The position numbers and the translations under genes were made by a program. Below are positions 1 to 64,000 of a stretch of DNA of 64,000 bases, one piece after another; within the stretch, counting starts at the first letter, position 1; each line of letters starts with the position of its first letter. Under the pieces are notes generated by a model. The model worked only from the letters and a program-made list of their open reading frames with translations, searched no databases and was not told the origin of the DNA. The stretch spans positions 558,001-622,000 of the forward strand of contig NZ_QPKJ02000006.1 of the NCBI RefSeq assembly GCF_003344625.1, in the 5' to 3' direction. The DNA is from Solirubrobacter deserti. GTDB taxonomy: Bacteria; Actinomycetota; Thermoleophilia; Solirubrobacterales; Solirubrobacteraceae.

Positions 1-2
1 CG

Positions 3-1175
3 ATCAACGATCGCTTCGGTCACGCGACCGGCGACCTGCTGCTGCAGGCCGTGGGCGAGCGTCTGCGGGACGCGGTCCGGCCGAGCGACGTCGTGAGCCG
101 GCTGAGCGGTGACGAGTTCGCGGTGGTCTGCGACGGGCTCGCGACCGACGATGAGGCGCTGACGATCGCGGCGCGTGTCTGCGCGGCCGTCGAGGACCCG
201 CTGCCGTCGGACGAGCGGGTGCACGCGTCGGCCTCGATCGGCGTGACCGTCGTGGGCCGGGACAAGGACGAGGAGCCCGAGCACGTGCTGCGCGCGGCGG
301 ACGCGGCCATGTACCGCGCGAAGGCCCGCGGCGGCGGCGCGGTCGAGGTCTTCGACGACGCACTGCGCCGGCGGCTGCGCCAGCGCGCCGTGATCGAGTC
401 CGAGCTGCGCCTCGGGCTCGTCGAGGGCGGGCTCAACCTGCACTTCCAACCGGTCGTGGCGCTGGACGGTGCGCGCTCGGCGGCCGAGAGCCTGCTGCGC
501 TGGCAGCGTCCCGGCGGCCCGGCGATCCCGGCCCCGGACGCGATCTCGGTGGCCGAGGCCACCGGGCTGATCGCTCCGATCGGACGCGCCGTGCTCACCA
601 TGGCGTGTACCGAGTGCGTGCGCTGGGATCTCGACGTCGGCGTGGGCGTGAACGTCTCCGCCCGCCAGCTCGCCCGCCCGGACGAGCTCGTCAGGGACGT
701 GCGTGCGGCGCTCGAGGCGAGCGGACTGCCGCCGGCGCGGCTGACGCTGGAGATCACCGAGACCGTGCTGATGGACGACATGCTCCAGGGCGAGGCGATC
801 GTCGGCCGGCTGCGCGGCCTCGGAGTGCGGCTGGCGATCGACGACTTCGGTGTGGGCTACTCGTCGCTGTCGTATCTGCACCGCCTGCCGGTGGAGGCCT
901 TGAAGCTCGATCGCTCGTTCATAGCCGGCCTCCCCGACGACACGGCGAGCGTCCGGATCCTGGAAGCCGTCGTCGGCCTGGCGGCGGCGTTCGACGTGCG
1001 CGTCGTGGCCGAAGGGGTCGAGACCGCCGCGCAGCTGGCGGCCGTACGGGAGGCCGGGTGCCACGCCGCGCAGGGCTACGCGCTGGCGCGGCCGGGCCAG
1101 GCCCAGGAGCTGCCCGCGCGCCTCGAGGGGGCGCGCGCGGTGGCGGCGGCGTCGCACGGCGGCCATGATGTGTGA
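3..1175 (+). CDS. GGDEF-EAL cyclic-di-GMP signalling protein (5' truncated by window)
   Basis: The 3' part of a bifunctional c-di-GMP protein; the true start lies off the left edge. The GGDEF domain ends with an SGDEF signature near position 110, preceded by RPSD, which fits the RxxD inhibitory I-site. The EAL domain follows with ESL in place of EAL, then NVSARQL, EITET, DDFGVGYSSL, KLDRSF and VVAEGVET. These are the metal- and substrate-binding positions of active phosphodiesterases. Both activities are therefore possible on sequence. Sensory domains would lie upstream and cannot be seen. The Ala-to-Ser change in the EAL signature is the only oddity; the catalytic Glu is kept. Confidence 0.95.
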   Translation: MNDRFGHATGDLLLQAVGERLRDAVRPSDVVSRLSGDEFAVVCDGLATDDEALTIAARVCAAVEDPLPSDERVHASASIGVTVVGRDKDEEPEHVLRAADAAMYRAKARGGGAVEVFDDALRRRLRQRAVIESELRLGLVEGGLNLHFQPVVALDGARSAAESLLRWQRPGGPAIPAPDAISVAEATGLIAPIGRAVLTMACTECVRWDLDVGVGVNVSARQLARPDELVRDVRAALEASGLPPARLTLEITETVLMDDMLQGEAIVGRLRGLGVRLAIDDFGVGYSSLSYLHRLPVEALKLDRSFIAGLPDDTASVRILEAVVGLAAAFDVRVVAEGVETAAQLAAVREAGCHAAQGYALARPGQAQELPARLEGARAVAAASHGGHDV

Positions 1176-1301
1176 GCCGGGCGCCGCCGGCCATGGGGTC
1201 CGGCATGCATTTCGGCGCGACCGGCCCGCTGCGTCTCGTGCGACCGCACAGAGCGCCGCGGCTACGACCGGTCGGTCGCCTAAGGTCGCGGTACGCGCGC
1301 C

Positions 1302-1817
1302 ACGACCCATCAGATCGCCGGTGTCGGCCTGGCGGCCGTCGCTGTTGCCGCGCTCGACGCGCCGGCCGGGACCACGCCGCTGCTGCTCGCCGGGGCGTGG
1401 CTCGGCTCGCTGCTGCCCGACGCGGACAAGGCCGACAGCCGCATCTACCGCACCCGCCGGCTCGAGCGCAAGGTCTGGCCCGTCCGCGTCGCGGGCCGGC
1501 TCGCGCGCATCCCGCTACGACTGCTGATCCTGCTCGGCCACCGTGGGCTCACGCACTCGCTGGCCGCCGCGGCGCTGGTGGCCGCGGCCGCCGCGCTGCT
1601 GGACCCCGCGTTCGGCGCCGGCGTGGCGATCGGCTACGGGTCGCACGTCGCCGCGGACGCGTGCACCCCTTCCGGGGTCCCGCTGCTCGCGCCGCTGACG
1701 CGCCGCCGCTGGTGGCTGCTTCCTCGGCGTACGCGGATTCCCACGGGCAGCTTGCGCGAGCTGGGCGTCGCGGCGCTGCTCACGGCCGGCGCGATCGCCG
1801 GGACGGTGATGCTGTGA
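1302..1817 (+). CDS. YdjM-like membrane-bound metal-dependent hydrolase (non-canonical start)
   Basis: About 171 aa of the YdjM/DUF457 family of inner-membrane proteins annotated as metal-dependent hydrolases. The reading frame shows HRGLTHS, GYGSHVAADACTPSGV and LLAPL, the family signature, with several hydrophobic segments. An in-frame TAA at 1281-1283 and the absence of ATG, GTG or TTG until 1578, which lies downstream of the HRGLTHS motif, leave no ordinary start. ACG at 1302 would give MTHQIAG, which resembles the usual MTH start of the family. The stop overlaps the GTG start of the next gene by 3 bases, so the two are probably cotranscribed. The start is inferred; a sequencing error is the alternative. 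Confidence 0.7.
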   Translation, partial: TTHQIAGVGLAAVAVAALDAPAGTTPLLLAGAWLGSLLPDADKADSRIYRTRRLERKVWPVRVAGRLARIPLRLLILLGHRGLTHSLAAAALVAAAAALLDPAFGAGVAIGYGSHVAADACTPSGVPLLAPLTRRRWWLLPRRTRIPTGSLRELGVAALLTAGAIAGTVML

Positions 1818-2194
1818 GGCCCGACATCGACGCGACGCTGCGCGCGCTCGCGCGCCAGCCGTTCCGGGCGAGGTTCCGTCTGCGCGGGCGTGAGGCGGCG
1901 GCGGTCGAGTTGCGCGGGATGGCGGTCATCCGTGCGCACGCGCACGAGCTGCTGGCCCAGCGGCTGGCGCCCGCTGCACCGCACAAGGACGGCAAGCAGA
2001 CGCCGTATCGCGGGCATCCGGTGTTCGTCGCCCAGCACGCCACGGCGACCTGCTGCCGCACCTGCCTGCGCAAGTGGCACGCCGTGCCGAGCGGGCGCGA
2101 GCTGACCGCGGCCGAACGCGACTACGCGGTTGAAGTCATCTGCCGCTGGATCGAGACGGAGCTGGCGACCTCAGAGCGCCGGCTTCCCCGATGA
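1814..2194 (+). CDS. DUF4186 family protein
   Basis: 126 aa, function unknown. Recognised by the family pattern: an N-terminal FRARFRLRG stretch, AHELLAQRLAPA, then DGKQTPYRGHPVFVAQHATA, a CCRTCLRKWH cysteine cluster and a C-terminal amphipathic helix. The cysteines and histidines suggest a metal site, but this is inference. The start is GTG at 1814, which overlaps the TGA of the YdjM-like gene and implies translational coupling. Its 3' end overlaps the opposite-strand gene by 24 bp. Confidence 0.85.
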   Translation: MRPDIDATLRALARQPFRARFRLRGREAAAVELRGMAVIRAHAHELLAQRLAPAAPHKDGKQTPYRGHPVFVAQHATATCCRTCLRKWHAVPSGRELTAAERDYAVEVICRWIETELATSERRLPR

Positions 2195-2575
2195 CGGGGA
2201 CGAGTGAGGGTCGGTGACCGGCGCCGGCGGCGTCGACTGGGCGTTCGTCACGGCCGTCGGCGGCGTCGGCGGGACCGTCGAGCCGGGCGCGGCGGTCGGC
2301 GCGGACTCGTTGCTGCTCTTGCGCTTGCGCAGGACCGCGCCCGCGACGCCGGCCAGCGCCACGCCGAGCGCGGCGGCACCCTTCGTGCCCGGCATCCCCC
2401 GCTTGAGGGCGCCGACCGCCTTGGTCTTGCGCGACGGGGCCGGCTTGCGGCGCTGCAGCCAGCCGCCGGCCACGCCGCGGCGCTGCTGCGCGGTCGAGCG
2501 GCGCGTGGTCGCGCGACGCGGTGCGGTCGAACCACGACGGGATGCGGTGTTGGGACGAGCGGTGCGAGTTGGCAT
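2171..2575 (-). CDS. Basic single-membrane-segment protein, unknown function
   Basis: 134 aa. The start at 2575 is chosen because AGGAGG lies a few bases upstream (2581-2586 region), although the frame is open further. The first 60 residues are rich in Arg, Ser and Thr, with no Sec signal. A short hydrophobic segment (GAAALGVALAGVAGAVL, about residues 68-84) is followed by a basic RKRK stop and a Pro/Thr/Ser-rich tail. This looks like a membrane-anchored or nucleic-acid-binding small protein. I do not recognise a named family. It is convergent with DUF4186 and overlaps it by 24 bp. Confidence 0.65.
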   Translation of the reverse strand: MPTRTARPNTASRRGSTAPRRATTRRSTAQQRRGVAGGWLQRRKPAPSRKTKAVGALKRGMPGTKGAAALGVALAGVAGAVLRKRKSSNESAPTAAPGSTVPPTPPTAVTNAQSTPPAPVTDPHSSPSSGKPAL

Positions 2576-2748
2576 GGGGCCTCCTGAAATCGGTGAAGCG
2601 TCCGCTACCCACACGCAACCGCCAACCGATCGCCTCGTCAAACCGCGCTGACTCGCAGGGTCCCGGACCAGACGCTGCGTACGGCACGACGCCGACTTGC
2701 TGACGTCCACCGTTTCACGACGCCCGTCCGCTGGAGAGCGCCCCGCGC

Positions 2749-2946
2749 ATGGAGATCCCCAAGGAGAAGATCCTCGAGCTGATCCGCGAGCGGGTCGGCG
2801 GCGAGAAGGCCCAGCAGGCCGACCAGGAGCTGCCGGGCCAGGTCGACCCCGAGAAGCACGGCGACCTGCTGTCCAAGTACGGCATCAACCCCCAGGACCT
2901 GCTCGGCGGCGGGCTGGGCGACCTCGGCGGCAAGCTCGGCCTCTAG
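2749..2946 (+). CDS. Small acidic hypothetical protein (65 aa)
   Basis: A short protein starting at ATG 2749 with GGAGAG upstream. It begins with a predicted helix (MEIPKEKILELIRERVGGEK), followed by a polar linker and a Gly-rich tail (LLGGGLGDLGGKLGL). There are no cysteines and no membrane segment. The clean codon bias and ribosome site support a real gene. Function not recognised. Confidence 0.65.
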   Translation: MEIPKEKILELIRERVGGEKAQQADQELPGQVDPEKHGDLLSKYGINPQDLLGGGLGDLGGKLGL

Positions 2947-2961
2947 GAGCCCGCTGAAGAC

Positions 2962-3396
2962 CTAGCCGCGCGGCGTGATCAGGTTGCTCATGATCACCTG
3001 AGAGCGCGTCCTGATCACGCGACCGTCGCTCTGGAGATCCATGATCAGGCGCTCCAGGTCGGCGTTGTCGGACGTGCGCACGCGGGCGATGGCATCGGCG
3101 TCGCCCGTGACGCTCCACGCCTCGACGACCTGCGGGTGCCGCATCAACGATGCGGCGACCTCGCGCAGCTGGGTGCCGGGCGCGTAGAAGAGCTCGACGA
3201 GCGCTTCAGTTCGCCAGCCGAACGCCTCCGGGTCGACGACCGCCGTGAAGCCGCGGATGGCGCCGTCGGCGCGCATGCGGTCGATGCGGCGCTTGACGGC
3301 CGGCGCGCTCAGGGAGACGCGGCGGGCGATGTCGTCGTAGGAGCGGCGGCCGTCTTCGACGAGAAGCGCAAGGATTTGCCGTCCGACGTCGTCCAT
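2962..3396 (-). CDS. Lrp/AsnC family transcriptional regulator
   Basis: 144 aa, the usual Lrp/AsnC length. An N-terminal winged helix-turn-helix (about residues 5-50, with RSYDDIARRVSLSAPAVKRR) is followed by a RAM/ACT-like ligand-binding domain. Family members form octamers and respond to amino acids. The start at 3396 matches the family N-terminus (MDDVGRQILALL). It is divergent from the DUF6421 gene across a 73-bp gap that carries a GCCAC-N3-GTGGC dyad, so it probably regulates that gene and itself. Confidence 0.92.
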   Translation of the reverse strand: MDDVGRQILALLVEDGRRSYDDIARRVSLSAPAVKRRIDRMRADGAIRGFTAVVDPEAFGWRTEALVELFYAPGTQLREVAASLMRHPQVVEAWSVTGDADAIARVRTSDNADLERLIMDLQSDGRVIRTRSQVIMSNLITPRG

Positions 3397-3419
3397 GCGT
3401 TGGATTCTTGCGCACAGAC

Positions 3420-3432
3420 GCCACGAAGTGGC
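3420..3432. promoter_or_regulatory. Candidate Lrp-type operator (GCCAC-N3-GTGGC)
   Basis: A perfect 5-bp inverted repeat with a 3-base spacer lies in the 73-bp divergent region between the Lrp-type regulator and the DUF6421 gene. Lrp/AsnC proteins commonly bind short dyads in their own divergent promoter. Binding itself is inference. Confidence 0.4.
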
Positions 3433-3469
3433 ATTGAGGCGGGCAGGCGCGGTCCGTACCTTCTCGGCC

Positions 3470-5533
3470 ATGGCACTTCTGCATCCGAACAAGACCGCGA
3501 CGCTGCTGTTCGACGAAGCCCACAGCCAGGCCTGGACGATCCGGCCTGAGGTCGCGCAGCGGATGCAGCCCGCGCACCCTGAGGACGCCTCGTACGTGAA
3601 GGCCGCGCGCCTGCTCGAGCAGCGCGACTTCACCGTCACGGCGCACACCGACGGCGAGCTCACGGACGTGCCCGCGGACGTGCTGGTCATCGCGCACCCG
3701 TCCGACCCGCGCTGGGAGGCCACCACCGAGACCGGCTCGCCGCGCTTGAACACGCAGGAAATCGCCGCGATCGAGCGCCACGTGCAGGCCGGCGGCGGCC
3801 TGATCGTCCTCGGCGAGTGCGATCACGACCGCTACGGCAACAACCTCAACGAGCTGCTCGCCACCTTCGGCATCCAGATCGAGACCGCGACCGTGCAGGA
3901 CTACGAGCAGTCCGACGCCGCGCCCACCTGGATTCGCCCGCACCTGACCTCCAACGGCCGCGGCGCGCAGGCCGACGTGCTCGCGCGCGTGAACGAGGTC
4001 CGGCTCTACCGCGCCGGGACGCTCGCGCTGTCCAACGGCGCGAAGGTGATCGCGCACGCTTCGCCTTCAGCCACCAAGCCGCACGCGCCGCTCGCGGTGG
4101 TCACGACCTACGGCGAGGGCCGCGTCGTCGTGCTCGCCGACTCCGACCTGTTCGGCGACGACACGATCGACCAGCACGACCACGCCGACCTGTGGCTGAA
4201 CCTCGTGTACTGGGCGGCCGGCCCCGCGTTCGCGCACGCGGAGACGGTCACGCCCTCGGCGGCGAAGAACGACCCCGCCTGGCAGACGCTCAAGGACGAG
4301 ATCGAGCAGCTGCGCACGCTCCAGAACGAGGACGGCTCGACCGACAGCGAGCCCGACCTGACACCGATCATCGACTCGATCGAGGCGCTCGCGCCGTACT
4401 TCCCGCACCAGGCCGACTACCTCGCCGCGCTCGTGCAGGACCTCAAGGACTGGGACTTCGGCGTCCCGGACTTCACCCGCTCGCTCGAGGCCTTCCGGCC
4501 CGACCAGCAGCGCGTCGACGGCATCGAGCACCTCGTCGTGTTCCCGATGTACAAGCAGAACGGCCCGCGCGAGCGCCACTTCGAGGCGCTGATCGTCCGC
4601 GTGCCGTGGCCCGAGTGGCTCGCGCAGCTCGAGCGCACCCGCTTCCAGAACCCGAAGTTCGTCCCGGTCACGTTCGTGGACCGCACGTCCGGCTACGAGT
4701 CCAACTCCGCCGTGCTGTTCCCCGAGACGGTGAGCACGGGCACCAACAAGCCGGCCAACCACTTCGGCGCGATCTTCTGCGACCGCGAGGCCGCCCGCCT
4801 GCGCGCCGTGGCCACGCACGCCGCCGACGTCCTCAGCCTCAACCTCGCCCCGGACGCCGCCGCGCTGCTCAACAGCGCCGAGCTGTCGCGCCAGGCGTTC
4901 GTGCTGTGGGACCTGATCCACGACCGCGCGCACAGCCGCGGCGACCTCCCGTTCGACCCGTTCATGATCCGCCAGCGCCAGCCGTATTGGATGTACGCGC
5001 TGGAGGAGCTGCGCTGCGACCTGACCGCGTTCGTCGAGGCCGTGCAGCTGGAGCGCGAGGGCTTCGCCTTCGCCCGCTACGTCCAGCACGCGATCGTCCT
5101 CGACCGCCTGTTCCGCTTCCCCATCACGGGCCCGCGGGTGCGCAACTACGACGGCCTCGGCGGCCAGCTGCTGTTCGCCTACCTGCACAAGCGCGGCCTG
5201 TTGCACTGGACGAACAACGAGCTCACGATCGAGTGGGAGCGCCTCGCCGACGGCGTCGCGGACCTGCGCGCGGAGATCGAGACCCTCTACAAGCACGGCA
5301 TCGACTCGTCCAAGCCGCAGTACTGGGCCGCGGCGCACGACCTGGTCTCCACCTACGTCAAGCCGGCGGCGGACAGCCGGTGGGCCAAGGGCCGGCGCGA
5401 GCTGTCCGACAGCGGCGACCCGCGCCGGTTCATCGACCTCGTCCAGCCCGACGAGTTCCCGCTCAGCCTGTTCTACGTCTCGCTGCAGGCCAAGCTGGCG
5501 CCCACCGTCGAGCTGGCGGGCACGGCGGCGTGA
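3470..5533 (+). CDS. DUF6421 family protein with N-terminal amidotransferase-like domain
   Basis: 687 aa, starting at ATG 3470 (MALLHPNKTATLLFDEAHSQ). Residues about 1-260 resemble the GATase-like/DUF4350 fold, with DVLVIAHPSDPRW, HVQAGGGLIVLGECDHD and GRVVVLADSDLFGDD. Residues about 280-687 match DUF6421, with RFPITGPRVRNYDGLGGQLL and a GLLHWTNNEL element. No catalytic role is known to me. There is no signal peptide or membrane segment, so it is probably cytoplasmic. The divergent Lrp regulator suggests a link to amino acid or nitrogen status. The two-part architecture is seen directly; whether it is a recent fusion is not known. Confidence 0.8.
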   Translation: MALLHPNKTATLLFDEAHSQAWTIRPEVAQRMQPAHPEDASYVKAARLLEQRDFTVTAHTDGELTDVPADVLVIAHPSDPRWEATTETGSPRLNTQEIAAIERHVQAGGGLIVLGECDHDRYGNNLNELLATFGIQIETATVQDYEQSDAAPTWIRPHLTSNGRGAQADVLARVNEVRLYRAGTLALSNGAKVIAHASPSATKPHAPLAVVTTYGEGRVVVLADSDLFGDDTIDQHDHADLWLNLVYWAAGPAFAHAETVTPSAAKNDPAWQTLKDEIEQLRTLQNEDGSTDSEPDLTPIIDSIEALAPYFPHQADYLAALVQDLKDWDFGVPDFTRSLEAFRPDQQRVDGIEHLVVFPMYKQNGPRERHFEALIVRVPWPEWLAQLERTRFQNPKFVPVTFVDRTSGYESNSAVLFPETVSTGTNKPANHFGAIFCDREAARLRAVATHAADVLSLNLAPDAAALLNSAELSRQAFVLWDLIHDRAHSRGDLPFDPFMIRQRQPYWMYALEELRCDLTAFVEAVQLEREGFAFARYVQHAIVLDRLFRFPITGPRVRNYDGLGGQLLFAYLHKRGLLHWTNNELTIEWERLADGVADLRAEIETLYKHGIDSSKPQYWAAAHDLVSTYVKPAADSRWAKGRRELSDSGDPRRFIDLVQPDEFPLSLFYVSLQAKLAPTVELAGTAA

Positions 5534-5860
5534 CTAGCCGACCTTGACCGTCGACTTCATCGAGGAGTGCAGCGTGCAGACGTACCGGAAGGTGCCGGCC
5601 TTCGTGAACGTCTTGGTGAACGTGTAGCCCTTGGTCGAGGTCGTGCGCGAGCCGGCCCCGCCGCTCGCGGGCGTGACGTTGTGGGCGACGCCGCCCTGCG
5701 TCCAGCGCCAGACGACCTTGTCGCCCTTCTTGATGCTCACCGTGCCGGGGGAGAACGCGTTGTTCTTCACGGCGACGGTCTTGGTCGAGCCGGCCTGGGC
5801 GGGCGCGACGGCCACGGCCGCGGCGATCACGGCCGCGCCGGCGATCAGTGTGCGTCTCAT
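5534..5860 (-). CDS. Secreted cupredoxin (plastocyanin-like copper protein)
   Basis: 108 aa with a Sec signal peptide (about residues 1-22, ending APAQA). The mature domain is a type-1 copper fold. The ligand positions are visible as His in GGVAHNVT and the C-terminal Cys-x2-His-x3-Met of VCTLHSSMKSTV. It opens with AVKNNAFSPGTVSIKKGDKVVW, typical of small plastocyanin/azurin-like proteins. It likely carries electrons or copper outside the membrane. Its stop abuts the convergent DUF6421 stop with no gap. Confidence 0.9.
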   Translation of the reverse strand: MRRTLIAGAAVIAAAVAVAPAQAGSTKTVAVKNNAFSPGTVSIKKGDKVVWRWTQGGVAHNVTPASGGAGSRTTSTKGYTFTKTFTKAGTFRYVCTLHSSMKSTVKVG

Positions 5861-5931
5861 ACCGGGGCAGACGCCGGCGCCGACGTGGCTATTCCGCCCA
5901 GTTCCTGTACTGACGCACCGCCTGCGCGCAC

Positions 5932-6744
5932 CTATATCTGGTAGACCTTGAGCAAGCGCTTTTCGTGCTCGGCGTCGATGCGCGCGATCAGCTCGACGTG
6001 CGGTTCCAGCCCGGACCCGCGCAATTTGGTGGCCATCAGCTCGTCGAGCTGGAACACGCCGGCGGAGTTGTTCATCGCCACCTCCACGCGCACCGCGCGC
6101 TGCTCGCCGGGGACGATCCGGACCTCGTCGATCGCCGCGGCCGAGAGCGAGTGGATGTTCGGCAGGCTCGTCTCGACCGCCACGCGGGAGCGACCGTGCT
6201 CCATGTCCAGCGCGTCCGCGACGCGCACGACGCCCGCCTCCAGCGTGAGCGGCCGGCCGCCCTTGCGGTGGCCGATGATCGCGTGCGTGATCTCGGCGGC
6301 GACGACGGTGCGCTCCGGCTCCTCGTAGGCCGGCTCGAGCAGGCCGTCGAGCAGACCGGCGGCCAGATGGAGGCTGTAGACCTCGTGGTCGACGCGATGG
6401 ATCGACATGCCGAGGTCGTGCAGGAGGCAGCCGCCCGCGATCACCACCTCCGCGTCCTTGTGGGACATCCCGAAGTCGCGCTCCATCGCGGACTCCAGCC
6501 CGGCGCGGTGCAGCAGCCGGAACAGGTGCAGCGCGCGGTTGAGGACGATCTGCAGGTGCACCCAGGAGTGGTCGTTCATGTCCATGCGGGTCGCCGTGAC
6601 CTGCTGGACGTGCCAGCGGGCCTTGAGCTTCACGCTCTCGTTGGCGGCCTCGAGGAAGCGGGCGAGCTTGGGGTTGCGCTCGGTCGGCGCGTGGATGCGC
6701 ATCGCCGCGACGGCTTCGCGCGGCGACAGGGGAGGATCGGTCAT
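5932..6744 (-). CDS. HD-domain phosphohydrolase
   Basis: 270 aa. The HD signature is in GGCLLHDLGMSIHRVDHE, with upstream histidines (VHLQIVLNRALHLFRLLH) and downstream ITHAIIGHRKGGRP and VRVADALDMEHGR, the order expected of HD metal-dependent phosphohydrolases. No GYP motif, membrane segment or nucleotide-synthetase domain is visible. The substrate is unknown. The start at 6744 has GAGG 7 bases upstream; an alternative Met lies 4 codons earlier. It is divergent from the first LVIVD gene, with about 120 bp between them. Confidence 0.85.
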   Translation of the reverse strand: MTDPPLSPREAVAAMRIHAPTERNPKLARFLEAANESVKLKARWHVQQVTATRMDMNDHSWVHLQIVLNRALHLFRLLHRAGLESAMERDFGMSHKDAEVVIAGGCLLHDLGMSIHRVDHEVYSLHLAAGLLDGLLEPAYEEPERTVVAAEITHAIIGHRKGGRPLTLEAGVVRVADALDMEHGRSRVAVETSLPNIHSLSAAAIDEVRIVPGEQRAVRVEVAMNNSAGVFQLDELMATKLRGSGLEPHVELIARIDAEHEKRLLKVYQI

Positions 6745-6766
6745 CGCGCCTCGCATCATCCCAGTC

Positions 6767-6825
6767 GTGCAGAGAACTGCACACTCGGGGAGTTTCCACG
6801 CCGGTGAGAACCTGATTAGCTCGCG
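6767..6825 (+). promoter_or_regulatory. Dyad plus -10-like element upstream of LVIVD copy 1
   Basis: A perfect inverted repeat GTGCAG-N4-CTGCAC (6767-6782) is followed 33 bases later by TTAGCTCGCG (6816-6825). The same arrangement occurs before the second LVIVD gene at almost identical spacing, and in similar form before the third. I read it as an operator or activator site upstream of a promoter. The distance from TTAGCTCGCG to the ATG is the same in copies 1 and 2. Confidence 0.6.
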
Positions 6826-6863
6826 GCCGGCGCTGATGCGTCCACTGCGAGAGGAGAGGGTCG

Positions 6864-9044
6864 ATGGGAAGGATTCTGCGAGGCGCCGTAGCCGGCGCTT
6901 CAACTGTGGCCGCGTTGGCGCTGTTCGCGCCGCCGTCGGCGATCGCGCATCCGTGCGCGAACAGCCAGCGGGTGGAAGCGAGCAGCTTCCTGTCGTTGCA
7001 TTCGTCGAGCTGGGCGGGCTACCCGACCTTCTCGAACGAGCACGAGTGCGACGGTGAGGGCGGCGCGGTCCAGAACCAGTTCGAGAACGCGCGGGCGGCC
7101 GCGGACCCCGTCCAGGACGCCGTGAGCACGTTCACCTACTCGGAGAACATGACGCCGATCGGCTACTCGGCGCGCAGCGTCCCCACCAGCGGCACCGGGT
7201 CGGGCGCGATCAACTCCGACCTGGCGTTCAAGGGCAACTACGCCATCCAGGGCACGTACACGGGCTTCCGCGTGATCGACATCTCGGACCCGGCGAACCC
7301 GGTGCAGAAGGTCAACTACACGGGCTGCACGACCGGCCAGGGCGACATCGTCGTCCACGGGAACATCCTCGTCCGCTCGTGGGACTCGCCCGTCAGTGCC
7401 GGCGGCGCCGCGACGCAGTCGTGCGGCGGCACGCTCGTGGGCCAGGGCTTCGAGGGGATCCACATCTTCGACATCTCCGACCCGGAGAACCCCGTCATGG
7501 TCGATGTCGGCAACGACCCCAGCGACGGCAAGCAGGGCCTGCGCTTCTCGGACCGCGACAACCGCCCGAACGTTCCGGGCTGCGGCTCGCACACGGCGAC
7601 GGCCGTCCCGGACGAGGCCCGCGGTTACCTGTATCTCTACAACGGCGGCTCCGACAGCGACTGCACGTGGATGGACGTCATCAAGATCAAGCTGTCCGAT
7701 CCGACCGACGCCAAGCACGTCAACAAGGCGATGGCCGGCCGCGAGTGCCACGACAACACGGTGCTGCTCAACGGCGCCAACAGCTACGCGACGTGCGCCG
7801 GCGGCAACGGGATCTCGATGTTCAAGTTCGACACGACGATCGACCCGACCGCTCCGGGCGGCACCGAGAACCCGACGCTGCTGTGGTCGCGCGCCATGCC
7901 GCCGATCAACATCGGCCACTCGGCCGCGTTCAGCTACGACGGCAAGACGGTCGTCTTCGGCTGGGAGCCGGGCGGCGGCACCTCGGCGCAGTGCCAGGCC
8001 TCGAGCTCGGTCACGGCCCGCACCCTCTACTTCCTGGACCCGCAGACCGGCGCCACGCAGGGCACGCTCCTGCACCCGCGTCCGCAGCTGAGCACCGAGA
8101 ACTGCACGTGGCACAACTTCAACACCGTCCCGACCCAGCGCGGCAACTACCTGGTGTCGGGCAACTACCAGTCCGGCATCTACGTCATCAACTACACCAA
8201 CCCGGCCGCGCCCGAGGTCATCGCGTACGCCGATCCGGCCCCGCTGCCCAAGACGCCGACCGGCGGTGACCCGGACGGCGGCGACTGGTCGACGTACTGG
8301 TACAACGGCAAGATCTACGAGTCCGACATCTACCGCGGCATGATGGTGTGGGACCTCGACAACTTCGACACGGACCGCGCGAAGACGGTCACGTACTCGA
8401 ACCCGCAGACCCAGATCGGGTCCTACGAGCAGGACTTCACGGGCCCGACGGCCAGCTCGACCAACGAGGGCGCCGGCTACAAGCAGGGGTCCACGGTCCC
8501 GGCCGCGTTCACGTGCGCCGACCCGGCGGGCGTGCAGTCGTGCACGGCGAGCGTGACGAACCTCGACACCGCGTCGATCGGCCGCCACTCCTACACGGTC
8601 ACCGCCGTCGACAACGCCGGCAACCAGTCGATGACGACGGTCAACTACATGGTCAACAGCACGGACGTGGCCGGCAGTGCCGGGGGCACGGTGGCCGCCA
8701 CGCTCTCGCTCAGCATGGGCACGGCGCCTGCGTTCGCGCCGTTCGTCCCGGGCGTCGCGCAGGAGTACACGGCGTCCACGACGCCGACGGTGACCTCGAC
8801 GGCCGGCGACGCGACGCTCTCGGTCACCGACCCGAGCACGACCAACAAGGGCCATCTGGTCAACGGCTCCTTCGTGCTGCCGCAGCCCCTCCAGGGCCTC
8901 GGCACCGTGAAGACCTACACCGGCCCGGTGTCCAACGACAAGCCGACGATCACCTTCAAGCAGGCGATCGGCGCCAACGACGCGCTCCGCACGGGCACGT
9001 ACAGCAAGACGCTGACGTTCACCCTCTCCACGACCAACCCGTGA
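6864..9044 (+). CDS. Secreted LVIVD-repeat protein, paralogue 1
   Basis: 726 aa. Sec signal peptide (about residues 1-29), with cleavage predicted before HPCA. Residues about 100-550 contain LVIVD-type propeller repeats such as GFRVIDISDPANPV, GIHIFDISDPENPVMVD and GIYVINYTNPAAPEVI. Conserved blocks include GRECHDNTV, CAGGNGISMFKFD, ENCTWHNFNTVP and GGDWSTYWYNGKIYE. A C-terminal Ig/HYR-like domain (FTCADPAGVQSCTASVTN, YTVTAVDNAGN) is followed by a beta domain ending RTGTYSKTLTFTLSTTNP. There is no sortase motif or membrane anchor, so it is probably exported and released or wall-associated. Ligand and reaction are unknown. GAGAGGAGAGGG precedes the ATG. Confidence 0.85.
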   Translation: MGRILRGAVAGASTVAALALFAPPSAIAHPCANSQRVEASSFLSLHSSSWAGYPTFSNEHECDGEGGAVQNQFENARAAADPVQDAVSTFTYSENMTPIGYSARSVPTSGTGSGAINSDLAFKGNYAIQGTYTGFRVIDISDPANPVQKVNYTGCTTGQGDIVVHGNILVRSWDSPVSAGGAATQSCGGTLVGQGFEGIHIFDISDPENPVMVDVGNDPSDGKQGLRFSDRDNRPNVPGCGSHTATAVPDEARGYLYLYNGGSDSDCTWMDVIKIKLSDPTDAKHVNKAMAGRECHDNTVLLNGANSYATCAGGNGISMFKFDTTIDPTAPGGTENPTLLWSRAMPPINIGHSAAFSYDGKTVVFGWEPGGGTSAQCQASSSVTARTLYFLDPQTGATQGTLLHPRPQLSTENCTWHNFNTVPTQRGNYLVSGNYQSGIYVINYTNPAAPEVIAYADPAPLPKTPTGGDPDGGDWSTYWYNGKIYESDIYRGMMVWDLDNFDTDRAKTVTYSNPQTQIGSYEQDFTGPTASSTNEGAGYKQGSTVPAAFTCADPAGVQSCTASVTNLDTASIGRHSYTVTAVDNAGNQSMTTVNYMVNSTDVAGSAGGTVAATLSLSMGTAPAFAPFVPGVAQEYTASTTPTVTSTAGDATLSVTDPSTTNKGHLVNGSFVLPQPLQGLGTVKTYTGPVSNDKPTITFKQAIGANDALRTGTYSKTLTFTLSTTNP

Positions 9045-9050
9045 GCGGCA

Positions 9051-9084
9051 CGCGAGGCCCGGGGCGCGCGCCCCGGGCCTCGCG
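9051..9084 (+). terminator. Strong GC hairpin after LVIVD copy 1
   Basis: A 14-bp perfect stem (arms containing GAGGCCCGGGG and CCCCGGGCCTC) with a 6-base loop begins 6 bases after the stop codon. There is no T-run, as is common for hairpins in high-GC actinobacteria. A hairpin with the same arm sequence follows LVIVD copy 2. Confidence 0.7.
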
Positions 9085-9086
9085 CC

Positions 9087-9146
9087 GTGCAGAGACCTGC
9101 ACGCTCGGCCAGTTGCCTGTGGGCATGAGGACTTGGTTAGCTCGCG
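9087..9146 (+). promoter_or_regulatory. Dyad plus -10-like element upstream of LVIVD copy 2
   Basis: GTGCAG-N4-CTGCAC (9087-9102) is followed 34 bases later by TTAGCTCGCG (9137-9146). The dyad is identical to that of copy 1 except in one spacer base. Between the two elements, AGTTGCC here corresponds to AGTTTCC in copy 1 and could be a -35 region. The distance to the chosen ATG equals that of copy 1. Confidence 0.6.
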
Positions 9147-9184
9147 TTTAGGAGGAGTGGAGTCCTTACGTGAGAGGAACGGGA

Positions 9185-11380
9185 ATGGGTAGAGGGTTCA
9201 AGAGCGTCCTGGCGGGAGCCGGGGCGCTGGCCGCGGTGGCGCTGTTCGCACCGGCGTCGGCCGTCGCGCACCCGTGCGCGGGCGCCAACGCGAAGGCGGC
9301 GACGAGCTTCCTGTCGCTCAACAACGCGCTGTGGGCGGGTGTGCACCGCCCCGACTTCGCCCACGAGTGCGGCGGCGAAGGCGGCCCGGTCGCCTCGCCG
9401 GCGAGCAAGTCGATGGCCGCGGTCGCCGCGGCGGCGGCGCTCGAGGACCCGACGCTCGAGCAGGTCGCGAGCGAGTTCGAGTACACGCCGAACATGACGC
9501 CGGTCGGCTACTCGCCCAACGTCATCCCGTACCTGCCGGTCCCGTACAACTCGGACCTGGCGTTCCAGGGCGACTACGCCTACATGGGCACCAACGACGG
9601 CTTCGTCGTGATCGACATCAAGGACCCGGCCAAGCCGAAGCAGGTCCATCTCAACAAGAGCTGCACCACCTCGCAGGGCGACGTCGTCGTCTACGGGAAC
9701 ATCCTCGTCCGCTCGTGGGACTCGGCGGTCCGCGCCTCCGGCGCCACGACGCAGTCCTGCGGCGGCACGCTCGTCGGCGTCGGCTTCGAGGGCGTCCACA
9801 TCTTCGACATCACCGACCCGACGAACCCCGTCATGGTCGATGTCGGCAACGACCCGTCCAACGGCAAGCAGGGGCTGCGCTTCAGCGTCAACGACGTCCC
9901 GCGCCTCGGCTGCGGCTCGCACACCGCCACGGCCGTCCCGGCGCCGCAGTTCGACGCGCTCTACATCTACAACGGCGGCTCCAGCGGCACCTGCACCTGG
10001 ATGGACGTGCTGAAGATCAAGCTCTCGGACCCGACGCAGGCCTCCTACGTCAAGCAGGCCCCCGCCGGCCGCCAGTGCCACGACAACACGGTGTTCCTCA
10101 ACGGCGCGAACAGCCTCGCGAGCTGCGCGGGCGGCAACGGCATCACGCTGTTCAAGTTCGACGCCACGATCGACCCGACGCTGCCGGGCGGCATCGAGAA
10201 CCCGGTCCAGCTGTGGTCGAAGAACATGAACGCGAGCGGCGGCCACTCGGCCGCGTTCAGCTACGACGGCAAGACCGTCGTGTTCGGGCACGAGCCGGGC
10301 GGCGGCGTCGTGGCGAACTGCCAGGCCGGCAGCTCCGCCCACTTCAAGTCGCTGTTCATCCTGAACGCCGAGACGGGCGACCAGATCTCCACGGTCCCGA
10401 TGCCGCGCGTGCAGAACGAGACCGAGAACTGCACCTGGCACAACTTCAACACGGTGCCGACCAAGGGCGGCAACTACCTCGTGTCCGGCAACTACCAGGC
10501 GGGCATCAACGTGATCGACTTCTCGCAGCCCGCCGCGCCGAAGGTGATCGCCTACGCCGATCCCAAGCCGCTGCCGTGGTCGAGCACCTACGGCGACGAC
10601 GGCTACCCGGACGGCGGCGACTGGTCGACGTACTGGTACAACGGCAAGATCTACGAGGCCGACATCTACCGCGGCCTGCTCGTGTGGGACCTCGACAACG
10701 CGTTCACGGATCGCGCGAACACGGTCGCCTACTCGAACCCGCAGACGCAGATCGGCGCGATCGCGGCCGACAACGCCGCGCCCACGATCGCCTCGACCAA
10801 CGAAGGTGTCGGGTACGCGATCGGCTCCACCGTCCCGGCCGCGTTCACGTGCGCCGACGAGGACCTGGGCGTCGACAGCTGCACGGCGAGCGTGACCACC
10901 CTCGACACGTCGAGCTTCGGCCCCGCCTCCTACACCGTCACGGCGGTCGACAAGGCCGGCAACACGACGACCAAGACCGTCAACTACACCGTGACGGCCG
11001 AGACCCAGAGCAGCGCGAGCGGCAGCGTCGCTCCGGCACTGGCCTTGTCGCTGGGCACGGCGCCCTCGTTCGAGCCCTTCGTCCCGGGCGTCGCGCAGGT
11101 CTACGAGGCCTCCACGATGGCCAACGTGATCTCCACCGCCGGTGACGCGACGCTCACGGTCACCGACCCGAGCACCACCAACACCGGCCACCTGGTCAAC
11201 GGCGCGTTCGTCCTCCCGCAGCCGCTGCAGGGGCTCGGCGTGGTCAAGACCTACACCGGCCCGGTCTCCAACGACAAGCCGACGATCACGTTCAAGCAGC
11301 CGATCGGCGACAAGGACGCGCTGCGCACGGGCACGTACAGCAAGACGCTGACGTTCACCCTCTCCACCACCAACCCGTGA
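9185..11380 (+). CDS. Secreted LVIVD-repeat protein, paralogue 2
   Basis: 731 aa, a tandem paralogue of the preceding gene with long near-identical blocks and the same domain order: signal peptide, HPCAGA mature N-terminus, LVIVD propeller (GFVVIDIKDPAKPKQV, GVHIFDITDPTNPVMVD, GINVIDFSQPAAPKVI), an Ig-like domain with CADEDLGVDSC, and a C-terminal domain ending RTGTYSKTLTFTLSTTNP. ATG 9185 is preferred because GAGAGG precedes it and it matches the start of paralogue 1. A GTG at 9170 in the same frame is an alternative. Probably an exported beta-propeller binding protein; ligand unknown. The copies differ mostly in the N-terminal 100 residues. Confidence 0.85.
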   Translation: MGRGFKSVLAGAGALAAVALFAPASAVAHPCAGANAKAATSFLSLNNALWAGVHRPDFAHECGGEGGPVASPASKSMAAVAAAAALEDPTLEQVASEFEYTPNMTPVGYSPNVIPYLPVPYNSDLAFQGDYAYMGTNDGFVVIDIKDPAKPKQVHLNKSCTTSQGDVVVYGNILVRSWDSAVRASGATTQSCGGTLVGVGFEGVHIFDITDPTNPVMVDVGNDPSNGKQGLRFSVNDVPRLGCGSHTATAVPAPQFDALYIYNGGSSGTCTWMDVLKIKLSDPTQASYVKQAPAGRQCHDNTVFLNGANSLASCAGGNGITLFKFDATIDPTLPGGIENPVQLWSKNMNASGGHSAAFSYDGKTVVFGHEPGGGVVANCQAGSSAHFKSLFILNAETGDQISTVPMPRVQNETENCTWHNFNTVPTKGGNYLVSGNYQAGINVIDFSQPAAPKVIAYADPKPLPWSSTYGDDGYPDGGDWSTYWYNGKIYEADIYRGLLVWDLDNAFTDRANTVAYSNPQTQIGAIAADNAAPTIASTNEGVGYAIGSTVPAAFTCADEDLGVDSCTASVTTLDTSSFGPASYTVTAVDKAGNTTTKTVNYTVTAETQSSASGSVAPALALSLGTAPSFEPFVPGVAQVYEASTMANVISTAGDATLTVTDPSTTNTGHLVNGAFVLPQPLQGLGVVKTYTGPVSNDKPTITFKQPIGDKDALRTGTYSKTLTFTLSTTNP

Positions 11381-11386
11381 GAGCCC

Positions 11387-11536
11387 GCTGAGGAATACCG
11401 GCACACCTGGTGCGGCACATCCGCGGCGCCTCGCGCCACCCACGACGCTCACGTGCCAGAGGCACGCCACGCTTGTCGCGGGCGGCGCGAGGCACGGGCG
11501 GCTGCACCACCCCAGGCGCACCGCACATTCCTCAGC
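11387..11536. repeat. 150-bp imperfect palindrome (long stem-loop)
   Basis: Perfect 10-bp termini GCTGAGGAAT (11387-11396) and ATTCCTCAGC (11527-11536) bound a region whose halves are largely self-complementary. The inner arms GCCTCGCGCC...ACGTGCC and GGCACG...GGCGCGAGGC meet at a 3-base loop at 11458-11460. It lies between the stop of LVIVD copy 2 and the hairpin that corresponds to copy 1's terminator. It holds no ORF with plausible codon use. It resembles a REP- or MITE-like palindromic element, or encodes a long RNA hairpin. Confidence 0.65.
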
Positions 11537-11554
11537 GAACTCGAACATTCGGCC

Positions 11555-11582
11555 GAGGCCCGGGGCAACGGTCCCGGGCCTC
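11555..11582 (+). terminator. GC hairpin terminator after LVIVD copy 2
   Basis: A perfect 10-bp stem GAGGCCCGGG/CCCGGGCCTC with an 8-base loop. Its arms match the hairpin after LVIVD copy 1, suggesting that the terminator was duplicated with the gene. It lies 17 bases before the idi start. Confidence 0.6.
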
Positions 11583-11598
11583 GATACCGTCTCTTCTC

Positions 11599-12117
11599 GT
11601 GCTTGAGGAGAACGTGGTGCTGATCGACGAGGAGGACCGCGAGCTGGGGGTCGGTGAGAAGCTCGCCGTGCACCGCTCGGGTGAGCTGCACCGGGCGTTC
11701 TCGGTCTTCGCCTTCAACCCCGCGGGCGAGCTGCTGCTGCAGCGCCGCGCGCTCGGCAAGTACCACTCCCCCGGCCTGTGGACGAACTCGGCCTGCGGGC
11801 ATCCGCGGCCCGGCGAGACCACCGAGGCGGCCGCGGCGCGGCGCTTCGAGGAGGAGCTCGGGATTCCGGCCGGGACCCTGCGCGAAGTGGGCGTGCTGCG
11901 CTACCGCGCCCAGCTGGCCGACCTGGTCGAGAACGAGTACGACCACCTGCTCGTGTGCGAGATCGACGTCGAGCCGTCGCCGGACCCCGATGAGGTCATG
12001 GAGTGGCGCTTCGTGCCCGTGGACGAGCTGAACGCGTGGATCGCACGCGCCCGCGAGGCCGACTTCACCGCCTGGTTCCCCCCGGCGTGGGAGATCGTCA
12101 ACGCTCCAGCTCGCTGA
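11599..12117 (+). CDS. idi: Isopentenyl-diphosphate delta-isomerase, type I
   Basis: 172 aa Nudix-fold enzyme that interconverts IPP and DMAPP in isoprenoid biosynthesis (cytoplasm, Mg/Mn-dependent). The metal and catalytic residues align with the E. coli enzyme: His25, His31, Cys66-Gly-His68 (TNSACGHP), and Glu111/Glu113 in ENEYDH. The Nudix-like helix REEELG is present as RRFEEELG. GTG 11599 is chosen to match the family N-terminus (xxENVVLID); a GTG at 11617 has a better-spaced GAGGAG and is an alternative. The 3' end overlaps the opposite-strand gene by 20 bp. Confidence 0.93.
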   Translation: MLEENVVLIDEEDRELGVGEKLAVHRSGELHRAFSVFAFNPAGELLLQRRALGKYHSPGLWTNSACGHPRPGETTEAAAARRFEEELGIPAGTLREVGVLRYRAQLADLVENEYDHLLVCEIDVEPSPDPDEVMEWRFVPVDELNAWIARAREADFTAWFPPAWEIVNAPAR

Positions 12118-12649
12118 GCGCACGCCGGATCGCCAGCGGCGCCTTGCCGCTCACGCTGATCAGCGTGCCGTCCTCGTGCTCGTGGAGGTCGCACACGATC
12201 TCCTCGCGCTCGGTGTGGAGCAGCGCCAGCAGCCCCAGCGGGAACAGCGCGACCGCGAGCACGTACGTCCACACCGGCCGGTGCTTGCGGGCGAAGACCA
12301 TGTGCGCGTCGCTCGCGTGCTCGAGCGCGTACCCGTGGGCGCGCATCGGCGGCGCCACGAACTCGGCGAGCTCGGTCGCGGCCTGACGGCGCCGCGCGGG
12401 AGCGAGCCAGCGCGCGGTGAAGCCCGTGCGGCCGGGCGTCGTGGGGAGCCGGCGCTGCGGCGACGGGGAAGGCGGCGCGACGCGCGCGGTCGGGATGTCC
12501 TCGATCAGCTGCAGCAGCTCGCCGCGGGTCTTCGACGTGTACGCGGATGCGGTGCGCTCGTCGAGCTCGTCGACGTCGAGCCGGCCCTCGGTCGCCGCCT
12601 GGCGCAGCTCGGCCACGATCCGCTCGCGTTCGACGTCGGAGGCGCGCAT
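12098..12649 (-). CDS. DUF1707 (SHOCT-like) domain membrane protein
   Basis: 183 aa. Residues about 1-55 are a DUF1707 domain (MRASDVERERIVAELRQAATEGRLDVDELDER), common at the N-terminus of actinobacterial membrane proteins. A central cytoplasmic stretch is followed by a hydrophobic segment (TYVLAVALFPLGLLALL) and a polar C-terminal domain. AAGGAGGTG lies about 14 bases upstream of the chosen ATG. An ATT or GTG codon slightly upstream would be better spaced. Function unknown. It is divergent from the HtrA-like gene. Confidence 0.8.
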   Translation of the reverse strand: MRASDVERERIVAELRQAATEGRLDVDELDERTASAYTSKTRGELLQLIEDIPTARVAPPSPSPQRRLPTTPGRTGFTARWLAPARRRQAATELAEFVAPPMRAHGYALEHASDAHMVFARKHRPVWTYVLAVALFPLGLLALLHTEREEIVCDLHEHEDGTLISVSGKAPLAIRRALSELER

Positions 12650-12708
12650 GGGGTCAATGGACACCTCCTTATCTTGACCTGACGTGCCGCCCTCCAACCT
12701 CGGTGGAC

Positions 12709-13833
12709 ATGACCGATCCCCTGCTCTGGCTCGACGGCGACCCCACGGACGGTCGTCGCGCGCGCCCGTATGAACCGGAGGTGCCGTCGGCCCCGCCGCC
12801 GCCGGCCGCACCGCCGCCCGCCGCGCCCAAGCGGCGTGGCCACTTCAGCGCGGCCGTGGCCGGCGGGCTCGTGTCCGCCGTACTGGTGAGCGGCGGCGCG
12901 TTTGCGTTCGGCGTCGTCGACACCGACGGCAATCCCGCGGCGGTCAACAGCGGGCCCGCGCTGGTCGGCGCCAAGCAGACCGGCGACGTCGCCGCGATCT
13001 ACGCCGCGGCGCGCGAGTCGGTCGTCTCCATCCAGGTGCGCGGCGGGTCCGGCACGGGTTTCGTCACCGGCGCCGACGGGACGATCGTCACCAACGCGCA
13101 CGTGGTCGGCAGCTCGCAGACGGTGCAGGTCCAGTTCGCCGATGACGAGACCGCGACCGGCCGCGTCCTCGGCGTGGACGAGTCGAGCGATCTCGCGGTC
13201 GTCAAGGTCGACGTCGGCCGGCCGCTGAAGGCGCTCTCGCTCGCCGACTCGGATGCCGTCCGCACGGGCCAGCTCGCGGTCGCGATCGGCTCGCCGTTCG
13301 GGCTCTCGCAGACGACCACGGCGGGCATCGTGTCCGGCACGGGCCGTCACATCCAGGCGCCGGACGGCTTCCAGATCGACTCGGTGATCCAGACCGACGC
13401 GCCGATCAACCCCGGCAACTCGGGCGGCCCGCTGCTCGACGCGCAGGGCCGCGTGATCGGCGTCAACTCGCAGATCGCGTCGCAGAGCGGCGGGAGCGTC
13501 GGGATCGGGTTCGCGGTGCCGTCCAACACGGTGCGCGACGTGATCCCGCGCCTCGAGCGCGGCGAGGACATCAAGCGCGCGTTCCTCGGCGTCTCCACGA
13601 GCGGGGGCACGAACGGCGTCACCGTCGCTTCGGTGAACGCCGGCGGCCCGGCTCAGGCGGCCGGCCTGCGCGTGGGTGACGTGATCCGGTCCGTCGGCGG
13701 CGAGCGCGTCGCCGACTCCGACGACGTCGCGTCCGCGGTCCAGGACCGCCGTCCCGGTGAGCGGGTCGCGGTGGAGATCACCCGCGGCGGCGCCCAGCAG
13801 ACCGTCCAGGTCGAGCTCGGGACGCGGCCGTGA
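12709..13833 (+). CDS. HtrA/DegP-like membrane-anchored serine protease with PDZ domain
   Basis: 374 aa. A Pro-rich cytoplasmic N-terminus (residues 1-44) precedes one membrane segment (about 47-68), then a trypsin-like domain with His131 (TNAHVVG), Asp161 (SSDLAVVKV) and Ser238 (PGNSGGPL). The C-terminal PDZ domain spans about 285-374 (GPAQAAGLRVGDVIRSVGG). It probably degrades or refolds damaged extracytoplasmic proteins. GTGA overlap (13830-13833) couples it to the VWA gene downstream, an arrangement suggesting joint envelope-stress or assembly function. Confidence 0.92.
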   Translation: MTDPLLWLDGDPTDGRRARPYEPEVPSAPPPPAAPPPAAPKRRGHFSAAVAGGLVSAVLVSGGAFAFGVVDTDGNPAAVNSGPALVGAKQTGDVAAIYAAARESVVSIQVRGGSGTGFVTGADGTIVTNAHVVGSSQTVQVQFADDETATGRVLGVDESSDLAVVKVDVGRPLKALSLADSDAVRTGQLAVAIGSPFGLSQTTTAGIVSGTGRHIQAPDGFQIDSVIQTDAPINPGNSGGPLLDAQGRVIGVNSQIASQSGGSVGIGFAVPSNTVRDVIPRLERGEDIKRAFLGVSTSGGTNGVTVASVNAGGPAQAAGLRVGDVIRSVGGERVADSDDVASAVQDRRPGERVAVEITRGGAQQTVQVELGTRP

Positions 13834-14750
13834 GCTTTCAGTCCCCGTGGCTGCTGGCCGGGCTGGGGCTGATCCCGCTGCTCGCCGTGGCCTACGTGCT
13901 GACCGAACGTCGCCGCCACCGCGCTGCGGCGGCGTTCGCGTCCCCCCGTGTGGCGATCTCGGCCGTCCCGCGCTCGCCCGGCTGGCGCCGCCACCTCCCA
14001 CTCGGACTGGCTGGACTCGCGACCGCGGCGTTGATCGCCGCGCTGGCCCGTCCCGAAGTGACCGTGGCGGTGCCGGCCGAGCAGGCGACGATCGTGCTCG
14101 CCATGGACCACTCCGGGTCGATGATGGCCACGGACGTCGCTCCCTCCCGGCTGGCGGCCGCGAAGGAGGCGGGCGAGACGTTCCTGGACGAGGTGCCCGA
14201 GCGGGTGCGTGTCGGCGGCGTGGTGTTCAACCACCGCGCGCAGGCCGTGTCCTCGCCGACCACCGAGCGCGACGAGGTGCGCCGCGCCATGGACGCCGCG
14301 ATGACGCCGAGCGGCGGCACCGCGACCGGCGACGCGCTGGCGACCTCGCTGGAGATGATCAAGGCGCAGAAGGCGCCGGGCGCGATCGTCCTGCTCTCGG
14401 ACGGCCAGGCGACGCACGGACGTGACCCGCTGCCGATCGCCGGCGAGGCCCAGCGGCTGCGGATCCCGATCTACACCGTCGCGCTCGGCACGGCGTCGGG
14501 CACGTTGCCCAACGGCGACGCGGTCCCGCCGGACGTCGCGACGCTCGCGCAGATCGCCGAGCGCTCGGGCGGCCAGGCGTTCACGGCCGACCAGGCTTCG
14601 CAGCTGAGCGAGGTCTACGAGCAGCTCGGCTCGGAGGTCGCGACCAAGGAGGAGCAGCGGGAGGTCACCAGCGCGTTCGCCGGTGGCGCCGCGATCCTGC
14701 TCCTGCTCGGCGGCGGACTCTCCCTTAGGTGGTTTCGTCGGTTGCTTTGA
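13830..14750 (+). CDS. BatA-like VWA-domain membrane protein (copy 1)
   Basis: 306 aa starting at GTG 13830. Two N-terminal membrane segments (about 6-24 and 53-72) precede a von Willebrand A domain with the MIDAS motif DHSGSM, the distal Thr in GGTATGD and the Asp in LLSDGQ. One membrane segment lies at the C-terminus. The sequence closely parallels the VWA protein at 21619-22557 (MSFQSPWLLAGL versus [12 protein letters not shown], and VSSAFAGG versus VSAGFAAF near the end). Here the partner is an HtrA protease instead of MoxR/DUF58. Likely a divalent-metal-dependent protein-interaction module facing outward. Confidence 0.88.
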   Translation: MSFQSPWLLAGLGLIPLLAVAYVLTERRRHRAAAAFASPRVAISAVPRSPGWRRHLPLGLAGLATAALIAALARPEVTVAVPAEQATIVLAMDHSGSMMATDVAPSRLAAAKEAGETFLDEVPERVRVGGVVFNHRAQAVSSPTTERDEVRRAMDAAMTPSGGTATGDALATSLEMIKAQKAPGAIVLLSDGQATHGRDPLPIAGEAQRLRIPIYTVALGTASGTLPNGDAVPPDVATLAQIAERSGGQAFTADQASQLSEVYEQLGSEVATKEEQREVTSAFAGGAAILLLLGGGLSLRWFRRLL

Positions 14751-14767
14751 GGTTGCGTTCAGCAACC
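14751..14767 (+). promoter_or_regulatory. Perfect dyad GGTTGC-N5-GCAACC after the VWA stop
   Basis: A 6-bp inverted repeat lies immediately after the VWA gene stop and 17 bases before the start of the small secreted protein. It could be a weak terminator or an operator; nothing in the sequence decides between them. Confidence 0.35.
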
Positions 14768-14784
14768 CGGGATTGACTGTGGGC

Positions 14785-14997
14785 ATGCGCAAGGCCGGAT
14801 TTGCCGCCACGCTGGTGGCGGGCGTCGGACTCCTCGGCGTCTCTCTCCACGGGATGACGGGCGTGGACCGCACGCTCGCCATCGCCGCCGCCACGCCCGC
14901 TCCCACGGCGCCCTCGCAGGACCTCGTGCTCGAGCGCTCCAAGCTCGACTGCGACCGCTACGAGCGTCCGCACCGGGACCGCGGCGGCCGCGTCTAG
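14785..14997 (+). CDS. Small secreted protein (70 aa)
   Basis: Starts at ATG 14785 with an n-region (MRKAGF) and a hydrophobic core (AATLVAGVGLLGVSLHG), consistent with a Sec signal peptide or N-terminal anchor. The remainder is a Thr/Pro/Ala linker and a charged tail with one Cys (KLDCDRYERPHRDRGG). Family not recognised. Confidence 0.6.
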   Translation: MRKAGFAATLVAGVGLLGVSLHGMTGVDRTLAIAAATPAPTAPSQDLVLERSKLDCDRYERPHRDRGGRV

Positions 14998-15006
14998 GGC
15001 GCCACA

Positions 15007-15069
15007 TCGCGGCGACCGGCTTCGCCGGTGCGTCGCGATTTCGGCTGAGAGATCGCTTCGCGGATCTCT
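15007..15069. terminator. Pair of hairpins between convergent genes
   Basis: Two stem-loops lie between the convergent small secreted gene and the small membrane protein gene: an imperfect long stem around ACCGGC-TTC-GCCGGT (15007-15038), and AGAGATCGC-TTC-GCGGATCTCT (15048-15069), which reaches into the stop codon of the minus-strand gene. Together they would work as a bidirectional terminator. Confidence 0.6.
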
Positions 15070-15256
15070 AGTCGGACTGCTTGGCGATGCGCACGACGGT
15101 CTGGATCACGTAGTAGACCGAGAGGACGAAGAACGCGCCGCCGATCAGCGCCCGCGCCGTGTCGTCGTTGATCGGCGCGCGCGGCGCGACCACGTCGGCA
15201 ACCTTCTCCCGCCACCCGATCAGCCCGGCATGCCCGACTTGCTTGTGGAGCTCCAT
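15068..15256 (-). CDS. Small single-pass membrane protein (62 aa)
   Basis: Starts at ATG 15256 (MELHKQVGHAGLIGWREKV). A C-terminal membrane segment (about residues 38-56, ALIGGAFFVLSVYYVIQTVV) is followed by a short basic tail. The N-terminal half is polar and likely cytoplasmic. Family not recognised. It is divergent from the HIRAN gene with only 17 bases between the start codons. Confidence 0.6.
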   Translation of the reverse strand: MELHKQVGHAGLIGWREKVADVVAPRAPINDDTARALIGGAFFVLSVYYVIQTVVRIAKQSD

Positions 15257-15261
15257 GCCAG

Positions 15262-15279
15262 GATCACTACCCAGTGATC
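15262..15279. promoter_or_regulatory. Perfect dyad GATCACT-N4-AGTGATC between divergent starts
   Basis: A 7-bp perfect inverted repeat with a 4-base spacer occupies the 17-bp divergent gap and runs into the GTG start of the HIRAN gene. A dyad in this position would be able to control both genes. It lies over the start codon, so any transcript of the HIRAN gene would be nearly leaderless. Confidence 0.45.
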
Positions 15280-15705
15280 GTCCCGGTCGAGCGCCAGGAG
15301 CAGTACTGGTATCCGGATGACGGCGGCGAGGTCTGGGTCGCCGGCTTCCAGCTGGTCGACGACTCGGGACGGTTCCTGGGCCGGGACGCGTTGCCGGACG
15401 GGCTGATCGTGGCGAACGTCGCGGGCGCGGTCCACCGGCCCGAGGCGCTGGCCTCGGACCTGGCCGCGCCCGGATCGGTGTTGCGGCTGCGGCCGGAGCC
15501 GTCCAACCCGCACGACCCGTCCGCGGTCGCGGTGGACCTCGGTGACGGCACGCCGCTCGGCTACGTCCCGCGCGAGTACACGGTCGAAGTGGTTGGCTGG
15601 AACGCGCTGGTGTTGCGCGAGCGGCGCCGGTCGCCGCGTGACCCGCGCGACGGCGTGACGATGTTGCTCTCGCGCGAGCCGGTCGAGTTGCGCGTGACCG
15701 CGTGA
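15274..15705 (+). CDS. HIRAN-domain protein
   Basis: 143 aa from GTG 15274. Residues about 45-105 match the HIRAN domain (VAGAVHRPEALASDL, LRLRPEPSNPHDPSAVAV, GTPLGYVPRE), which in known proteins binds DNA ends or damaged DNA and is often fused to helicases. Here it stands almost alone, with a 40-residue acidic N-terminus and a basic C-terminus. No upstream ribosome site is visible because the start lies inside a dyad. Confidence 0.82.
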   Translation: MIVPVERQEQYWYPDDGGEVWVAGFQLVDDSGRFLGRDALPDGLIVANVAGAVHRPEALASDLAAPGSVLRLRPEPSNPHDPSAVAVDLGDGTPLGYVPREYTVEVVGWNALVLRERRRSPRDPRDGVTMLLSREPVELRVTA

Positions 15706-15798
15706 ACGTCAACGGCGAGCGTGCGCGTTCGCTCGGGTGCGATCGTGGTGGGTGGTCGACGGAAGTATCGGATAGCGAGAGTTTCGTCGACCACCCAT

Positions 15799-16704
15799 TC
15801 AGGCGGCCGGCAGTGAGACGCGGACGGCGAGGCCGCCCTCGGCCCGCGGCGACAGCGCGAGCCGGCCGCCGTGCGCCTCGGCGACGCTGCGCACGATCGA
15901 CAGGCCGAGCCCCGCGCCGTGCGTGCCCGTGCGGCCACCGCGCTCGAACGGCTCGACGAGCCGGTCGGCGATCGAGGCGTCGACGAGCGGGCCGGAGTTG
16001 ACGACGTCCAGCACGGCGCCGTCTTGCGAAGCGCGCGTCGTGACCGCCACGAAGCCGCCCGGCGCGTTGTAGCGGACGCCGTTCTCGATCAGGTTCGCGG
16101 CCAGGCGCTCGAGCAACCGGCGCTCGCCGCGGACGCCCGCCGGGGCGAGGTCGAGCCGGACGTGCACGCCGTCGGCGCGCACGCGCCTCGCGGCGGCGCG
16201 GGCGGCGGCGGCAAGGTCCACGGGCTCGACCGAGGGCAGGCCGTGGCCGGAGCGGGCCAGGACCATCAAGCCGTCGAGCAGCGCGTCCATGTCCTCGACG
16301 GCCGACACGATCTCGGTGCCCATGGCGCGGAACTCGTCGACGTCGGCATCCGGGTTGGCCATCGTCACGTCGGTCTCGGTGCGGATGACGGTCAGCGGCG
16401 AGCGGAGCTCGTGCGACGCGTTGGCCACGAAGCGCTCGCGGGCGTCGAAGGCAGCCTGCATCGAGCGCAGCTCACGGCCGGCGAAGAACCAGCCGAGCGC
16501 GCCGGCGACCAGCGTCGCGCCGAGGAAGAACAGCAGGTACTGCGTGCCGAGCTGGGCCTGCGCGGCGTCGGCCTCCAACTCGCTCAGCGTCCGGTGCAGG
16601 TGGCGTCCCATCAGCCAGTAGGAGACGCCGAGCACCACCGCCACGAACGCGGCGAACAGGCCGCCGTAGATGACGGTCAGCCGGACACGCAGATGCGGAA
16701 TCAA
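15799..16704 (-). CDS. Sensor histidine kinase
   Basis: 301 aa. Two membrane segments (about 11-31 and 55-74) flank a short extracytoplasmic loop of about 24 residues, so it may sense within the membrane. HisKA contains NASHELRSPLTV (phosphoacceptor His), and the HATPase domain has NLIENGVRYNAPGG (N box), a degenerate G1 region and GTHGAGLGLSIV (G2). It lies 40 bp downstream of, and in the same direction as, the OmpR-type regulator gene, forming a two-component pair. Confidence 0.93.
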   Translation of the reverse strand: MIPHLRVRLTVIYGGLFAAFVAVVLGVSYWLMGRHLHRTLSELEADAAQAQLGTQYLLFFLGATLVAGALGWFFAGRELRSMQAAFDARERFVANASHELRSPLTVIRTETDVTMANPDADVDEFRAMGTEIVSAVEDMDALLDGLMVLARSGHGLPSVEPVDLAAAARAAARRVRADGVHVRLDLAPAGVRGERRLLERLAANLIENGVRYNAPGGFVAVTTRASQDGAVLDVVNSGPLVDASIADRLVEPFERGGRTGTHGAGLGLSIVRSVAEAHGGRLALSPRAEGGLAVRVSLPAA

Positions 16705-16744
16705 GGTCGGATGATCGGGGTGGGGCGGAAGGGCTGCGTCGCCT

Positions 16745-17398
16745 TCAGATTCGGTAGCCGGCTCCGCGGACGGTCTCGATCAGCGCGGGCTCGCCGAGCT
16801 TGCGGCGCAGCCCCATCACGGTCATGCGGACCGTGTTGCTCAGCGGGTCGAGCATCTCGTCCCACGCGCGCTCGAGCAGCATCTCCGGTGTGACGACCGC
16901 GCCCTGCGCCTCCAGCAGCGCCTCGAGCACGGCGAACTCCTTGGGCGTGAGCTCGAGGTCGCGGCCGCCGCGTGACGCCTCGCGCCTGGACGGGTCGAGC
17001 ACGACGTCGCCGGCGGTCAGCACGGGCGGGCGCGCCTCACCCGTGCGACGCCCGAGCGCGCGCAGGCGCGCGACCAGCTCGGCGAAGCGGAACGGCTTGG
17101 CGAGGTAGTCGTCGGCGCCCAGCGCGAGCCCTTCCACCAGGTCGTCGGTGGACCGCGCCGCGGTCAACATCAGGACCTTCGTGCGCGGCTGCTCGGCGGT
17201 CAGCGCGCGGCATACATCGTCGCCGTGGACCTCGGGCAGGTCACGGTCGAGCACCACGATGTCGTACGGGTTGATGCGCGCCTTGTAGAGGGCGGCGGCG
17301 CCGTCCTCGGCGACGTCCACCGCCATGCCCTCACGGCGCAGCCCGCGCGCGACGGCGCCGGCGATGCGGGGGTGGTCCTCAGCGACCAGGACTCTCAT
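16745..17398 (-). CDS. OmpR/PhoB-family response regulator
   Basis: 217 aa. The receiver domain has acidic residues E7-D8, phosphoacceptor Asp51 (IVVLDRDLP), Thr79 region and Lys101 (YLAKPF). The C-terminal winged helix spans about 125-217 (LTPKEFAVLEALLEAQGAVV, NTVRMTVMGLRRKLG, IETVRGAGYRI). Cotranscribed with the downstream kinase gene. Targets are not evident from the window. Confidence 0.95.
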   Translation of the reverse strand: MRVLVAEDHPRIAGAVARGLRREGMAVDVAEDGAAALYKARINPYDIVVLDRDLPEVHGDDVCRALTAEQPRTKVLMLTAARSTDDLVEGLALGADDYLAKPFRFAELVARLRALGRRTGEARPPVLTAGDVVLDPSRREASRGGRDLELTPKEFAVLEALLEAQGAVVTPEMLLERAWDEMLDPLSNTVRMTVMGLRRKLGEPALIETVRGAGYRI

Positions 17399-17451
17399 GA
17401 GAGGGCAAAATAGGCGCGGCGCCTGAACGCCCCCTCAACGGCGCGTATGCG

Positions 17452-18363
17452 TCAGACGAGGATCACGACCTTGCCCGACACGGTCTCCGCGCGGGCGTGC
17501 AGCGCGGGCAGCTCGGCCAGCGGCACGCGCTCGGCCACGTCGACGCGCAGCTCGCCGCGGTCGACCAGCGCCGACAGCTCCGCCAGCTGTTGCGCGTCGC
17601 TGCGGACGAAGACGCCCACGAAGCGCACGCGCTCGTCGTCGGTGGGCATGGCGATCGTCGGGACGGTGTTCACGACGACGCCGCCCGCGCGGACGAGGGC
17701 GACGAGCTCCGCCAGCTCGACGCGCGCGAGGTTGAGCAGCACGTCCACGGGCTCGGCCACCGTCACCGGCTTCGCGGTGTGGTCGATCACCTCGTCCGCG
17801 CCCGCGGACCGCACGCGCGCCTCGCTGCGCGGGCTGGCGGTCGCGACCACGTGCGCGCCGGCCCGCTTGGCCAGCTGCACCGCGTAGGCGCCGACCGCGC
17901 CGCCCGCGCCGTTGACCAGCACGCGCTGGCCGGTCTGCAGCCCCGCTTCGTCGAACAGCGCCTGCCAGGCCGTGAGGGCGACCATCGGGAAGGCTCCGGC
18001 GTCCGCCAGCGGGATCCTCGTGGGCGCCGGCGCGAGCAGCTCCGCCGGTGCCACCACGTACTCCGCGGACGCGCCCGGCGCCGTCATCGGCAGGAAGGCG
18101 ACGACCGCGTCGCCGACGCCCACGCCGGTCACGCCCTCCCCCACCGCATCGACCGTCCCGGCGACGTCGATGCCGGGAACGTGCGGCAGCGTCACCGGGA
18201 ACACCTCGCGCAGGTAGCCGCCGCGGATGCCGTCGTCCACGGGGTTGAACGACGTGCCGGCGACGCGCAGCCGCACCTCGCCCGGGCCGGGCGCTGGCTG
18301 GGGGGCGTCCTCGTAGCGCAGGACGCCGGCGTCGCCGAACTCGTGGAAGCGCACCGCCTTCAT
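17452..18363 (-). CDS. NADP-dependent quinone-oxidoreductase-type MDR enzyme
   Basis: 303 aa zinc-independent medium-chain dehydrogenase/reductase. It begins MKAVRFHEFGDAGVLRYED, has the substrate-domain GIDVAGTVDAVGEGV and a Rossmann glycine motif in VLVNGAGGAVGAYAVQLAKRAGA. The catalytic-zinc cysteines and structural-zinc cysteines are absent, as in zeta-crystallin relatives. It starts inside the stop of the upstream cupin gene (ATGA, 18360-18363), so the two form an operon probably controlled by the divergent TetR. Confidence 0.9.
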   Translation of the reverse strand: MKAVRFHEFGDAGVLRYEDAPQPAPGPGEVRLRVAGTSFNPVDDGIRGGYLREVFPVTLPHVPGIDVAGTVDAVGEGVTGVGVGDAVVAFLPMTAPGASAEYVVAPAELLAPAPTRIPLADAGAFPMVALTAWQALFDEAGLQTGQRVLVNGAGGAVGAYAVQLAKRAGAHVVATASPRSEARVRSAGADEVIDHTAKPVTVAEPVDVLLNLARVELAELVALVRAGGVVVNTVPTIAMPTDDERVRFVGVFVRSDAQQLAELSALVDRGELRVDVAERVPLAELPALHARAETVSGKVVILV

Positions 18364-18881
18364 CGCGGGCCTCCCAGCAGCTCCATGCCGTAGTGGGGAG
18401 CGCGCTCGACGGCGCGCTTCAGGCGCGCCTGGCGCTCCTCGTCGCTGAGCGGCGGGGCGGGCGCCGTCCTGGACTCGACGGGGTCGCCGAACTCGGCGAA
18501 GAACCGCTCGAGGCCGGCCGGGACCGCGGTGCACAGCAGCCGCGCGGTGTCGTCGCCGACGTTGCGGAACGAGTGCGGCGCGTGGCCCGGGATGTTGACC
18601 GTCTCGCCGGCCTGAAGGCGCACGGGCGGATCGTCGCGCAGCGTGACCTCGACCGAGCCCGCGAGCACGTGGAAGCACTCCTCGAACGCGTGCCGGTGCG
18701 GCGGCGGCCCGCCGCCGGGCGGGATCAGCATGTCGATCAGCGCGAAGCGCCCCGCGGTCTGCTCGCCGGTCAGCAGCACGGTGTAGGTGTCGCCGACCAC
18801 GGCCAGATGCGTCAGGTCCGGGTCGTCTGGCCGCGCGACCGCAAGGCCGCGCCGGAGGTCGTCGTCATGCAGGTCGCTCAT
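18360..18881 (-). CDS. Cupin-domain protein
   Basis: 173 aa. A single cupin domain with metal-binding motif 1 (PPHRHAFEECFHVLAGSVEV) and motif 2 (ETVNIPGHAPHSFRNVG). The C-terminal helix-rich tail is about 45 residues. Proteins of this type are often small dioxygenases or sensors of aromatic or quinone compounds; the substrate here is unknown. First gene of a two-gene operon with the quinone-oxidoreductase-like gene. Confidence 0.88.
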   Translation of the reverse strand: MSDLHDDDLRRGLAVARPDDPDLTHLAVVGDTYTVLLTGEQTAGRFALIDMLIPPGGGPPPHRHAFEECFHVLAGSVEVTLRDDPPVRLQAGETVNIPGHAPHSFRNVGDDTARLLCTAVPAGLERFFAEFGDPVESRTAPAPPLSDEERQARLKRAVERAPHYGMELLGGPR

Positions 18882-18889
18882 CGTGAAGC

Positions 18890-18903
18890 GGACGATATCA
18901 TCC
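18890..18903. promoter_or_regulatory. Candidate TetR operator (GGACGAT/ATCATCC)
   Basis: A 14-bp near-perfect palindrome with one mismatched pair lies in the 46-bp gap between the divergent cupin and TetR start codons. The position is typical of TetR autoregulatory sites. It would repress both directions. Confidence 0.5.
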
Positions 18904-18927
18904 GTTTTGTACTGCGATGATCCCGGG

Positions 18928-19479
18928 GTGTCTCGGGCCCCCCGCAAGGACGCCGCCGCCAATCGGGAGCGGGTGCTGGACGCCGCCACCGAGCTGATCC
19001 GGCGCAACGGCGAGAAGGTGCCGATGGCCGACATCGCGAGCCAGGCGGGCGTGGGCATCGGCACCGTGTACCGGCACTTCGCCACGCGTGAGGAGCTGTT
19101 GAGCGCGATCGTGCACCGGTCATTCGAGCTGGCCCTGGCGAACGCGCGCGCCGCTGCCGGCCAGCCCGGCTCCGCGCTCGAGGGCGTGCGCTCGTTCCTC
19201 GTCGCCACGCTGCGCGATCGCGACCGCTTCGTCCTGCCCCTGCACGGCGGCCCGGTGGTGTTCGACGACGCGATCCGCGCGCTGCAGGCCGAGGTCCGCG
19301 TCGTCCTGCAGAGCCTGGTCGACCGCGGCCACGCGGCGCACGAGCTGCGCTCCGACCTCACCCCGATCGACCTGATCGTCAGCGCGTCGCTGCTCTCGCG
19401 CCCGTTGCCGTCCGTGGAGGACTGGGACCTGTACGCCGGCCGCCAGATCGAGCTGCTGTTGAACGGCCTGCGCTTATGA
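18928..19479 (+). CDS. TetR/AcrR family transcriptional regulator
   Basis: 183 aa from GTG 18928. N-terminal helix-turn-helix (NRERVLDAATELIRRNGEK, IASQAGVGIGTVYRHFATREELL) and a helical ligand-binding C-terminal domain. It is divergent from the cupin/quinone-oxidoreductase operon with a palindrome in between, so it most likely represses that operon and itself. Confidence 0.92.
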   Translation: MSRAPRKDAAANRERVLDAATELIRRNGEKVPMADIASQAGVGIGTVYRHFATREELLSAIVHRSFELALANARAAAGQPGSALEGVRSFLVATLRDRDRFVLPLHGGPVVFDDAIRALQAEVRVVLQSLVDRGHAAHELRSDLTPIDLIVSASLLSRPLPSVEDWDLYAGRQIELLLNGLRL

Positions 19480-19512
19480 GGACCTGACGGACCGGCCGCC
19501 ACGCTCGGTCCC

Positions 19513-19709
19513 ATGAAGAAGTTCCTCGTGATCGCCGCCGCGGGCGGCGCCCTCGCCATCGGTGTCCCCGCCGCGTTCGCCGTGACGGACACGCCTGAGA
19601 CGCAGACGATCCAGCAGCAGACGCCGACGCCGGCGCCGCAGGATCGTGGCGACGATTGCCCGGACAAGAGCAACGACGCCGCCGCGGAGACGGCCGGCGC
19701 GGAGCTGTG

Positions 19710-19710
<1 letters not shown>
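19513..19710 (+). CDS. Small secreted Thr/Pro/Gln-rich protein (65 aa)
   Basis: ATG 19513 begins a Sec signal ([23 protein letters not shown]), leaving about 42 residues of low complexity ([17 protein letters not shown]) with one Cys. The stop overlaps the first base of the MoxR start codon. It may serve as a leader coupled to the MoxR operon. Family not recognised. Confidence 0.65.
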
Positions 19711-20716
<1,006 letters not shown>

Positions 20717-20720
<4 letters not shown>

Positions 20721-21622
20721 GCACGCTGGTCTCTTCCCCGCCCGGCTCGCAAGGCCCGGGCCCGATGCAGGCGGCGCTGGTCGAGGCGCTCGACCTCGTC
20801 CTCGCCAGCCGCGCGGCCGGCCCGCTCCCGGGTGAGCGCCGCGCGGTCGGGCTGGGGCTGGGGACCGAGCTCGCGCAGATCCGGCCGTACCAGGTCGGCG
20901 ACGACGTCCGCACGCTCGACGCCGCCGCCAGCGCCCGCACCGGCCTGCCGCACGTCCGCGACCACGTGCCGGAGCGCACGCTCACGACGTGGCTGCTCGT
21001 GGACGTCTCCGCGAGCATGGCCTTCGGCACCGCGGACCGCCTGAAGTCGGACGTGGCCGAGGGCGTCGCGCTCGTGCTCGGCCGCCTGGCGGTGCGCCGC
21101 GCGGGCCGCATCGGCCTGCTCACGTGCGGCGCGCCCGAGCCGCAGCAGATGGCGCCGAGTGCCGGACGCTCCGCCCTCGTGCAGCTGCGCCGCTCCCTCG
21201 CGAAGGGCGTCGCCGCCGACGGCCACGCGCCCGAGGACGCGCTCGAGCAGGGGATGCGCCGCGTGAACCGTCTGGCACGGGGCCACTCCCTGGTTGTCGT
21301 GGTGAGTGATTTCCGGGAGGAGAGTCGGTGGGCGCGGGCGCTGCGCGCGCTCGGCGCGCGCCACGACGTGCTGGCGGTCGAGGTCTTCGACCCGCGCGAG
21401 ACCGAGCTGCCCGACGTCGGCCACCTCACGCTCGTGGACCCCGAGACGGGCCAGCGCGTGGAGGCCGACTCGTCCAGCGCCGAGCTGCGGCGCCGGTTCG
21501 CCGCCGCCGAGCTCGCCCGCCGCGACGGGCTCAAGTCCCACCTGCGCCGCGCCCGCGCGCGGCACGTCGAGGTCGGCACCGATCAAGACTGGCTGCGGGC
21601 GCTCGGAAGGAGCCTCAGATGA
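20717..21622 (+). CDS. DUF58 domain protein
   Basis: 301 aa from GTG 20717, overlapping the MoxR stop. The DUF58 signature is [21 protein letters not shown], followed by a VWA-like fold with VDVSASM. No membrane segment is evident, so it is probably cytoplasmic or peripheral. It works with the MoxR ATPase and VWA protein encoded on either side; the precise client is not known. Confidence 0.92.
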
Positions 21623-22557
21623 GTTTCCAGGCACCGCTGTTCCTGGCCGGCCTGGCGGTCGTCCCGATCGCGATCCTGGCGCTGCTGCTCTCGCGCCGCC
21701 GACCGTCCAGGTACGTGATCCGCTTCCCGGCCGCGGCGACGCTCGCCGCCGTCGCGCCCAAGCACGGCGGCGTGCGCAAGAACCTGCCGCCCGCGCTGCT
21801 GATGATGGCGCTGGCGGGCATGGCGATCGCGCTGGCGCGGCCGGAGGCGACGGTCGCCGTCCCGGTGGAGCGGGCGAGCGTCATGCTCGTCACGGACACG
21901 TCGGGCTCGATGAACGCCGTCGACGTGCAGCCGAGCCGGCTCGCGGCCGCCAAGCAGGCCGCGAACCGGTTCCTGGACAACGTGCCGGAGCAGCTGCAGG
22001 TCGGCCTGGTGGCGTTCGCCGATGGCCCGCACACCGTGATGCGCCCCACGCAGGACCGCATGACCGTCGAGACGACGCTCAACGCCCTGCAGGCCGAGGG
22101 CGGCACGGCGACCGGCGACGCCCTCGACTCCGCCCTGCAGGCGCTGGAGACGCGGGACGAGAACAGGCCGCCGGCCGCGATCGTGCTGCTCTCGGACGGC
22201 GCGAGCCAGTCCGGGCAGGACCCGGCCGAGGTCGCCCAGCGCGCCCGGGCGGCCAGCGTCCCGATCTACACCGTCGCGCTGGGCACGCCCGACGGCGTGG
22301 TGGAGGGCAACTTCGGCCAGAGCATGCCGGTGCCGCCGGACCCGGAGGCGATGCAGCAGGTGGCCGAGATCTCCGGCGGCCGGGCGTTCACCGCCGAGGA
22401 CGCCGGTGCGCTCGACGAGGTCTACGAGACGCTCGGCTCGCGCATCGGCACCAAGGAGGAGAAGCGGGAGGTCAGCGCCGGCTTCGCGGCCTTCGGTCTG
22501 CTCGCCCTCGCGGGCGCGGCGTTCACGTCGCTGCGCTGGCGCGGTCGGCTGCCGTGA
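21619..22557 (+). CDS. BatA-like VWA-domain membrane protein (copy 2)
   Basis: 312 aa from ATG 21619 with GGAAGGAG upstream and ATGA coupling to DUF58. Two N-terminal membrane segments, a VWA domain with MIDAS DTSGSM, GGTATGD and LLSDGAS, and a C-terminal membrane segment. It is a paralogue of the VWA protein at 13830-14750. Likely partner of the MoxR ATPase. The 3' end overlaps the convergent SRPBCC gene by 35 bp. Confidence 0.92.
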
Positions 22558-23044
22558 GCTCCGCCACGATCTCGTCGATGATGTCCAGGCCTTCCTGAGC
22601 GCCGGTCTCCATGCCGGTCCCGATGATCATGTCGCGGACCTCCTTGGAGCCCACGCTCGTGGTCATCGTCAGGCGCGTCCGACCGCCGTCGATCGCCTCG
22701 AACACGTTCGTGTTGAGCGCCGCCCCCGCCTCGGGCGGCGCTCCCTCGAACACCTCGGTGTTGACGAGCTTCTCCGCCGGCTCGATCTCGCGGTACTCGC
22801 CGTGGAAGCCGACCTCGTAGCCGCCCTCGCTCGTCTCCATCACGTAGCGCCACTTGCCGCCGACCTGCAGGTCGATCTCGCAGCGCTTCATCGTGCCCCG
22901 CTTGCCGGGCCACCAGCGCGAGACCAGCTCGGGCGTCGTCCACGCCTTCCACACGAGCTCGGGCGGCGCGTCGAACTCCCGCGTCATCACGATCTCGGTG
23001 TCCGACGGCGTGGTCAGAACCGCTGAACCGCTAAGGCCGCTCAT
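22523..23044 (-). CDS. SRPBCC / AHSA1-like protein
   Basis: 173 aa START-like fold with REFDAPPELVWKAWTTPELVSRWWPGK, GKWRYVMET and GEYREIEPAEKLV. Such proteins are commonly encoded with an ArsR-type regulator, as here, where it overlaps the regulator gene by 14 bp. They bind hydrophobic ligands; the specific role is unknown. Confidence 0.9.
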   Translation of the reverse strand: MSGLSGSAVLTTPSDTEIVMTREFDAPPELVWKAWTTPELVSRWWPGKRGTMKRCEIDLQVGGKWRYVMETSEGGYEVGFHGEYREIEPAEKLVNTEVFEGAPPEAGAALNTNVFEAIDGGRTRLTMTTSVGSKEVRDMIIGTGMETGAQEGLDIIDEIVAELTAADRASAAT

Positions 23045-23387
23045 CACGCGCCTCCTTGTCTTTGAGTTCGTCGAGGACCACGTCCAGGGCGTCGAACCGC
23101 TCGCTCCAGGTGCGCTCGTAGTTCGAGACCCAGTCGTGGATGGGCTTGAGCCCGCGGCCGTTGAGGCGATAGACCCGCATCCGGCCGTCTTCACGTGCGT
23201 CCACCAGACCCACCTCTCGGAGGACCTTCAGATGCTTTGACACCTGTGGCTGGCCAAGTTCGAGCCGTTCGACGATGTCGCCGACCGGGCGCTCGCCCTC
23301 CATCAGCAGATCGAGGATCTCGCGCCGCCGCGGCTCGGCCACCGCGTTGAACACATCGGCTGTCGTCGCTGCTCGTGCCACGCACAC
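23031..23387 (-). CDS. ArsR-family HTH regulator
   Basis: 118 aa winged helix (DVFNAVAEPRRREILDLLMEGERPVGDIVERLELGQPQVSKHLKVLREVGLV). There is no cysteine metal-site motif of the ArsR/SmtB type. It starts at GTG 23387 (or GTG 23381). The pairing with an SRPBCC gene is a known actinobacterial arrangement. A palindrome just upstream of its start suggests autoregulation. Confidence 0.92.
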   Translation of the reverse strand: MCVARAATTADVFNAVAEPRRREILDLLMEGERPVGDIVERLELGQPQVSKHLKVLREVGLVDAREDGRMRVYRLNGRGLKPIHDWVSNYERTWSERFDALDVVLDELKDKEARDERP

Positions 23388-23395
23388 AATATATA

Positions 23396-23405
23396 CCCAT
23401 ATGGG
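23396..23405. promoter_or_regulatory. Palindromic operator CCCATATGGG upstream of ArsR-type gene
   Basis: A perfect 10-bp palindrome in an AT-rich pocket (ATATAT next to it) lies in the 24-bp gap between the hydrolase stop and the regulator start. The AT content is unusual for this genome, and the position fits an autoregulatory operator over the promoter. Confidence 0.55.
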
Positions 23406-23411
23406 AATGTG

Positions 23412-24155
23412 TCAAGCGAAGCCGCTAATGAGCTCTGCGGTCTCGAGCGGCACGTCCACCTGCGGACAGTGGCCGACGCCGTCGAGCTCGATCCACTCCG
23501 CGTGCGGCAGGTCGCGACGGTAGCGCTCCGCCGCAGCCGGCCACGGCAGCAGCTTGTCCTCGGTGCCCCACACCATCCGGATCGGGCAGGTGATCGGGCC
23601 GAGCGCCCAGTCGGACCGGCGCGCGACCTCGATCATGCGCGGCGTCTCGACGCACAACGCCGCGGCGCGGATCACGTCGGCGACGAGCTCGGCCGGAACG
23701 TGCTCGTGTCGCTCCGACATGGACGAGAGGACCTGACGGCGCCGCTCGGGCGAGGACGCGATCCACGCCGCGCGCGGCGCGGCGCCGCGGACGAGCTCGT
23801 GCATGCCGGCGAACCACTCGAGCGTGGCGTCGCGGACGCGGTCGTCGAGCCAGCCGCCGCCGGGGGCGAGACCGATCACCGCGCGGGCGCGCCCGCGCGC
23901 CGCGAGCCGCAGGGCGAGCGCGCCGCCGAGCGAGTTGCCCACGATGTACGCCGTCTCCCATCCCGCCTCGTCCATGCACCGCGCCACGGCGTCGGCCATC
24001 GTATGGGGCGTGATCTCCTCCGGCAGCGGCGGTCCGCCGAGGTGGCCAGGCAGCGCCGGCGTCAAGACCTCGAAGTCGCGCTCCAACCGCGGCCTCACCA
24101 GGTCCCACACGCGCGGGGAGCCGGTGAAGCCGTGGATGAGGACGAGCGGTTTCAG
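23412..24155 (-). CDS. Alpha/beta hydrolase (likely CTG start)
   Basis: 247 aa. Oxyanion motif LIHGFTG near the N-terminus, nucleophile elbow GNSLGG (Ser), acid in WGTEDKLLPW and catalytic His in DGVGHCPQ. Substrate unknown. No ATG, GTG or TTG occurs near the expected start. CTG at 24155 would give MKPLVLIHGF and overlaps the TGA of the upstream gene as CTGA, analogous to the usual ATGA coupling. The start is inferred from this and from family length. Confidence 0.82.
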   Translation of the reverse strand: MKPLVLIHGFTGSPRVWDLVRPRLERDFEVLTPALPGHLGGPPLPEEITPHTMADAVARCMDEAGWETAYIVGNSLGGALALRLAARGRARAVIGLAPGGGWLDDRVRDATLEWFAGMHELVRGAAPRAAWIASSPERRRQVLSSMSERHEHVPAELVADVIRAAALCVETPRMIEVARRSDWALGPITCPIRMVWGTEDKLLPWPAAAERYRRDLPHAEWIELDGVGHCPQVDVPLETAELISGFA

Positions 24156-25258
24156 CGTGGCGTGTATTCCGCCACGATAAACGGCGGCTGGAACTGGTCG
24201 CTCGTGATGCCCGTGTTGAGCACCGAGAAGCGGTACTCCTGGTCGGACGCGGTCACGAGCGGCGCCTGACGCTTGCGCTTGGCCGGCGGCAGGAACGCGG
24301 TCGCGACGGTGAAGTGCAGCCGCTTGGCGTCCTTGGACAGCACCTCGCGCTTGCCCGTGCGCGAGTGGATGCGGATCAGCTGCAGCCGGAACGGGTCGCC
24401 GGCATAGATCCACGGATCGCGCGCGTCGTACGGGTCGAACGTGATGCCCTTCAGGCTCTCGAGCTCGTACTGGCGCTTGGCGACGGTCACGATCTCCGCG
24501 ACCCGCTCGATCGCCGGGCGGCTGCTGTCGCGCAGCGTGGAGAGCTTGAGCTTCTGCACGCCGCCGGCGCACGTCGAGGACAGGTACAGCTCATCCCCGC
24601 GTACCGCGAGCGAGCCCGCGCCGGGCGCGAAGCTCCCGGGCGCCGCAAACGGCAGGCCGCCGACGGTCTGGCCCGAGCCGAGGAACGGGCAGCCGGCGAG
24701 GCCGGGCAGCGGCGTCCCCTGGTCGGGCGGGACCAGCCCTGGCCGGATCTGGCCGTCGCGACCGATCAGCCACAGGCCGCCGAGCACGGACTCGGACACG
24801 ACGTACTCGCCGTTGGGCAGCACCTCGAGGTCCTCGGCGAACGCCAGCGGCAGGCCCGCGAAGTCGACCGTGCGCGTGAGCTTGGCGCTGAACCTGCCCT
24901 TGCGGTCGGAGTAGGTGTAGTCGTAGACGACCGGCGGGCCCTGCGGCGGGAACCCGCCCGCGTCGAGCACGACGAGCTTGCCCTCCCTCGGCGAGCGCAG
25001 CGCGAACGGCAGCTTGAAGCCGTTCGGCGGTGCAGGCAGGACGGCCTTCTCCCGGCCGCTCTTGCGGTCCAGGACGACGACGCGCGGCCCGTCGGTGGCG
25101 ACGCCGATTCCCGGCTCGGTGACGAACACGTAGTCGTCGTCACCGGCGATGCCGTGGATCAGCGCGTCGCGTTCCGCGAGCGTCTTGACCTTGGCGGATG
25201 CAGCCTGTGGTGCGAGCAGCAGGAGCAGGGCCGCCAGCACTCCGAGCATGAACCTCAT
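24152..25258 (-). CDS. Secreted beta-propeller protein, unknown function
   Basis: 368 aa with a Sec signal peptide (about 1-22, ending ASA). The mature part has repeating strand patterns such as PRVVVLDRKSGREKAVL, AEDLEVLPNGEYVVSES and GDELYLSSTCAGGVQKL, resembling SMP-30/gluconolactonase-like or YncE-like propellers. Three cysteines are present, two of which may pair. It is the first gene of a two-gene unit with the hydrolase. Family assignment is by general pattern only. Confidence 0.7.
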   Translation of the reverse strand: MRFMLGVLAALLLLLAPQAASAKVKTLAERDALIHGIAGDDDYVFVTEPGIGVATDGPRVVVLDRKSGREKAVLPAPPNGFKLPFALRSPREGKLVVLDAGGFPPQGPPVVYDYTYSDRKGRFSAKLTRTVDFAGLPLAFAEDLEVLPNGEYVVSESVLGGLWLIGRDGQIRPGLVPPDQGTPLPGLAGCPFLGSGQTVGGLPFAAPGSFAPGAGSLAVRGDELYLSSTCAGGVQKLKLSTLRDSSRPAIERVAEIVTVAKRQYELESLKGITFDPYDARDPWIYAGDPFRLQLIRIHSRTGKREVLSKDAKRLHFTVATAFLPPAKRKRQAPLVTASDQEYRFSVLNTGITSDQFQPPFIVAEYTPR

Positions 25259-25351
25259 GGGCCCGCAGAGTAGTCAGCCCGAGCGAAGATCCGTCGGCGC
25301 GGCGGGCGCCGAAAATCCCACGGCGCGTCCGGCCGCGGGTACAGTCGGGCG

Positions 25352-26965
25352 GTGCACGAGCGAGTTCCCGCCCGAGCGCGCGATCCGCAGGCTGAGCCGG
25401 CCCAGGACCGGCCGCCGGCGGCGAGGATCCTCCAGCTGCACCAATCCGCGGGCAACGCCGCCGTGGCCCGCGCGATCCTCGCCCGCCAGACCCGCTATCC
25501 CGAGGGCAAGGACCTCGACAGCGGCTACTGGGGGCACCGCGGCCAGGGCATCCCGACCGACGAGCTGGCGACGAAGATCGTCACGGACCTGCTGCGCGAT
25601 CCGCAGTACGCGGCCGCCGCGCCCGAGGTGCTCAACGGCTACTGGATCGTGCACATCGTCGAGGCGGTCGAGCACATCCGCCAGGCGGGCGCGCTCGACC
25701 AGCTCGCGGCCGTGTCGGGGTCGGCGACGCGGGTGCGGCTCGCGATCGCGCTGGTCCGCGACCCGGCGACCTTCGACGCCGAGCGCCAGCTGGCCGGCGT
25801 CAGCGACCAGGAGTACGCCGACCTCACCGGCGCGCGCCGCGACGGCACGCCGGCGCCGGGCGCGCCCGCGCACCCGCAGGTCGCCGAGCTGCGGGAGCTG
25901 CGCATCCCGCTCGCGCTGGAGCAGTTCGCGACCCGCCGCGCCGCCAAGTTCCAGGAGCTGCGCGCGGGCGAGCCGGCGCCGGCCGTCACCCAGCCCGACA
26001 ACTCCCCCCGGCCCGGTCGCGAGCTGGAGGAGATGCTGCGCTGGGACGCGACGAACCTGCCGCCGCTGGAGACGCTGACCGCCACGCGCGGGGGCGAGCG
26101 CTGGGCGCACCCGAAGCACGCCGTCACCGAGGCAATCCTGGCCGCCCTGCAGCTGCGGGCGGTCGGCGGCGCGATGGCCCAGCTCGAACGCGGCGAGGGC
26201 GCCACCCACGACGTCCACGAGGAGGCGCGCGCGGGCACCGGCTGGGGCGAGATGATCAACTGGTGCGGGATGTTCGCCTCGCAGATGCTCGCCGGCGGCG
26301 GCATGGACCGCGATCTGCGCGGCGGCATGGACTCGACCTCGAAGGTCTACGCCTTCTTCACCTACGGCGAGGGGCACCCGGACGTGGTGCGCAAGTACAT
26401 CCGCACGCCGGACGGCGGTCTGCAGACGCTGCGCGACTACCACGAGACCGCCCGCAACTCGCGCCGCAACTGGATCCCGACCGCCTCGATCGGCGCCGAC
26501 GGCCTCGACATCCGGCCCGGTGACGTGCTCACGCTCGCCGTGGCCAACGAGAAGAACACGGAGAAGGCGTTCGGCGACCACATCGTGCTCGTGCACTCCT
26601 ACGACCGCGCGACCAAGCGTCTGTTCACCATCGGCGGCAACGACGGCGGCTACGTGGTCCGCAACGGCGCCCCGCCGGCGCGCGAGTCGGCGACCGACCG
26701 CGCCGATCGCGAGCGGCGTGAGGCGGCCACCGGCGAGCGGCTGCAGCGACCGACGCGCGGCGCCCACGTCGGCGTCGGGAGCCAGGACCTGGGCCATCAG
26801 CCGACGCCGGGCCGGCGCGGGACGATCGTGCAGCAGACCCATGTGGCGGGGATCGGCCGGCCCTCGATCGTCGACTTCGAGGACCACGTGTATCCGTCCA
26901 ACGCGGCCGCCGAGCGCGAGCTCGGCCGCCCCGCGCGCGGCGCGCGGGCGCCGGCGGCGCGCTAG
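25352..26965 (+). CDS. Cysteine-peptidase/amidase-like protein with AGNxAV motif (injection-system cargo-like)
   Basis: 537 aa from GTG 25352, with no Sec signal or membrane segment. Residues 27-46 carry LQLHQSAGNAAVARAI, which matches the LQ-x-SAGNxAVxR motif found at the N-terminus of DUF4157-type and other proteins associated with extracellular contractile injection systems. The middle is helical. Residues about 296-435 look like a CHAP/NlpC-type papain fold: Cys305 in NWCGMFAS, His410 in GDHIVLVHSYD and Asn430 in IGGND, a plausible Cys-His-Asn triad. The C-terminus is basic and disordered. Substrate could be peptidoglycan or an amide bond in a target. No injection-system structural gene is in the window. 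Confidence 0.7.
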   Translation: MHERVPARARDPQAEPAQDRPPAARILQLHQSAGNAAVARAILARQTRYPEGKDLDSGYWGHRGQGIPTDELATKIVTDLLRDPQYAAAAPEVLNGYWIVHIVEAVEHIRQAGALDQLAAVSGSATRVRLAIALVRDPATFDAERQLAGVSDQEYADLTGARRDGTPAPGAPAHPQVAELRELRIPLALEQFATRRAAKFQELRAGEPAPAVTQPDNSPRPGRELEEMLRWDATNLPPLETLTATRGGERWAHPKHAVTEAILAALQLRAVGGAMAQLERGEGATHDVHEEARAGTGWGEMINWCGMFASQMLAGGGMDRDLRGGMDSTSKVYAFFTYGEGHPDVVRKYIRTPDGGLQTLRDYHETARNSRRNWIPTASIGADGLDIRPGDVLTLAVANEKNTEKAFGDHIVLVHSYDRATKRLFTIGGNDGGYVVRNGAPPARESATDRADRERREAATGERLQRPTRGAHVGVGSQDLGHQPTPGRRGTIVQQTHVAGIGRPSIVDFEDHVYPSNAAAERELGRPARGARAPAAR

Positions 26966-27378
26966 GGCGCTTCGCCGGCCGGCGGCCGCTCGGCGCCCGC
27001 GCGGGCGAGCGTCGCCAGCGCCGCGGTGCCGACCAGCGTGGAGGCGCCGGCGAGCACCAGCACCATCCGGGCACGTCGCTCGGGCAGCGCGTCGCGGGCG
27101 CAGTAGGTGGCGCCGACGTCCACGAGGTCGGCGAAGGTCAGCGCCGCCACCCACGCCTGCAGCTCGCGCGCGTCCGCGCGCGCCAGCGCCCGCAGCGCCC
27201 CGCCCCCCAGCGCCACGTCGCGACCGCCCTGCGCGCGGACCATGACCTGCGTCCCGGGCCGCTTCGCGGCGCGCCCGATCCAGCTCGTCCGCGCCTCGTG
27301 CGGGCGCACGAGGTAGTTGAGACCGAACGCGGCATGGCTGACCGCCAGCGTCCCGGCGAGGATCCTGGGCACGTCCAT
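26962..27378 (-). CDS. Small membrane protein, DUF4267-like
   Basis: 138 aa. Three or four hydrophobic segments are visible (ILAGTLAVSHAAFGLNYLV, LQAWVAALTFADLVDVGA, MVLVLAGASTLVGTAALATL). The pattern resembles DUF4267-type small integral membrane proteins; I am not certain. It shares its TAG stop (CTAG, 26962-26965) with the convergent cargo-like gene. Confidence 0.65.
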   Translation of the reverse strand: MDVPRILAGTLAVSHAAFGLNYLVRPHEARTSWIGRAAKRPGTQVMVRAQGGRDVALGGGALRALARADARELQAWVAALTFADLVDVGATYCARDALPERRARMVLVLAGASTLVGTAALATLARAGAERPPAGEAP

Positions 27379-27464
27379 GGCCGTTCACTGCCCGTCGGCG
27401 CCCGTGGGTACTCACGGCGCGACGCCGACCTTCGCGGCGCGAGTCGCCGTGGTGAGACGAGCGG

Positions 27465-28355
27465 TCAGGCGGCCGCGTAGAGCTCCGTGCGGTACGCGGC
27501 GTCGCGGGTCTTCTCGCGATACGCCTCCTGGATGCGCTCGATCAGCGGGTGGTGGGGATACGTGACCGGCCGTCCGTCGAAGGAACCGATGGGCACGACG
27601 CCCGCGCCCGAGCCGCACACGAAGGCGCCGTCGGCGGCGTGCAGCTCCATCGGCCACACATCGCGCTCCTCCGCGTCGATGCCCTGCTCGGCGGCGATCT
27701 CGAGCACGGTCCGGCGCGTGATGCCGGGCAGCGCGGCGCGCGTGGTGGGCGTGACGAGCGTGTCGCCCACGACGATGAACAGGTTCGCGCCCGTGCACTC
27801 GGCGACGGCGCCGAGCGAGTCGAGCATGACCGCGTCGTGGACGCCGAGCTCGCCCGCCTGCTGCTTGGCCACGATCGCGTCCAGGTAGTTCAAGGACTTG
27901 ACGTGCGCGCCCAGCGACCGCGGCGCCTTGCGCACGATCGCGCTCGTGAAGAGCTTGATCGGGTCCGCGCCCAGGAACGGCGGGAACGGGTACGCGCTGA
28001 CGATCAGCGACGGGACCGGGCACAGCCGCGGGTCGATGCCCGGGCCGCCGAAGCCGCGCGTGATGATCGGCCGCACGTGCGCGTCGCGCAGGTCCGAGCG
28101 CCGCACGACCTCGCCGATGATCGAGACGATCTCGTCGCCGTCGACCGGCATGGCGAGCCCTAACGAGCGGGCGCTGCGCGCGATCCGCGCCATGTGCAGC
28201 TCGGCGCGGAAGAGGCCACCATCGAACACCCGCATGCCTTCGAACACGCCGTCGCCGTACAGGAAGCCGTGATCGAAGATCGAGACGGACGCCTCGCTCA
28301 ACGGCTTGTACTCGCCGTTGACGTACGCGACCAGTCCGGTGGTGTCGAAGCTCAT
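27465..28355 (-). CDS. Class IV PLP-dependent aminotransferase (branched-chain type)
   Basis: 296 aa fold-type IV enzyme. PLP lysine is Lys153 (AHVKSLNYLDA), with Glu186 in the AECTGANLF motif and DHGFLYGDGVFEG near the N-terminus. It probably transaminates branched-chain amino acids, but D-amino-acid or aminodeoxychorismate lyase activity cannot be excluded. It begins 10 bp after the trkH stop on the same strand, so it may be read from the trk transcript. Confidence 0.88.
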   Translation of the reverse strand: MSFDTTGLVAYVNGEYKPLSEASVSIFDHGFLYGDGVFEGMRVFDGGLFRAELHMARIARSARSLGLAMPVDGDEIVSIIGEVVRRSDLRDAHVRPIITRGFGGPGIDPRLCPVPSLIVSAYPFPPFLGADPIKLFTSAIVRKAPRSLGAHVKSLNYLDAIVAKQQAGELGVHDAVMLDSLGAVAECTGANLFIVVGDTLVTPTTRAALPGITRRTVLEIAAEQGIDAEERDVWPMELHAADGAFVCGSGAGVVPIGSFDGRPVTYPHHPLIERIQEAYREKTRDAAYRTELYAAA

Positions 28356-28365
28356 GTACCTCTCC

Positions 28366-29880
28366 TCAGGAACGCCAGTATGCGCGGGTCAGGATGACCA
28401 CCACGGGGATGATCTCGACACGACCCAGCCACATCAACACGGTGCAGATCAGCGTGGACAGATCGCTGAACGGCTCGAAGGAGCCGTACGGGCCGGCGAA
28501 CCCGAACGCCGGGCCGACGTTGCCCAGGCACGCGGCGGCCGCCCCGAACGCCTCGAACGCGCTCAGCCCTTCTCCCGCCCGGCCCGAGTCGATCACGAGC
28601 CCCAAAGACCCGATCGCGAATACGAGCAGGTAGAGCAGCACGAACACGATCAGCGAGCGCAGCGCCTTCTCGTCCACGACGCGGTTGTTGGCCCGGATCG
28701 GGACGATCGCCTCGCGGTGCACGGTCTGCTCGAGCTCGCGCCTGACGAGCTTGAACAGCAGCAGGTGGCGGATGATCTTGATGCCGCCGCCCGTCGACCC
28801 GGCCGACGCGCCGGAGAACATCAGCAGCAGCAGCGTGACGGTCGCGATCGGCCCCCACTGCGCGTAGTCGGCCGTGGCGAAGCCGGTCGTGGTGAGGATC
28901 GCGGTCGCCTGGAAGAGCGAGTGGCGCACGCCCGCCTCGCCGCTCTCGTAGCCGCCGCCGATGACCTCGACGCCGATCAGGATCGAACCCAGCAGGATCA
29001 GGATCAGGTACAGCCGCAGCTCCTCGTCGCGGGCGAGCACGTCGAAGCGCCGCTGCACCAGCACCCGGTACAGGCGCAGGAAGTTGATGCCGGCGATGAT
29101 CATGAACACCAGCAGCACGTATTGCGTCACGGGCGAGAACGCCGCCACCGAGATCGTCCTCGTGCTGAAGCCGCCGAGCGCGACCACCGACAGCGCGTGC
29201 CCGACGGCGTCGAAGAACGTCATCTCGTCGTCGATGCCGCTGACGCCGAGGAACCCGAGCACGAGGATCGCGATCAGCGTCAGGATCACGTACAGCCGCC
29301 ACAGCCGGCGCGCCGTCTCCCGGATCGTCTGGCCGAGCTTCTCGATCTCGGTCGGCCCGGCCAGCTCGGACTGCAGCAGCTGACGCCCACCGATCCGCAG
29401 CCGCGGCAGGATCGCGACCGCGAGCACGATGATGCCCATGCCGCCCAGCCAGTGACTGAGCTGGCGCCAGAACAGCATCGAGCGGTCCAGGTCCTCGATC
29501 GTCGGCACGAGCGTCGCGCCCGTGGCGGTGAAGCCGGACACGGCCTCGAAGTAGGCGTCGATCGGGCGTGAGAGCTGCGGCCCGCCGGCCAGGATGTACG
29601 GCAGGCAGCCGAAGATCGGGATCAGCAGCCACAGCAGCGCGACGACCAGGAAGCTCTCGCGCGGCGTCACGGCCGCGCCCTCCTTGTCGCCCGTGATCTG
29701 GTCGAGCGCGTAGCCCGCGACGCCCGTGATCACGCCGGCGAGGACGAACGCCCACCAGACGTTCTCGCCATAGCCGATCGCGACCAGCGTCGGCAGCAGG
29801 AATGCCGGAGCCATCCACTTCAACACACCACCGACGAGGTCGAGCGCCGCGCCGACCTCGATCCCGCTCTTGCGCTTCAC
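28366..29880 (-). CDS. trkH: TrkH-family potassium uptake membrane subunit
   Basis: 504 aa, about ten membrane segments, with four-fold P-loop repeats typical of the SKT superfamily; TGATLVP, LGGFSTRT, LTTTGFATAD and CLGNVGPAFG are the selectivity-loop regions. It starts at GTG 29880, overlapping the trkA TGA by 4 bp, so the two subunits are translationally coupled. It moves K+ into the cell under control of the TrkA ring. Confidence 0.95.
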   Translation of the reverse strand: MKRKSGIEVGAALDLVGGVLKWMAPAFLLPTLVAIGYGENVWWAFVLAGVITGVAGYALDQITGDKEGAAVTPRESFLVVALLWLLIPIFGCLPYILAGGPQLSRPIDAYFEAVSGFTATGATLVPTIEDLDRSMLFWRQLSHWLGGMGIIVLAVAILPRLRIGGRQLLQSELAGPTEIEKLGQTIRETARRLWRLYVILTLIAILVLGFLGVSGIDDEMTFFDAVGHALSVVALGGFSTRTISVAAFSPVTQYVLLVFMIIAGINFLRLYRVLVQRRFDVLARDEELRLYLILILLGSILIGVEVIGGGYESGEAGVRHSLFQATAILTTTGFATADYAQWGPIATVTLLLLMFSGASAGSTGGGIKIIRHLLLFKLVRRELEQTVHREAIVPIRANNRVVDEKALRSLIVFVLLYLLVFAIGSLGLVIDSGRAGEGLSAFEAFGAAAACLGNVGPAFGFAGPYGSFEPFSDLSTLICTVLMWLGRVEIIPVVVILTRAYWRS

Positions 29881-31202
29881 AGGATGCGCTCGACCGTGGA
29901 GGCGCGGCGCGACTCCACGAACACGATCACGCGGTCGCCCGCGCGCAGGATGTCCTTCGAGTGGGGGATGATCGCGTCGCCGTTGCGGATGATCGCGCCG
30001 ATCACCGAGCCGGTCTCCGGCATCTGGTCGAAGCGCATCCCGGCCAGCTCGGACTCGGCCCGCACGGTCAGGTCGAGGATCTCGAAGCGGTCGTCGTCGA
30101 GCATCGCGATCTGCCGGATGCGCGGGTCGTGGCCGAAGCGCACGAGCTCCTCCGCGATCACCTGACGCGGGTTGATGGCGACGTCCACCCCGCCGCGCTC
30201 GTACACGTGCAGCGACGTCTGGTCGTGCGCGAGCGCGATCGTCAGCTGCACGCCCTTGGACTTGGCCAGCACGGCGCTGAACAGGTTGCCGGGATCGTCG
30301 TTGAGCGCGAACACGGCCGCGGTCGTGTGGCCGATCCGTTCGCGCTCGAAGAACTCGGAGTCGAACGCGCTGGCGTTGAACACGCGGGCCTCCGGGATCT
30401 CCTCCGCCACCTCGCGCGCCCGTTCCAGGCGGCCCTCCACGAAGCGCACGCGGATGCCGCGGTCCAGCAGCACGTGCGCGATCGTCGTGCCCATCCGGCC
30501 GCCGCCGAAGATCACGATGTCGTCCACGCGCTGGCGCTCGTGCGAGATCACCCGGCTCCACTGGCGCGCCGCGTCCGGCGAGCCGATGACCACGATGCGG
30601 TCCCCGGCCAGGACCCGCTGCCCGCCGTCCGGCATGATCCGCTCGTCGCCGCGGATGATGCTCACGACCTTCGAGTCCACGGGCAGCTCCGCGTCGCGCA
30701 GCTTGCGGCCGACCACGCCGTTGCCCCCGGCACCGTCGGGCACGTCGAACTCGACCACCTGCACCTTGCCGTCGGCGAACACGTCCGTCTGACGTGCCGC
30801 CGGGATGCCGATCAGGCCGGAGATCGCGTTGGCGGTCTCCAGCTCGGAGGAGACCATGAAGTCCACGTCGATCTCGCGCTCGCGCCACGCGTCCAGGTAC
30901 TCGACGCTGGTCGTACGCACGATCACGCGCGCGCCGCTGAGCTTCTTGACCAGCATCGCCGAGACGAGGTTCGCCTCCTCACGCGAGGTGGAGGCGATGA
31001 ACAGGCTGCAGTTCTGGATGCCCGCCTCGCGGATCACCCGCTTGGTGGTGCCGTTGCCCTCGACGATGCGGACGTCGTAGCGGTCGGCGAGCCAGGTCAG
31101 CCGATCGGCGTTGGTGTCAATCACCGTGATCTCGTGCTCTTCGTAGAGCGCATCGACGATCGCTCTCCCCACGTGTCCGGCGCCCAGTACGACGATGCGC
31201 AT
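29877..31202 (-). CDS. trkA: TrkA potassium uptake regulatory subunit
   Basis: 441 aa. Two tandem RCK modules, each with an NAD(P)-binding Rossmann half (MRIVVLGAGHVGRAIVD; IVIFGGGRMGTTIAHVL) and a TrkA-C half. It gates TrkH on the membrane's inner face in response to nucleotides. MRIVV at 31202 is the conserved start; a longer frame to 31223 exists. Confidence 0.95.
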   Translation of the reverse strand: MRIVVLGAGHVGRAIVDALYEEHEITVIDTNADRLTWLADRYDVRIVEGNGTTKRVIREAGIQNCSLFIASTSREEANLVSAMLVKKLSGARVIVRTTSVEYLDAWREREIDVDFMVSSELETANAISGLIGIPAARQTDVFADGKVQVVEFDVPDGAGGNGVVGRKLRDAELPVDSKVVSIIRGDERIMPDGGQRVLAGDRIVVIGSPDAARQWSRVISHERQRVDDIVIFGGGRMGTTIAHVLLDRGIRVRFVEGRLERAREVAEEIPEARVFNASAFDSEFFERERIGHTTAAVFALNDDPGNLFSAVLAKSKGVQLTIALAHDQTSLHVYERGGVDVAINPRQVIAEELVRFGHDPRIRQIAMLDDDRFEILDLTVRAESELAGMRFDQMPETGSVIGAIIRNGDAIIPHSKDILRAGDRVIVFVESRRASTVERIL

Positions 31203-31245
31203 CGGTCGGAGAGCGTAGGGCAAGTCGAGCCCTCAGGGGGCACGA

Positions 31246-31272
31246 GGGGCCCGCCTTGAGGTGGCGGGCCCC
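31246..31272 (-). terminator. GC hairpin after LVIVD copy 3
   Basis: A perfect 10-bp stem GGGGCCCGCC/GGCGGGCCCC with a 7-base loop lies 13 bases after the stop of the third LVIVD gene and upstream of trkA. No T-run. The same design as the hairpins after copies 1 and 2, but with a different arm sequence. Confidence 0.65.
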
Positions 31273-31285
31273 ACAGTTCACGGCT

Positions 31286-33472
31286 CTATGGGGTGCTGGT
31301 GGAGAGCGTGAACGTCAGCGTCTTGCTGTACGTGCCCGTCCGGAGCGGCTCATTGGCCCCGACGGCTTGCTTGAACGTGACGGTCACCTTGTCGTTGGAG
31401 ACCGGCGCGGTCCAGGCCGCCTTCGAGAACGAGACCTGCAGCGGCGCGGCCAGCGAGAACGCGCCGTTGGTCATGTGCCCGGGGTCGGCCACGGTCAGCG
31501 CCGCGTCACCCGCGGTGGAGATCACGTTCGCCTCGCTCGTGGTGGTGTACTCCTGCGCGGTGCCCGCCACGAACGGCGGGAACTGGGTGGGACCGGCCAG
31601 CGTCAGCGACAGCGTCGCCGGCACCCCGCCGCCCACGGTGTGCGGGAAGTCGGCGCTGTTGACCAGGTACGTGACGTCCTTGGTGGTCACATTCCCGGCC
31701 TTGTCGCGCGCGGTCACGCGGAAGGACTTGGTCCCGACGGTCCCGGTGTCCAGGTTCTCGGCGTCGGCGGTGCAGGACTCGACGCCCGAGTCCCCGTCGG
31801 CGCAGGCGAACTGCACGGCGACCATCGTGCCCTTCTTGTAGCCCTGGCCCTCGTTGGCCGAGGTGATCGTCGGGCCGTCGAGGTCCTGCGCGAACGACGC
31901 GGTCTGCGTCTGCGGGTTCGACAGATCCGGCGTGCGCACGCGCCGCATCAGGTCGTGGTCGAGGTCCCAGGTGATCAGGCCGCGGCGGATGTCGGACTGG
32001 TAGATCTTGCCGTTGTAGAAGTGCGTCGACCAGTCGCCCGCGGTCGGCTGGAAGTGCGTGCTGAACGGCTTCGGATCGGCGTAGGCGACCTCGGTCGCGG
32101 CCGCCGGGTTGGTGAAGTCGATGACCGAGATGCCCTTCTGGTAGTTGCCCGAGACCGCGTAGTAGCCCTTGTAGGTCGGCACGACGTTGAAGTTGTGCCA
32201 CGTGCAGTTCTCGATCGCGCTCTGCGGCCGCGTGTGCGTCATGCGACCGAGCTCGGTGCCCGTCGCCGGGTCGAAGAAGAACAGCAGGTTGTCGTTGGGC
32301 GAGGTCGGGAGGTCGGCCTGGCAGCGCGGGTTGGTGCCGCCGCCCGGCTCCCAGCCGAAGATCAGGACCTTGCCGTCATAGGTGAACGAGCCCGAGTGCG
32401 CCGGGCCGTTGCCGATCTCCGGAACCTGACGCGAATACATCAGCGTCGGGTTGGCGATGCCGCCCGGCGACTCGGGCGTGCCGGCCTCGTCGGCGGGCTT
32501 GCTCGGGTCCCACTTGAACACGGAGAAGCCGTTGCCGCCCGCGCACATCGCCATGTTCAGCTGGCCCATGATCACGTTGTTGTCGTGGCACTGGCGGTTG
32601 GCGACCGCGCGCCGCAGGAAGACGGCGTCGGACGGGTCGTCGAGCTTGATGCGCACGATGTCCATGCCCGGGCAGTTGTTCTCCGAGCCGCCGACGTAGA
32701 CGTAGAAGTAGCCGCGCGCGTCGTCGGGCACGCCGGTCGCCGTGTGGGCGCCGCAGCCGTTCGGGACGCCGGCCCCGTTGCCGGTCGTCGCCATCCGGAC
32801 CTTGCGGACGTAGACCGGGTTCGCCGGGTCGGCGATGTTCCAGATGTGCAGACCCTGGAAGCCCGTCAGGCCCGGGTCGTTGACCGGCTCGTCCATGCAC
32901 GTGGCGCCGGCCTGCGAGCCCGTCGCGCCGCTGTCCCAGGTGCGCACGAGGATGTTGCCGTGCACGATCACGTCGCCCTGGCCGGCCGTGTGCCGGCAGG
33001 CCTCGGTGTTGTAGAGCTGGGTCGGGTTCTTCGGGTCGGAGATGTCGATCACGCGGAACCCGCTCCAGTGGCCCTGGAAGGCGAGGTTGCCCTTGAAGGC
33101 GATGTCGGAGTTGATGTCGGCGAGGCTCGTGCCCGTGTGCAGCGGCGGAACCCGCTTGGAGTAGCCGAGCGGGGTCATGTTCGGCGTGTACTCGAACGAC
33201 GCGACGGCCTCCTCGACCGGGTCGGCGGCGGCGTCGGCGCCCGTCATGGCGACGCTGGCGGCGACCTTGGAGCCCTCCACGGGCGCGCAGTCGGCGTCGT
33301 TGTTCATCGTCGGCAGCGAGCCACCCCAGCCGATGCTGCTGTTGTTGGCCGACAGGAAGGTCGCCGTGGACAGCGACCAGGTCTCCGCGCAGGGATGCGC
33401 GTGCGCCGTGGGCGCGCCGATCGCGAGCACGCCTAATACGCCGGCCAGGCCGGCGAAGCCCTTCAACCGCAT
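31286..33472 (-). CDS. Secreted LVIVD-repeat protein, paralogue 3
   Basis: 728 aa. Sec signal (MRLKGFAGLAGVLGVL...), cleavage predicted before HPCAETW. The propeller region has GFRVIDISDPKNPTQLY, GLHIWNIADPANPVYV and GISVIDFTNPAAATEV. Shared blocks are CHDNNV, CAGGNGFSVFKWD, ENCTWHNFNVVPTYKG and AGDWSTHFYNGKIYQ. The Ig-like domain (CADGDSGVESCTADAENL) precedes the C-terminal domain ending RTGTYSKTLTFTLSTSTP. It is more diverged from copies 1 and 2 than they are from each other. Located 20 kb away on the opposite strand; upstream dyad of the same geometry. Function unknown. Confidence 0.85.
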   Translation of the reverse strand: MRLKGFAGLAGVLGVLAIGAPTAHAHPCAETWSLSTATFLSANNSSIGWGGSLPTMNNDADCAPVEGSKVAASVAMTGADAAADPVEEAVASFEYTPNMTPLGYSKRVPPLHTGTSLADINSDIAFKGNLAFQGHWSGFRVIDISDPKNPTQLYNTEACRHTAGQGDVIVHGNILVRTWDSGATGSQAGATCMDEPVNDPGLTGFQGLHIWNIADPANPVYVRKVRMATTGNGAGVPNGCGAHTATGVPDDARGYFYVYVGGSENNCPGMDIVRIKLDDPSDAVFLRRAVANRQCHDNNVIMGQLNMAMCAGGNGFSVFKWDPSKPADEAGTPESPGGIANPTLMYSRQVPEIGNGPAHSGSFTYDGKVLIFGWEPGGGTNPRCQADLPTSPNDNLLFFFDPATGTELGRMTHTRPQSAIENCTWHNFNVVPTYKGYYAVSGNYQKGISVIDFTNPAAATEVAYADPKPFSTHFQPTAGDWSTHFYNGKIYQSDIRRGLITWDLDHDLMRRVRTPDLSNPQTQTASFAQDLDGPTITSANEGQGYKKGTMVAVQFACADGDSGVESCTADAENLDTGTVGTKSFRVTARDKAGNVTTKDVTYLVNSADFPHTVGGGVPATLSLTLAGPTQFPPFVAGTAQEYTTTSEANVISTAGDAALTVADPGHMTNGAFSLAAPLQVSFSKAAWTAPVSNDKVTVTFKQAVGANEPLRTGTYSKTLTFTLSTSTP

Positions 33473-33526
33473 ACGGAGCCCCTCTCCTTGTCCGAGCCGG
33501 GCCCCTCATGGCCCGCTCACGAGCCA

Positions 33527-33581
33527 GTTAGCCAGGGTCCAGAAGGCGAGTCCACCGCACTCCCCGTTGAGATCCCTCAAC
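33527..33581 (-). promoter_or_regulatory. Dyad plus -10-like element upstream of LVIVD copy 3
   Basis: Read on the minus strand: GTTGAG-N4-CTCAAC (33581-33566), then GGCTAAC (33533-33527) about 32 bases downstream. The 6-4-6 dyad geometry and its distance to the TTAG-like box match copies 1 and 2, although the arm sequence differs. Confidence 0.5.
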
Positions 33582-33695
33582 GCTCAGGCAGCCACACAAC
33601 GATGGATCTCCGTGGCTGTGCACTCCACACAAAATCTCGCCCGGACTGCACGTTCCGGTAGGTTCGCTGCCGGTGCGCCCGACCACGATGAACCG

Positions 33696-36600
33696 ATGCT
33701 CTCGCGCGTCGCGCTCGCCCTCGTCCTCTGGTTGACGCTCGCGGGCACCGCCCACGGCGTGGTCATCGATGTCAACCGCCTCGACGACCGCAGCGGCGGC
33801 GTCTGCGTCCCCGGCGACTGCACGCTGCGCGAGGCGATCGCGTCCGCCGCATCGGGCGACACCGTGCGGCTCGGCGGCGGCCCGAACGTGGCCGTCCACG
33901 CCGTCGAGCAGGGCACGCTCGAGGTCGAGCGCTCGATCACGATCGAAGGCGCCGGCTCCGGGGTGACCAGCATCGACGGCTCGACCAATCCGCGGCGGAT
34001 CCTGCGCGTCCGCCCCGGCGCCACCGTGACCCTGCGCGACCTCACTCTCCAGGGCGGGAGGACCGGCTTCGAAGGCTCCGATCCGCTGGCCGTCGACGGC
34101 GGCGGCGCGCTGCTCAACGAGGGCGAGACGACGGTGGAGCGGGTCGTCTTCAGCGGCAACGGCCACAGCGCCGCAGGCGCGGCGATCGCCAACCGCGGGA
34201 CGCTCACGCTCACCGAGGTCGACGCCTACGGCAACCACGGCGGGTTCGGCGGCGCGCTGTTCGTGCACGGCGGCACCGTGACGATCAACCGCTCGACCCT
34301 GCGGGCCAACGAGGGCCCGAGCGGCGGCGGCGCCGTCTACATGCGGGGCGGGACGGTCGCGCTGACCAACACGACCGTGGCCGACAACGGCTCGTTCGGG
34401 CCGGCCGGCGGCATCCTCAACGCCGGCGGCGCGCTCTCGCTGCTGAACGTGACGATGACCGGCAACATCAACGGTTCCCTGCAGCGGGAGTCCGGCACCA
34501 CCGCCGTGCGCAACACGATCCTCGCGCGCGGCCACAACGACGCGTGCGGCCCGAACGCGATCAGCTCCGACCTCGGCGGCAACCTCGACGAGGACGGCTC
34601 GTGCACCGAGGACCAGCAGCGCGTCGCCGGGCTGGCGCCGTTGGCCGACAACACCGGCGCGACGCCGACCGCGGCGCTGCTGTTCGACAGCGCCGCGATC
34701 GACGCGCCCTTGATCACGGGCTGCCCGGCCGTCGATCAGCGCGGCGTCCCCCGCTCCGGCGCGTGCGACATCGGCGCCTTCGAGGCGGTCAAGGTCGGGG
34801 TGCCGTCGGTGACGACGCTCGACATCGGCGACTCGCTGTTCGCGACCCTGGACCTGCAGGGCGAGGCGGGCGCGCTGTACTTCGAGTACGGCACCGTGCC
34901 CGGCGAGTACGAGCGGACCACCGGCCTCGGCACGGGCGTCGTCGACGGCGCGGTCACCCGCAGCGAGTCGCGGCCGCCCTTCGCGCCCGGGACGACGTAC
35001 TACTACCGCGCGGTGGCGGCGAACGCGTCAGGCGAGGCGCGCGGCGCCGTCAAGTCCTTCATGACCGGGGCCGGGCCGCCGTCGATCGGCCAGCTTCAGG
35101 CGGTTGATGTCGGCGGAGACAGCATCACGGTGCGTTTCACGGTCGACCCGGGCGGCGAAGGTGCCGAGTACCAGGTGCTCGTCGACGGCGCCCCGATGCC
35201 GCCGACGCCGCTGCCGGGCCTGGGCGAGCGGGAGATCACGCGGACGATTCCCGGCCTGGACCCCGACACCATGCACCGGATCCAGATCGTGGTCACCGGG
35301 CCGGGGGGTTCCACGTCCGGCGACGACGGGATCATCGACCGGCGGACGCTGCGCACCTTCGCCGGCGTGCCGGGCGAGCCCCTCACGGTGAGCGACGTCG
35401 GCGTGCCCGTGCAGGGCTGCCCGACGTCGGCGCTGATCCACTGGGGTGACGGGTCGAGCTCCCCCACGACGGCCATCACCTGCGGCCCGGGCGAGGAGTT
35501 CACGCTCGACGCCGCGCACACCTACGCCGCTGGCGGGCGCCACCGGGTGCGGGTCGACTATGACCGCGGCCCGGACGCGCAGCTCGCGACCGTGGTCACG
35601 CCGACGGCGAACCGGCGCGTGCTGTCGGTCAACGTCGCGGGCCGCGGGCGCGTGACCGGAGGCGGGCTCGACTGCCCAGGCGTGTGCTCGGTCGAGCGGC
35701 CCGCGGGTGCGGTGACGCTCACGGCCACGCCGGGCGCGGGCGAGCAGTTCCACGGCTGGGCCGGCAGTTGCCAGGGCACCGGCGCGTGCGAGCTCACCCT
35801 GACGGAGGATGAGCGCGCCTTCGCGGACTTCAGCGGCACGGAGCTGCCGGCCGAGCCGCCGCAGCTCAGCGGCCTCAACGTGGTCGACGTCACCGACGCC
35901 TCCGCGCGCGTGGTCTTCGACGTCGACCCCAACGGCTCGCCCACGACCTACCGCGTGCTGTTGAACGGCGCCCAGGTGACCGGCGGCTTCGCCGGCGCGG
36001 GCGACGATCCGGCCGGCCTCACCTACACGCTCAACGGGCTCGATCCGGGTGAGGCGTACGACGTCGAGGTGCTCGTCAGCAGTGCGGACGGTGAGGACTC
36101 CGCCGCCACGATGTTCGAGACGGCGAACCGCACGAGCGGCGTCGCGGGCGAGCCGACGCCGCTCGTGATCACGGGCGTGGCCTCGTTCTGCCCCGGTGAG
36201 GCGATCGTCGACTGGGGCGACGACACCACCCCCACCGCGCACCCCTTCACGTGCACGGGCACCACGGGCGAGTGGGCGTACCGGCTGTCCGCCGCGCACA
36301 CGTACGCCGAAGCGGGCCGCTACCGGATCGAGGTGGACATCGCCGACTTCACGGAGGTCGTGTACGCCGCGATCGCGGCGCGCCCCGACCCGGGAGTCAC
36401 GCCCACGCCGACGGCGACCGCCACGCCGACGCCGACGCCGACGCCGAACGTGCCGGGCGCGCAGCCGACCCCGACGCCCACGCCCACCCCGACGCCCACA
36501 CCGCAACCCGAGCCGGGCCGCGAGATCGTGGCCGCGCCGGCCGGCGGCACCGTGCTGGTGAAGGTGCCGGGCACGAACCGGTTCGTGGCGCTCACGGCCG

Positions 36601-37031
36601 GTCAGGAGCTCCCGTACGGCACGGAGATCGACACGCGCAAGGGCCGCGTGACGCTGACGTCGATCCCCAAGCCGGGCGCGCCGGCCGAGACCGCGGAGTT
36701 CTACGACGGCCTGTTCAGGCTCTCCTACGTCGGCGGGATCACGAACCTGACGCTCAGCGAGCCGCTCGCGCCCTGCCCGCGCAAGGGCCGCGCGGCGTCC
36801 GCGGCCCAGAAGAAGAAGGCCAAGTCGCGCAAGCTCTGGGGCAAGGGCAAGGGCGCGTTCCGCACCAGCGGGCGCTACAGCGCGGCGACCGTGCGCGGCA
36901 CGACGTGGCTGGTGCAGGACACGTGCGCGGGGACGCTCACGCGCGTCACGCAGGGCGCGGTCGAGGTGCGGGCGGGGAAGAAGCGCGTGATCGTGCGCGC
37001 CGGCAAGCGGTACCTGGCCAAGCCGCGCTAG
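33696..37031 (+). CDS. Secreted CSLREA beta-helix surface protein with FecR-like tail
   Basis: 1,111 aa, starting MLSRVALALVLWLTLAG (signal peptide). Residues about 24-55 match the CSLREA motif (NRLDDRSGG, GDCTLREAIASA), followed by right-handed beta-helix repeats to about 350. Then come fibronectin-III-like domains (YYYRAVAANASGEAR; MHRIQIVVTGPGG), an InlB/Big-like domain (CPGVCSVERPAGAVTLTATPG; FHGWAGSC) and a long Thr-Pro repeat linker (about 902-945). A FecR-like basic C-terminal domain ends GTTWLVQDTCAGTLTRVTQG. Probably cell-surface or secreted adhesin-like. It shares a CTAG stop with the convergent AraC gene. Confidence 0.82.
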   Translation: MLSRVALALVLWLTLAGTAHGVVIDVNRLDDRSGGVCVPGDCTLREAIASAASGDTVRLGGGPNVAVHAVEQGTLEVERSITIEGAGSGVTSIDGSTNPRRILRVRPGATVTLRDLTLQGGRTGFEGSDPLAVDGGGALLNEGETTVERVVFSGNGHSAAGAAIANRGTLTLTEVDAYGNHGGFGGALFVHGGTVTINRSTLRANEGPSGGGAVYMRGGTVALTNTTVADNGSFGPAGGILNAGGALSLLNVTMTGNINGSLQRESGTTAVRNTILARGHNDACGPNAISSDLGGNLDEDGSCTEDQQRVAGLAPLADNTGATPTAALLFDSAAIDAPLITGCPAVDQRGVPRSGACDIGAFEAVKVGVPSVTTLDIGDSLFATLDLQGEAGALYFEYGTVPGEYERTTGLGTGVVDGAVTRSESRPPFAPGTTYYYRAVAANASGEARGAVKSFMTGAGPPSIGQLQAVDVGGDSITVRFTVDPGGEGAEYQVLVDGAPMPPTPLPGLGEREITRTIPGLDPDTMHRIQIVVTGPGGSTSGDDGIIDRRTLRTFAGVPGEPLTVSDVGVPVQGCPTSALIHWGDGSSSPTTAITCGPGEEFTLDAAHTYAAGGRHRVRVDYDRGPDAQLATVVTPTANRRVLSVNVAGRGRVTGGGLDCPGVCSVERPAGAVTLTATPGAGEQFHGWAGSCQGTGACELTLTEDERAFADFSGTELPAEPPQLSGLNVVDVTDASARVVFDVDPNGSPTTYRVLLNGAQVTGGFAGAGDDPAGLTYTLNGLDPGEAYDVEVLVSSADGEDSAATMFETANRTSGVAGEPTPLVITGVASFCPGEAIVDWGDDTTPTAHPFTCTGTTGEWAYRLSAAHTYAEAGRYRIEVDIADFTEVVYAAIAARPDPGVTPTPTATATPTPTPTPNVPGAQPTPTPTPTPTPTPQPEPGREIVAAPAGGTVLVKVPGTNRFVALTAGQELPYGTEIDTRKGRVTLTSIPKPGAPAETAEFYDGLFRLSYVGGITNLTLSEPLAPCPRKGRAASAAQKKKAKSRKLWGKGKGAFRTSGRYSAATVRGTTWLVQDTCAGTLTRVTQGAVEVRAGKKRVIVRAGKRYLAKPR
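36403..36517 (+). repeat. Thr-Pro coding repeat (linker)
   Basis: A tract of CCGACG/CCCACG-type hexamers encodes alternating Thr-Pro in the surface protein. Such tracts are extended, protease-resistant spacers and may vary in length by slippage. It is interrupted by a short NVPGAQ segment. Confidence 0.75.
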
Positions 37032-37870
37032 TCGGCGCGGTAGCCGCCGCCGTCCGGGAGGCGGCGGCGCACGAAGTCCGTCGGCGGCGAGCCCGAGAAC
37101 TGCTGGAAGTCGCGGACCATGTGCGCCTGGTCGTAGTAGCCGCTCACCTGCGAGATCTCCGCCCAGCTCAGTGTCGTCGCGCTGAGCTCGACGGCGCGCG
37201 TGAAGCGCAGGATGCGGGCCAGCAGCTTGGGTGAGACGCCGACGTGGTCCTTGAAGCCGGCGTTGAGGTGACGGCGGCTGCACTGGAGCTCGTCGGTGAG
37301 CGTGCCGATCGAGACGGTGCCGCGGGTCGCGTGCAGGCGGGTGAGGGCGCGGGTGATGCTGGGGACGGGCGAGACGGCGTCGTCGAGGCGGGCGAGGAAG
37401 AAGGCGTCCAGGGCGGCGAAGCGCTGCTCGAAGTGGCGGGCGTCCGCGAGCTGCTCGTGCAGGAGCGGACCGTCGGCGCCGAGCAACGCGTCGAGCTCGA
37501 CGACGCGTCCGGTGAGCTCGTGCATCGGCAGCCGCAGCAGCAGGTGCGCGCCGACCGGCGTGAGGTCGATCTGGACGCCGCGCTGGGCGCCGCTGGTCTC
37601 GGTGATCGCGTAGCGGTCGTGCAGGCCGGCGAAGAAGCCGTCGTGGTGGGTCTCCCACTCGCCTTCGGCGTCGCGGACGCGGATCGGCGCGCCCAGGTTC
37701 ATGATCGCCACGACGCGGACGCCCGGCAGCTCGCGGCGCCGCACGAAGCTGCCGGTGCGCTCGTCGTAGTCGCAGTAGCGCAGGATGTACGGCGCCAAGC
37801 GAGGGTCCGGCGCGCCCAGGACCATCTCCCACCGGTCCAGCTCGGAGACGTGCCGGAGAACCCGCGTCAT
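37028..37870 (-). CDS. AraC-family transcriptional regulator
   Basis: 280 aa. N-terminal domain of about 150 residues (PYILRYCDYDERTGSF, GVQIDLTPVGAHLLLRLP) and a C-terminal AraC double helix-turn-helix (ELQCSRRHLNAGFKDHVGVSPK, SWAEISQVSGYYDQAHMVRDFQQFSG). It begins inside the stop of the VOC gene (ATGA, 37867-37870), so they are cotranscribed. Confidence 0.9.
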   Translation of the reverse strand: MTRVLRHVSELDRWEMVLGAPDPRLAPYILRYCDYDERTGSFVRRRELPGVRVVAIMNLGAPIRVRDAEGEWETHHDGFFAGLHDRYAITETSGAQRGVQIDLTPVGAHLLLRLPMHELTGRVVELDALLGADGPLLHEQLADARHFEQRFAALDAFFLARLDDAVSPVPSITRALTRLHATRGTVSIGTLTDELQCSRRHLNAGFKDHVGVSPKLLARILRFTRAVELSATTLSWAEISQVSGYYDQAHMVRDFQQFSGSPPTDFVRRRLPDGGGYRAD

Positions 37871-38223
37871 GCGCTCGGCGGTTGGTGCAGCCCGAAGGGC
37901 GAGCCCTGGTTGTCCTTGACGAACTTGAAGCGCCCAAACCGCTTGACGTTGTCCTCGGAGTCGTCGCCGAAGTCGTCCTGGACCTCGCCGCCAAGCTCGA
38001 CTACGCGCTTGAGCGCCGCGTCCATGTCGTCGACGCGGAAGAACACGTACGGCCACGCGCCCTTGTCGCCCGGATGCATGCCGCCGGGCACGCCCGGCGT
38101 CGAGATCGCGAAGCCTTTCATCGTGGGGCCGGTCTCGAACGTCCAGCCGAACAGCTCGCCGTAGAAGTCGCGCGCCTTCTCCGCGTCGTCGACGCCGAGC
38201 TCGAAGAAGCTGATGGAGGTCAT
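37867..38223 (-). CDS. VOC-family (glyoxalase/bleomycin-resistance fold) protein
   Basis: 118 aa: MTSISFFELGVDDAEKARDFYGELFGWTFE, then a second beta-alpha-beta unit with YVFFRVDDMDAALKRVVELGG. Likely a homodimeric metal-binding lyase, dioxygenase or binding protein. Coupled to the AraC regulator gene downstream. Confidence 0.9.
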   Translation of the reverse strand: MTSISFFELGVDDAEKARDFYGELFGWTFETGPTMKGFAISTPGVPGGMHPGDKGAWPYVFFRVDDMDAALKRVVELGGEVQDDFGDDSEDNVKRFGRFKFVKDNQGSPFGLHQPPSA

Positions 38224-38243
38224 GGGCGGGACGGTACGGGGCG

Positions 38244-39113
38244 TCAGGCCGGCTGTCTTGGAGAAATGTGATCGGCGATGAACGCGCGCAGCGTGGTCGG
38301 CGTCGTCGTGGTCGCGTCGCGCGGCTGCTCGGGCGTGAAGCCTTCCCGCAGGCCGGTCGACATGCCCATCAGCGCGCTGATCTGCCGCTCGTTCATCCCC
38401 GCCTGCTGGAGGCCCGCGCGCATCGCCTCGTCCGGCACCCGCTCCGCCTTCACCGGCGTGCCGGTCGCTTCGCTCAGCAGGTGGGCGACGTCGTCCCAGC
38501 TCAGGTCTTCCGGGCCGTGCACCGCCTGCACGTGGCGGCCGGTCCAGTCGCGGTTGAGCAGCCGCCCCGTCGCGACCTCGGCGATGTCGCGCGGGTCCAC
38601 CCAGGGCATCTTGAAGTCGGTCGGCAGGATGATCGGCAGCGCCCCCCGCTCGATGTCCTCGCGCTGGTGGAGCAGGTTGACGAAGAAGAAGCCGCAGCGC
38701 AGGTGCGTGATCGCGGGCGCGACCCGCTCGAGGCGCTGCTCGGTGGCCGCGAGCCCGTCGATCTCCCCCGCGCCGCCGCGCAGCTCGGCGCCGACGCTGC
38801 TCTGGAAGACCGTGCGGGCGATCCCGTTGCGCTCGATCGCGTGCGCGGCCACCTCCGCGTAGGCGGCATAGTCGGCGAGCGGGTCGGGCGACATGAAGCT
38901 CGCCGGCGTGACCCAGTAGAGCGCGTCGACGCCCTCCATGGCCGCGGCGACCGCGTCCCGGTCGGTGAGGTCGACCTGGACGGCGTCGACGTGGTCCGGA
39001 TGGTCGAGCTTGGCGGGGTCGCGCACGAGCACGCGTGGGCGGACGCCGGCGCGGATCAGCATGGCGGTGACGTGGCGCCCGACGTTTCCGGTGGGTGTGG
39101 TGACGGCGATCAC
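38244..39113 (-). CDS. NmrA-like NAD(P)-binding atypical SDR
   Basis: 289 aa from GTG 39113. Rossmann motif TTPTGNVGRHV at the N-terminus, ALYWVTP, GFFFVNLLH and MPWVDPRDIAEVA, the order of NmrA/NAD(P)H-binding atypical SDRs. Lacks the YxxxK dyad, so it may sense or bind NADP(H) or reduce quinones. It starts 11 bases after the SDR stop on the same strand. Confidence 0.87.
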   Translation of the reverse strand: MIAVTTPTGNVGRHVTAMLIRAGVRPRVLVRDPAKLDHPDHVDAVQVDLTDRDAVAAAMEGVDALYWVTPASFMSPDPLADYAAYAEVAAHAIERNGIARTVFQSSVGAELRGGAGEIDGLAATEQRLERVAPAITHLRCGFFFVNLLHQREDIERGALPIILPTDFKMPWVDPRDIAEVATGRLLNRDWTGRHVQAVHGPEDLSWDDVAHLLSEATGTPVKAERVPDEAMRAGLQQAGMNERQISALMGMSTGLREGFTPEQPRDATTTTPTTLRAFIADHISPRQPA

Positions 39114-39124
39114 ACCCGGGATGA

Positions 39125-39883
39125 TTACTCGCCGCGCCGGAAGCCGCCCTCGCTGTGGATCGTCTGGCCCGTGATCCAGCGCCCGTCGTCGGAGACCAGG
39201 AACGCGATCAGCCGCGCCGCGTCGTCCGGCTCGCCCCAGCGGCCGGCGGGCATGTGCTCGGTCACCGCGTCCAGCAGCCCGGGCGTCGCCCACCCGGTGT
39301 CGGTCGGCCCGGGGTTGACGCAGTTGACCGTGATGCCGCGGTCGGCGAGCCCGTCCGCCAGGGAGAGTGTGATCGCCGCCAGCGCGCCCTTCGATGTCGC
39401 ATAGGCGATCGCACCGGGCATCGGCCCTTGCCCTTGGCCGGACGTCAGCAGCACGATCCGCCCACCTTCGCGCCCGTCGTGCTGGGCCGCGAACGCCTGC
39501 GCCAGCAGCAGCGACGCGCGCGTGTTGACCGCCCAGTGCGCGTCGAGCATCTCGGCCGTGACGTCTTCGAGCGCGCCGTCCGGCCCGCTCGACGCGTGGT
39601 TGCAGACGAGGATGTCCACGTGCCCGAAGGCGGCGCGCGCGGCGTCGATCAACTGCGCGGGCGCGTCCGGCCGCGCGAGGTCGAACCCGGCGTGCGCCGT
39701 CTCCCCGCCGAGCTGCGCGATCACCGCTTCGATGCCGGCCGGGTCCGCGCCCCACGCCCGCTCGGCGTCGTGGGCCACGTGATGGTGCGCGAACACCTTT
39801 ACGCCGGCCTCCGTGAGCCGGCGCGCGATCGCGAACCCGATGCCCGCGCGGCGGCTGACCCCCGTGACGAGCGCGACCTTCAC
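39125..39883 (-). CDS. Short-chain dehydrogenase/reductase
   Basis: 252 aa classical SDR: TGVSRRAGIGFAIA (cofactor loop), CNHASSG in place of NNAG, Ser in LLTSGQGQG, YATSKGAL (catalytic Tyr/Lys), and NCVNPGPTDTGW. The loop TGVSRRAGIG resembles 3-oxoacyl-ACP-reductase-like SDRs that act on aminoglycoside-type or unknown substrates. Forms a unit with the NmrA-like gene. Confidence 0.9.
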   Translation of the reverse strand: MKVALVTGVSRRAGIGFAIARRLTEAGVKVFAHHHVAHDAERAWGADPAGIEAVIAQLGGETAHAGFDLARPDAPAQLIDAARAAFGHVDILVCNHASSGPDGALEDVTAEMLDAHWAVNTRASLLLAQAFAAQHDGREGGRIVLLTSGQGQGPMPGAIAYATSKGALAAITLSLADGLADRGITVNCVNPGPTDTGWATPGLLDAVTEHMPAGRWGEPDDAARLIAFLVSDDGRWITGQTIHSEGGFRRGE

Positions 39884-39896
39884 CCAGCGGATGATC

Positions 39897-40340
39897 TCAG
39901 CTGGGGCCGCCGATCACCGGCAGGTCCTTGAGCCCCATCCTCGCCTCCTCCGGCGCGCTGACGACCGTGACCGGCACGCCCAGCTTGCGCGCCTCGGCCG
40001 GTAGGTCGGTGCGTAACCAGAGCGACCGGCGCGCCGGGAGTGTCGAGATCAGGACCTCGTCGTAGCGCTCCTCGGCGAGCGCGGCCTTGATCGAGGCGAG
40101 CGGATCGAGGCCGGTGACGCGGCCGTCGACGTGCGTCGCCCGGCTCCGTGTCTCCCCCGCCGCCGCCTTGCGGAGCGCGGTGAGCGCCTGCTCGAGCGTC
40201 CAGTCGGCGTTCTTGCTGCGCTTGACCTCGGGAATCAGCAGCGTGAACCCGGTCCGCTCGGCGGCGGCGCGCCGCTCGACCGCGGCCAGCAGATCGGGCG
40301 TCCCGGCCGTGCGGTTCGCGACGATCAGCACCCGGCGCAT
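39897..40340 (-). CDS. UspA-fold-like protein
   Basis: 147 aa alpha/beta protein: MRRVLIVANRTAGTPDLLAAV at the N-terminus, DEVLISTLPARRSLWLRTDLP, and GVPVTVVSAPEE at the C-terminus. The strand order suggests a universal-stress/HUP fold. Basic internal stretches (KRSKNADW). Function unknown. Confidence 0.65.
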   Translation of the reverse strand: MRRVLIVANRTAGTPDLLAAVERRAAAERTGFTLLIPEVKRSKNADWTLEQALTALRKAAAGETRSRATHVDGRVTGLDPLASIKAALAEERYDEVLISTLPARRSLWLRTDLPAEARKLGVPVTVVSAPEEARMGLKDLPVIGGPS

Positions 40341-40390
40341 GGACCGACGCTACGCCCCCTGCGCAGCGTCGGTCAACCCTTCCTTCGCGG

Positions 40391-41260
40391 TCAACGGGTG
40401 AGGGCGGCCGCCGCGGACACGCGCGCCAGCTTGCGCGGGTTGCGGATGGAGTAGATGCGGCTCACGCGGCCGTTCTCGACCACGAGGCTGATCACCGTGT
40501 CCAGCGCTCCGTCGAGCTCGATCCGCGTCCCCGGCATGCCGTTGACGTGCATCGGGACGACGACCGCGTCCGGCACGAACGAGCGGAAGCGCGAGAGCAG
40601 GCGCGCGACCGTCTTGGGGCCGCGGATCGGCCGCAGCGCGGCGCCGACCTCGCCGCCGCCGTCGGCGACGATCACGACGTCCGGCGCCAGGACGTTCAGC
40701 AGCAGCTGGATGTCGCCGGACTCGATCGCGGTCATGAACTGCGCGACCACGCGTTCCTGCTCGGCGCGGTCCACCTCGATCCGCGGGCGCCGCGCGGCGA
40801 CGTGCTCGCGCGCGCGGTGCGCGATCTGCCGGACCGCGGCCGGCGACTTCTCGACAGCGGCCGCGATGTCCTCGTACGGGAAGTCGAAGACCTCCTTGAG
40901 CACGAACACCGCGCGCTCGTGCGGCTTGAGCGTCTCCAGCACGGTGAGCATGGCGATGCTGACCGACTCCGCGAGCTCGACGTCCTCGGCGATGTCGGGC
41001 GTGGTCAGCAGCGGCTCGGGAAGCCACTCCCCCACGTAGTCCTCGCGCCGGCGCCGGAGCGTGCGCAGCCGGTTCAGGGCCTGGCGGGTGACGATCCGGA
41101 CCAGGTAGGCGCGCGGGTCGACGATCTCGTCGCGGTCGATCGGCTCCCACCGCAGCCACGTCTCCTGCACGACGTCCTCGGCGTCCGCCGCCGAGCCGAG
41201 CATCTCGTAGGCGACCGTGAACAGCAGGCTGCGGTGGGTGACGAACGGATCGTCGGTCAT
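40391..41260 (-). CDS. ECF41-type sigma factor with SnoaL-like C-terminal domain
   Basis: 289 aa. Sigma-70 region 2 (SAADAEDVVQETWLRWE) and region 4 (LKPHERAVFVLKEVFDFPYEDIAAAV) are followed by a SnoaL-like extension. The diagnostic ECF41 motifs are visible: WLPEP in the linker, DGGG in the extension and NPRKL near the C-terminus. In ECF41 the extension controls sigma activity instead of a separate anti-sigma factor. ATGA overlap with the carboxymuconolactone-decarboxylase-like gene upstream, the partner expected for this group. Confidence 0.93.
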   Translation of the reverse strand: MTDDPFVTHRSLLFTVAYEMLGSAADAEDVVQETWLRWEPIDRDEIVDPRAYLVRIVTRQALNRLRTLRRRREDYVGEWLPEPLLTTPDIAEDVELAESVSIAMLTVLETLKPHERAVFVLKEVFDFPYEDIAAAVEKSPAAVRQIAHRAREHVAARRPRIEVDRAEQERVVAQFMTAIESGDIQLLLNVLAPDVVIVADGGGEVGAALRPIRGPKTVARLLSRFRSFVPDAVVVPMHVNGMPGTRIELDGALDTVISLVVENGRVSRIYSIRNPRKLARVSAAAALTR

Positions 41261-41841
41261 GCGACTGCCGGAGAGGCTACGGCGAGCGGCTTGAGCTCGC
41301 AGCGCGCCGCCAAGCCCGCGGCCTCGATCCCGACCGCGACGTTGGAGCGGCTGTAGAAGTTCGCCAGCGCGATGAACGAGGTGAGCTCGAGCAGGCCGGC
41401 CGGGCCGAGCGCCTTGAGCAGCGTGGCGGACAGCTCGTCGGTCACGGTGGGCGGCGTGTTCGTCATCGCCTCGGCGTACTCGAGCACGTCGCGCTCGAGC
41501 GGCGTGAACTTGTCCGAGCTGCGCCACACGGGCACCTCACGCGCCTTGGTGAGGTCCAGCCCCTTGTTGTTGGCCTCGAAGTAGCCGAGGTCCAGGCAGA
41601 AGCTGCACCCCACCTGGCTGGCCACCGCCATGTGCGCGAACGACTTCAGGTCCTGCGGGCATGCGTCCCACTTCTGCGTCTTGCGCCCCAGCCCGAACCC
41701 GAAGTTCAGGACCTTCTGGTTGTGCCACAGCACGCCGAGCGACTCGGGGACATCCCCGAGCATCTTGCGGGAGAAGCGCTTGACGATGGCGCCCTTGACG
41801 CCGGTGATCTCGGTCGGGGGGATGCGAACGGTGCTGGTCAT
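41257..41841 (-). CDS. Carboxymuconolactone decarboxylase/AhpD-like protein
   Basis: 194 aa alpha-helical protein with a redox CxxC (VGCSFCLDLG) and SFIALANFYSRSNVAVG. The usual downstream His of AhpD is Asp here. It probably acts as a peroxidase-like or disulfide-redox enzyme. It is the conserved neighbour and target of ECF41 sigma factors, and an ECF41-like promoter lies just upstream. Confidence 0.9.
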   Translation of the reverse strand: MTSTVRIPPTEITGVKGAIVKRFSRKMLGDVPESLGVLWHNQKVLNFGFGLGRKTQKWDACPQDLKSFAHMAVASQVGCSFCLDLGYFEANNKGLDLTKAREVPVWRSSDKFTPLERDVLEYAEAMTNTPPTVTDELSATLLKALGPAGLLELTSFIALANFYSRSNVAVGIEAAGLAARCELKPLAVASPAVA

Positions 41842-41849
41842 GGCATCCA

Positions 41850-41876
41850 GACACCGCCCGCCTCCCCCGTGTGACA
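41850..41876 (-). promoter_or_regulatory. ECF41-like promoter
   Basis: Read on the minus strand: TGTCACA (41876-41870), 16 bases, then TGTC (41853-41850). The published ECF41 consensus, as I recall it, is TGTCACA-N16/17-CGTC, so there is one mismatch in the -10. The expected transcription start would fall within a few bases of the ATG at 41841, so the message would be leaderless. Confidence 0.7.
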
Positions 41877-41879
41877 GAA

Positions 41880-43028
41880 CTACTTGAGCGCGTCCACCTG
41901 CGCCTGGCTGGTGAGCACCGTGCCCGCGGGGACCCTCAGCCCGTCACGGAGCGTGAGGCCGGTCGCCGGCCCGGCGATGATCGCGCCATGCTCGATCGTG
42001 ACGTCGTTGCCGACGGTCGCGCGGAACAGGATCGCGTCGTCGGCGATCGTCAGGCGGTCGCCGACCCTCAGCGGCCCGTGGAAGACGACGTTGTCGTCGG
42101 TGTCGAGGTTGGCGCCGATGCTCACGCTCGTGCCCTTGAGCGCGTGGAACGTGACGCGGTCCTCGATCTCCGCGTTCGCGCCGACGCTGATCGGCGAGCC
42201 CTCGTCGGCGCGGATCGACGTGCGCCGCCCGACCTTCGCGTTCGCACCGAGCCGGACGTCGCCCTCGATCCGCGCGCTCGGCTGGATGACGGCGCCGGCG
42301 CCGATCGTCGGGCGCTTGCCGGGGTTGAAGCTCGTCCTGGGCGAGCGGCTGATCCCGGTCACGGCCGTGTAGCCACTCTTCTCGTACAGGTGCGCGTACT
42401 CCTCGGCGAACTCGCGGTTGACCTCGAGCACGTCGCGCTGGAAGTCCGCGTCGCCCTCGGTCTTCTTGGGCAGCGCGTCCGCCTGCGCCTGCGTGGTGAC
42501 CACCTGGCCGACGCCGACGAACCGGTCCTTCGGAACCTTGACGCCGTCGACGATCGCGCCGTGGCCGACGAACACGCCGTCGGCCAGCGTGGCGTTGACG
42601 ATCCGGGCGCGGAAGCCGATGAACGTGAACTTGCCGATCCGGCTGTTGACCACCTCGGCCTGGTGCGCGAGGCTCGTGCGCGCGCCGGTGGCGGCGGTGC
42701 GCGCGCCGGGCTCGCCGGTGAGCGCGAGCACGGACACGTTGTCCTGCACGTTGGTGCGGTCCCCGAGCTGCACGTGGTGTCCCGGGTCGGCCCGGAGCGT
42801 CGTGTTGGCCGTGACGAACACGCCCTTGCCGACGCGGACGTCGCCGAAGCGCTCGGTCAGCGGGCTGATGAACGACCCGTTGACGACGACCGGCGCGGAG
42901 CTGCTCACTGGCTCGCCGGCGGTGGCTGCGACGGCCACCCCGGTACCCGCCGCGAGCACCCCCGCCGCGACTGCGAGCGCAATGCGGCGAGGTTGATGAG
43001 GTACTTCAGACCCTAGCGATGAACGCAT
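41880..43028 (-). CDS. Secreted tandem gamma-carbonic-anhydrase-like protein
   Basis: 382 aa with a Sec signal (to about residue 35). Two Cam-like left-handed beta-helix domains: residues about 58-222 and 236-382, each ending in VVTTQAQADAL / VLTSQAQVDAL. Domain 1 keeps Arg79, Asp81, Asn93, Gln95 and Asp96 and one zinc His (His122 in SLAHQ), but has Leu101 and Val127 at the other two ligand positions. Domain 2 has His295 (TFHAL) and His317 (FHGP) but Asp312 at the third. The ligands are thus complementary. Start is Met at 43028; a Met at 43052 is an alternative. Confidence 0.85.
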   Translation of the reverse strand: MRSSLGSEVPHQPRRIALAVAAGVLAAGTGVAVAATAGEPVSSSAPVVVNGSFISPLTERFGDVRVGKGVFVTANTTLRADPGHHVQLGDRTNVQDNVSVLALTGEPGARTAATGARTSLAHQAEVVNSRIGKFTFIGFRARIVNATLADGVFVGHGAIVDGVKVPKDRFVGVGQVVTTQAQADALPKKTEGDADFQRDVLEVNREFAEEYAHLYEKSGYTAVTGISRSPRTSFNPGKRPTIGAGAVIQPSARIEGDVRLGANAKVGRRTSIRADEGSPISVGANAEIEDRVTFHALKGTSVSIGANLDTDDNVVFHGPLRVGDRLTIADDAILFRATVGNDVTIEHGAIIAGPATGLTLRDGLRVPAGTVLTSQAQVDALK

Positions 43029-43066
43029 GGCGCGCACCCTTGCACACGCCATGGCTCTCGCCGCGC

Positions 43067-43621
43067 CTACCCCAGCAGCGTCCAGGGGTCGAAGGCCTCG
43101 ATCGGCACGACGCGGATCCGCGGCAGCGCGACCGTGAACGCTCCGACGTCGTCCTCGAGGTCGAACAGCTCGACGCCCTCGATCTCGGTGAGCAGCGTGC
43201 TGGTCATCTCGCGGAAGCCGATGACCCCGATGCGACGGCCCGGCTGCTCGGCCAGGTTCTCGACCTGGGGCGCGAAGTCGCCGTCGTGGGAGGCGAGCAG
43301 CAGGTCGCCGTGGCCGCGCTCGGCGAGGGCGTCGATCGTCTTCTGGATGGCGACGTCGACGACCTTCACGTCGGGCGGCCCGCTCAGCAGCACGGGCCGG
43401 TACTCGAGGGCGGTCAGGGCCTGGACGAACGCCATCGGCACGGTGCCGGAGGCGTTGAGGAAGAACAGGCCGCGCACGGGCTGCTCCCAGACGGCGCGGG
43501 CGTAGTCGCGGACGCGATCCCAGCGCGGGCGCTCCTCCGGGGCGGGGCGCCGGCCGAGGACGCCGGCGCCGAGCGTCGCGTCGATGTTCTCGCCGTCGAT
43601 GAGCAGGAACGTCTCAGGCAC
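43067..43621 (-). CDS. NYN-domain (PIN-like) putative RNase, LabA/DUF88 type
   Basis: 184 aa from GTG 43621. PIN-like acidic residues: Asp in FLLIDGENID, DVAIQKTIDALAERG, and ASHDGDFAPQVE, in the order of NYN/LabA proteins. Predicted metal-dependent RNase. An upstream in-frame extension to 43693 exists but lacks family similarity. Confidence 0.87.
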   Translation of the reverse strand: MPETFLLIDGENIDATLGAGVLGRRPAPEERPRWDRVRDYARAVWEQPVRGLFFLNASGTVPMAFVQALTALEYRPVLLSGPPDVKVVDVAIQKTIDALAERGHGDLLLASHDGDFAPQVENLAEQPGRRIGVIGFREMTSTLLTEIEGVELFDLEDDVGAFTVALPRIRVVPIEAFDPWTLLG

Positions 43622-43684
43622 GCCCGCGAGACTAACGCAGGCGGTCAGTCCATCCAGGCGCCGCGGCGACCTCATGCCAGCAAA

Positions 43685-43706
43685 ACTTGCCATATGACAA
43701 GCAAGT
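43685..43706 (+). promoter_or_regulatory. Nested palindrome upstream of DUF1330/TetR operon
   Basis: ACTTGC...GCAAGT (43685-43706) encloses CTTG-C-CATATG-A-CAAG (43686-43701), an almost perfect 16-bp palindrome, in an AT-rich pocket 17 bases before the DUF1330 start. Its size and symmetry suit a TetR dimer site, likely the product of the operon's second gene. Confidence 0.55.
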
Positions 43707-43722
43707 ACTTAGACTGGACAGC

Positions 43723-44055
43723 ATGGACTTGGATCGCTTCCTCGATGAGGACCCGGGTGGACCCGTGGTCATGCTCAACCTGCTGCGCTTCCGGCCGGGC
43801 GGCGCAGCGCGCTACGACGACTACCGCCAGGCGCTGCTGGCGTCGGGGGTGGCCGCCGACGCCGAGCCGCTGTTCTTCGGCACCGGCTTCCCGTCGCTCG
43901 AGGGCGAGGACTGGGACGCGGTCCTGCTCGTCCGCTACCCGAGCCGGGCGGCGTTCGCGGGCATGATCCGCTCGCCCGAGTACCGTGCGATCGAGCCCCT
44001 GCGACGCGAGGCGCTGGAGGACGCCGTGGTGCAACCGACACACTGGCTGATGTGA
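43723..44055 (+). CDS. DUF1330 family protein
   Basis: 110 aa: PVVMLNLLRFRPGGAARYDDYRQAL and VRYPSRAAFAGMIRSPEYRAIEPLR are the family core, a ferredoxin-like dimeric fold with no known reaction. It overlaps the start of the TetR gene by 4 bp (GTGA). Confidence 0.88.
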   Translation: MDLDRFLDEDPGGPVVMLNLLRFRPGGAARYDDYRQALLASGVAADAEPLFFGTGFPSLEGEDWDAVLLVRYPSRAAFAGMIRSPEYRAIEPLRREALEDAVVQPTHWLM

Positions 44056-44573
44056 GACGAACACAGGCGGAGCGCCGGGCGCAGACCGAACGCCGGTTGC
44101 TGGAAGCGACGATGGAGATCGTGGCCTCGCGCGGCGTGCGCGCGGTGACGCTGGCCGCGGTCGGCGAGGCGGCGGGGTACTCCCGCGGGATCGTCACGCA
44201 CCAGTTCGGGTCCCGCCAGGGGCTGCTGGACGCGTTGACGCTGGAGCTGCAGAACCGCTTCGTGCCGCCGGAGACCGACGACGTGCTCGAGTTCGTCGAC
44301 GCGTACCTGGCCGCGTTCGAGGAGCGGCCGCTGGACACGCGCGTGTACGCAGTGCTGTGGGCGGAGGCCCAGGCGGGCGACGTCGACCTGCTGCCCGCGT
44401 TCGAGGCGCGCGACGCCCGCTTCCGCGCGACCATGGCCGGCTACCTCGACGGCGACGAGGCGATGGCGGCCGTGGTCGTCGCGCTGCTGCGCGGGGTGGC
44501 GCTGATGCAGCCCGAAGACGCTCGCGCGCAGGTGCGCGCGTTGCTCGCCCGGGGCGTGGCGTCATCGACGTGA
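44052..44573 (+). CDS. TetR/AcrR family transcriptional regulator
   Basis: 173 aa from GTG 44052: RRAQTERRLLEATMEIVASRGVRAVTLAAVGEAAGYSRGIVTHQFGSRQGLL is the helix-turn-helix domain. Helical C-terminus with unknown ligand. It probably controls its own operon through the palindrome at 43685-43706. Confidence 0.92.
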   Translation: MRRTQAERRAQTERRLLEATMEIVASRGVRAVTLAAVGEAAGYSRGIVTHQFGSRQGLLDALTLELQNRFVPPETDDVLEFVDAYLAAFEERPLDTRVYAVLWAEAQAGDVDLLPAFEARDARFRATMAGYLDGDEAMAAVVVALLRGVALMQPEDARAQVRALLARGVASST

Positions 44574-44616
44574 CCCGGGCCGGTTGACCGCGCGGGCGGG
44601 TGGTGAGCCCCGCCGC

Positions 44617-44889
44617 ATGCCCCAACCCAAGCAGCCCGTCACCGACGACACCATCCAGGTGCGTCAGCTCAGTCACTACCAGTTCACGTGGATCGCCGGG
44701 GAGCCCGGCGAGCCCGGCATGTGGACCCTGCAGCTCGTGCTCGACCAGGGCGCGTGGGAGGAGGTCCTGACCGTCGACCCCGACGACGCCGACAACCTGC
44801 AGGACATGCTGTCCACCGCGCAGATCGTGCACTACGACGTCCGCCGTCGCACGTTGATGTTCGGGACGACCCCCGTGGGCAGCGCCTAA
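44617..44889 (+). CDS. Small hypothetical protein (90 aa)
   Basis: Starts [23 protein letters not shown]. Mixed alpha/beta composition with an acidic centre ([18 protein letters not shown]) and a C-terminal strand ([11 protein letters not shown]). A TTG at 44584 in frame could extend it by 11 residues. No signal or membrane segment. Family not recognised. It lies 10 bp before selO. Confidence 0.6.
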
Positions 44890-44899
44890 CCTCGTCTGC

Positions 44900-46285
44900 A
44901 TGGCGGTCGCGACCCTCGACAACACGTTCGCCCGTGAGCTGGAAGGGCTCTCGGTGCCGTGGCAGGCGGCGCAGGTGCCGCAGCCGCGGCTGCTGATCCA
45001 CAACGAGGCGCTCGCGGCGGAGCTGGGCGTGGAGTGGGGCGTCGATGTCTTCGCCGGCAACGAGGTCCCCGAGGGCGCGACGCCGGTCGCCCAGGTCTAC
45101 GCCGGCCACCAGTTCGGCGGGTACTCGCCGCGGCTGGGCGACGGGCGCGCGCTGCTGCTCGGCGAGGTCGTGGATCGCGCGGGGCGGCGCCGTGACCTGC
45201 ACCTGAAGGGCTCCGGCCGTACGCCGTTCGCGCGCGGCGGGGACGGCAAGGCCGTCGTCGGCCCGATGCTGCGCGAGGCCGTGATCGGCGAGGCGATGCA
45301 CGCGCTCGGCATCCCGACGACGCGCGCGCTCGCCGTCGTCGCCACGGGCGAGAAGGTGATGCGCGAGGCCGGCCCGCTGCCGGGCGCGGTGCTCACGCGC
45401 GTCGCCTCTTCGCATCTGCGCGTGGGGACGTTCGAGTACGCGGCGCGCAACGGCGGCCTGCGCGAGCTGGCCGACTACGCGATCGCCCGCCACTACCCGG
45501 GGCTCGGGTACCTGGAGTTCTTCGAGGCGGTCGTCGAAGCGCAGGCTTCGTTGGTGGCGCGCTGGATGCTCGTGGGCTTCATCCACGGCGTCATGAACAC
45601 CGACAACATGGCGATCTCGGGCGAGACGATCGACTACGGCCCGTGCGCGTTCATGGACCGCTACGACCCGGCGACCGTCTTCAGCTCGATCGACCACATG
45701 GGCCGCTACGCCTATGGCAACCAGCCGGCCGTCGCCCAGTGGAACCTCGCGCGGTTGGGCGAGACGCTGTTGCCGCTGATCGGCGGCGAGGACGCGGTCG
45801 AGCGGGCGACGTCCGTGTTGACGACGTTCGAGGATCGCTACGGCCGCGCCTGGCGGTCCGGCATGGCTGCGAAGCTCGGGCTGCGCGAGCCGGACACGGC
45901 GTTCATCGAGGAGACCCTGAAGGTGCTCGAGGAGCAGCGGGTCGACTTCACCTCGTTCTTCCGCGCCCTGCCGGACGCCGCGTTGGGCGACAACCGCCGC
46001 GCGCACGCGCTGTTCGCCGCGCCGGCCGAGTTCGACGCGTGGGCCGACTCGTGGCGGCCTTTGACCTCGTCGGACGGCCTGGCGGCGTTGAACTCCGTCA
46101 ACCCGATCTACATCCCGCGCAACCACCTCGTCGAGGAGGCGCTGGCCGCGGCGATGGACGACGACCTGCTGCCGCTCGGCCGCTTGATGGAGGTCCTCGC
46201 CCGCCCGTTCGAGGAGCGCGAGGGCCGCGAGGTCTACGCGGAGCCTGGGCCGGAGCGCTTCTACCAGACGTTCTGCGGCACTTAA
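44900..46285 (+). CDS. selO: SelO-family protein adenylyltransferase (AMPylator)
   Basis: 461 aa pseudokinase-fold enzyme that transfers AMP to Ser/Thr/Tyr of redox proteins. Family blocks: [93 protein letters not shown] (catalytic loop and metal Asp). Length near the usual bacterial SelO. The C-terminal Cys in FCGT, near the usual redox Cys position, is present. Single gene, no selenocysteine. Confidence 0.95.
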
Positions 46286-46347
46286 GTCGCAGAAGCTTCG
46301 CAATCGCGTCTTGTTTCGCGACGGCGCCGCGGGCGACGATTCGCGGC

Positions 46348-47238
46348 ATGGTCGTCGAAAGCTCGATTCGTCAACCAGCGGTTGACAAAGTGATCGCTCG
46401 GATCGCCGCCCGGCAGTGGGGCCTGGTGAGCGCCCGTGATCTGCGCGCGCTCGGGCTGTCGCGCCAAGCGATCTCGAAGCGCGTCGCGGCAGGACGGCTG
46501 TTTCCGGCGTATCGCGGAGTGTGGGCGGTGGGGCACCCCAACCTCCCCCTCGAAGGCCGGTTTCTGGCGGCGGTGCTCGCCTGCGGCCCCGGGGCCGTCC
46601 TCTCCCACTGGTCCGCCGTGGTCCACTGGGGCCTCCGGCGTTGGATCGAGCACGACCCGCACGTGACGTCGCCGACCAAACGCGACCGCGCCGGCATCGT
46701 CAACCATCGGTCCGATCACATCGAAGGCACGGTCCACAGGGGCGTCCCCGTCGTCACGCCCGCTCGCGCGATCTGCGACATCACCGCGACCGCGACCGTC
46801 AAGGTCCTGCGCGGCGTCGTGAACCATGCGCTCGGCCTGGAGCTCGTCACGCTCGGGCAACTCGTGACCTACACCGGCCGCGGAGCGAAGAAGCTACGTC
46901 GCGTCCTCGCCGAGGCGGCGCCCACGAGGAGCGAGAACGAGAACCTCGTCCTGCACCTCATCCACGATGCCGGCCTGCCGATCCCGCTGGTCAACCCGCG
47001 ACTGGACGGCACGAGCTACATCCCCGACTTCCTGTGGCCCGAGCGGGGACTGATCCTCGAAGCCGACAGCCGGCGCTTCCACGGCAACCTGATCGCGCGC
47101 GCCGACGACGCGTCCCGCCAGCTCGTGCTCGAGCGGATGGGCCTGCGCGTGATCCGCACGACGTGGCGGGAGGCCACCGCGCAGCCCGCCGTGGTTCAGC
47201 GACGAATCGCGAACGCGCTGGGCGCAGAGGTAGTCTGA
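46348..47238 (+). CDS. AbiEi-like/DUF559 protein
   Basis: 296 aa. N-terminal winged-helix of the AbiEi antitoxin type (QWGLVSARDLRALGLSRQAISKRVAAGRL, AYRGVWAVGHP) and a C-terminal endonuclease-like DUF559 fold (LPIPLVNPRLDG, IPDFLWPERGLILEADSRRFHG, RMGLRVIRTTWRE). Asp/Glu positions of a PD-(D/E)xK core are visible. No AbiEii toxin gene is adjacent. Actinobacterial genomes often carry solitary copies; the role is uncertain. Confidence 0.82.
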   Translation: MVVESSIRQPAVDKVIARIAARQWGLVSARDLRALGLSRQAISKRVAAGRLFPAYRGVWAVGHPNLPLEGRFLAAVLACGPGAVLSHWSAVVHWGLRRWIEHDPHVTSPTKRDRAGIVNHRSDHIEGTVHRGVPVVTPARAICDITATATVKVLRGVVNHALGLELVTLGQLVTYTGRGAKKLRRVLAEAAPTRSENENLVLHLIHDAGLPIPLVNPRLDGTSYIPDFLWPERGLILEADSRRFHGNLIARADDASRQLVLERMGLRVIRTTWREATAQPAVVQRRIANALGAEVV

Positions 47239-47243
47239 TTCCC

Positions 47244-49346
47244 ATGACGGAGTTCTTCGGCGCGTGCCCGCTCGACTGCCCCGACGGGTGCAGCTGGGTG
47301 GTGACGGTCGAGGACGGCGTCGCCACGCGGCTGCGCGGCAACCGCGACCATCCGTACACGGCAGGCGCGTTGTGCGCGAAGGTCAACGGCTACCTGGATC
47401 ACGTGCGCGCCGAGGACCGCATCCTGTACCCGATGCGCCGCGTCGGGGCGAAGGGCGCGGGCAAGTTCGAGCGCATCAGCTGGGACGAGGCCACGGCGGA
47501 GATCGCGGCGAAGCTGCACGCGGTGAAGGACGAGTTCGGCGGCGAGGCGATCTGGCCGTTCCAGGGCACGGGGTCGCTCGGCTACGTGCAGGGCCTGGAG
47601 GGCCGCGCCGGCCAGCCGCTGTGGAACGTGCTCGGCGCGTCGGTGCACGAGATGACGGCGTGCAGCGTGGCGGGCAAGCTCGGGGCGAGCTACACGACCG
47701 GCACGGCCGCGGGCATGGACCCCGAGACGTTCGCGGACTCCAAGCTGATCCTGCTGTGGGGCACGAACCCGCTCACCTCCGGCCACCACGTGTTCAAGTT
47801 CATGCGCGAGGCCCAGAAGCGTGGCGCGTACGTGGTGTCGATCGACCCGATCAAGACCCGCACCGCCGAGCGCGCCGACGAGTGGCTCGCGCCGCTCCCC
47901 GGCTCCGACGCCGCGCTGGCGCTCGGCCTGCTGCACGTCGTGCTCGAGCTGGGTGCCGAGGATCGCGAGTACATCGCGCGCAACACGGTCGGCTTCGACG
48001 AGTTCAAGGAGCGCATCCTCCAGTTCTCGCCGCAGCGGGTCGCGGAGCTCACGGGCCTGCCGGAGGAGCGGATCCGCGCGCTCGGCGAGCGGCTCGCGAC
48101 CACGCGCCCGACCGGCATCCGCTGCACGCAGGGCATGCAGCGCCACGCGGGCGGCGGCGCCGCGCTGCGCATGCTCTACGCCATCCCGGGCGTGACGGGC
48201 GACTGGCAGTACCCGGGCGGCGGCGCGTCGTACTCGACCAGCGGGCGCTTCACGCCGAACTTCGAAGGGGTCTACCGCGACGACCTGCTCCAGCAGCCGG
48301 TCCGCTCGCTCAACATGGTCCGCCTCGCCGACGAGCTGCTCAACCAGGACGACCCGCCGATCAGGGCGCTCGTCGTCTACCAGGCCAATCCCATGGGCTC
48401 CAATCCGGACCAGCGCCGGGTGCGCGAGGGCCTCATGCGCGAGGACCTGTTCACGGTCGTGCTGGAGCAGTTCCCCACCGACACCGTCGACTACGCGGAC
48501 ATCGTCCTGCCCGCGACGATGCAGACCGAGCACCTGGACGTCAACGACGGCTACGGGCACTCGTACGTGCACCTGAACCGCCCGGCGGTCGCGCCGCGCG
48601 GCGAGGCCAAGTCCACGCTGGAGACGTTCCGCCGGATCGCACGCGCGATGGACCTGGATGAACCGGCGCTCTACGCGAGCGACGAGGAGGTCGCGCGCAC
48701 GCTGCTCGGCGACGAGCTGTTCGAGGAGCTGTGGGAAGTCGGCTGGAAGCGCTACCTGCCCGAGCGCTACGTGCCCTTCACCGACGGCTTCCCCACACCG
48801 TCCGGCAAGCTCGAGTTCTACTCCGAGAAGGCCGCGGAGGCGGGCCTGGACCCGATCCCCGGCTACACGCCGTCCCAGGCCACCGCGCCGGACGAGCAGC
48901 ACCCCCTGGCGCTGATCGCGCCCGCGAGCCACTGGTTCCTGAACACGATCTTCGCCAACAAGCCGGACCTCATGGCCAAGGCCGGCGGCCCGCGCATCAC
49001 GATGCACCCGGACGACGCGCGCGAGCGCGGCCTGACCTCCGGCGACACGGTCCGCGTGTTCAACGCACGCGGCGCGTTCGAGGCGGAGGTCCTCGTCGCC
49101 GACAGCGTGCGCCAGGGCGTGATCGCCTCCACCAAGGGCCACTGGCTCAAGCACGTCCGCGGCGGCGCGAACGTCAACGCCACCACCGACGAGCGCGACT
49201 CCGACATGGGCGGCGGCGCCGTCTACCACGACAACCGCGTCGAGGTCGAGCGGGTGGGTAGCGTCAACGGCGATGACCAGCCGAGAGATCAGGCTCGCTT
49301 CGCGCCCCGAGGGCGAGCCGGAGCCGTCCAACTTCGAGCTCGCTGA
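47244..49346 (+). CDS. Molybdopterin-dependent oxidoreductase (formate dehydrogenase/BisC-like)
   Basis: 700 aa. An N-terminal [4Fe-4S] site has Cys8, Cys12, Cys16 and Cys44 (ACPLDCPDGCSW, GALCAK), followed by Moco domains (LLWGTNPLTSG, SIDPIKTRTAERADEW, IRCTQGMQRHAGG) and the C-terminal MopB fold (LIAPASHWFLNT, ITMHPDDARERGL). No Tat signal, so cytoplasmic. Substrate unclear. The last 24 residues are read out of frame through the start of the next gene (overlap 49273-49346). Confidence 0.9.
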   Translation: MTEFFGACPLDCPDGCSWVVTVEDGVATRLRGNRDHPYTAGALCAKVNGYLDHVRAEDRILYPMRRVGAKGAGKFERISWDEATAEIAAKLHAVKDEFGGEAIWPFQGTGSLGYVQGLEGRAGQPLWNVLGASVHEMTACSVAGKLGASYTTGTAAGMDPETFADSKLILLWGTNPLTSGHHVFKFMREAQKRGAYVVSIDPIKTRTAERADEWLAPLPGSDAALALGLLHVVLELGAEDREYIARNTVGFDEFKERILQFSPQRVAELTGLPEERIRALGERLATTRPTGIRCTQGMQRHAGGGAALRMLYAIPGVTGDWQYPGGGASYSTSGRFTPNFEGVYRDDLLQQPVRSLNMVRLADELLNQDDPPIRALVVYQANPMGSNPDQRRVREGLMREDLFTVVLEQFPTDTVDYADIVLPATMQTEHLDVNDGYGHSYVHLNRPAVAPRGEAKSTLETFRRIARAMDLDEPALYASDEEVARTLLGDELFEELWEVGWKRYLPERYVPFTDGFPTPSGKLEFYSEKAAEAGLDPIPGYTPSQATAPDEQHPLALIAPASHWFLNTIFANKPDLMAKAGGPRITMHPDDARERGLTSGDTVRVFNARGAFEAEVLVADSVRQGVIASTKGHWLKHVRGGANVNATTDERDSDMGGGAVYHDNRVEVERVGSVNGDDQPRDQARFAPRGRAGAVQLRAR

Positions 49347-50265
49347 GACCGACGTCCGCGCGCCCCAGCGGGGCGAGCTCGTCGTGCGCAACCGGTACAT
49401 GTCCGTCGACCCGTACATGCGGGGGCGGATGAAGGACGTCAAGTCGTACACGCCGCCGTGGCAGATCGGCCAGCAGCTCGACGGCGCCGCGATCGGCGAA
49501 GTCATCGCATCCAAGGTCGACGGGTTCGCCGAGGGCGATCTCGTGGTGCACGGCCTCGGCTGGCGCGAGGTGGCCGTGGTCAAGGCGCAGTACGCGCAGA
49601 AGGTCACACCGCCCGCGGGCGTCCCGGAGTCCGCGTTCATCGGCGTCCTCGGGATGCCGGGCCTGACCGCCTACGTCGGCCTGCTCGACATCGCGGAGCT
49701 GCGCGACGGGGACATCGTGTTCGTGAGCGGCGCCGCGGGCGCCGTCGGGTCGCTCGCGGGCCAGATCGCCAAGCTCAAGGGGCACACCGTGATCGGCTCC
49801 GCCGGCTCGCCCGAGAAGGTCGAGTGGCTGAACGAGTTGGGCTTCGACGCCGCGTTCGACTACCACGACGGCGAGGTGCGCACGCTGCTGCGGGAAGCCG
49901 CGCCCGACGGCATCGACGTCTACTTCGACAACGTCGGCGGCGACCACTTCGCCGCGGCCATCCACGCCATGAAGCAGAACGGCCGCGCGGCCCTGTGCGG
50001 CGCGATCTCCAGCTACAACACCGACGAGCCCGCGCCGTTCCAGCTCATGCAGGCCATCGGCAAGCGGCTCAAGCTGCAGGGCTTCATCATCAGCGACCAC
50101 GGCGACCGCCGGCAGGCGTTCATCGACGAGGTCGGCCCGTGGGTCGCGGACGGCCGCGTGCAGTTCCGCGAGACGATCGTCGACGGTGGCGTCGAGGCCG
50201 CGCCGCAGGCCTTCATCGACCTACTGCGCGGCGCCAACACGGGCAAGATGCTCGTGCGCTTCTAG
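49273..50265 (+). CDS. NADP-dependent oxidoreductase, leukotriene B4 12-hydroxydehydrogenase type
   Basis: 330 aa MDR enzyme: VRNRYMSVDPYMRGRM, VFVSGAAGAVGSLAGQIAKLKG, GSAGSPEKVEWLNELGFDAAFDY, and GIDVYFDNVGG. This subgroup (CurA/PTGR-like) reduces alpha,beta-unsaturated carbonyls with NADPH and uses no zinc. Its 5' end overlaps the molybdoenzyme gene by 74 bp, and its 3' end overlaps the convergent GTPase gene by 45 bp. Confidence 0.92.
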   Translation: MTSREIRLASRPEGEPEPSNFELAETDVRAPQRGELVVRNRYMSVDPYMRGRMKDVKSYTPPWQIGQQLDGAAIGEVIASKVDGFAEGDLVVHGLGWREVAVVKAQYAQKVTPPAGVPESAFIGVLGMPGLTAYVGLLDIAELRDGDIVFVSGAAGAVGSLAGQIAKLKGHTVIGSAGSPEKVEWLNELGFDAAFDYHDGEVRTLLREAAPDGIDVYFDNVGGDHFAAAIHAMKQNGRAALCGAISSYNTDEPAPFQLMQAIGKRLKLQGFIISDHGDRRQAFIDEVGPWVADGRVQFRETIVDGGVEAAPQAFIDLLRGANTGKMLVRF

Positions 50266-51837
50266 GCCGCGGCCGCGTTTGCGTTCGCCCTTGAGGGCGC
50301 GGCCGAGCGCGGCCGGAACGGCCAGCTCGACTTCCAGCGGAGCGATCACGAGCTCCTCGGCCACGCCGGTGATGCGCTCGTGCAGTGCCCGGCGTGCGCG
50401 CCGCGCGCGGCGGCGCGCGCCCGCCCGGTTGACCAGCCGCGCGATCAGCGCCAGCAACAGCCCGGCCAGCAGGCCGCCGATGAGCAGCGCGGTCGGCGCG
50501 GGGACGCCTCCGATGTCGGGTGTCGGCACGACGTCGTCGAGCTGGAGATAGCCGAGCCCCGCCAGCGCGACGAGCCACAGCGCGCCGGCCGCGGCCGCCA
50601 GTGCGCACGCGAGCTGCAGCCCGCGCGCGACACGCCACCACCGCGGTCGGGTCATCCGCAGGTCCGCGCCCGCCATCGCGCGGTCGAGCCGGTCGGCCAG
50701 CGCGCCCTCCTCGGCGGTGGCGGCGCGGCGCGCCAGCGCGGGCCACGGCTCCGGCAACCCGGACGACGCGTCGTGGGCGAGCGTGCGGATGGCGGAGTCG
50801 AGCAGCGAGCGCTCCACCGGCGTCGGCGGCGGCAGTGACGTGCGCGCGTCCTCGGCCTGTGCGCGCTCGAGCCCCAGGCGCCGGAGCGGGTCGGGCCGCA
50901 GCCGCCGCACCCAGGAGATCCACGGCACGCCGGCCGCGAGCGCGCCGCGGTGCTTGTGCGCACGCTCGACGGCGCGCACGACGCCCGGCAGGCCCGCCGC
51001 GTCCGACAGCGCGGCGACGAGCCGCTCGCGGTCGCGCCGGCTCACGCCCGCGGCGCGACCCTTCCCCGCGGCGGCGCGCAACGGCTCCGCGACGGAGGAC
51101 ACGTCGGCTTCGAGCCGGGCCAGCGCGGCCTTGCGGCTGCGCACGCGCTCCTCGACCGCCTCGCGCAACGCGTCGGTCCCCTGGCCGGTGCGCGCCGACA
51201 GCGCGAGCACGGGCATGTCGCCCAGCCCGCTGGACGCGAGCACGCGCTGCAGGTCCTTGCGCGCGCGGTCCACCTGGTCGCCGAGCAGGTCCGCCTGGTT
51301 GAGCACGACGAGCATCGCCGCCGCGTGCCCGGCCATCGGGCGCAGGTAGCCCTCGTGCAGCGTCGCGTCCGCGTACTTCTGCGGATCGACGACCCACACC
51401 AGCAGGTCGACCATCCGCACGAGCCGGTCGACCTCGGCGCGATGGGCGGCCTCGATGGAGTCGAAATCGGGCAGGTCGAGCAGCGCCAGGCCTTCCGGCG
51501 CCTCCGGCCCGAGCGCGTGCCGTTGCCGGATCTCGAGCCAGTCGAGCAGCGCGGGCTCGACCGCTTCGCCGACCGCCGCGGTCGTGGTGGACGTCGTCGG
51601 CCGGCGCACGCCGGAGCGCGAGAGCTCGCGCCCGACGAGCAGGTTGAACAGGGTCGACTTGCCGGCGCCGGTCGGGCCGGCGAGCGCGACGACGGTGGCG
51701 TCGAGCCCGTGGCCGAGGCGTTCGCCGGCGCGCCGCACGAGCGCGCGGGCCGGCGCCACGACTTCCGGATCCAGCCGGCCTTCGGCGAGCTCTACGGCCT
51801 CGGCGAGCGCGCTCAGGCGCTGGTCGAGCTTGCTCAT
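50221..51837 (-). CDS. Dynamin-like GTPase, second of pair
   Basis: 538 aa. G1 GPTGAGKS (54-61), G3 DLPDF, G4 NQAD. Helical middle region, then two C-terminal membrane segments (LACALAAAAGALWLVALAGL; LLIGGLLAGLLLALIARL) and a basic tail. Likely remodels or tethers the membrane. It starts inside the upstream partner's stop (ATGA, 51834-51837), an arrangement like the actinobacterial DynA/DynB pairs linked to division or membrane repair. Confidence 0.88.
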   Translation of the reverse strand: MSKLDQRLSALAEAVELAEGRLDPEVVAPARALVRRAGERLGHGLDATVVALAGPTGAGKSTLFNLLVGRELSRSGVRRPTTSTTTAAVGEAVEPALLDWLEIRQRHALGPEAPEGLALLDLPDFDSIEAAHRAEVDRLVRMVDLLVWVVDPQKYADATLHEGYLRPMAGHAAAMLVVLNQADLLGDQVDRARKDLQRVLASSGLGDMPVLALSARTGQGTDALREAVEERVRSRKAALARLEADVSSVAEPLRAAAGKGRAAGVSRRDRERLVAALSDAAGLPGVVRAVERAHKHRGALAAGVPWISWVRRLRPDPLRRLGLERAQAEDARTSLPPPTPVERSLLDSAIRTLAHDASSGLPEPWPALARRAATAEEGALADRLDRAMAGADLRMTRPRWWRVARGLQLACALAAAAGALWLVALAGLGYLQLDDVVPTPDIGGVPAPTALLIGGLLAGLLLALIARLVNRAGARRRARRARRALHERITGVAEELVIAPLEVELAVPAALGRALKGERKRGRGLEAHEHLARVGAAQ

Positions 51838-53525
51838 CGCGCGGACTCGAGGCTCCGCACGGTCTCGCGCAGCTGGACCGCTGCGTCCGTCGGCGGCGCC
51901 GCGGGCGCGAGCAGCGCCTCGTAGCGCTCCGCCTCGGCCTCCAGGAGCCCGCGGGTGCGCTCGAGCAGCATCGTGCGCGCGCGGGCGGCGAGCGTGCGCA
52001 CGGCCTGGTCGCCCAGCAGCGCCTCGAGGATGCGCTGGCCCGCCGCGGAGGTCCCGCCCGCGACCGCGAGCTCGGCGCCGGTGAGCCCGCCCGTCTGGGC
52101 GAACACCGCCAACATCACCACCAGGCCGGCGCCGTTGACGCCGAGCGACGCGAAGCGCGCGGTCTGGCGGCGGTTGCCGGCTTCCTTGCGCACGAGCTCG
52201 AAGACGTCGCCCTGCCAGGCGCGGACCTCCTCGCGCGTGCGGTCGAGCAGCGCGGCGGAGGCGGCGTCGAGCCGGCCGGTGCCCTCCAGCAGTGCGCGAC
52301 CGGCCGGGCGGCTGCGCCAGTCGGTCGCGGCGCGCTCCGCGGCGCGGTCCGCCGCGGCGTGCACGACCGCGTCGACGTTGGAGCGCACCGCGGCCTGCAG
52401 GCGCGCCTCGGGCGCGGGCCCGCCGGTCACGAGCGAGCGGAGCCGGTCACGCACACGCGAGAGCCGGGACTCGAGCTCGCGCATCAGATCGCCGGTCCCG
52501 ACGACCTCGTGCCAGCGGGCGAGGACCTCGCCGCGCAGGAGCGTCCCGCTGCGCAGCGCCTCATCGATCTCGTCCAGCCCGCGCTCGTACGCGCCTTCGA
52601 CATCGGCGCGCAGCTGGACCGCGGTCGCCTGCTGCTCATCGAGCGCTTTGCCCACGGCGCCGACGCGCCGCGGCAGGCTCTCGAGCGCGCCGGTGAGCGT
52701 GCGGCGGACGAGGTCCGCGCGGCCGGTGGCGTCCGCCGCCAGGCCGTCGAGCCAGCCGCGGACCGGCGCCAGCGCGGCCGCCGGCAGGCGCCCGTCCTCC
52801 AGCGCCGTCTCGGGCACGACCAGCAGCTCGGCGGCGCCCAGGCCTTGCTCGGCCATCATCGCGCGCAGATGCCCGGAGACCTCGGCGGCGCCTTCGCGCG
52901 GCACGCGGTCCAGCACGAGCGAGAGCGCGGTGCCGCGGTCCCGCGCGCTCTGCAGCAGCTCCCACGGGACGGCGTCGGCGTAGCGGGCCGCGGTGGTCAC
53001 GAACAGCCACGCGTCGGCCGCCGCCAGCAGCTGGCGGGCCAGCGCGCGGTTGGTGTCGACCACGGAGTCGATGTCCGGTGAGTCGAGCAGCGCCACGCCC
53101 GTCGGCAGCCCGCTCGTCGGCGCGAGCTCCAGGCCACCCGGCCCGGCGTCCCGGCCGGTCGTACGGCTCATCCCCGGCAGGATGCGGTCGTCCTCGAACC
53201 AGCGCAGGTCGTCCGGATGGCACACGAGCACGGGCGAGCGGGTCGTCGGCCGCAGCACGCCGGCCGCGCTCACGGGCGCGCCGACGAGGCTGTTGACCAG
53301 CGTCGACTTGCCCGCGCCGGTCGAGCCGCCCACGACCATCAGCAGCGGCGCCTCCATGCTCTGCAGGCGTGGCAGCAGGTAGTCGTCGATCTGGGCGATC
53401 AGCTCGTCGCGCACGTGGCGGGCCTCCTCGGCGCCCGGCGCCTCCAGCCGCAGCTCGAGGCCCCGCAACGTCCGGCCGAGGCCGGCGAGCCCGTGCGTCA
53501 GCGCGGTCGGGGACTGCACGCTCAT
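51834..53525 (-). CDS. Dynamin-like GTPase, first of pair
   Basis: 563 aa. G1 GGSTGAGKS (about 66-74), G2 region RPTTRSP, G3 DSPDIDS; the G4 region is degenerate (LVLDRVPR). Long coiled or helical C-terminal half with one or two hydrophobic stretches (NGAGLVVMLAVFAQTGGLTGAELAVAGG). Probable heteromeric partner of the next gene. Start ATG 53525. Confidence 0.88.
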   Translation of the reverse strand: MSVQSPTALTHGLAGLGRTLRGLELRLEAPGAEEARHVRDELIAQIDDYLLPRLQSMEAPLLMVVGGSTGAGKSTLVNSLVGAPVSAAGVLRPTTRSPVLVCHPDDLRWFEDDRILPGMSRTTGRDAGPGGLELAPTSGLPTGVALLDSPDIDSVVDTNRALARQLLAAADAWLFVTTAARYADAVPWELLQSARDRGTALSLVLDRVPREGAAEVSGHLRAMMAEQGLGAAELLVVPETALEDGRLPAAALAPVRGWLDGLAADATGRADLVRRTLTGALESLPRRVGAVGKALDEQQATAVQLRADVEGAYERGLDEIDEALRSGTLLRGEVLARWHEVVGTGDLMRELESRLSRVRDRLRSLVTGGPAPEARLQAAVRSNVDAVVHAAADRAAERAATDWRSRPAGRALLEGTGRLDAASAALLDRTREEVRAWQGDVFELVRKEAGNRRQTARFASLGVNGAGLVVMLAVFAQTGGLTGAELAVAGGTSAAGQRILEALLGDQAVRTLAARARTMLLERTRGLLEAEAERYEALLAPAAPPTDAAVQLRETVRSLESAR

Positions 53526-53610
53526 GGCGTGACGCTTCCCACCGCACGCGACAAGCAGTCAGCCCGCGGTCAGATGTCGGCGCGCGTCAACACCTCGAGA
53601 CCGTCCACGG

Positions 53611-53988
53611 TCAGCAGCCGTCGAGCGCCAGCCACTCCGAGTAGCGGGCGCGCTGGTCCGGCCACGACGTCTTGAAGCGGATCTGCGTGTACACGGAGCG
53701 GCCGTCGCAGAAGTCGAGCCCGCCCACCTGCACGGTCGTCCGGTAGCGCGGGAGCGAGCCGTCGCGGTCGCGGTGATTGGCGGTCTGGCGCCCACGCGCC
53801 GTCGCGATCGGCTTGCCCCAGCCGCGCCACTTCAGGCTGGTGAAGTTGGCGCCGCTCGCGCCGCTGCCGACGGCGCACGAGGACGGGTGCTGGCGGAACT
53901 TGGACCCGCAGGCCATGACGGTGGCGGCGTTCGCGGACCCTGCGCCGAGGCCGAGGATGCAGAACGCGAGAAGGCAGACCCTGAGCAT
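53611..53988 (-). CDS. Small secreted cysteine-containing protein
   Basis: 125 aa with signal peptide (MLRVCLLAFCILGLGAGSANA). The mature region holds four Cys (MACGSK, SSCAVG, DFCDG, LDGC at the C-terminus), consistent with two disulfides. It resembles a compact secreted domain; family not recognised. It starts 10 bases after the end of the EF-Tu-domain-like gene on the same strand. Confidence 0.7.
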   Translation of the reverse strand: MLRVCLLAFCILGLGAGSANAATVMACGSKFRQHPSSCAVGSGASGANFTSLKWRGWGKPIATARGRQTANHRDRDGSLPRYRTTVQVGGLDFCDGRSVYTQIRFKTSWPDQRARYSEWLALDGC

Positions 53989-53998
53989 GCCCGGCACG

Positions 53999-54409
53999 CT
54001 ACGCGGCGCCGTTGACCCCGTCTGCCGCTCCATGGTGTGGTTCACCGAACACCCTGCGCTTCGCGGCCTCGAAGTCGCGCAGCGGCTGGGCGGTGTCGTC
54101 CTCGTGCACGGACAGCACCCGCGCACGGCCGACGATCCGGTCGCGCTCGAGCAGCGCGACCACGGCGTCGTCGTCCACCCCCCGTCGCGGTAGCTCGTCG
54201 AACATCCACGCGCGGGCGATCGCCGAGCCGCCCGGCGCGACCTCGGCCACCTCCTCGAACACGAGCACCGCCTCGTGCACGATCGGCTCGACGTCGCGGC
54301 GGCGCCGTCCGAACGACAGCGACGCGCGATAGCCGTCGCGCGCGGGCCGTCGCCGCCCGTCGCGCTCCGTCGGCGCGAACTCGACCTCCAATCGCAGGAC
54401 CACGCTCAT
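53999..54409 (-). CDS. Stand-alone EF-Tu domain III-like protein
   Basis: 136 aa. LEVEFAPTERDGRRRPARDGYRASLSFG matches the opening of the third beta-barrel domain of elongation factor Tu (usually FLxxEEGGRxxPxxxGYRPxF), but no G domain is present. The C-terminal part (DRIVGRARVLSVHED) also matches. It may bind a nucleotide-binding partner or RNA; the role is unknown. Start at 54409 chosen by homology. Confidence 0.7.
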   Translation of the reverse strand: MSVVLRLEVEFAPTERDGRRRPARDGYRASLSFGRRRRDVEPIVHEAVLVFEEVAEVAPGGSAIARAWMFDELPRRGVDDDAVVALLERDRIVGRARVLSVHEDDTAQPLRDFEAAKRRVFGEPHHGAADGVNGAA

Positions 54410-54507
54410 GAGAGGCAGTGTCGCCGTGTTCACGGACGGTGTCGTGCGGCAGGGCGGCACCTCGACGGGCGTGCGCGTGAGCGGCACAGCCGGTACTTAA
54501 TGCCGGT

Positions 54508-54975
54508 GTGATCACCGACACCGACCTGACCTACCTGCGCCGCGCGGTCGACCTGGCGGCGCAGGCCCTCGAGGCGGGGGACGAGCCGTTCGGCTCGGTC
54601 CTCGTCTCCGCGGAGGGCGAGGTGCTCTTCGAGGACCACAACCACGTGGTCTCCGGCGACGGGACCCAGCACCCCGAGATCGCCATCGCACGCTGGGCGG
54701 GCGCGAACCTGAGCCTGGAGCAGCGCGCGGCCGCGACCGTCTACACGTCCGGCGAGCACTGCGCGATGTGCAGCGCGGCGCACGGCTGGGTCGGCCTCGG
54801 GCGGATCGTCATCGCCGCGTCCACGGACATGTTCGTCGCCTGGCGGGAGGAGCTCGGCCGCCCACCGGGGCCGGTCGCGCCGTTGCCGATCACGACCGTG
54901 CTCCCCGGCGCCCTCGTCGACGGCCCGGTGCCGGAGCTCGCCGCCGAGGTCGGCAAGCTCTACAAGGCCTTCTAG
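54508..54975 (+). CDS. Cytidine/guanine-deaminase-like zinc hydrolase
   Basis: 155 aa. Zinc motifs HPEIAIAR (usually HAE) and HCAMC (usually PCxMC) are present. The glutamate proton shuttle and all three ligands (His, Cys, Cys) remain. EPFGSVLVSAEGEVL is the N-terminal strand pair. Nucleoside or base deaminase; exact substrate unclear. GTG 54508. It shares a CTAG stop with the convergent gene. Confidence 0.88.
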   Translation: MITDTDLTYLRRAVDLAAQALEAGDEPFGSVLVSAEGEVLFEDHNHVVSGDGTQHPEIAIARWAGANLSLEQRAAATVYTSGEHCAMCSAAHGWVGLGRIVIAASTDMFVAWREELGRPPGPVAPLPITTVLPGALVDGPVPELAAEVGKLYKAF

Positions 54976-55604
54976 CCCTCGACCTCGCCCCAGGGCGCGC
55001 GGTCCAGCGCCGCCTCGAAGTCCGCGCGCGTGTGCACGGGCTCGCCGTGGGAGACGAGCACGTGCTCGAACGGCAGCCCGAGCATCGCGCGCAGCGCCGG
55101 CAGCACGCGCGTCTCGTGGTACGGCGTGCTCCACACCAGCAGCTCGCCGTGCGGTGCGGTCATGCCGTCGGCGAAGATCAGCGCCTGCTGCTCGGGCAGA
55201 TACAGCGGCGTCTCGAGCATGTTGCGCCCGTCGTCGAGCGCGATCAACCCGCCGGGAAGCTCGTCCCCCGGGCGCACCGGCGCGAGCTCGGTCTTCGGGA
55301 TGTCGTCGCGCCAGTACATCATCGGCCCGTGCGCCTCTGCCCCGTACCAGCGCGCGAACAGGTCGACGTCCCGCACGTGGTCGGGCTTGATCACGACGAC
55401 ATGGTCGACCTGCTCGATCCGGTCCCACACGGCGCGCTCGCGCGGGTGCGGCGCGAGTGGGTCCAGCAGCAGCGTGACGCCGCCCGAGCGCACCGCGAAC
55501 GAGGACACCTCGGAATTCCAGTCATCGTTGCCCGGTTCCCAGGCCGGATGGGGCTGGCGCCACAGCCACAGGCCGTCCGCCACGTCACGTACCTCGACGC
55601 TCAT
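54972..55604 (-). CDS. Metallo-beta-lactamase-fold-like protein with degenerate metal motif
   Basis: 210 aa. The MBL fold is suggested by VTLLLDPLAPHPRE, FADGMTA and HVLVSHGEPVHT. The HxHxDH signature is missing: the expected site reads VVVIKPDHVRDVDLF, leaving one His and Asp. It is probably a noncatalytic or altered family member. ATGA overlap (55601-55604) with the MFS gene upstream suggests a transport-linked role. Confidence 0.7.
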   Translation of the reverse strand: MSVEVRDVADGLWLWRQPHPAWEPGNDDWNSEVSSFAVRSGGVTLLLDPLAPHPRERAVWDRIEQVDHVVVIKPDHVRDVDLFARWYGAEAHGPMMYWRDDIPKTELAPVRPGDELPGGLIALDDGRNMLETPLYLPEQQALIFADGMTAPHGELLVWSTPYHETRVLPALRAMLGLPFEHVLVSHGEPVHTRADFEAALDRAPWGEVEG

Positions 55605-56827
55605 CGCGCGGACTCTACGTGGGCGACGTCCGCGAGGGCGCGCCAGATCAGCGCGAGGATGAGCGCCGAGCCGGCGAAGCCGAACCAGAACGGCGCGGTG
55701 AGCCCCGCGACGCTCGCGAGCACCCCGCCGATCGCCTGCCCGACCAGGATGCCGCCGTGCACGCCGAGCGAGTAGACGCTGCCGACGCGGCCCTGCAGCT
55801 CGGCCGGCGTCGCGCGCATGCGCACGGCCATCGACAGCGTCCCCCAGACGAAGATGTGCGCGCCGAACACGACCATGATCGCCATCGCAACCGCGGCGCT
55901 GGTGGTCAGGGCGAGCCCGAGGTGGGTGCACGTCTCGATCGCGAGCCCGACGCGCATCAGCGTCGCCAGTCGGAAGCGCCGCTCGAGCCGGTCGTAGGCG
56001 AGCGTGCCGAAGATCCCGCCGACGGCGACGAGCGTCGAGAGCAGCCCGAACCCGACGGCGCCCAGCCCGAGCCGTCGATCCGCGTACAGGACGAGCACCG
56101 ACCACGCGGCGCCGAACGTCACGTTGAAGGTGACGATCGTGAGCGCGAGCGTCCGCACCGGCGCGTTGCCCCACAGCCACGCGAACCCTTCGCGCACGTC
56201 GCGCCACACGTGCGCGGGCGCGTCCGGCCGGGCGAGCGGCGGCACGCGCATGCGCGTGACGAGCAGCACCGCGAGCGCCATCAGGACGGCCTGGACCATG
56301 AACGGCCATGCGCGGCCGGCCGCGAACAGCGCGGCGCCGAGCGCGGGACCGACGAGCTGGTTGCCCGTCAGGAACCCGGCCATCAACCGCGCGTTGCCGA
56401 TCCCCAGGTCCGCCTTCTCGATCACCATCGGCAGCAGCGTGTGCCCGGCGATGTCGGCGAACACCTCCGCGACGCCGAGCGCCAGCATCGCGACCAGCAC
56501 GACCGCGACGTTCACCGCGTCCGCCGCCAGCGCGCCCGCCAGCGCCGCCAGCACGCCCACTCGCAGCCCGTTCGCGATCACGACCATCCGTCGCCGGTCG
56601 AGCCGGTCCGCGAGCACGCCCGCGTACAGGACGAGCAGCAGCCACGGCAGCCGCTGCAGCAGCGCGGCGAGCGCCACCAGCAGCGGCTCCTGCGTCTCGG
56701 AGGCGATCAGCAGCGGCCCGGCGGCCAGCGCGATCCCGTCACCCAGATTGCTCAGCCACGAGGAGCCGACCAGCCACCGGAACGCCGCGCCCATGCGGGC
56801 CGGCAGGATCGCCTCGACGAGCCGCAC
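55601..56827 (-). CDS. MFS transporter
   Basis: 408 aa with about 12 membrane segments. MFS signature loops LADRLDRRRMVVIANGLR (between TM2 and TM3) and YDRLERRFRLATLMRVG. N-terminal SSWLSNLGDGIALAAGPLL is typical of enterobactin/macrolide-like exporters (MFS_3). Drug or siderophore export is plausible; substrate unknown. The MBL-like gene is coupled to it. Confidence 0.92.
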   Translation of the reverse strand: MRLVEAILPARMGAAFRWLVGSSWLSNLGDGIALAAGPLLIASETQEPLLVALAALLQRLPWLLLVLYAGVLADRLDRRRMVVIANGLRVGVLAALAGALAADAVNVAVVLVAMLALGVAEVFADIAGHTLLPMVIEKADLGIGNARLMAGFLTGNQLVGPALGAALFAAGRAWPFMVQAVLMALAVLLVTRMRVPPLARPDAPAHVWRDVREGFAWLWGNAPVRTLALTIVTFNVTFGAAWSVLVLYADRRLGLGAVGFGLLSTLVAVGGIFGTLAYDRLERRFRLATLMRVGLAIETCTHLGLALTTSAAVAMAIMVVFGAHIFVWGTLSMAVRMRATPAELQGRVGSVYSLGVHGGILVGQAIGGVLASVAGLTAPFWFGFAGSALILALIWRALADVAHVESAR

Positions 56828-56837
56828 CCACCCGAGG

Positions 56838-57503
56838 CTAGGTGGCCAGGGCGGGCTCGGCGCTGAGGTCGGCCTTGGCCTGCGCCGTGTCCTCGTCGGC
56901 GATCACTTCCAGCGCGTCGGCTTCGAGCCCGTCGACCGCCTGCCGGACGACGTCCGCCGGGTCGTTCTTCGGGATGTCCCAGCCGGCCATCATGTCGGTG
57001 TCGGTCGCGCTCAGGTAGACGCCCGTGACGAGCGTGTCCGGCAGCTCCAGGCGCACGGTGTTGGTGAGGCTCCACTGCGCCGCCTTCGACGCCGCGTAGC
57101 CGCCCGCGCCCGCGTACGAGATCCACGAGAGCCGGGAGTTCATGTTCAGGATCGCGCGCAGCGGCGTGAAGGCGCGGATCACGTTCAGCGTGCCGAAGAA
57201 GTTCGTCTCCAGCTCGCGGCGGATCTTGTCCAGGTCCCCCGTCACGAGGTTCTGGTGCAGCGAGACGCCGGCGTTGTTGATGAGCACGTCGACGTCGGGC
57301 GCGGCGGCCGCGGCGCGCGCGACCGACTCGGGATCGGTGATGTCGAGCGCGATCGGGACGACGCCGGGAAGGTCGATCGTCCGCGGGTCACGCGCGGCGG
57401 CGTAGACCTTGGCCGCGCCGCGTTCGAGCAACTGCTGGGCGAAGTGGCGGCCGAGGCCGCGGTTGGCGCCCGTGACGAGCGCCGTGGTGCCGTTCAAGTT
57501 CAT
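56838..57503 (-). CDS. Short-chain dehydrogenase/reductase
   Basis: 221 aa: ALVTGANRGLGRHFA, VDVLINNAGVS, and YAASKAA. The segment before the catalytic Ser (AFTPLRAILNMNSRL) is about five residues shorter than usual for this SDR group, where Ala-Asn-Gly-Gly-Gly normally precedes the strand. Catalytic Ser and Tyr/Lys remain. Divergent from the AraC gene, which may control it. Confidence 0.88.
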   Translation of the reverse strand: MNLNGTTALVTGANRGLGRHFAQQLLERGAAKVYAAARDPRTIDLPGVVPIALDITDPESVARAAAAAPDVDVLINNAGVSLHQNLVTGDLDKIRRELETNFFGTLNVIRAFTPLRAILNMNSRLSWISYAGAGGYAASKAAQWSLTNTVRLELPDTLVTGVYLSATDTDMMAGWDIPKNDPADVVRQAVDGLEADALEVIADEDTAQAKADLSAEPALAT

Positions 57504-57567
57504 GGCTTCAGAGGCTAAGCTGCAGCGTGAGCCAATCAATGACTGTCGGAAGCGAATCGATATCCAG

Positions 57568-58446
57568 ATGACTCAGGACGTTCTCGCCGACATCCTGGCC
57601 GTGACCGGCGTGCGCGGCGTGCTCGGCGCCCGCATCGACGCCGGCACCGACTGGGCGTGGCACGCGAGCCGCGTCGACGGCGCCGCGCTCCATGCCGTGA
57701 CGCACGGCAGCGTGTGGTTCACCGTCGGCGGCGGTGAGCCGTTCGAGCTCGCGGCCGGCGACGTGATCCTGCTCCCGCACGGCAGCGAGCACACGCTCGG
57801 CAGCGACCCGGTCATCCGCGCGTCGAGCACGTACGAGGCGATCTCGGAGGGCATCGGCCGGATCGGCACGGGCGAGGTCCGCGCCCGCATCCTGTGCGCC
57901 CACTACGAGTACGACACGCCGCCGTTCCAGTCGCTGCCGGACGTGGTCGTGCTGCGCGGCGCGGACGAGCTCGAGGACACGATCCGGCTGCTCGGCCGCG
58001 AGCTCGCGCACCCGCGGCTCGCCACGGCCGTGATCCTCGACAGCCTCGTGGACATCCTGCTCGTCCAGCTGCTGCGGGCGTGGCTGCCCGAGCAGCCGAC
58101 GTGGCTCGGCGCGCTGCGCGACCCGGTGGTGGGCGCGGCCGTCGCCAAGCTGCACGCGGACCCCGCGCGCGAGTGGACGACCGCCACGCTCGCGCGGGAG
58201 ACCGCGGTCTCGCGCGCGACGCTCACGCGGCGCTTCGCCGCCGTCCTGGGCGAGGCGCCCGCCACCTACCTCACGCGCTGGCGGATGAGCCTCGCCGCGC
58301 AGCGCCTGCGCGAGGGCGACGAGCCGCTCGAGCAGGTCGCGGCGGCCGTCGGCTACACGTCGGTGTACGCCTTCAGCCGCGCGTTCCGCCGCGCCCGCGG
58401 GGTCCCGCCCGGCCGCTTTCGCGCAGCCGCGCGAGTGTCTACGTAG
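57568..58446 (+). CDS. AraC-family regulator with cupin N-terminus
   Basis: 292 aa. Cupin-like sensor (WAWHASRVDGAALHAVTHGSVWF, DVILLPHGSEHTLG), then AraC helix-turn-helix pair (TLARETAVSRATLTRRFAAVLGEAPATYL; VAAAVGYTSVYAFSRAFRRARG). 64 bp divergent gap to the SDR gene, so it likely regulates the SDR. ATG 57568. Confidence 0.92.
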   Translation: MTQDVLADILAVTGVRGVLGARIDAGTDWAWHASRVDGAALHAVTHGSVWFTVGGGEPFELAAGDVILLPHGSEHTLGSDPVIRASSTYEAISEGIGRIGTGEVRARILCAHYEYDTPPFQSLPDVVVLRGADELEDTIRLLGRELAHPRLATAVILDSLVDILLVQLLRAWLPEQPTWLGALRDPVVGAAVAKLHADPAREWTTATLARETAVSRATLTRRFAAVLGEAPATYLTRWRMSLAAQRLREGDEPLEQVAAAVGYTSVYAFSRAFRRARGVPPGRFRAAARVST

Positions 58447-58579
58447 CGCGTCGCTCGCGCGGCGTTTCGTCGCGCTCCAGGCTCACCTGCACCGTGTCGC
58501 CGGTCGAGAGGCCGGCCTCGGCCCGGAACGCGTTCGTCAGCCCGAGCACGGCCTCGAGCCTGACGACGATCGGCGCAGC
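58439..58579 (-). pseudogene. Fragment of a DUF1905 protein
   Basis: A 46-codon open stretch reading LGLTNAFRAEAGLSTGDTV then VSLERDETPRE, matching the C-terminal end of DUF1905 proteins (alpha-helix then GDTVEVxLExDxxPR). The frame is closed upstream by TAG at 58580-58582, and the N-terminal two thirds of the domain are absent. Probably a decayed remnant. It overlaps the AraC stop by 8 bp. Confidence 0.55.
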
Positions 58580-58638
58580 CTACAGCGCTCCAAGATCCTG
58601 CCAATGTCGCGCCAAGGCCGATGCCGCAGAGTCCTGTC

Positions 58639-58671
58639 GCGGCGGGCGATTCCCCCCGGATCGCCCGCCGC
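58639..58671 (-). terminator. GC hairpin after SDR (58681-59406)
   Basis: A 12-bp perfect stem GCGGCGGGCGAT/ATCGCCCGCCGC with a 9-base loop, 9 bases after the SDR stop on the minus strand. No T-run. Confidence 0.6.
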
Positions 58672-58680
58672 TGAACCCGC

Positions 58681-59406
58681 TCAGCCGCGGCCGACGTAGG
58701 GCATCTTGGTCGCCATCACGGTCATGTACTGGACGTTGGCGTCGAGCGGGAGCGCCGCCATCTGCGCGACCGCGCGTCCGACGTGCGCCACGTCCATCGT
58801 GGGCTCTGGCGCGAGCGAGCCGTCGGCCTGCAGCACGCCGCCGCTCATCCGCGCGGTCATGTCCGTGGCCGCGTTGCCGATGTCGATCTGGCCGCACGCG
58901 ATGTCGAACTCACGGCCCTCCAGCGAAAGCGACTTGGTGATCCCCGTGACCGCGTGCTTGGTCGCGTTGTAGGCGATCGCCTGCGGGCGCGGGACGTAAG
59001 CCGAGAGCGAGCCGTTGTTGATGATGCGCCCGCCGCGCGGGTCCTGCGCGGCCATCACCCGGAACGCAGCCTGCGCGCACAGGAAGGTGCCGGTGAGATT
59101 GACGTCCACGACGGCCTGCCACTCGTCGTAGGTGATCTCGGCCACGGGCTTGGTGAGCCCGGCGCCCGCGTTGTTGAACAGCAGGTCGATCCGGCCGTAG
59201 GCCTGCTGGACCTTGGTGAACAGCGACGCGACGGAGTCGGGGTCCGTGACGTCGGTCGGCACCGCGAGCCCGTTCGCGTCACCGAGCGTCTCGAGCAGCG
59301 GCGCCTCCCGCCGGCCGGCCGCGACGACCGTCCAGCCGTCCGCGCTAAGGGCCTGCGCGGCCGCTCTCCCTATGCCGGAACCGGCTCCGGTGACGACGGC
59401 GATCAT
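58681..59406 (-). CDS. Short-chain dehydrogenase/reductase
   Basis: 241 aa: [35 protein letters not shown] (Ser), YNATKHAV (Tyr/Lys). C-terminal [15 protein letters not shown] fits the 3-oxoacyl-reductase-like SDRs. Substrate unknown. Confidence 0.9.
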
Positions 59407-59569
59407 GACCGCCGGATCGTAAGGGGTCGGCGTACGGATCGCGCACCATCCGCCTGATGTAAGGGGTGCGTCTCAGCACGAAGATGGAGTCATGTTCAAC
59501 CAGCGACCGCGAAACCAAGACTCGATGCGAGCACGCATTGGTCGCCTGACTCGACGCAAGGAGATCCCC

Positions 59570-59848
59570 GTGACCCATTCCACGCTGCGGATCCGCCCGG
59601 CCCGCACGACGGACGCGGCCGCGATCGAGCGGCTGGCCGCGCTGGACTCCAGCCACGCTCCCGGCGGCGACGTCCTGATCGCCGAGGTGGGCGACGAGCT
59701 GTGGGCCGCGCTGTCGCTCGACGACGGGCACGCCGTCGCCGACCCGCTGCGCCCGAGCGCCGACGCCGTCCTGATGCTCGGCGCCCGCGGGCGCCAGCTG
59801 CGCCGCGGCGAGCGTCGCCGGTCGCACGCGCGCGTGCGCTTCGCCTGA
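59570..59848 (+). CDS. Short GNAT-like protein (92 aa)
   Basis: GTG 59570 follows AAGGAG at ideal spacing; an ATG at 59492 would add 26 unrelated residues. THSTLRIRPARTTDAAAIERLAALD resembles the first helix-strand of GNAT acetyltransferases, and ELWAALSLDDGHAVADPLRPS resembles the next strands, but the acetyl-CoA loop is missing. This short form is frequent in actinobacteria and may be a domain remnant with a distinct role. Confidence 0.75.
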   Translation: MTHSTLRIRPARTTDAAAIERLAALDSSHAPGGDVLIAEVGDELWAALSLDDGHAVADPLRPSADAVLMLGARGRQLRRGERRRSHARVRFA

Positions 59849-59901
59849 GTGACCTCCGGCGCTGGCGTTCATGCCAGCGCCGGATATAAGCTCGCCCCTT
59901 C

Positions 59902-60612
59902 ATGCTGTCGCCGTGGGGCCGTGTCGTGGCAATCTCGGCCCTCCTCGTGGTGGGCGGCATCCTTGTGCTCGCGATCGCCTCGGTGGCATCCACCGAGCAG
60001 GTGCGGCCCACGTTCGTGGTCGAGGGAACGCTGGAAGGGCTGACGTTCGACGTCGCCGACAGCGACATCGTGGTCGTCGGCGGCGGCCGGCGCGACAGCG
60101 TCGAGGTCCGGCGCGACGAGCGCTACGCCTTCGGGCACCGCCCGCGGGTGGAGAAGCTGCCGCGGGCCGGCACCTTCGGGTTGCGGTCACGCTGCCCGAC
60201 GGCGGTGCTGGGGCCGTGCAGCGTCTCCTATCGGATCCTCGTCCCCGACAACGTCCCGCTCGAGATCCGCACGAGCTCCGGGGACGTCTGGCTGCGCGGG
60301 TACCGCGGTTCGGCCACGGTCACGACCGGCGAGGGCGCGATCGACATCTCCGGCTACTGCGGGAACGCGCTGGACGCGCGAGCGAGCTCCGGCACGGTGA
60401 CCGTCCAGGCCGCGTGCGCGCCGCCGCGCATGATCCTGCGCACCGCTTCCGGCGACGTGCGCGCCGTGATGCCGGCCGGCCGCTACGACCTCGACGCGGA
60501 GACCAGCTCGGGCGACGCGGTGGTGCGCGGCATCATCGCGCGCCCGGACGCCCCGTACAGCGTGCAGGTGCTGAGCGGGACCGGCGACGTGTCCGTCGAG
60601 GGCCGGTCGTGA
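59902..60612 (+). CDS. DUF4097-type beta-helix membrane-anchored protein
   Basis: 236 aa with an N-terminal hydrophobic anchor (VAISALLVVGGILVLAIASVA). The rest has repeated RTSSGDVWLRGYRGSATVTTGEGAIDISG-like units (here SSGDV, SSGTV, ASGDV, SSGDA) of the DUF4097 adhesin-like family. Probably exposed outside the membrane. GTGA-type overlap with the kinase gene that follows. Confidence 0.85.
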   Translation: MLSPWGRVVAISALLVVGGILVLAIASVASTEQVRPTFVVEGTLEGLTFDVADSDIVVVGGGRRDSVEVRRDERYAFGHRPRVEKLPRAGTFGLRSRCPTAVLGPCSVSYRILVPDNVPLEIRTSSGDVWLRGYRGSATVTTGEGAIDISGYCGNALDARASSGTVTVQAACAPPRMILRTASGDVRAVMPAGRYDLDAETSSGDAVVRGIIARPDAPYSVQVLSGTGDVSVEGRS

Positions 60613-62096
60613 TCGCCGCCCTCGATCTGGACGACCGGATCGTCCGTGCGGGCCACGCCGTCGCATACCTGATCGTCAGCCTGCCGGTGACGCTGCTCGC
60701 GTGGCCGGCGGTCGCGCTGCTGGTGATCGGCGCCGCGCTGAGCGTGGTCGGGATCGGGTTGCCGCTGGTGGTCGCCGGGGCCGGCGCGTGCCGCGCGCTG
60801 GCGCGGCTGGACCGGCGCGCCGCGAACCGCTGGCTGGACGCGAAGGTGCCGCGCTATCCCGGACGTGCGCGCGGCGGGGTGCTCGCGCTGCTCAACGAGC
60901 GCAGCCTGTGGCGGATGGCCGCGTTCCTGACGATCCGGCCCGTGCTGGCCCTCGCGCTGATGGCGGTCGCGCTGGTCCCCGTGTTCATGTTCGCGCTCCT
61001 CGTGGAGCTCGGCGCTGAGGGTCTGTCGGGCTCCGGGGAGGTGGACTTCGTCGGCCCGTGGGCGCTGACACCGCTGCTCGGCCTGGTGCTGCTGATGCTC
61101 ACGTTCCCCGCCGCGGCGCTCACCATCGCGACGCTGGAGACGCTCTACCGCGTGCTCTGCGTCATCACCCAGGCCGTGCTCGTGCCGCGCATCACCGGGT
61201 CGGGCCCCGCGCGTGAGCTGCTGGCGGAGTCGCTCGGCGACCGCTCGGTGTCCGTCGCCTACTGGCTGCCGGACCGCGAGAAGTTCGTGGACGAGCAGGG
61301 CCGCGACGTCGAGCTGCCCGCGCCCGGCTCCGGCCGCGCGTGGACGGTCGTCGAGCGCGACGGCCGTCGGCTCGCGGCGATCGTTCACGACGCCTCGCTG
61401 GACACGTCGCAGGAGCTGGTGGAAGCGGCGGCCGCTTCGAGCGCGCTCGCGCTGGACAACGAGCGCCTGCGCGCGGACCTCCAGGCCCGGCTGGAGGAGC
61501 TGCGGCTCTCACGCGCGCGGATCATGGAGGCGGGCGACGCCGCGCGGCGCCGGATCGAGCGCAACCTGCACGACGGCGCGCAGCAGCAGCTGGTCGCGCT
61601 CGCGCTGGACCTGCGGATCCTCAAGGCGCGGCTGAAGGACCCCGCGATCGACGAGCTGTCCGAGCGGCTCGCGAGCGCGCTCGCCGAGCTACGCGAGCTC
61701 GCGCGCGGCATCCACCCAGCGATCCTCACCGACCGCGGGCTCGCGCCGGCGATCCAGTCGCTCGCGGACCGCGCGACCGTGCCCGTCGACGTCGAGGTCG
61801 AGCTGCCGGACGAGCGCCTGCCCGCGCCGATCGAGGCCGCCGCGTACTTCCTGGTCGCCGAGGCGCTGACCAACGTGGCCCGCTACGCCGAGGCTTCGCG
61901 GGCGTGGGTGGCCGTCAAGCTCGAGCCGGAGGCGCTCGTGGTGCGCGTGGCCGACGACGGCGTCGGCGGCGTGGACCCGTCCGTGGGCGCGGGCCTGCGT
62001 GGACTCGACGACCGTGTCGCGACCGTCGGCGGGACGCTCGAGATCGACAGCCCGGTCGGCGAAGGGACGAGACTGATGGCGAGGCTGCCCGTATGA
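60609..62096 (+). CDS. NarL-type sensor histidine kinase with multiple membrane segments
   Basis: 495 aa from GTG 60609. N-terminal membrane segments (about 15-45, 100-165), a linker, then the HisKA_3 box RRIERNLHDGAQQQLVAL and HATPase_c (LTNVARYAEASRAWV, ADDGVGGVDPSVGAGLRGL). The N-terminal DUF-like sensory part is recognisable only as membrane. No response regulator is adjacent, so the partner lies elsewhere. Coupled to a substrate-binding lipoprotein gene, which may present its ligand. Confidence 0.92.
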   Translation: MIAALDLDDRIVRAGHAVAYLIVSLPVTLLAWPAVALLVIGAALSVVGIGLPLVVAGAGACRALARLDRRAANRWLDAKVPRYPGRARGGVLALLNERSLWRMAAFLTIRPVLALALMAVALVPVFMFALLVELGAEGLSGSGEVDFVGPWALTPLLGLVLLMLTFPAAALTIATLETLYRVLCVITQAVLVPRITGSGPARELLAESLGDRSVSVAYWLPDREKFVDEQGRDVELPAPGSGRAWTVVERDGRRLAAIVHDASLDTSQELVEAAAASSALALDNERLRADLQARLEELRLSRARIMEAGDAARRRIERNLHDGAQQQLVALALDLRILKARLKDPAIDELSERLASALAELRELARGIHPAILTDRGLAPAIQSLADRATVPVDVEVELPDERLPAPIEAAAYFLVAEALTNVARYAEASRAWVAVKLEPEALVVRVADDGVGGVDPSVGAGLRGLDDRVATVGGTLEIDSPVGEGTRLMARLPV

Positions 62097-63139
62097 AGCC
62101 GCCCGCCCGCACCCGAACGCCGGACCGTGGCGCCGCCCCGCGCTGGCGGTGGCTGCTGGCGTGCATGGTCGTGCTGCTGCTGGCGGGCTGCGGCGAGCCA
62201 ACGGTCGTGCGCGAGCCGGACGTGACCGTCTCCGGCGAGCCGAGCTCCACGCCCGTCGCGGGCGCGCCGGCGCCCGACGGTGCGGTGCGGATCGCGGTCG
62301 TCACGCACGGCCCGGCGTCCTCGAAGTTCTGGGCGATCATCCGCAACGGGGTCGACGCCGCCGCGCGCCGCCTGGACGTGCTCGTGGACTACCAGTCGCC
62401 CGACGAGTACTCGCTGGACCGCATGGTGCAGCTGATCGACGAGGCGGTCGCGACGCGGCCCGACGGGCTCGTCGTCTCGATCCCGGAGGCCGGGCTCAGG
62501 CCCGCGATCGAGCGGGCCGTCGACGCTGGCATCCCGGTCGTCTCGATCAACTCCGGCAGCGGGGAGTTCCGCTCGTTCGGCGTGCTCGCCCACGTCGGCC
62601 AGGAGGAGCTCCGGGCGGGACGGGAGGCGGGTCGGCGGCTGGCACGCGCGGGCGTCGAGCGCGCGCTCTGCGTCAACCAGCAGGTCGGCAACACCGGCCT
62701 GGACCAGCGCTGCGCGGGCATGATCGAGGCGCTGGAGCAGGCGGGCGGGAGCGCACGCGTGCTCGCGATCATGGACGACGCCCCGGGGACACCGGCGCGG
62801 ATCGCCGCCGCCGTGCGCGCGGACCGCGCCGACGGGGTGCTCGCCACGAACTCGCTCGGCGGGCTCGCGGCGGCGGACGCGCTCGCCGGGCAGGACGTGA
62901 AGATCGGCACCTTCGACCTCGGCCCGGACGTGCTCAAAGCGGTCCAGGCGGGCCGGATCGGCTTCGCCGTGGACCAGCAGCCCTACCTGCAGGGCTATCT
63001 GCCGATCGAGATGCTCGCTCTGCGCGCCCGCTATGGGATCTTCCCGTCGCAGGGTGACGTGGTCGCCACCGGGCCGAACTTCGTCACGCGCGGCGACGCC
63101 GCGCGGGCCCTGGAGCTGAGCGAGCGTTCGATCCGCTAG
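62093..63139 (+). CDS. Sugar-type periplasmic-binding lipoprotein (PBP1 fold)
   Basis: 348 aa. Lipobox LLAGC after a hydrophobic segment (LLACMVVLLLAGC). Ribose-binding-like fold: IAVVTHGPASSKFWAIIRNGVDAAA, DGLVVSIPEAGL, GIPVVSINSGS, DGVLATNSLGGLAAADAL, VDQQPYLQGYLPIEML. It starts in the kinase stop (ATGA) and no permease or ATPase genes follow, so it may act as an extracellular sensor subunit. Confidence 0.9.
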   Translation: MKPPARTRTPDRGAAPRWRWLLACMVVLLLAGCGEPTVVREPDVTVSGEPSSTPVAGAPAPDGAVRIAVVTHGPASSKFWAIIRNGVDAAARRLDVLVDYQSPDEYSLDRMVQLIDEAVATRPDGLVVSIPEAGLRPAIERAVDAGIPVVSINSGSGEFRSFGVLAHVGQEELRAGREAGRRLARAGVERALCVNQQVGNTGLDQRCAGMIEALEQAGGSARVLAIMDDAPGTPARIAAAVRADRADGVLATNSLGGLAAADALAGQDVKIGTFDLGPDVLKAVQAGRIGFAVDQQPYLQGYLPIEMLALRARYGIFPSQGDVVATGPNFVTRGDAARALELSERSIR

Positions 63140-63651
63140 GCGGCCTCCGCGGGCGCGGCCTCGGGGGTCTCGGCCGGCGCGTTGGAGTCCGAGTACTTGA
63201 TCGCCCCGAGGCCACCGGCGATGCCGGCGCCGAGGGCAGCGAGCGCCCAGGCCGTGCCCCATTCGCGTCGGTCGAGCGCGAACGAGCCAGGGCCCGAGGC
63301 GGTGACCGCGAACAGCGCCACGGTCATGACCAGCGGCAGCTCATAGCCGTTGTTCTGGCCCCATACGCCGTTCGGGCCGTGGACCTTGAGCGTGGCGACG
63401 GTCATGGAGCCGGTGAGCGCCGCGGCGGCCGCGGGGGTCGCGAGGCCGGCGACCAGCGCGGCGCCGCCCGCCGTCTCGGCCACGCCCGCCGCCGTGGCGT
63501 GGTGCGTGCCGGGGAAGAGCCCCTGGGACTCCATCCAGCCGCCCGTCCCCTCGATGCCGTAGCCACCGAACCAGCCCTTGAGCTTCTGGAGCCCATGACC
63601 GATGAAGAGGCCGCCGATGACGGCGCGGAGGATCGCGATGCCAAATCTCAT
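63136..63651 (-). CDS. DoxX-family membrane protein
   Basis: 171 aa with four membrane segments: RAVIGGLFIGHGLQKLKGW, GVAETAGGAALVAGLATPAAA, NGYELPLVMTVALFAVTA, TAWALAALGAGIAGGLGAI. Often linked to redox or thiol protection. C-terminal acidic/Ala tail. Shares its TAG stop (CTAG) with the convergent binding-protein gene. Divergent from the NDH-2-like gene with 18 bp between start codons. Confidence 0.9.
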   Translation of the reverse strand: MRFGIAILRAVIGGLFIGHGLQKLKGWFGGYGIEGTGGWMESQGLFPGTHHATAAGVAETAGGAALVAGLATPAAAAALTGSMTVATLKVHGPNGVWGQNNGYELPLVMTVALFAVTASGPGSFALDRREWGTAWALAALGAGIAGGLGAIKYSDSNAPAETPEAAPAEAA

Positions 63652-63669
63652 ACCAATAGTCTGGAGGAA

Positions 63670-64000
63670 ATGCCAAAGCATCGTGTCGTCATCGTGGGCG
63701 GGGGCTTCGGAGGCCTGCAGGCCGCTCTGCATCTCAAGGACGCCGACGTCGACGTGACGATCGTCGACCGCCGCAACTTCCACCTGTTCCAGCCGCTGGC
63801 CTACCAGGTCGCGACGGGCGCACTGGCCACCGGCGAGGTCGCGTACCCGCTGCGCGCGATCTTCCGCAGGCAGGGGAACGTGTCGGTGATGCTCGCCGAG
63901 GCCGAGGGCTTCGATCTGACCGCGAAGACCGTCAAGTTGCGGACCGCCGCGGGCGCGGAGACGCTCGACTACGACACGCTCGTGGTCGGCGGCGGCTCCA
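63670..64000 (+). CDS. NADH dehydrogenase-2-like FAD oxidoreductase (3' truncated by window)
   Basis: The first 110 residues: MPKHRVVIVGGGFGGLQAAL (FAD-binding), NFHLFQPLAYQVATGALATGEVAYPLRAIF (the NDH-2 signature), TLDYDTLVVGGGS. Probably a non-proton-pumping NADH:quinone reductase. GGAGGAAA lies directly upstream. The gene runs off the right edge. Confidence 0.9.
   Translation, partial: MPKHRVVIVGGGFGGLQAALHLKDADVDVTIVDRRNFHLFQPLAYQVATGALATGEVAYPLRAIFRRQGNVSVMLAEAEGFDLTAKTVKLRTAAGAETLDYDTLVVGGGS

Follow-up and report, generated by a model that had tools for sequence, protein, structure and literature searches.

The gamma-class carbonic anhydrase (gamma-CA) Cam of Methanosarcina thermophila (1THJ, 1QRG) is a homotrimer with three equal sites in which each subunit consists of one domain carrying all of the ligands. 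According to PMC4519908, one monomer provides His81 and His122 and its neighbor provides His117, and Asn73, Gln75, and Asn202 make up the catalytic hydrogen-bond network. The CcmM proteins carry a gamma-CA domain of the same kind at their N terminus (3KWC).

Nonidentical partners with incomplete His sets are described for the gammaCA/gammaCAL heterotrimer of plant mitochondrial complex I. In two accounts (PMC9873573 and PMC7447434), metal is found at only one of its three interfaces; CAL2 is without two of the three His, and CA1 of Vigna radiata is without one (PMC7447434). The Arabidopsis structure contains a site to which CA2 contributes Q101, H130, and Y207 and CAL2 contributes H124 and R152 (PMC9873573). 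Since these CA2 residues share one site, residues of the Gln75, His117, and Asn202 type appear to form one side of an interface; that Y207 stands at the Asn202 position is our own reading. Like the tandem protein described here, this assembly combines partners with incomplete ligand sets. However, the plant proteins come from separate genes of the CamH subclass, are not fused, and do not divide the site cleanly with one side in each partner. Among the matches listed from titles and abstract beginnings in the open-licence PubMed Central literature, no tandem gamma-CA with divided ligands was found.

Gene, domains, and ligand positions of the tandem protein

The locus lies in a 64,000-nucleotide stretch of the Solirubrobacter deserti genome (the window; NZ_QPKJ02000006.1, positions 558,001 to 622,000), whose minus strand carries a gene encoding two fused gamma-CA domains (D1 and D2). 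The reading frame contains no internal stops and ends in a stop codon at 41882-41880; an in-frame ATG upstream of the chosen start would give a slightly longer product. An identical protein (100% identity) occurs at a second S. deserti locus, L007, and the chain contains no cysteines. On the plus strand of the same window, a long open reading frame (33177-37031) that contains a GDCTLREAI motif and a linker rich in proline and threonine has, by eye, the look of a surface protein. The features of the tandem gene are as follows, with row counts referring to an alignment of 192 sequences, the window protein and 191 listed hits.

41880..43028, minus strand: gene for the tandem gamma-CA, with a product of 382 aa from ATG 43028 or 390 aa from ATG 43052
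42900..43028, minus strand: N-terminal region, residues 1-43, with a hydrophobic segment, a probable export signal judging from the sequence and a family proxy
42363..42899, minus strand: D1, residues 44-222, a beta-helix plus a Cam-like C-terminal helix, keeping the His117 side (alignments)
42744..42752, minus strand: N93, V94, and Q95, with N93 and Q95 equivalent to Cam Asn73 and Gln75; N93 in 191/191 and Q95 in 191/191 non-gap rows
42726..42728, minus strand: L101, the His81 position of D1; L in 165/192 rows, H in none
42663..42665, minus strand: H122, equivalent to Cam His117 and the sole ligand retained in D1; 192/192 rows
42648..42650, minus strand: V127, which stands in D1 where Cam has His122; relatives have K, R, V, I, or E, never H
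42561..42563, minus strand: H156, an extra conserved D1 histidine outside the ligand positions; 192/192 rows
42417..42419, minus strand: N204, equivalent to Cam Asn202, located in the C-terminal helix that D1 has and D2 lacks; 192/192 rows
41883..42362, minus strand: D2, residues 223-382, a beta-helix without C-terminal helix, keeping the His81/His122 side (alignments)
42201..42212, minus strand: R273, A274, D275, and E276, with R273, D275, and E276 equivalent to Cam Arg59, Asp61, and Glu62; 192/192 rows each
42144..42146, minus strand: H295, equivalent to Cam His81; 192/192 rows
42093..42095, minus strand: D312, which stands in D2 where Cam has His117; the 192 rows have D or N here, and distant members have D, E, N, K, or H
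42078..42080, minus strand: H317, equivalent to Cam His122; 192/192 rows

Both halves share the fold family of Cam, and each matches Cam and CcmM chains in HMMER alignments of sequence. The protein scored 58.5 bits against Pfam Hexapep (cut-off of 27), the left-handed hexapeptide beta-helix; the D1 beta-helix spans about residues 44 to 190, and the Cam-like C-terminal helix reaches about residue 222. Among solved chains the best match of D1 was the CcmM N-terminal domain. Unlike CcmM, the tandem protein has a second beta-helix domain and probably an export signal, and nothing follows D2: RbcS-like repeats are absent and the chain ends there. Its scores stayed below the cut-offs of both the CcmM model NF053794 (169.6 versus 550 bits) and the NCBI carb_anhyd model NF040597 (178.3 versus 380 bits).

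The initial annotation held that D1 retains only the His117 equivalent, with Leu and Val elsewhere, and that D2 retains only the His81 and His122 equivalents, with Asp at the third position. HMMER alignment to Cam chains reproduced both assignments: the three positions read L101, H122, and V127 in D1 and H295, D312, and H317 in D2, where the aligned stretch was ungapped. Other histidines at the ligand positions would have spoken against that annotation, and the alignment to Cam placed none there. Thus, three ligand His are present in the chain as a whole, one in D1 and two in D2. The second-shell equivalents of Arg59, Asp61, Glu62, Asn73, Gln75, and Asn202 are likewise all present in the chain and shared between D1 and D2, with Arg59 and Asp61 equivalents in both halves. 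Whereas each Cam subunit carries the whole set, the tandem protein has it divided over two fused domains, and the Cam catalytic residues are present in the chain as a whole except for the proton shuttle Glu84, whose position in D2 is occupied by K298.

The annotation had also called the protein secreted, which is plausible. Of the 186 family rows in which 20 or more residues precede the core, 172 have a strongly hydrophobic N-terminal stretch, a rough proxy for export, and AF2 gave a pLDDT below 50 for residues 1-42. The tandem protein is probably exported, and a location outside the cytoplasm would follow from these sequence features. By eye, two family loci (L050 and L074) have lipoprotein-like or twin-arginine-like N termini. 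In four relatives of 566 to 578 aa (P0061, P0066, P0113, and P0115), the tandem gamma-CA is preceded at the N terminus by about 190 residues of apparently repetitive sequence.

Division of the site across near and distant relatives

The family alignment combined the window protein with listed hits from two protein searches (best 120 of 466 and best 120 of 629 hits), which scored at most 8000 candidates, so that near relatives are overrepresented among the matches listed. Named sources of these hits include Chloroflexota and Actinomycetota as well as cyanobacteria (Scytonema, Brasilonema, Chroogloeocystis, and Synechocystis sp. PCC 7509), and the relatives are named "CcmM" in some sources and "carbonate dehydratase" in others. 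We denote the ligand pattern by H for His at the Cam His81, His117, and His122 positions and x for any other residue, with D1 before the slash and D2 after it. A survey of homologs for the two-half pattern had been proposed with the initial annotation, and it returned xHx/HxH in 192/192 aligned rows. Only four columns had His in half of the rows or more, namely, those of the three ligands and that of H156 in D1. H156 was also present as His in 22 of the 25 non-gap rows of a mixed near-and-distant set; a role as a proton relay or in structure is possible.

The second shell followed the ligands. Among these rows from listed hits, the D1 equivalents of Asn73, Gln75, and Asn202 and the D2 equivalents of Arg59, Asp61, and Glu62 were found in every row with a residue at the position (counts above). 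D2 has E at the Asn73 position in 105/192 rows and otherwise a mixture, E at the Gln75 position in 186/192, and no C-terminal helix to bear Asn202. D1 is weaker at the residues that D2 keeps, with R at the Arg59 position in 172/191 rows, D at Asp61 in 164/191, and P at the Glu62 position in 174/191. Because the second-shell residues divide in the same way as the ligands, each half appears to have retained one side of the site rather than a random subset of its residues. The D312 column contains D in 189/192 rows and N in 3/192, position 289 is E in 186/192, position 127 of D1 is K or R in 125/192, and the Glu84 position of D2 is K in 158/192 rows of these near relatives. A pair of cysteines in D1 (region 42663-42899) was present in 180/192 rows and absent as a pair from 11/192, the window protein among them, with 1 row gapped; this pattern suggests a probable disulfide that was lost as a unit.

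Whole-genome searches covered the phylum, the order, and the phylum of the genome that carries locus L022 (Chloroflexi). The family was found in 7/396 genomes of the phylum, the window's own genome counted; in 4/232 genomes of the order, including the window's own and one of the same species; and in 7/350 genomes of the Chloroflexi sample. Its distribution is patchy. The loci from these searches and L008 gave a set of 17 rows at 15 loci, from which 4 rows were dropped, being two pieces each of L053 and L054 with broken frames and missing positions. Those two loci (L053, G327:C81; L054, G184:C347) contain a frame change and a stop and are either pseudogenes or assembly errors. The 13 intact rows read xHx/HxH in 11 cases and xHx/HHH in 2 (L073 and L075); when the near or middling relatives L008 and L058 are set aside, the 11 intact distant rows read xHx/HxH in 9 cases and xHx/HHH in the same 2. 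The seven deepest rows (L073-L079) have lost the Arg59 and Glu62 equivalents from D1 in 7/7 and the Asp61 equivalent in 6/7, while D1 retains those of Asn73, Gln75, His117, and Asn202, and D2 retains those of Arg59, Asp61, Glu62, His81, and His122 in 7/7. D312 is disfavored as a replacement ligand because the distant rows vary at this position among D, E, N, K, and H.

Other tandem families, control proteins, and trees

A second family of fused gamma-CA domains, on the CamH side of the tree, was found at five loci (L010, L012, L014, L015, and L016, the last at 4947-6038) and in proteins P0193-P0312 (for example, P0258 and P0294). It resembles the window's family in its complementary site halves but has them in reverse order. 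Its alignment of 125 rows, consisting of the five loci and the best 120 of 880 hits, read HxH/xHx in 121/125 rows and HHH/xHx in 3/125; the remaining row is a 209-aa fragment without the first half (P0205). The xHx half has the Gln75 equivalent in 125/125 rows and the Asn73 equivalent in 119/125, no column other than the three ligands has His in half of the rows or more, and the position corresponding to D312 is R in 120/125. The stretch ahead of the core is short (median of 12 residues and at most 41), which leaves little space for an export signal. In the phylum of the host genome G616, the family occurred in 1/398 genomes, namely, G616 itself.

By eye, a third tandem kind in Chloroflexi/Dehalococcoidia metagenome-assembled genomes (L022:1164-2261 and L042:4971-6068) has an HxH half followed by a half with complete His; in the 350-genome sample, the only full-length match to L022 among the matches listed was in its own genome. 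A control set of 59 other gamma-CA rows, each the best-matching domain of a locus that may hold a second one, was drawn from the 350-genome sample (29 rows, from the matches listed), and from the search that gave L007 and the five second-family loci (29 rows and 1 reference). It read HHH in 55/59 rows, HHx in 3/59, and Hxx in 1/59, with neither HxH nor xHx among the 59. Set beside the 192/192 rows of the window's family, this shows the divided pattern to be more than a chance feature. The losses that the initial annotation described as paired are thus paired nearly throughout; one extra His was seen in 2/11 distant rows and in 3/125 second-family rows, and the third tandem kind, at two loci, pairs its HxH half with a complete one.

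Trees of single domains were built from chosen rows (13 and 21 rows of the window's family in the first and second trees, respectively, and 11 second-family rows per half), with the third kind included in the first tree and left out of the second. Both were midpoint rooted and carried long-branch warnings, the warned rows being retained. The window's family, with Cam and CcmM, was separated from the second family, with CamH-like single-domain rows that we take to be CamH, at support values of 100/99 in the first tree and 100/100 in the second. Under this rooting and these warnings, both halves of the window protein grouped with Cam and CcmM and not with CamH; in the first tree the placement of D1 with Cam and CcmM had weak support, and one of its long-branch warnings links D2 of the window's family to the CamH side. 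The four domain groups each formed one side of a branch, and one single-domain row fell in with the second family's first half. Neither tree recovered a sister relation between the halves of either family, so both duplication and fusion of paralogs could have produced the tandem chains. The xHx halves of the two families did not group together, nor did their HxH halves. Because the families are separated and like halves do not group, the complementary split was most likely reached independently at least twice, in opposite orders, as judged from these alignments and trees.

Proposed composite site and alternative readings

We hypothesize a single composite metal site at an interface between D1 and D2, built from the His117 side of D1 and the His81/His122 side of D2, and assign this a probability of roughly 0.7. 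The chain would have arisen when two gamma-CA domains from the Cam/CcmM side of the class came to lie in one polypeptide, by duplication or by fusion of paralogs. In a normal trimer, each subunit gives its His117 side, with Asn73, Gln75, and Asn202, to one neighbor and its His81/His122 side to the other, and in this family Arg59, Asp61, and Glu62 go with the latter. Metal could then be bound only if D1, through its His117 face, contacts a D2 through the His81/His122 face of the latter, and each chain would have a single set of site residues. The composite-site reading offered by the initial annotation has gained from the invariance across the family, the split of the second shell, the distant members, and the reverse-order family; the face-to-face packing of D1 and D2, together with metal binding and CO2 hydration, we infer.

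A closed D1/D2 trimer cannot consist of D1-D2 interfaces alone because at least one like-like interface is forced. Such a ring would contain one productive D1-D2 interface, one reversed interface, and one like-like interface, and an open D1-D2 pair would likewise give one site. We speculate that the reversed interface might be held by a salt bridge between K/R127 of D1 and the acids at 289 and 312 of D2. This raises the puzzle of how a threefold assembly can be filled by two types of domain.

The AF2 monomer model was discarded as structural support. Its mean pLDDT was 75.6 and its pTM was 0.77, yet Cam matched it at an rmsd of 11.6, and most of the other structural matches were pentapeptide-repeat proteins and right-handed beta-helices. 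Coupling analysis gave no excess at the predicted faces (1.70 for the composite set of the window's family versus a null of 2.86), where invariant columns cannot couple. Among the matches listed, no solved chain had two domains of its own matching both halves of either family; solved gamma-CA chains had at most 346 residues in one listing, and a 436-residue chain found among the best 60 of 67 covers one half.

Transitions from a homo-oligomer to an obligate hetero-assembly are usually argued by way of ancestral reconstructions. The two families show what may be the end state of such a transition in one chain, second shell included and in opposite orders; because it sits in one chain, twice, the idea is directly testable with half-proteins and point mutants. 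We consider the chances even that at least two gamma-CA fusions of opposite order degenerated reciprocally into composite-site carbonic anhydrases, with threefold symmetry broken and hetero-association locked in. If so, nature would have produced, more than once, an enzyme that reciprocal loss has locked into hetero-association. Checking the ligands domain by domain would miscall such "carbonate dehydratases" as dead, provided that the protein is active.

It is possible, though unlikely, that these proteins are not carbonic anhydrases and that the split sites are reused for another ligand or for assembly, much as the incomplete site of the plant CA/CAL complex holds butyryl- or crotonyl-CoA (PMC9873573); some CamH members are also described as inactive (PMC7447434). 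However, the known catalytic residues apart from Glu84 are all retained and only shared out between the halves, the His columns of the second family are the three ligands alone, and an exported protein would be expected to encounter little CoA. Homotypic trimers are the rule among gamma-CAs, and the near invariance of the D312 column, with E at position 289 in the great majority of rows, would suit separate homotrimers of D1 and D2 in which H295, H317, and D312 form a 2-His-1-carboxylate site and D1 is a mere scaffold. In both families, such an arrangement would give sites with a single His in one half and sites with two His in the other. We think it improbable, given that distant members also have E, N, K, and H at the D312 position, of which K is unfit as a carboxylate; that the second family has R at the corresponding position; and that the His117, Asn73, Gln75, and Asn202 equivalents of D1 are present in every intact row with letters there, although a scaffold needs none of them.

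The geometry of a closed trimer also leaves a third place, which a separate single-domain gamma-CA could occupy, the tandem chain then being two-thirds of a heterotrimer. The window's genome does encode one other gamma-CA, but on inspection its ligand positions are occupied by H, H, and E, and it looks CamH-like, lies on a different contig, and has no sign of export. Of three second-family host genomes searched, which are drafts, two showed no other gamma-CA at an E value of 1e-5. We regard this arrangement as very improbable. Searches of the window's genome gave no match to alpha-class carbonic anhydrase; its other carbonic anhydrases comprise one beta-class match and this gamma-CA (L002, G000:C93:416022-416396), which by eye looks like a single domain with Glu at the third ligand position.
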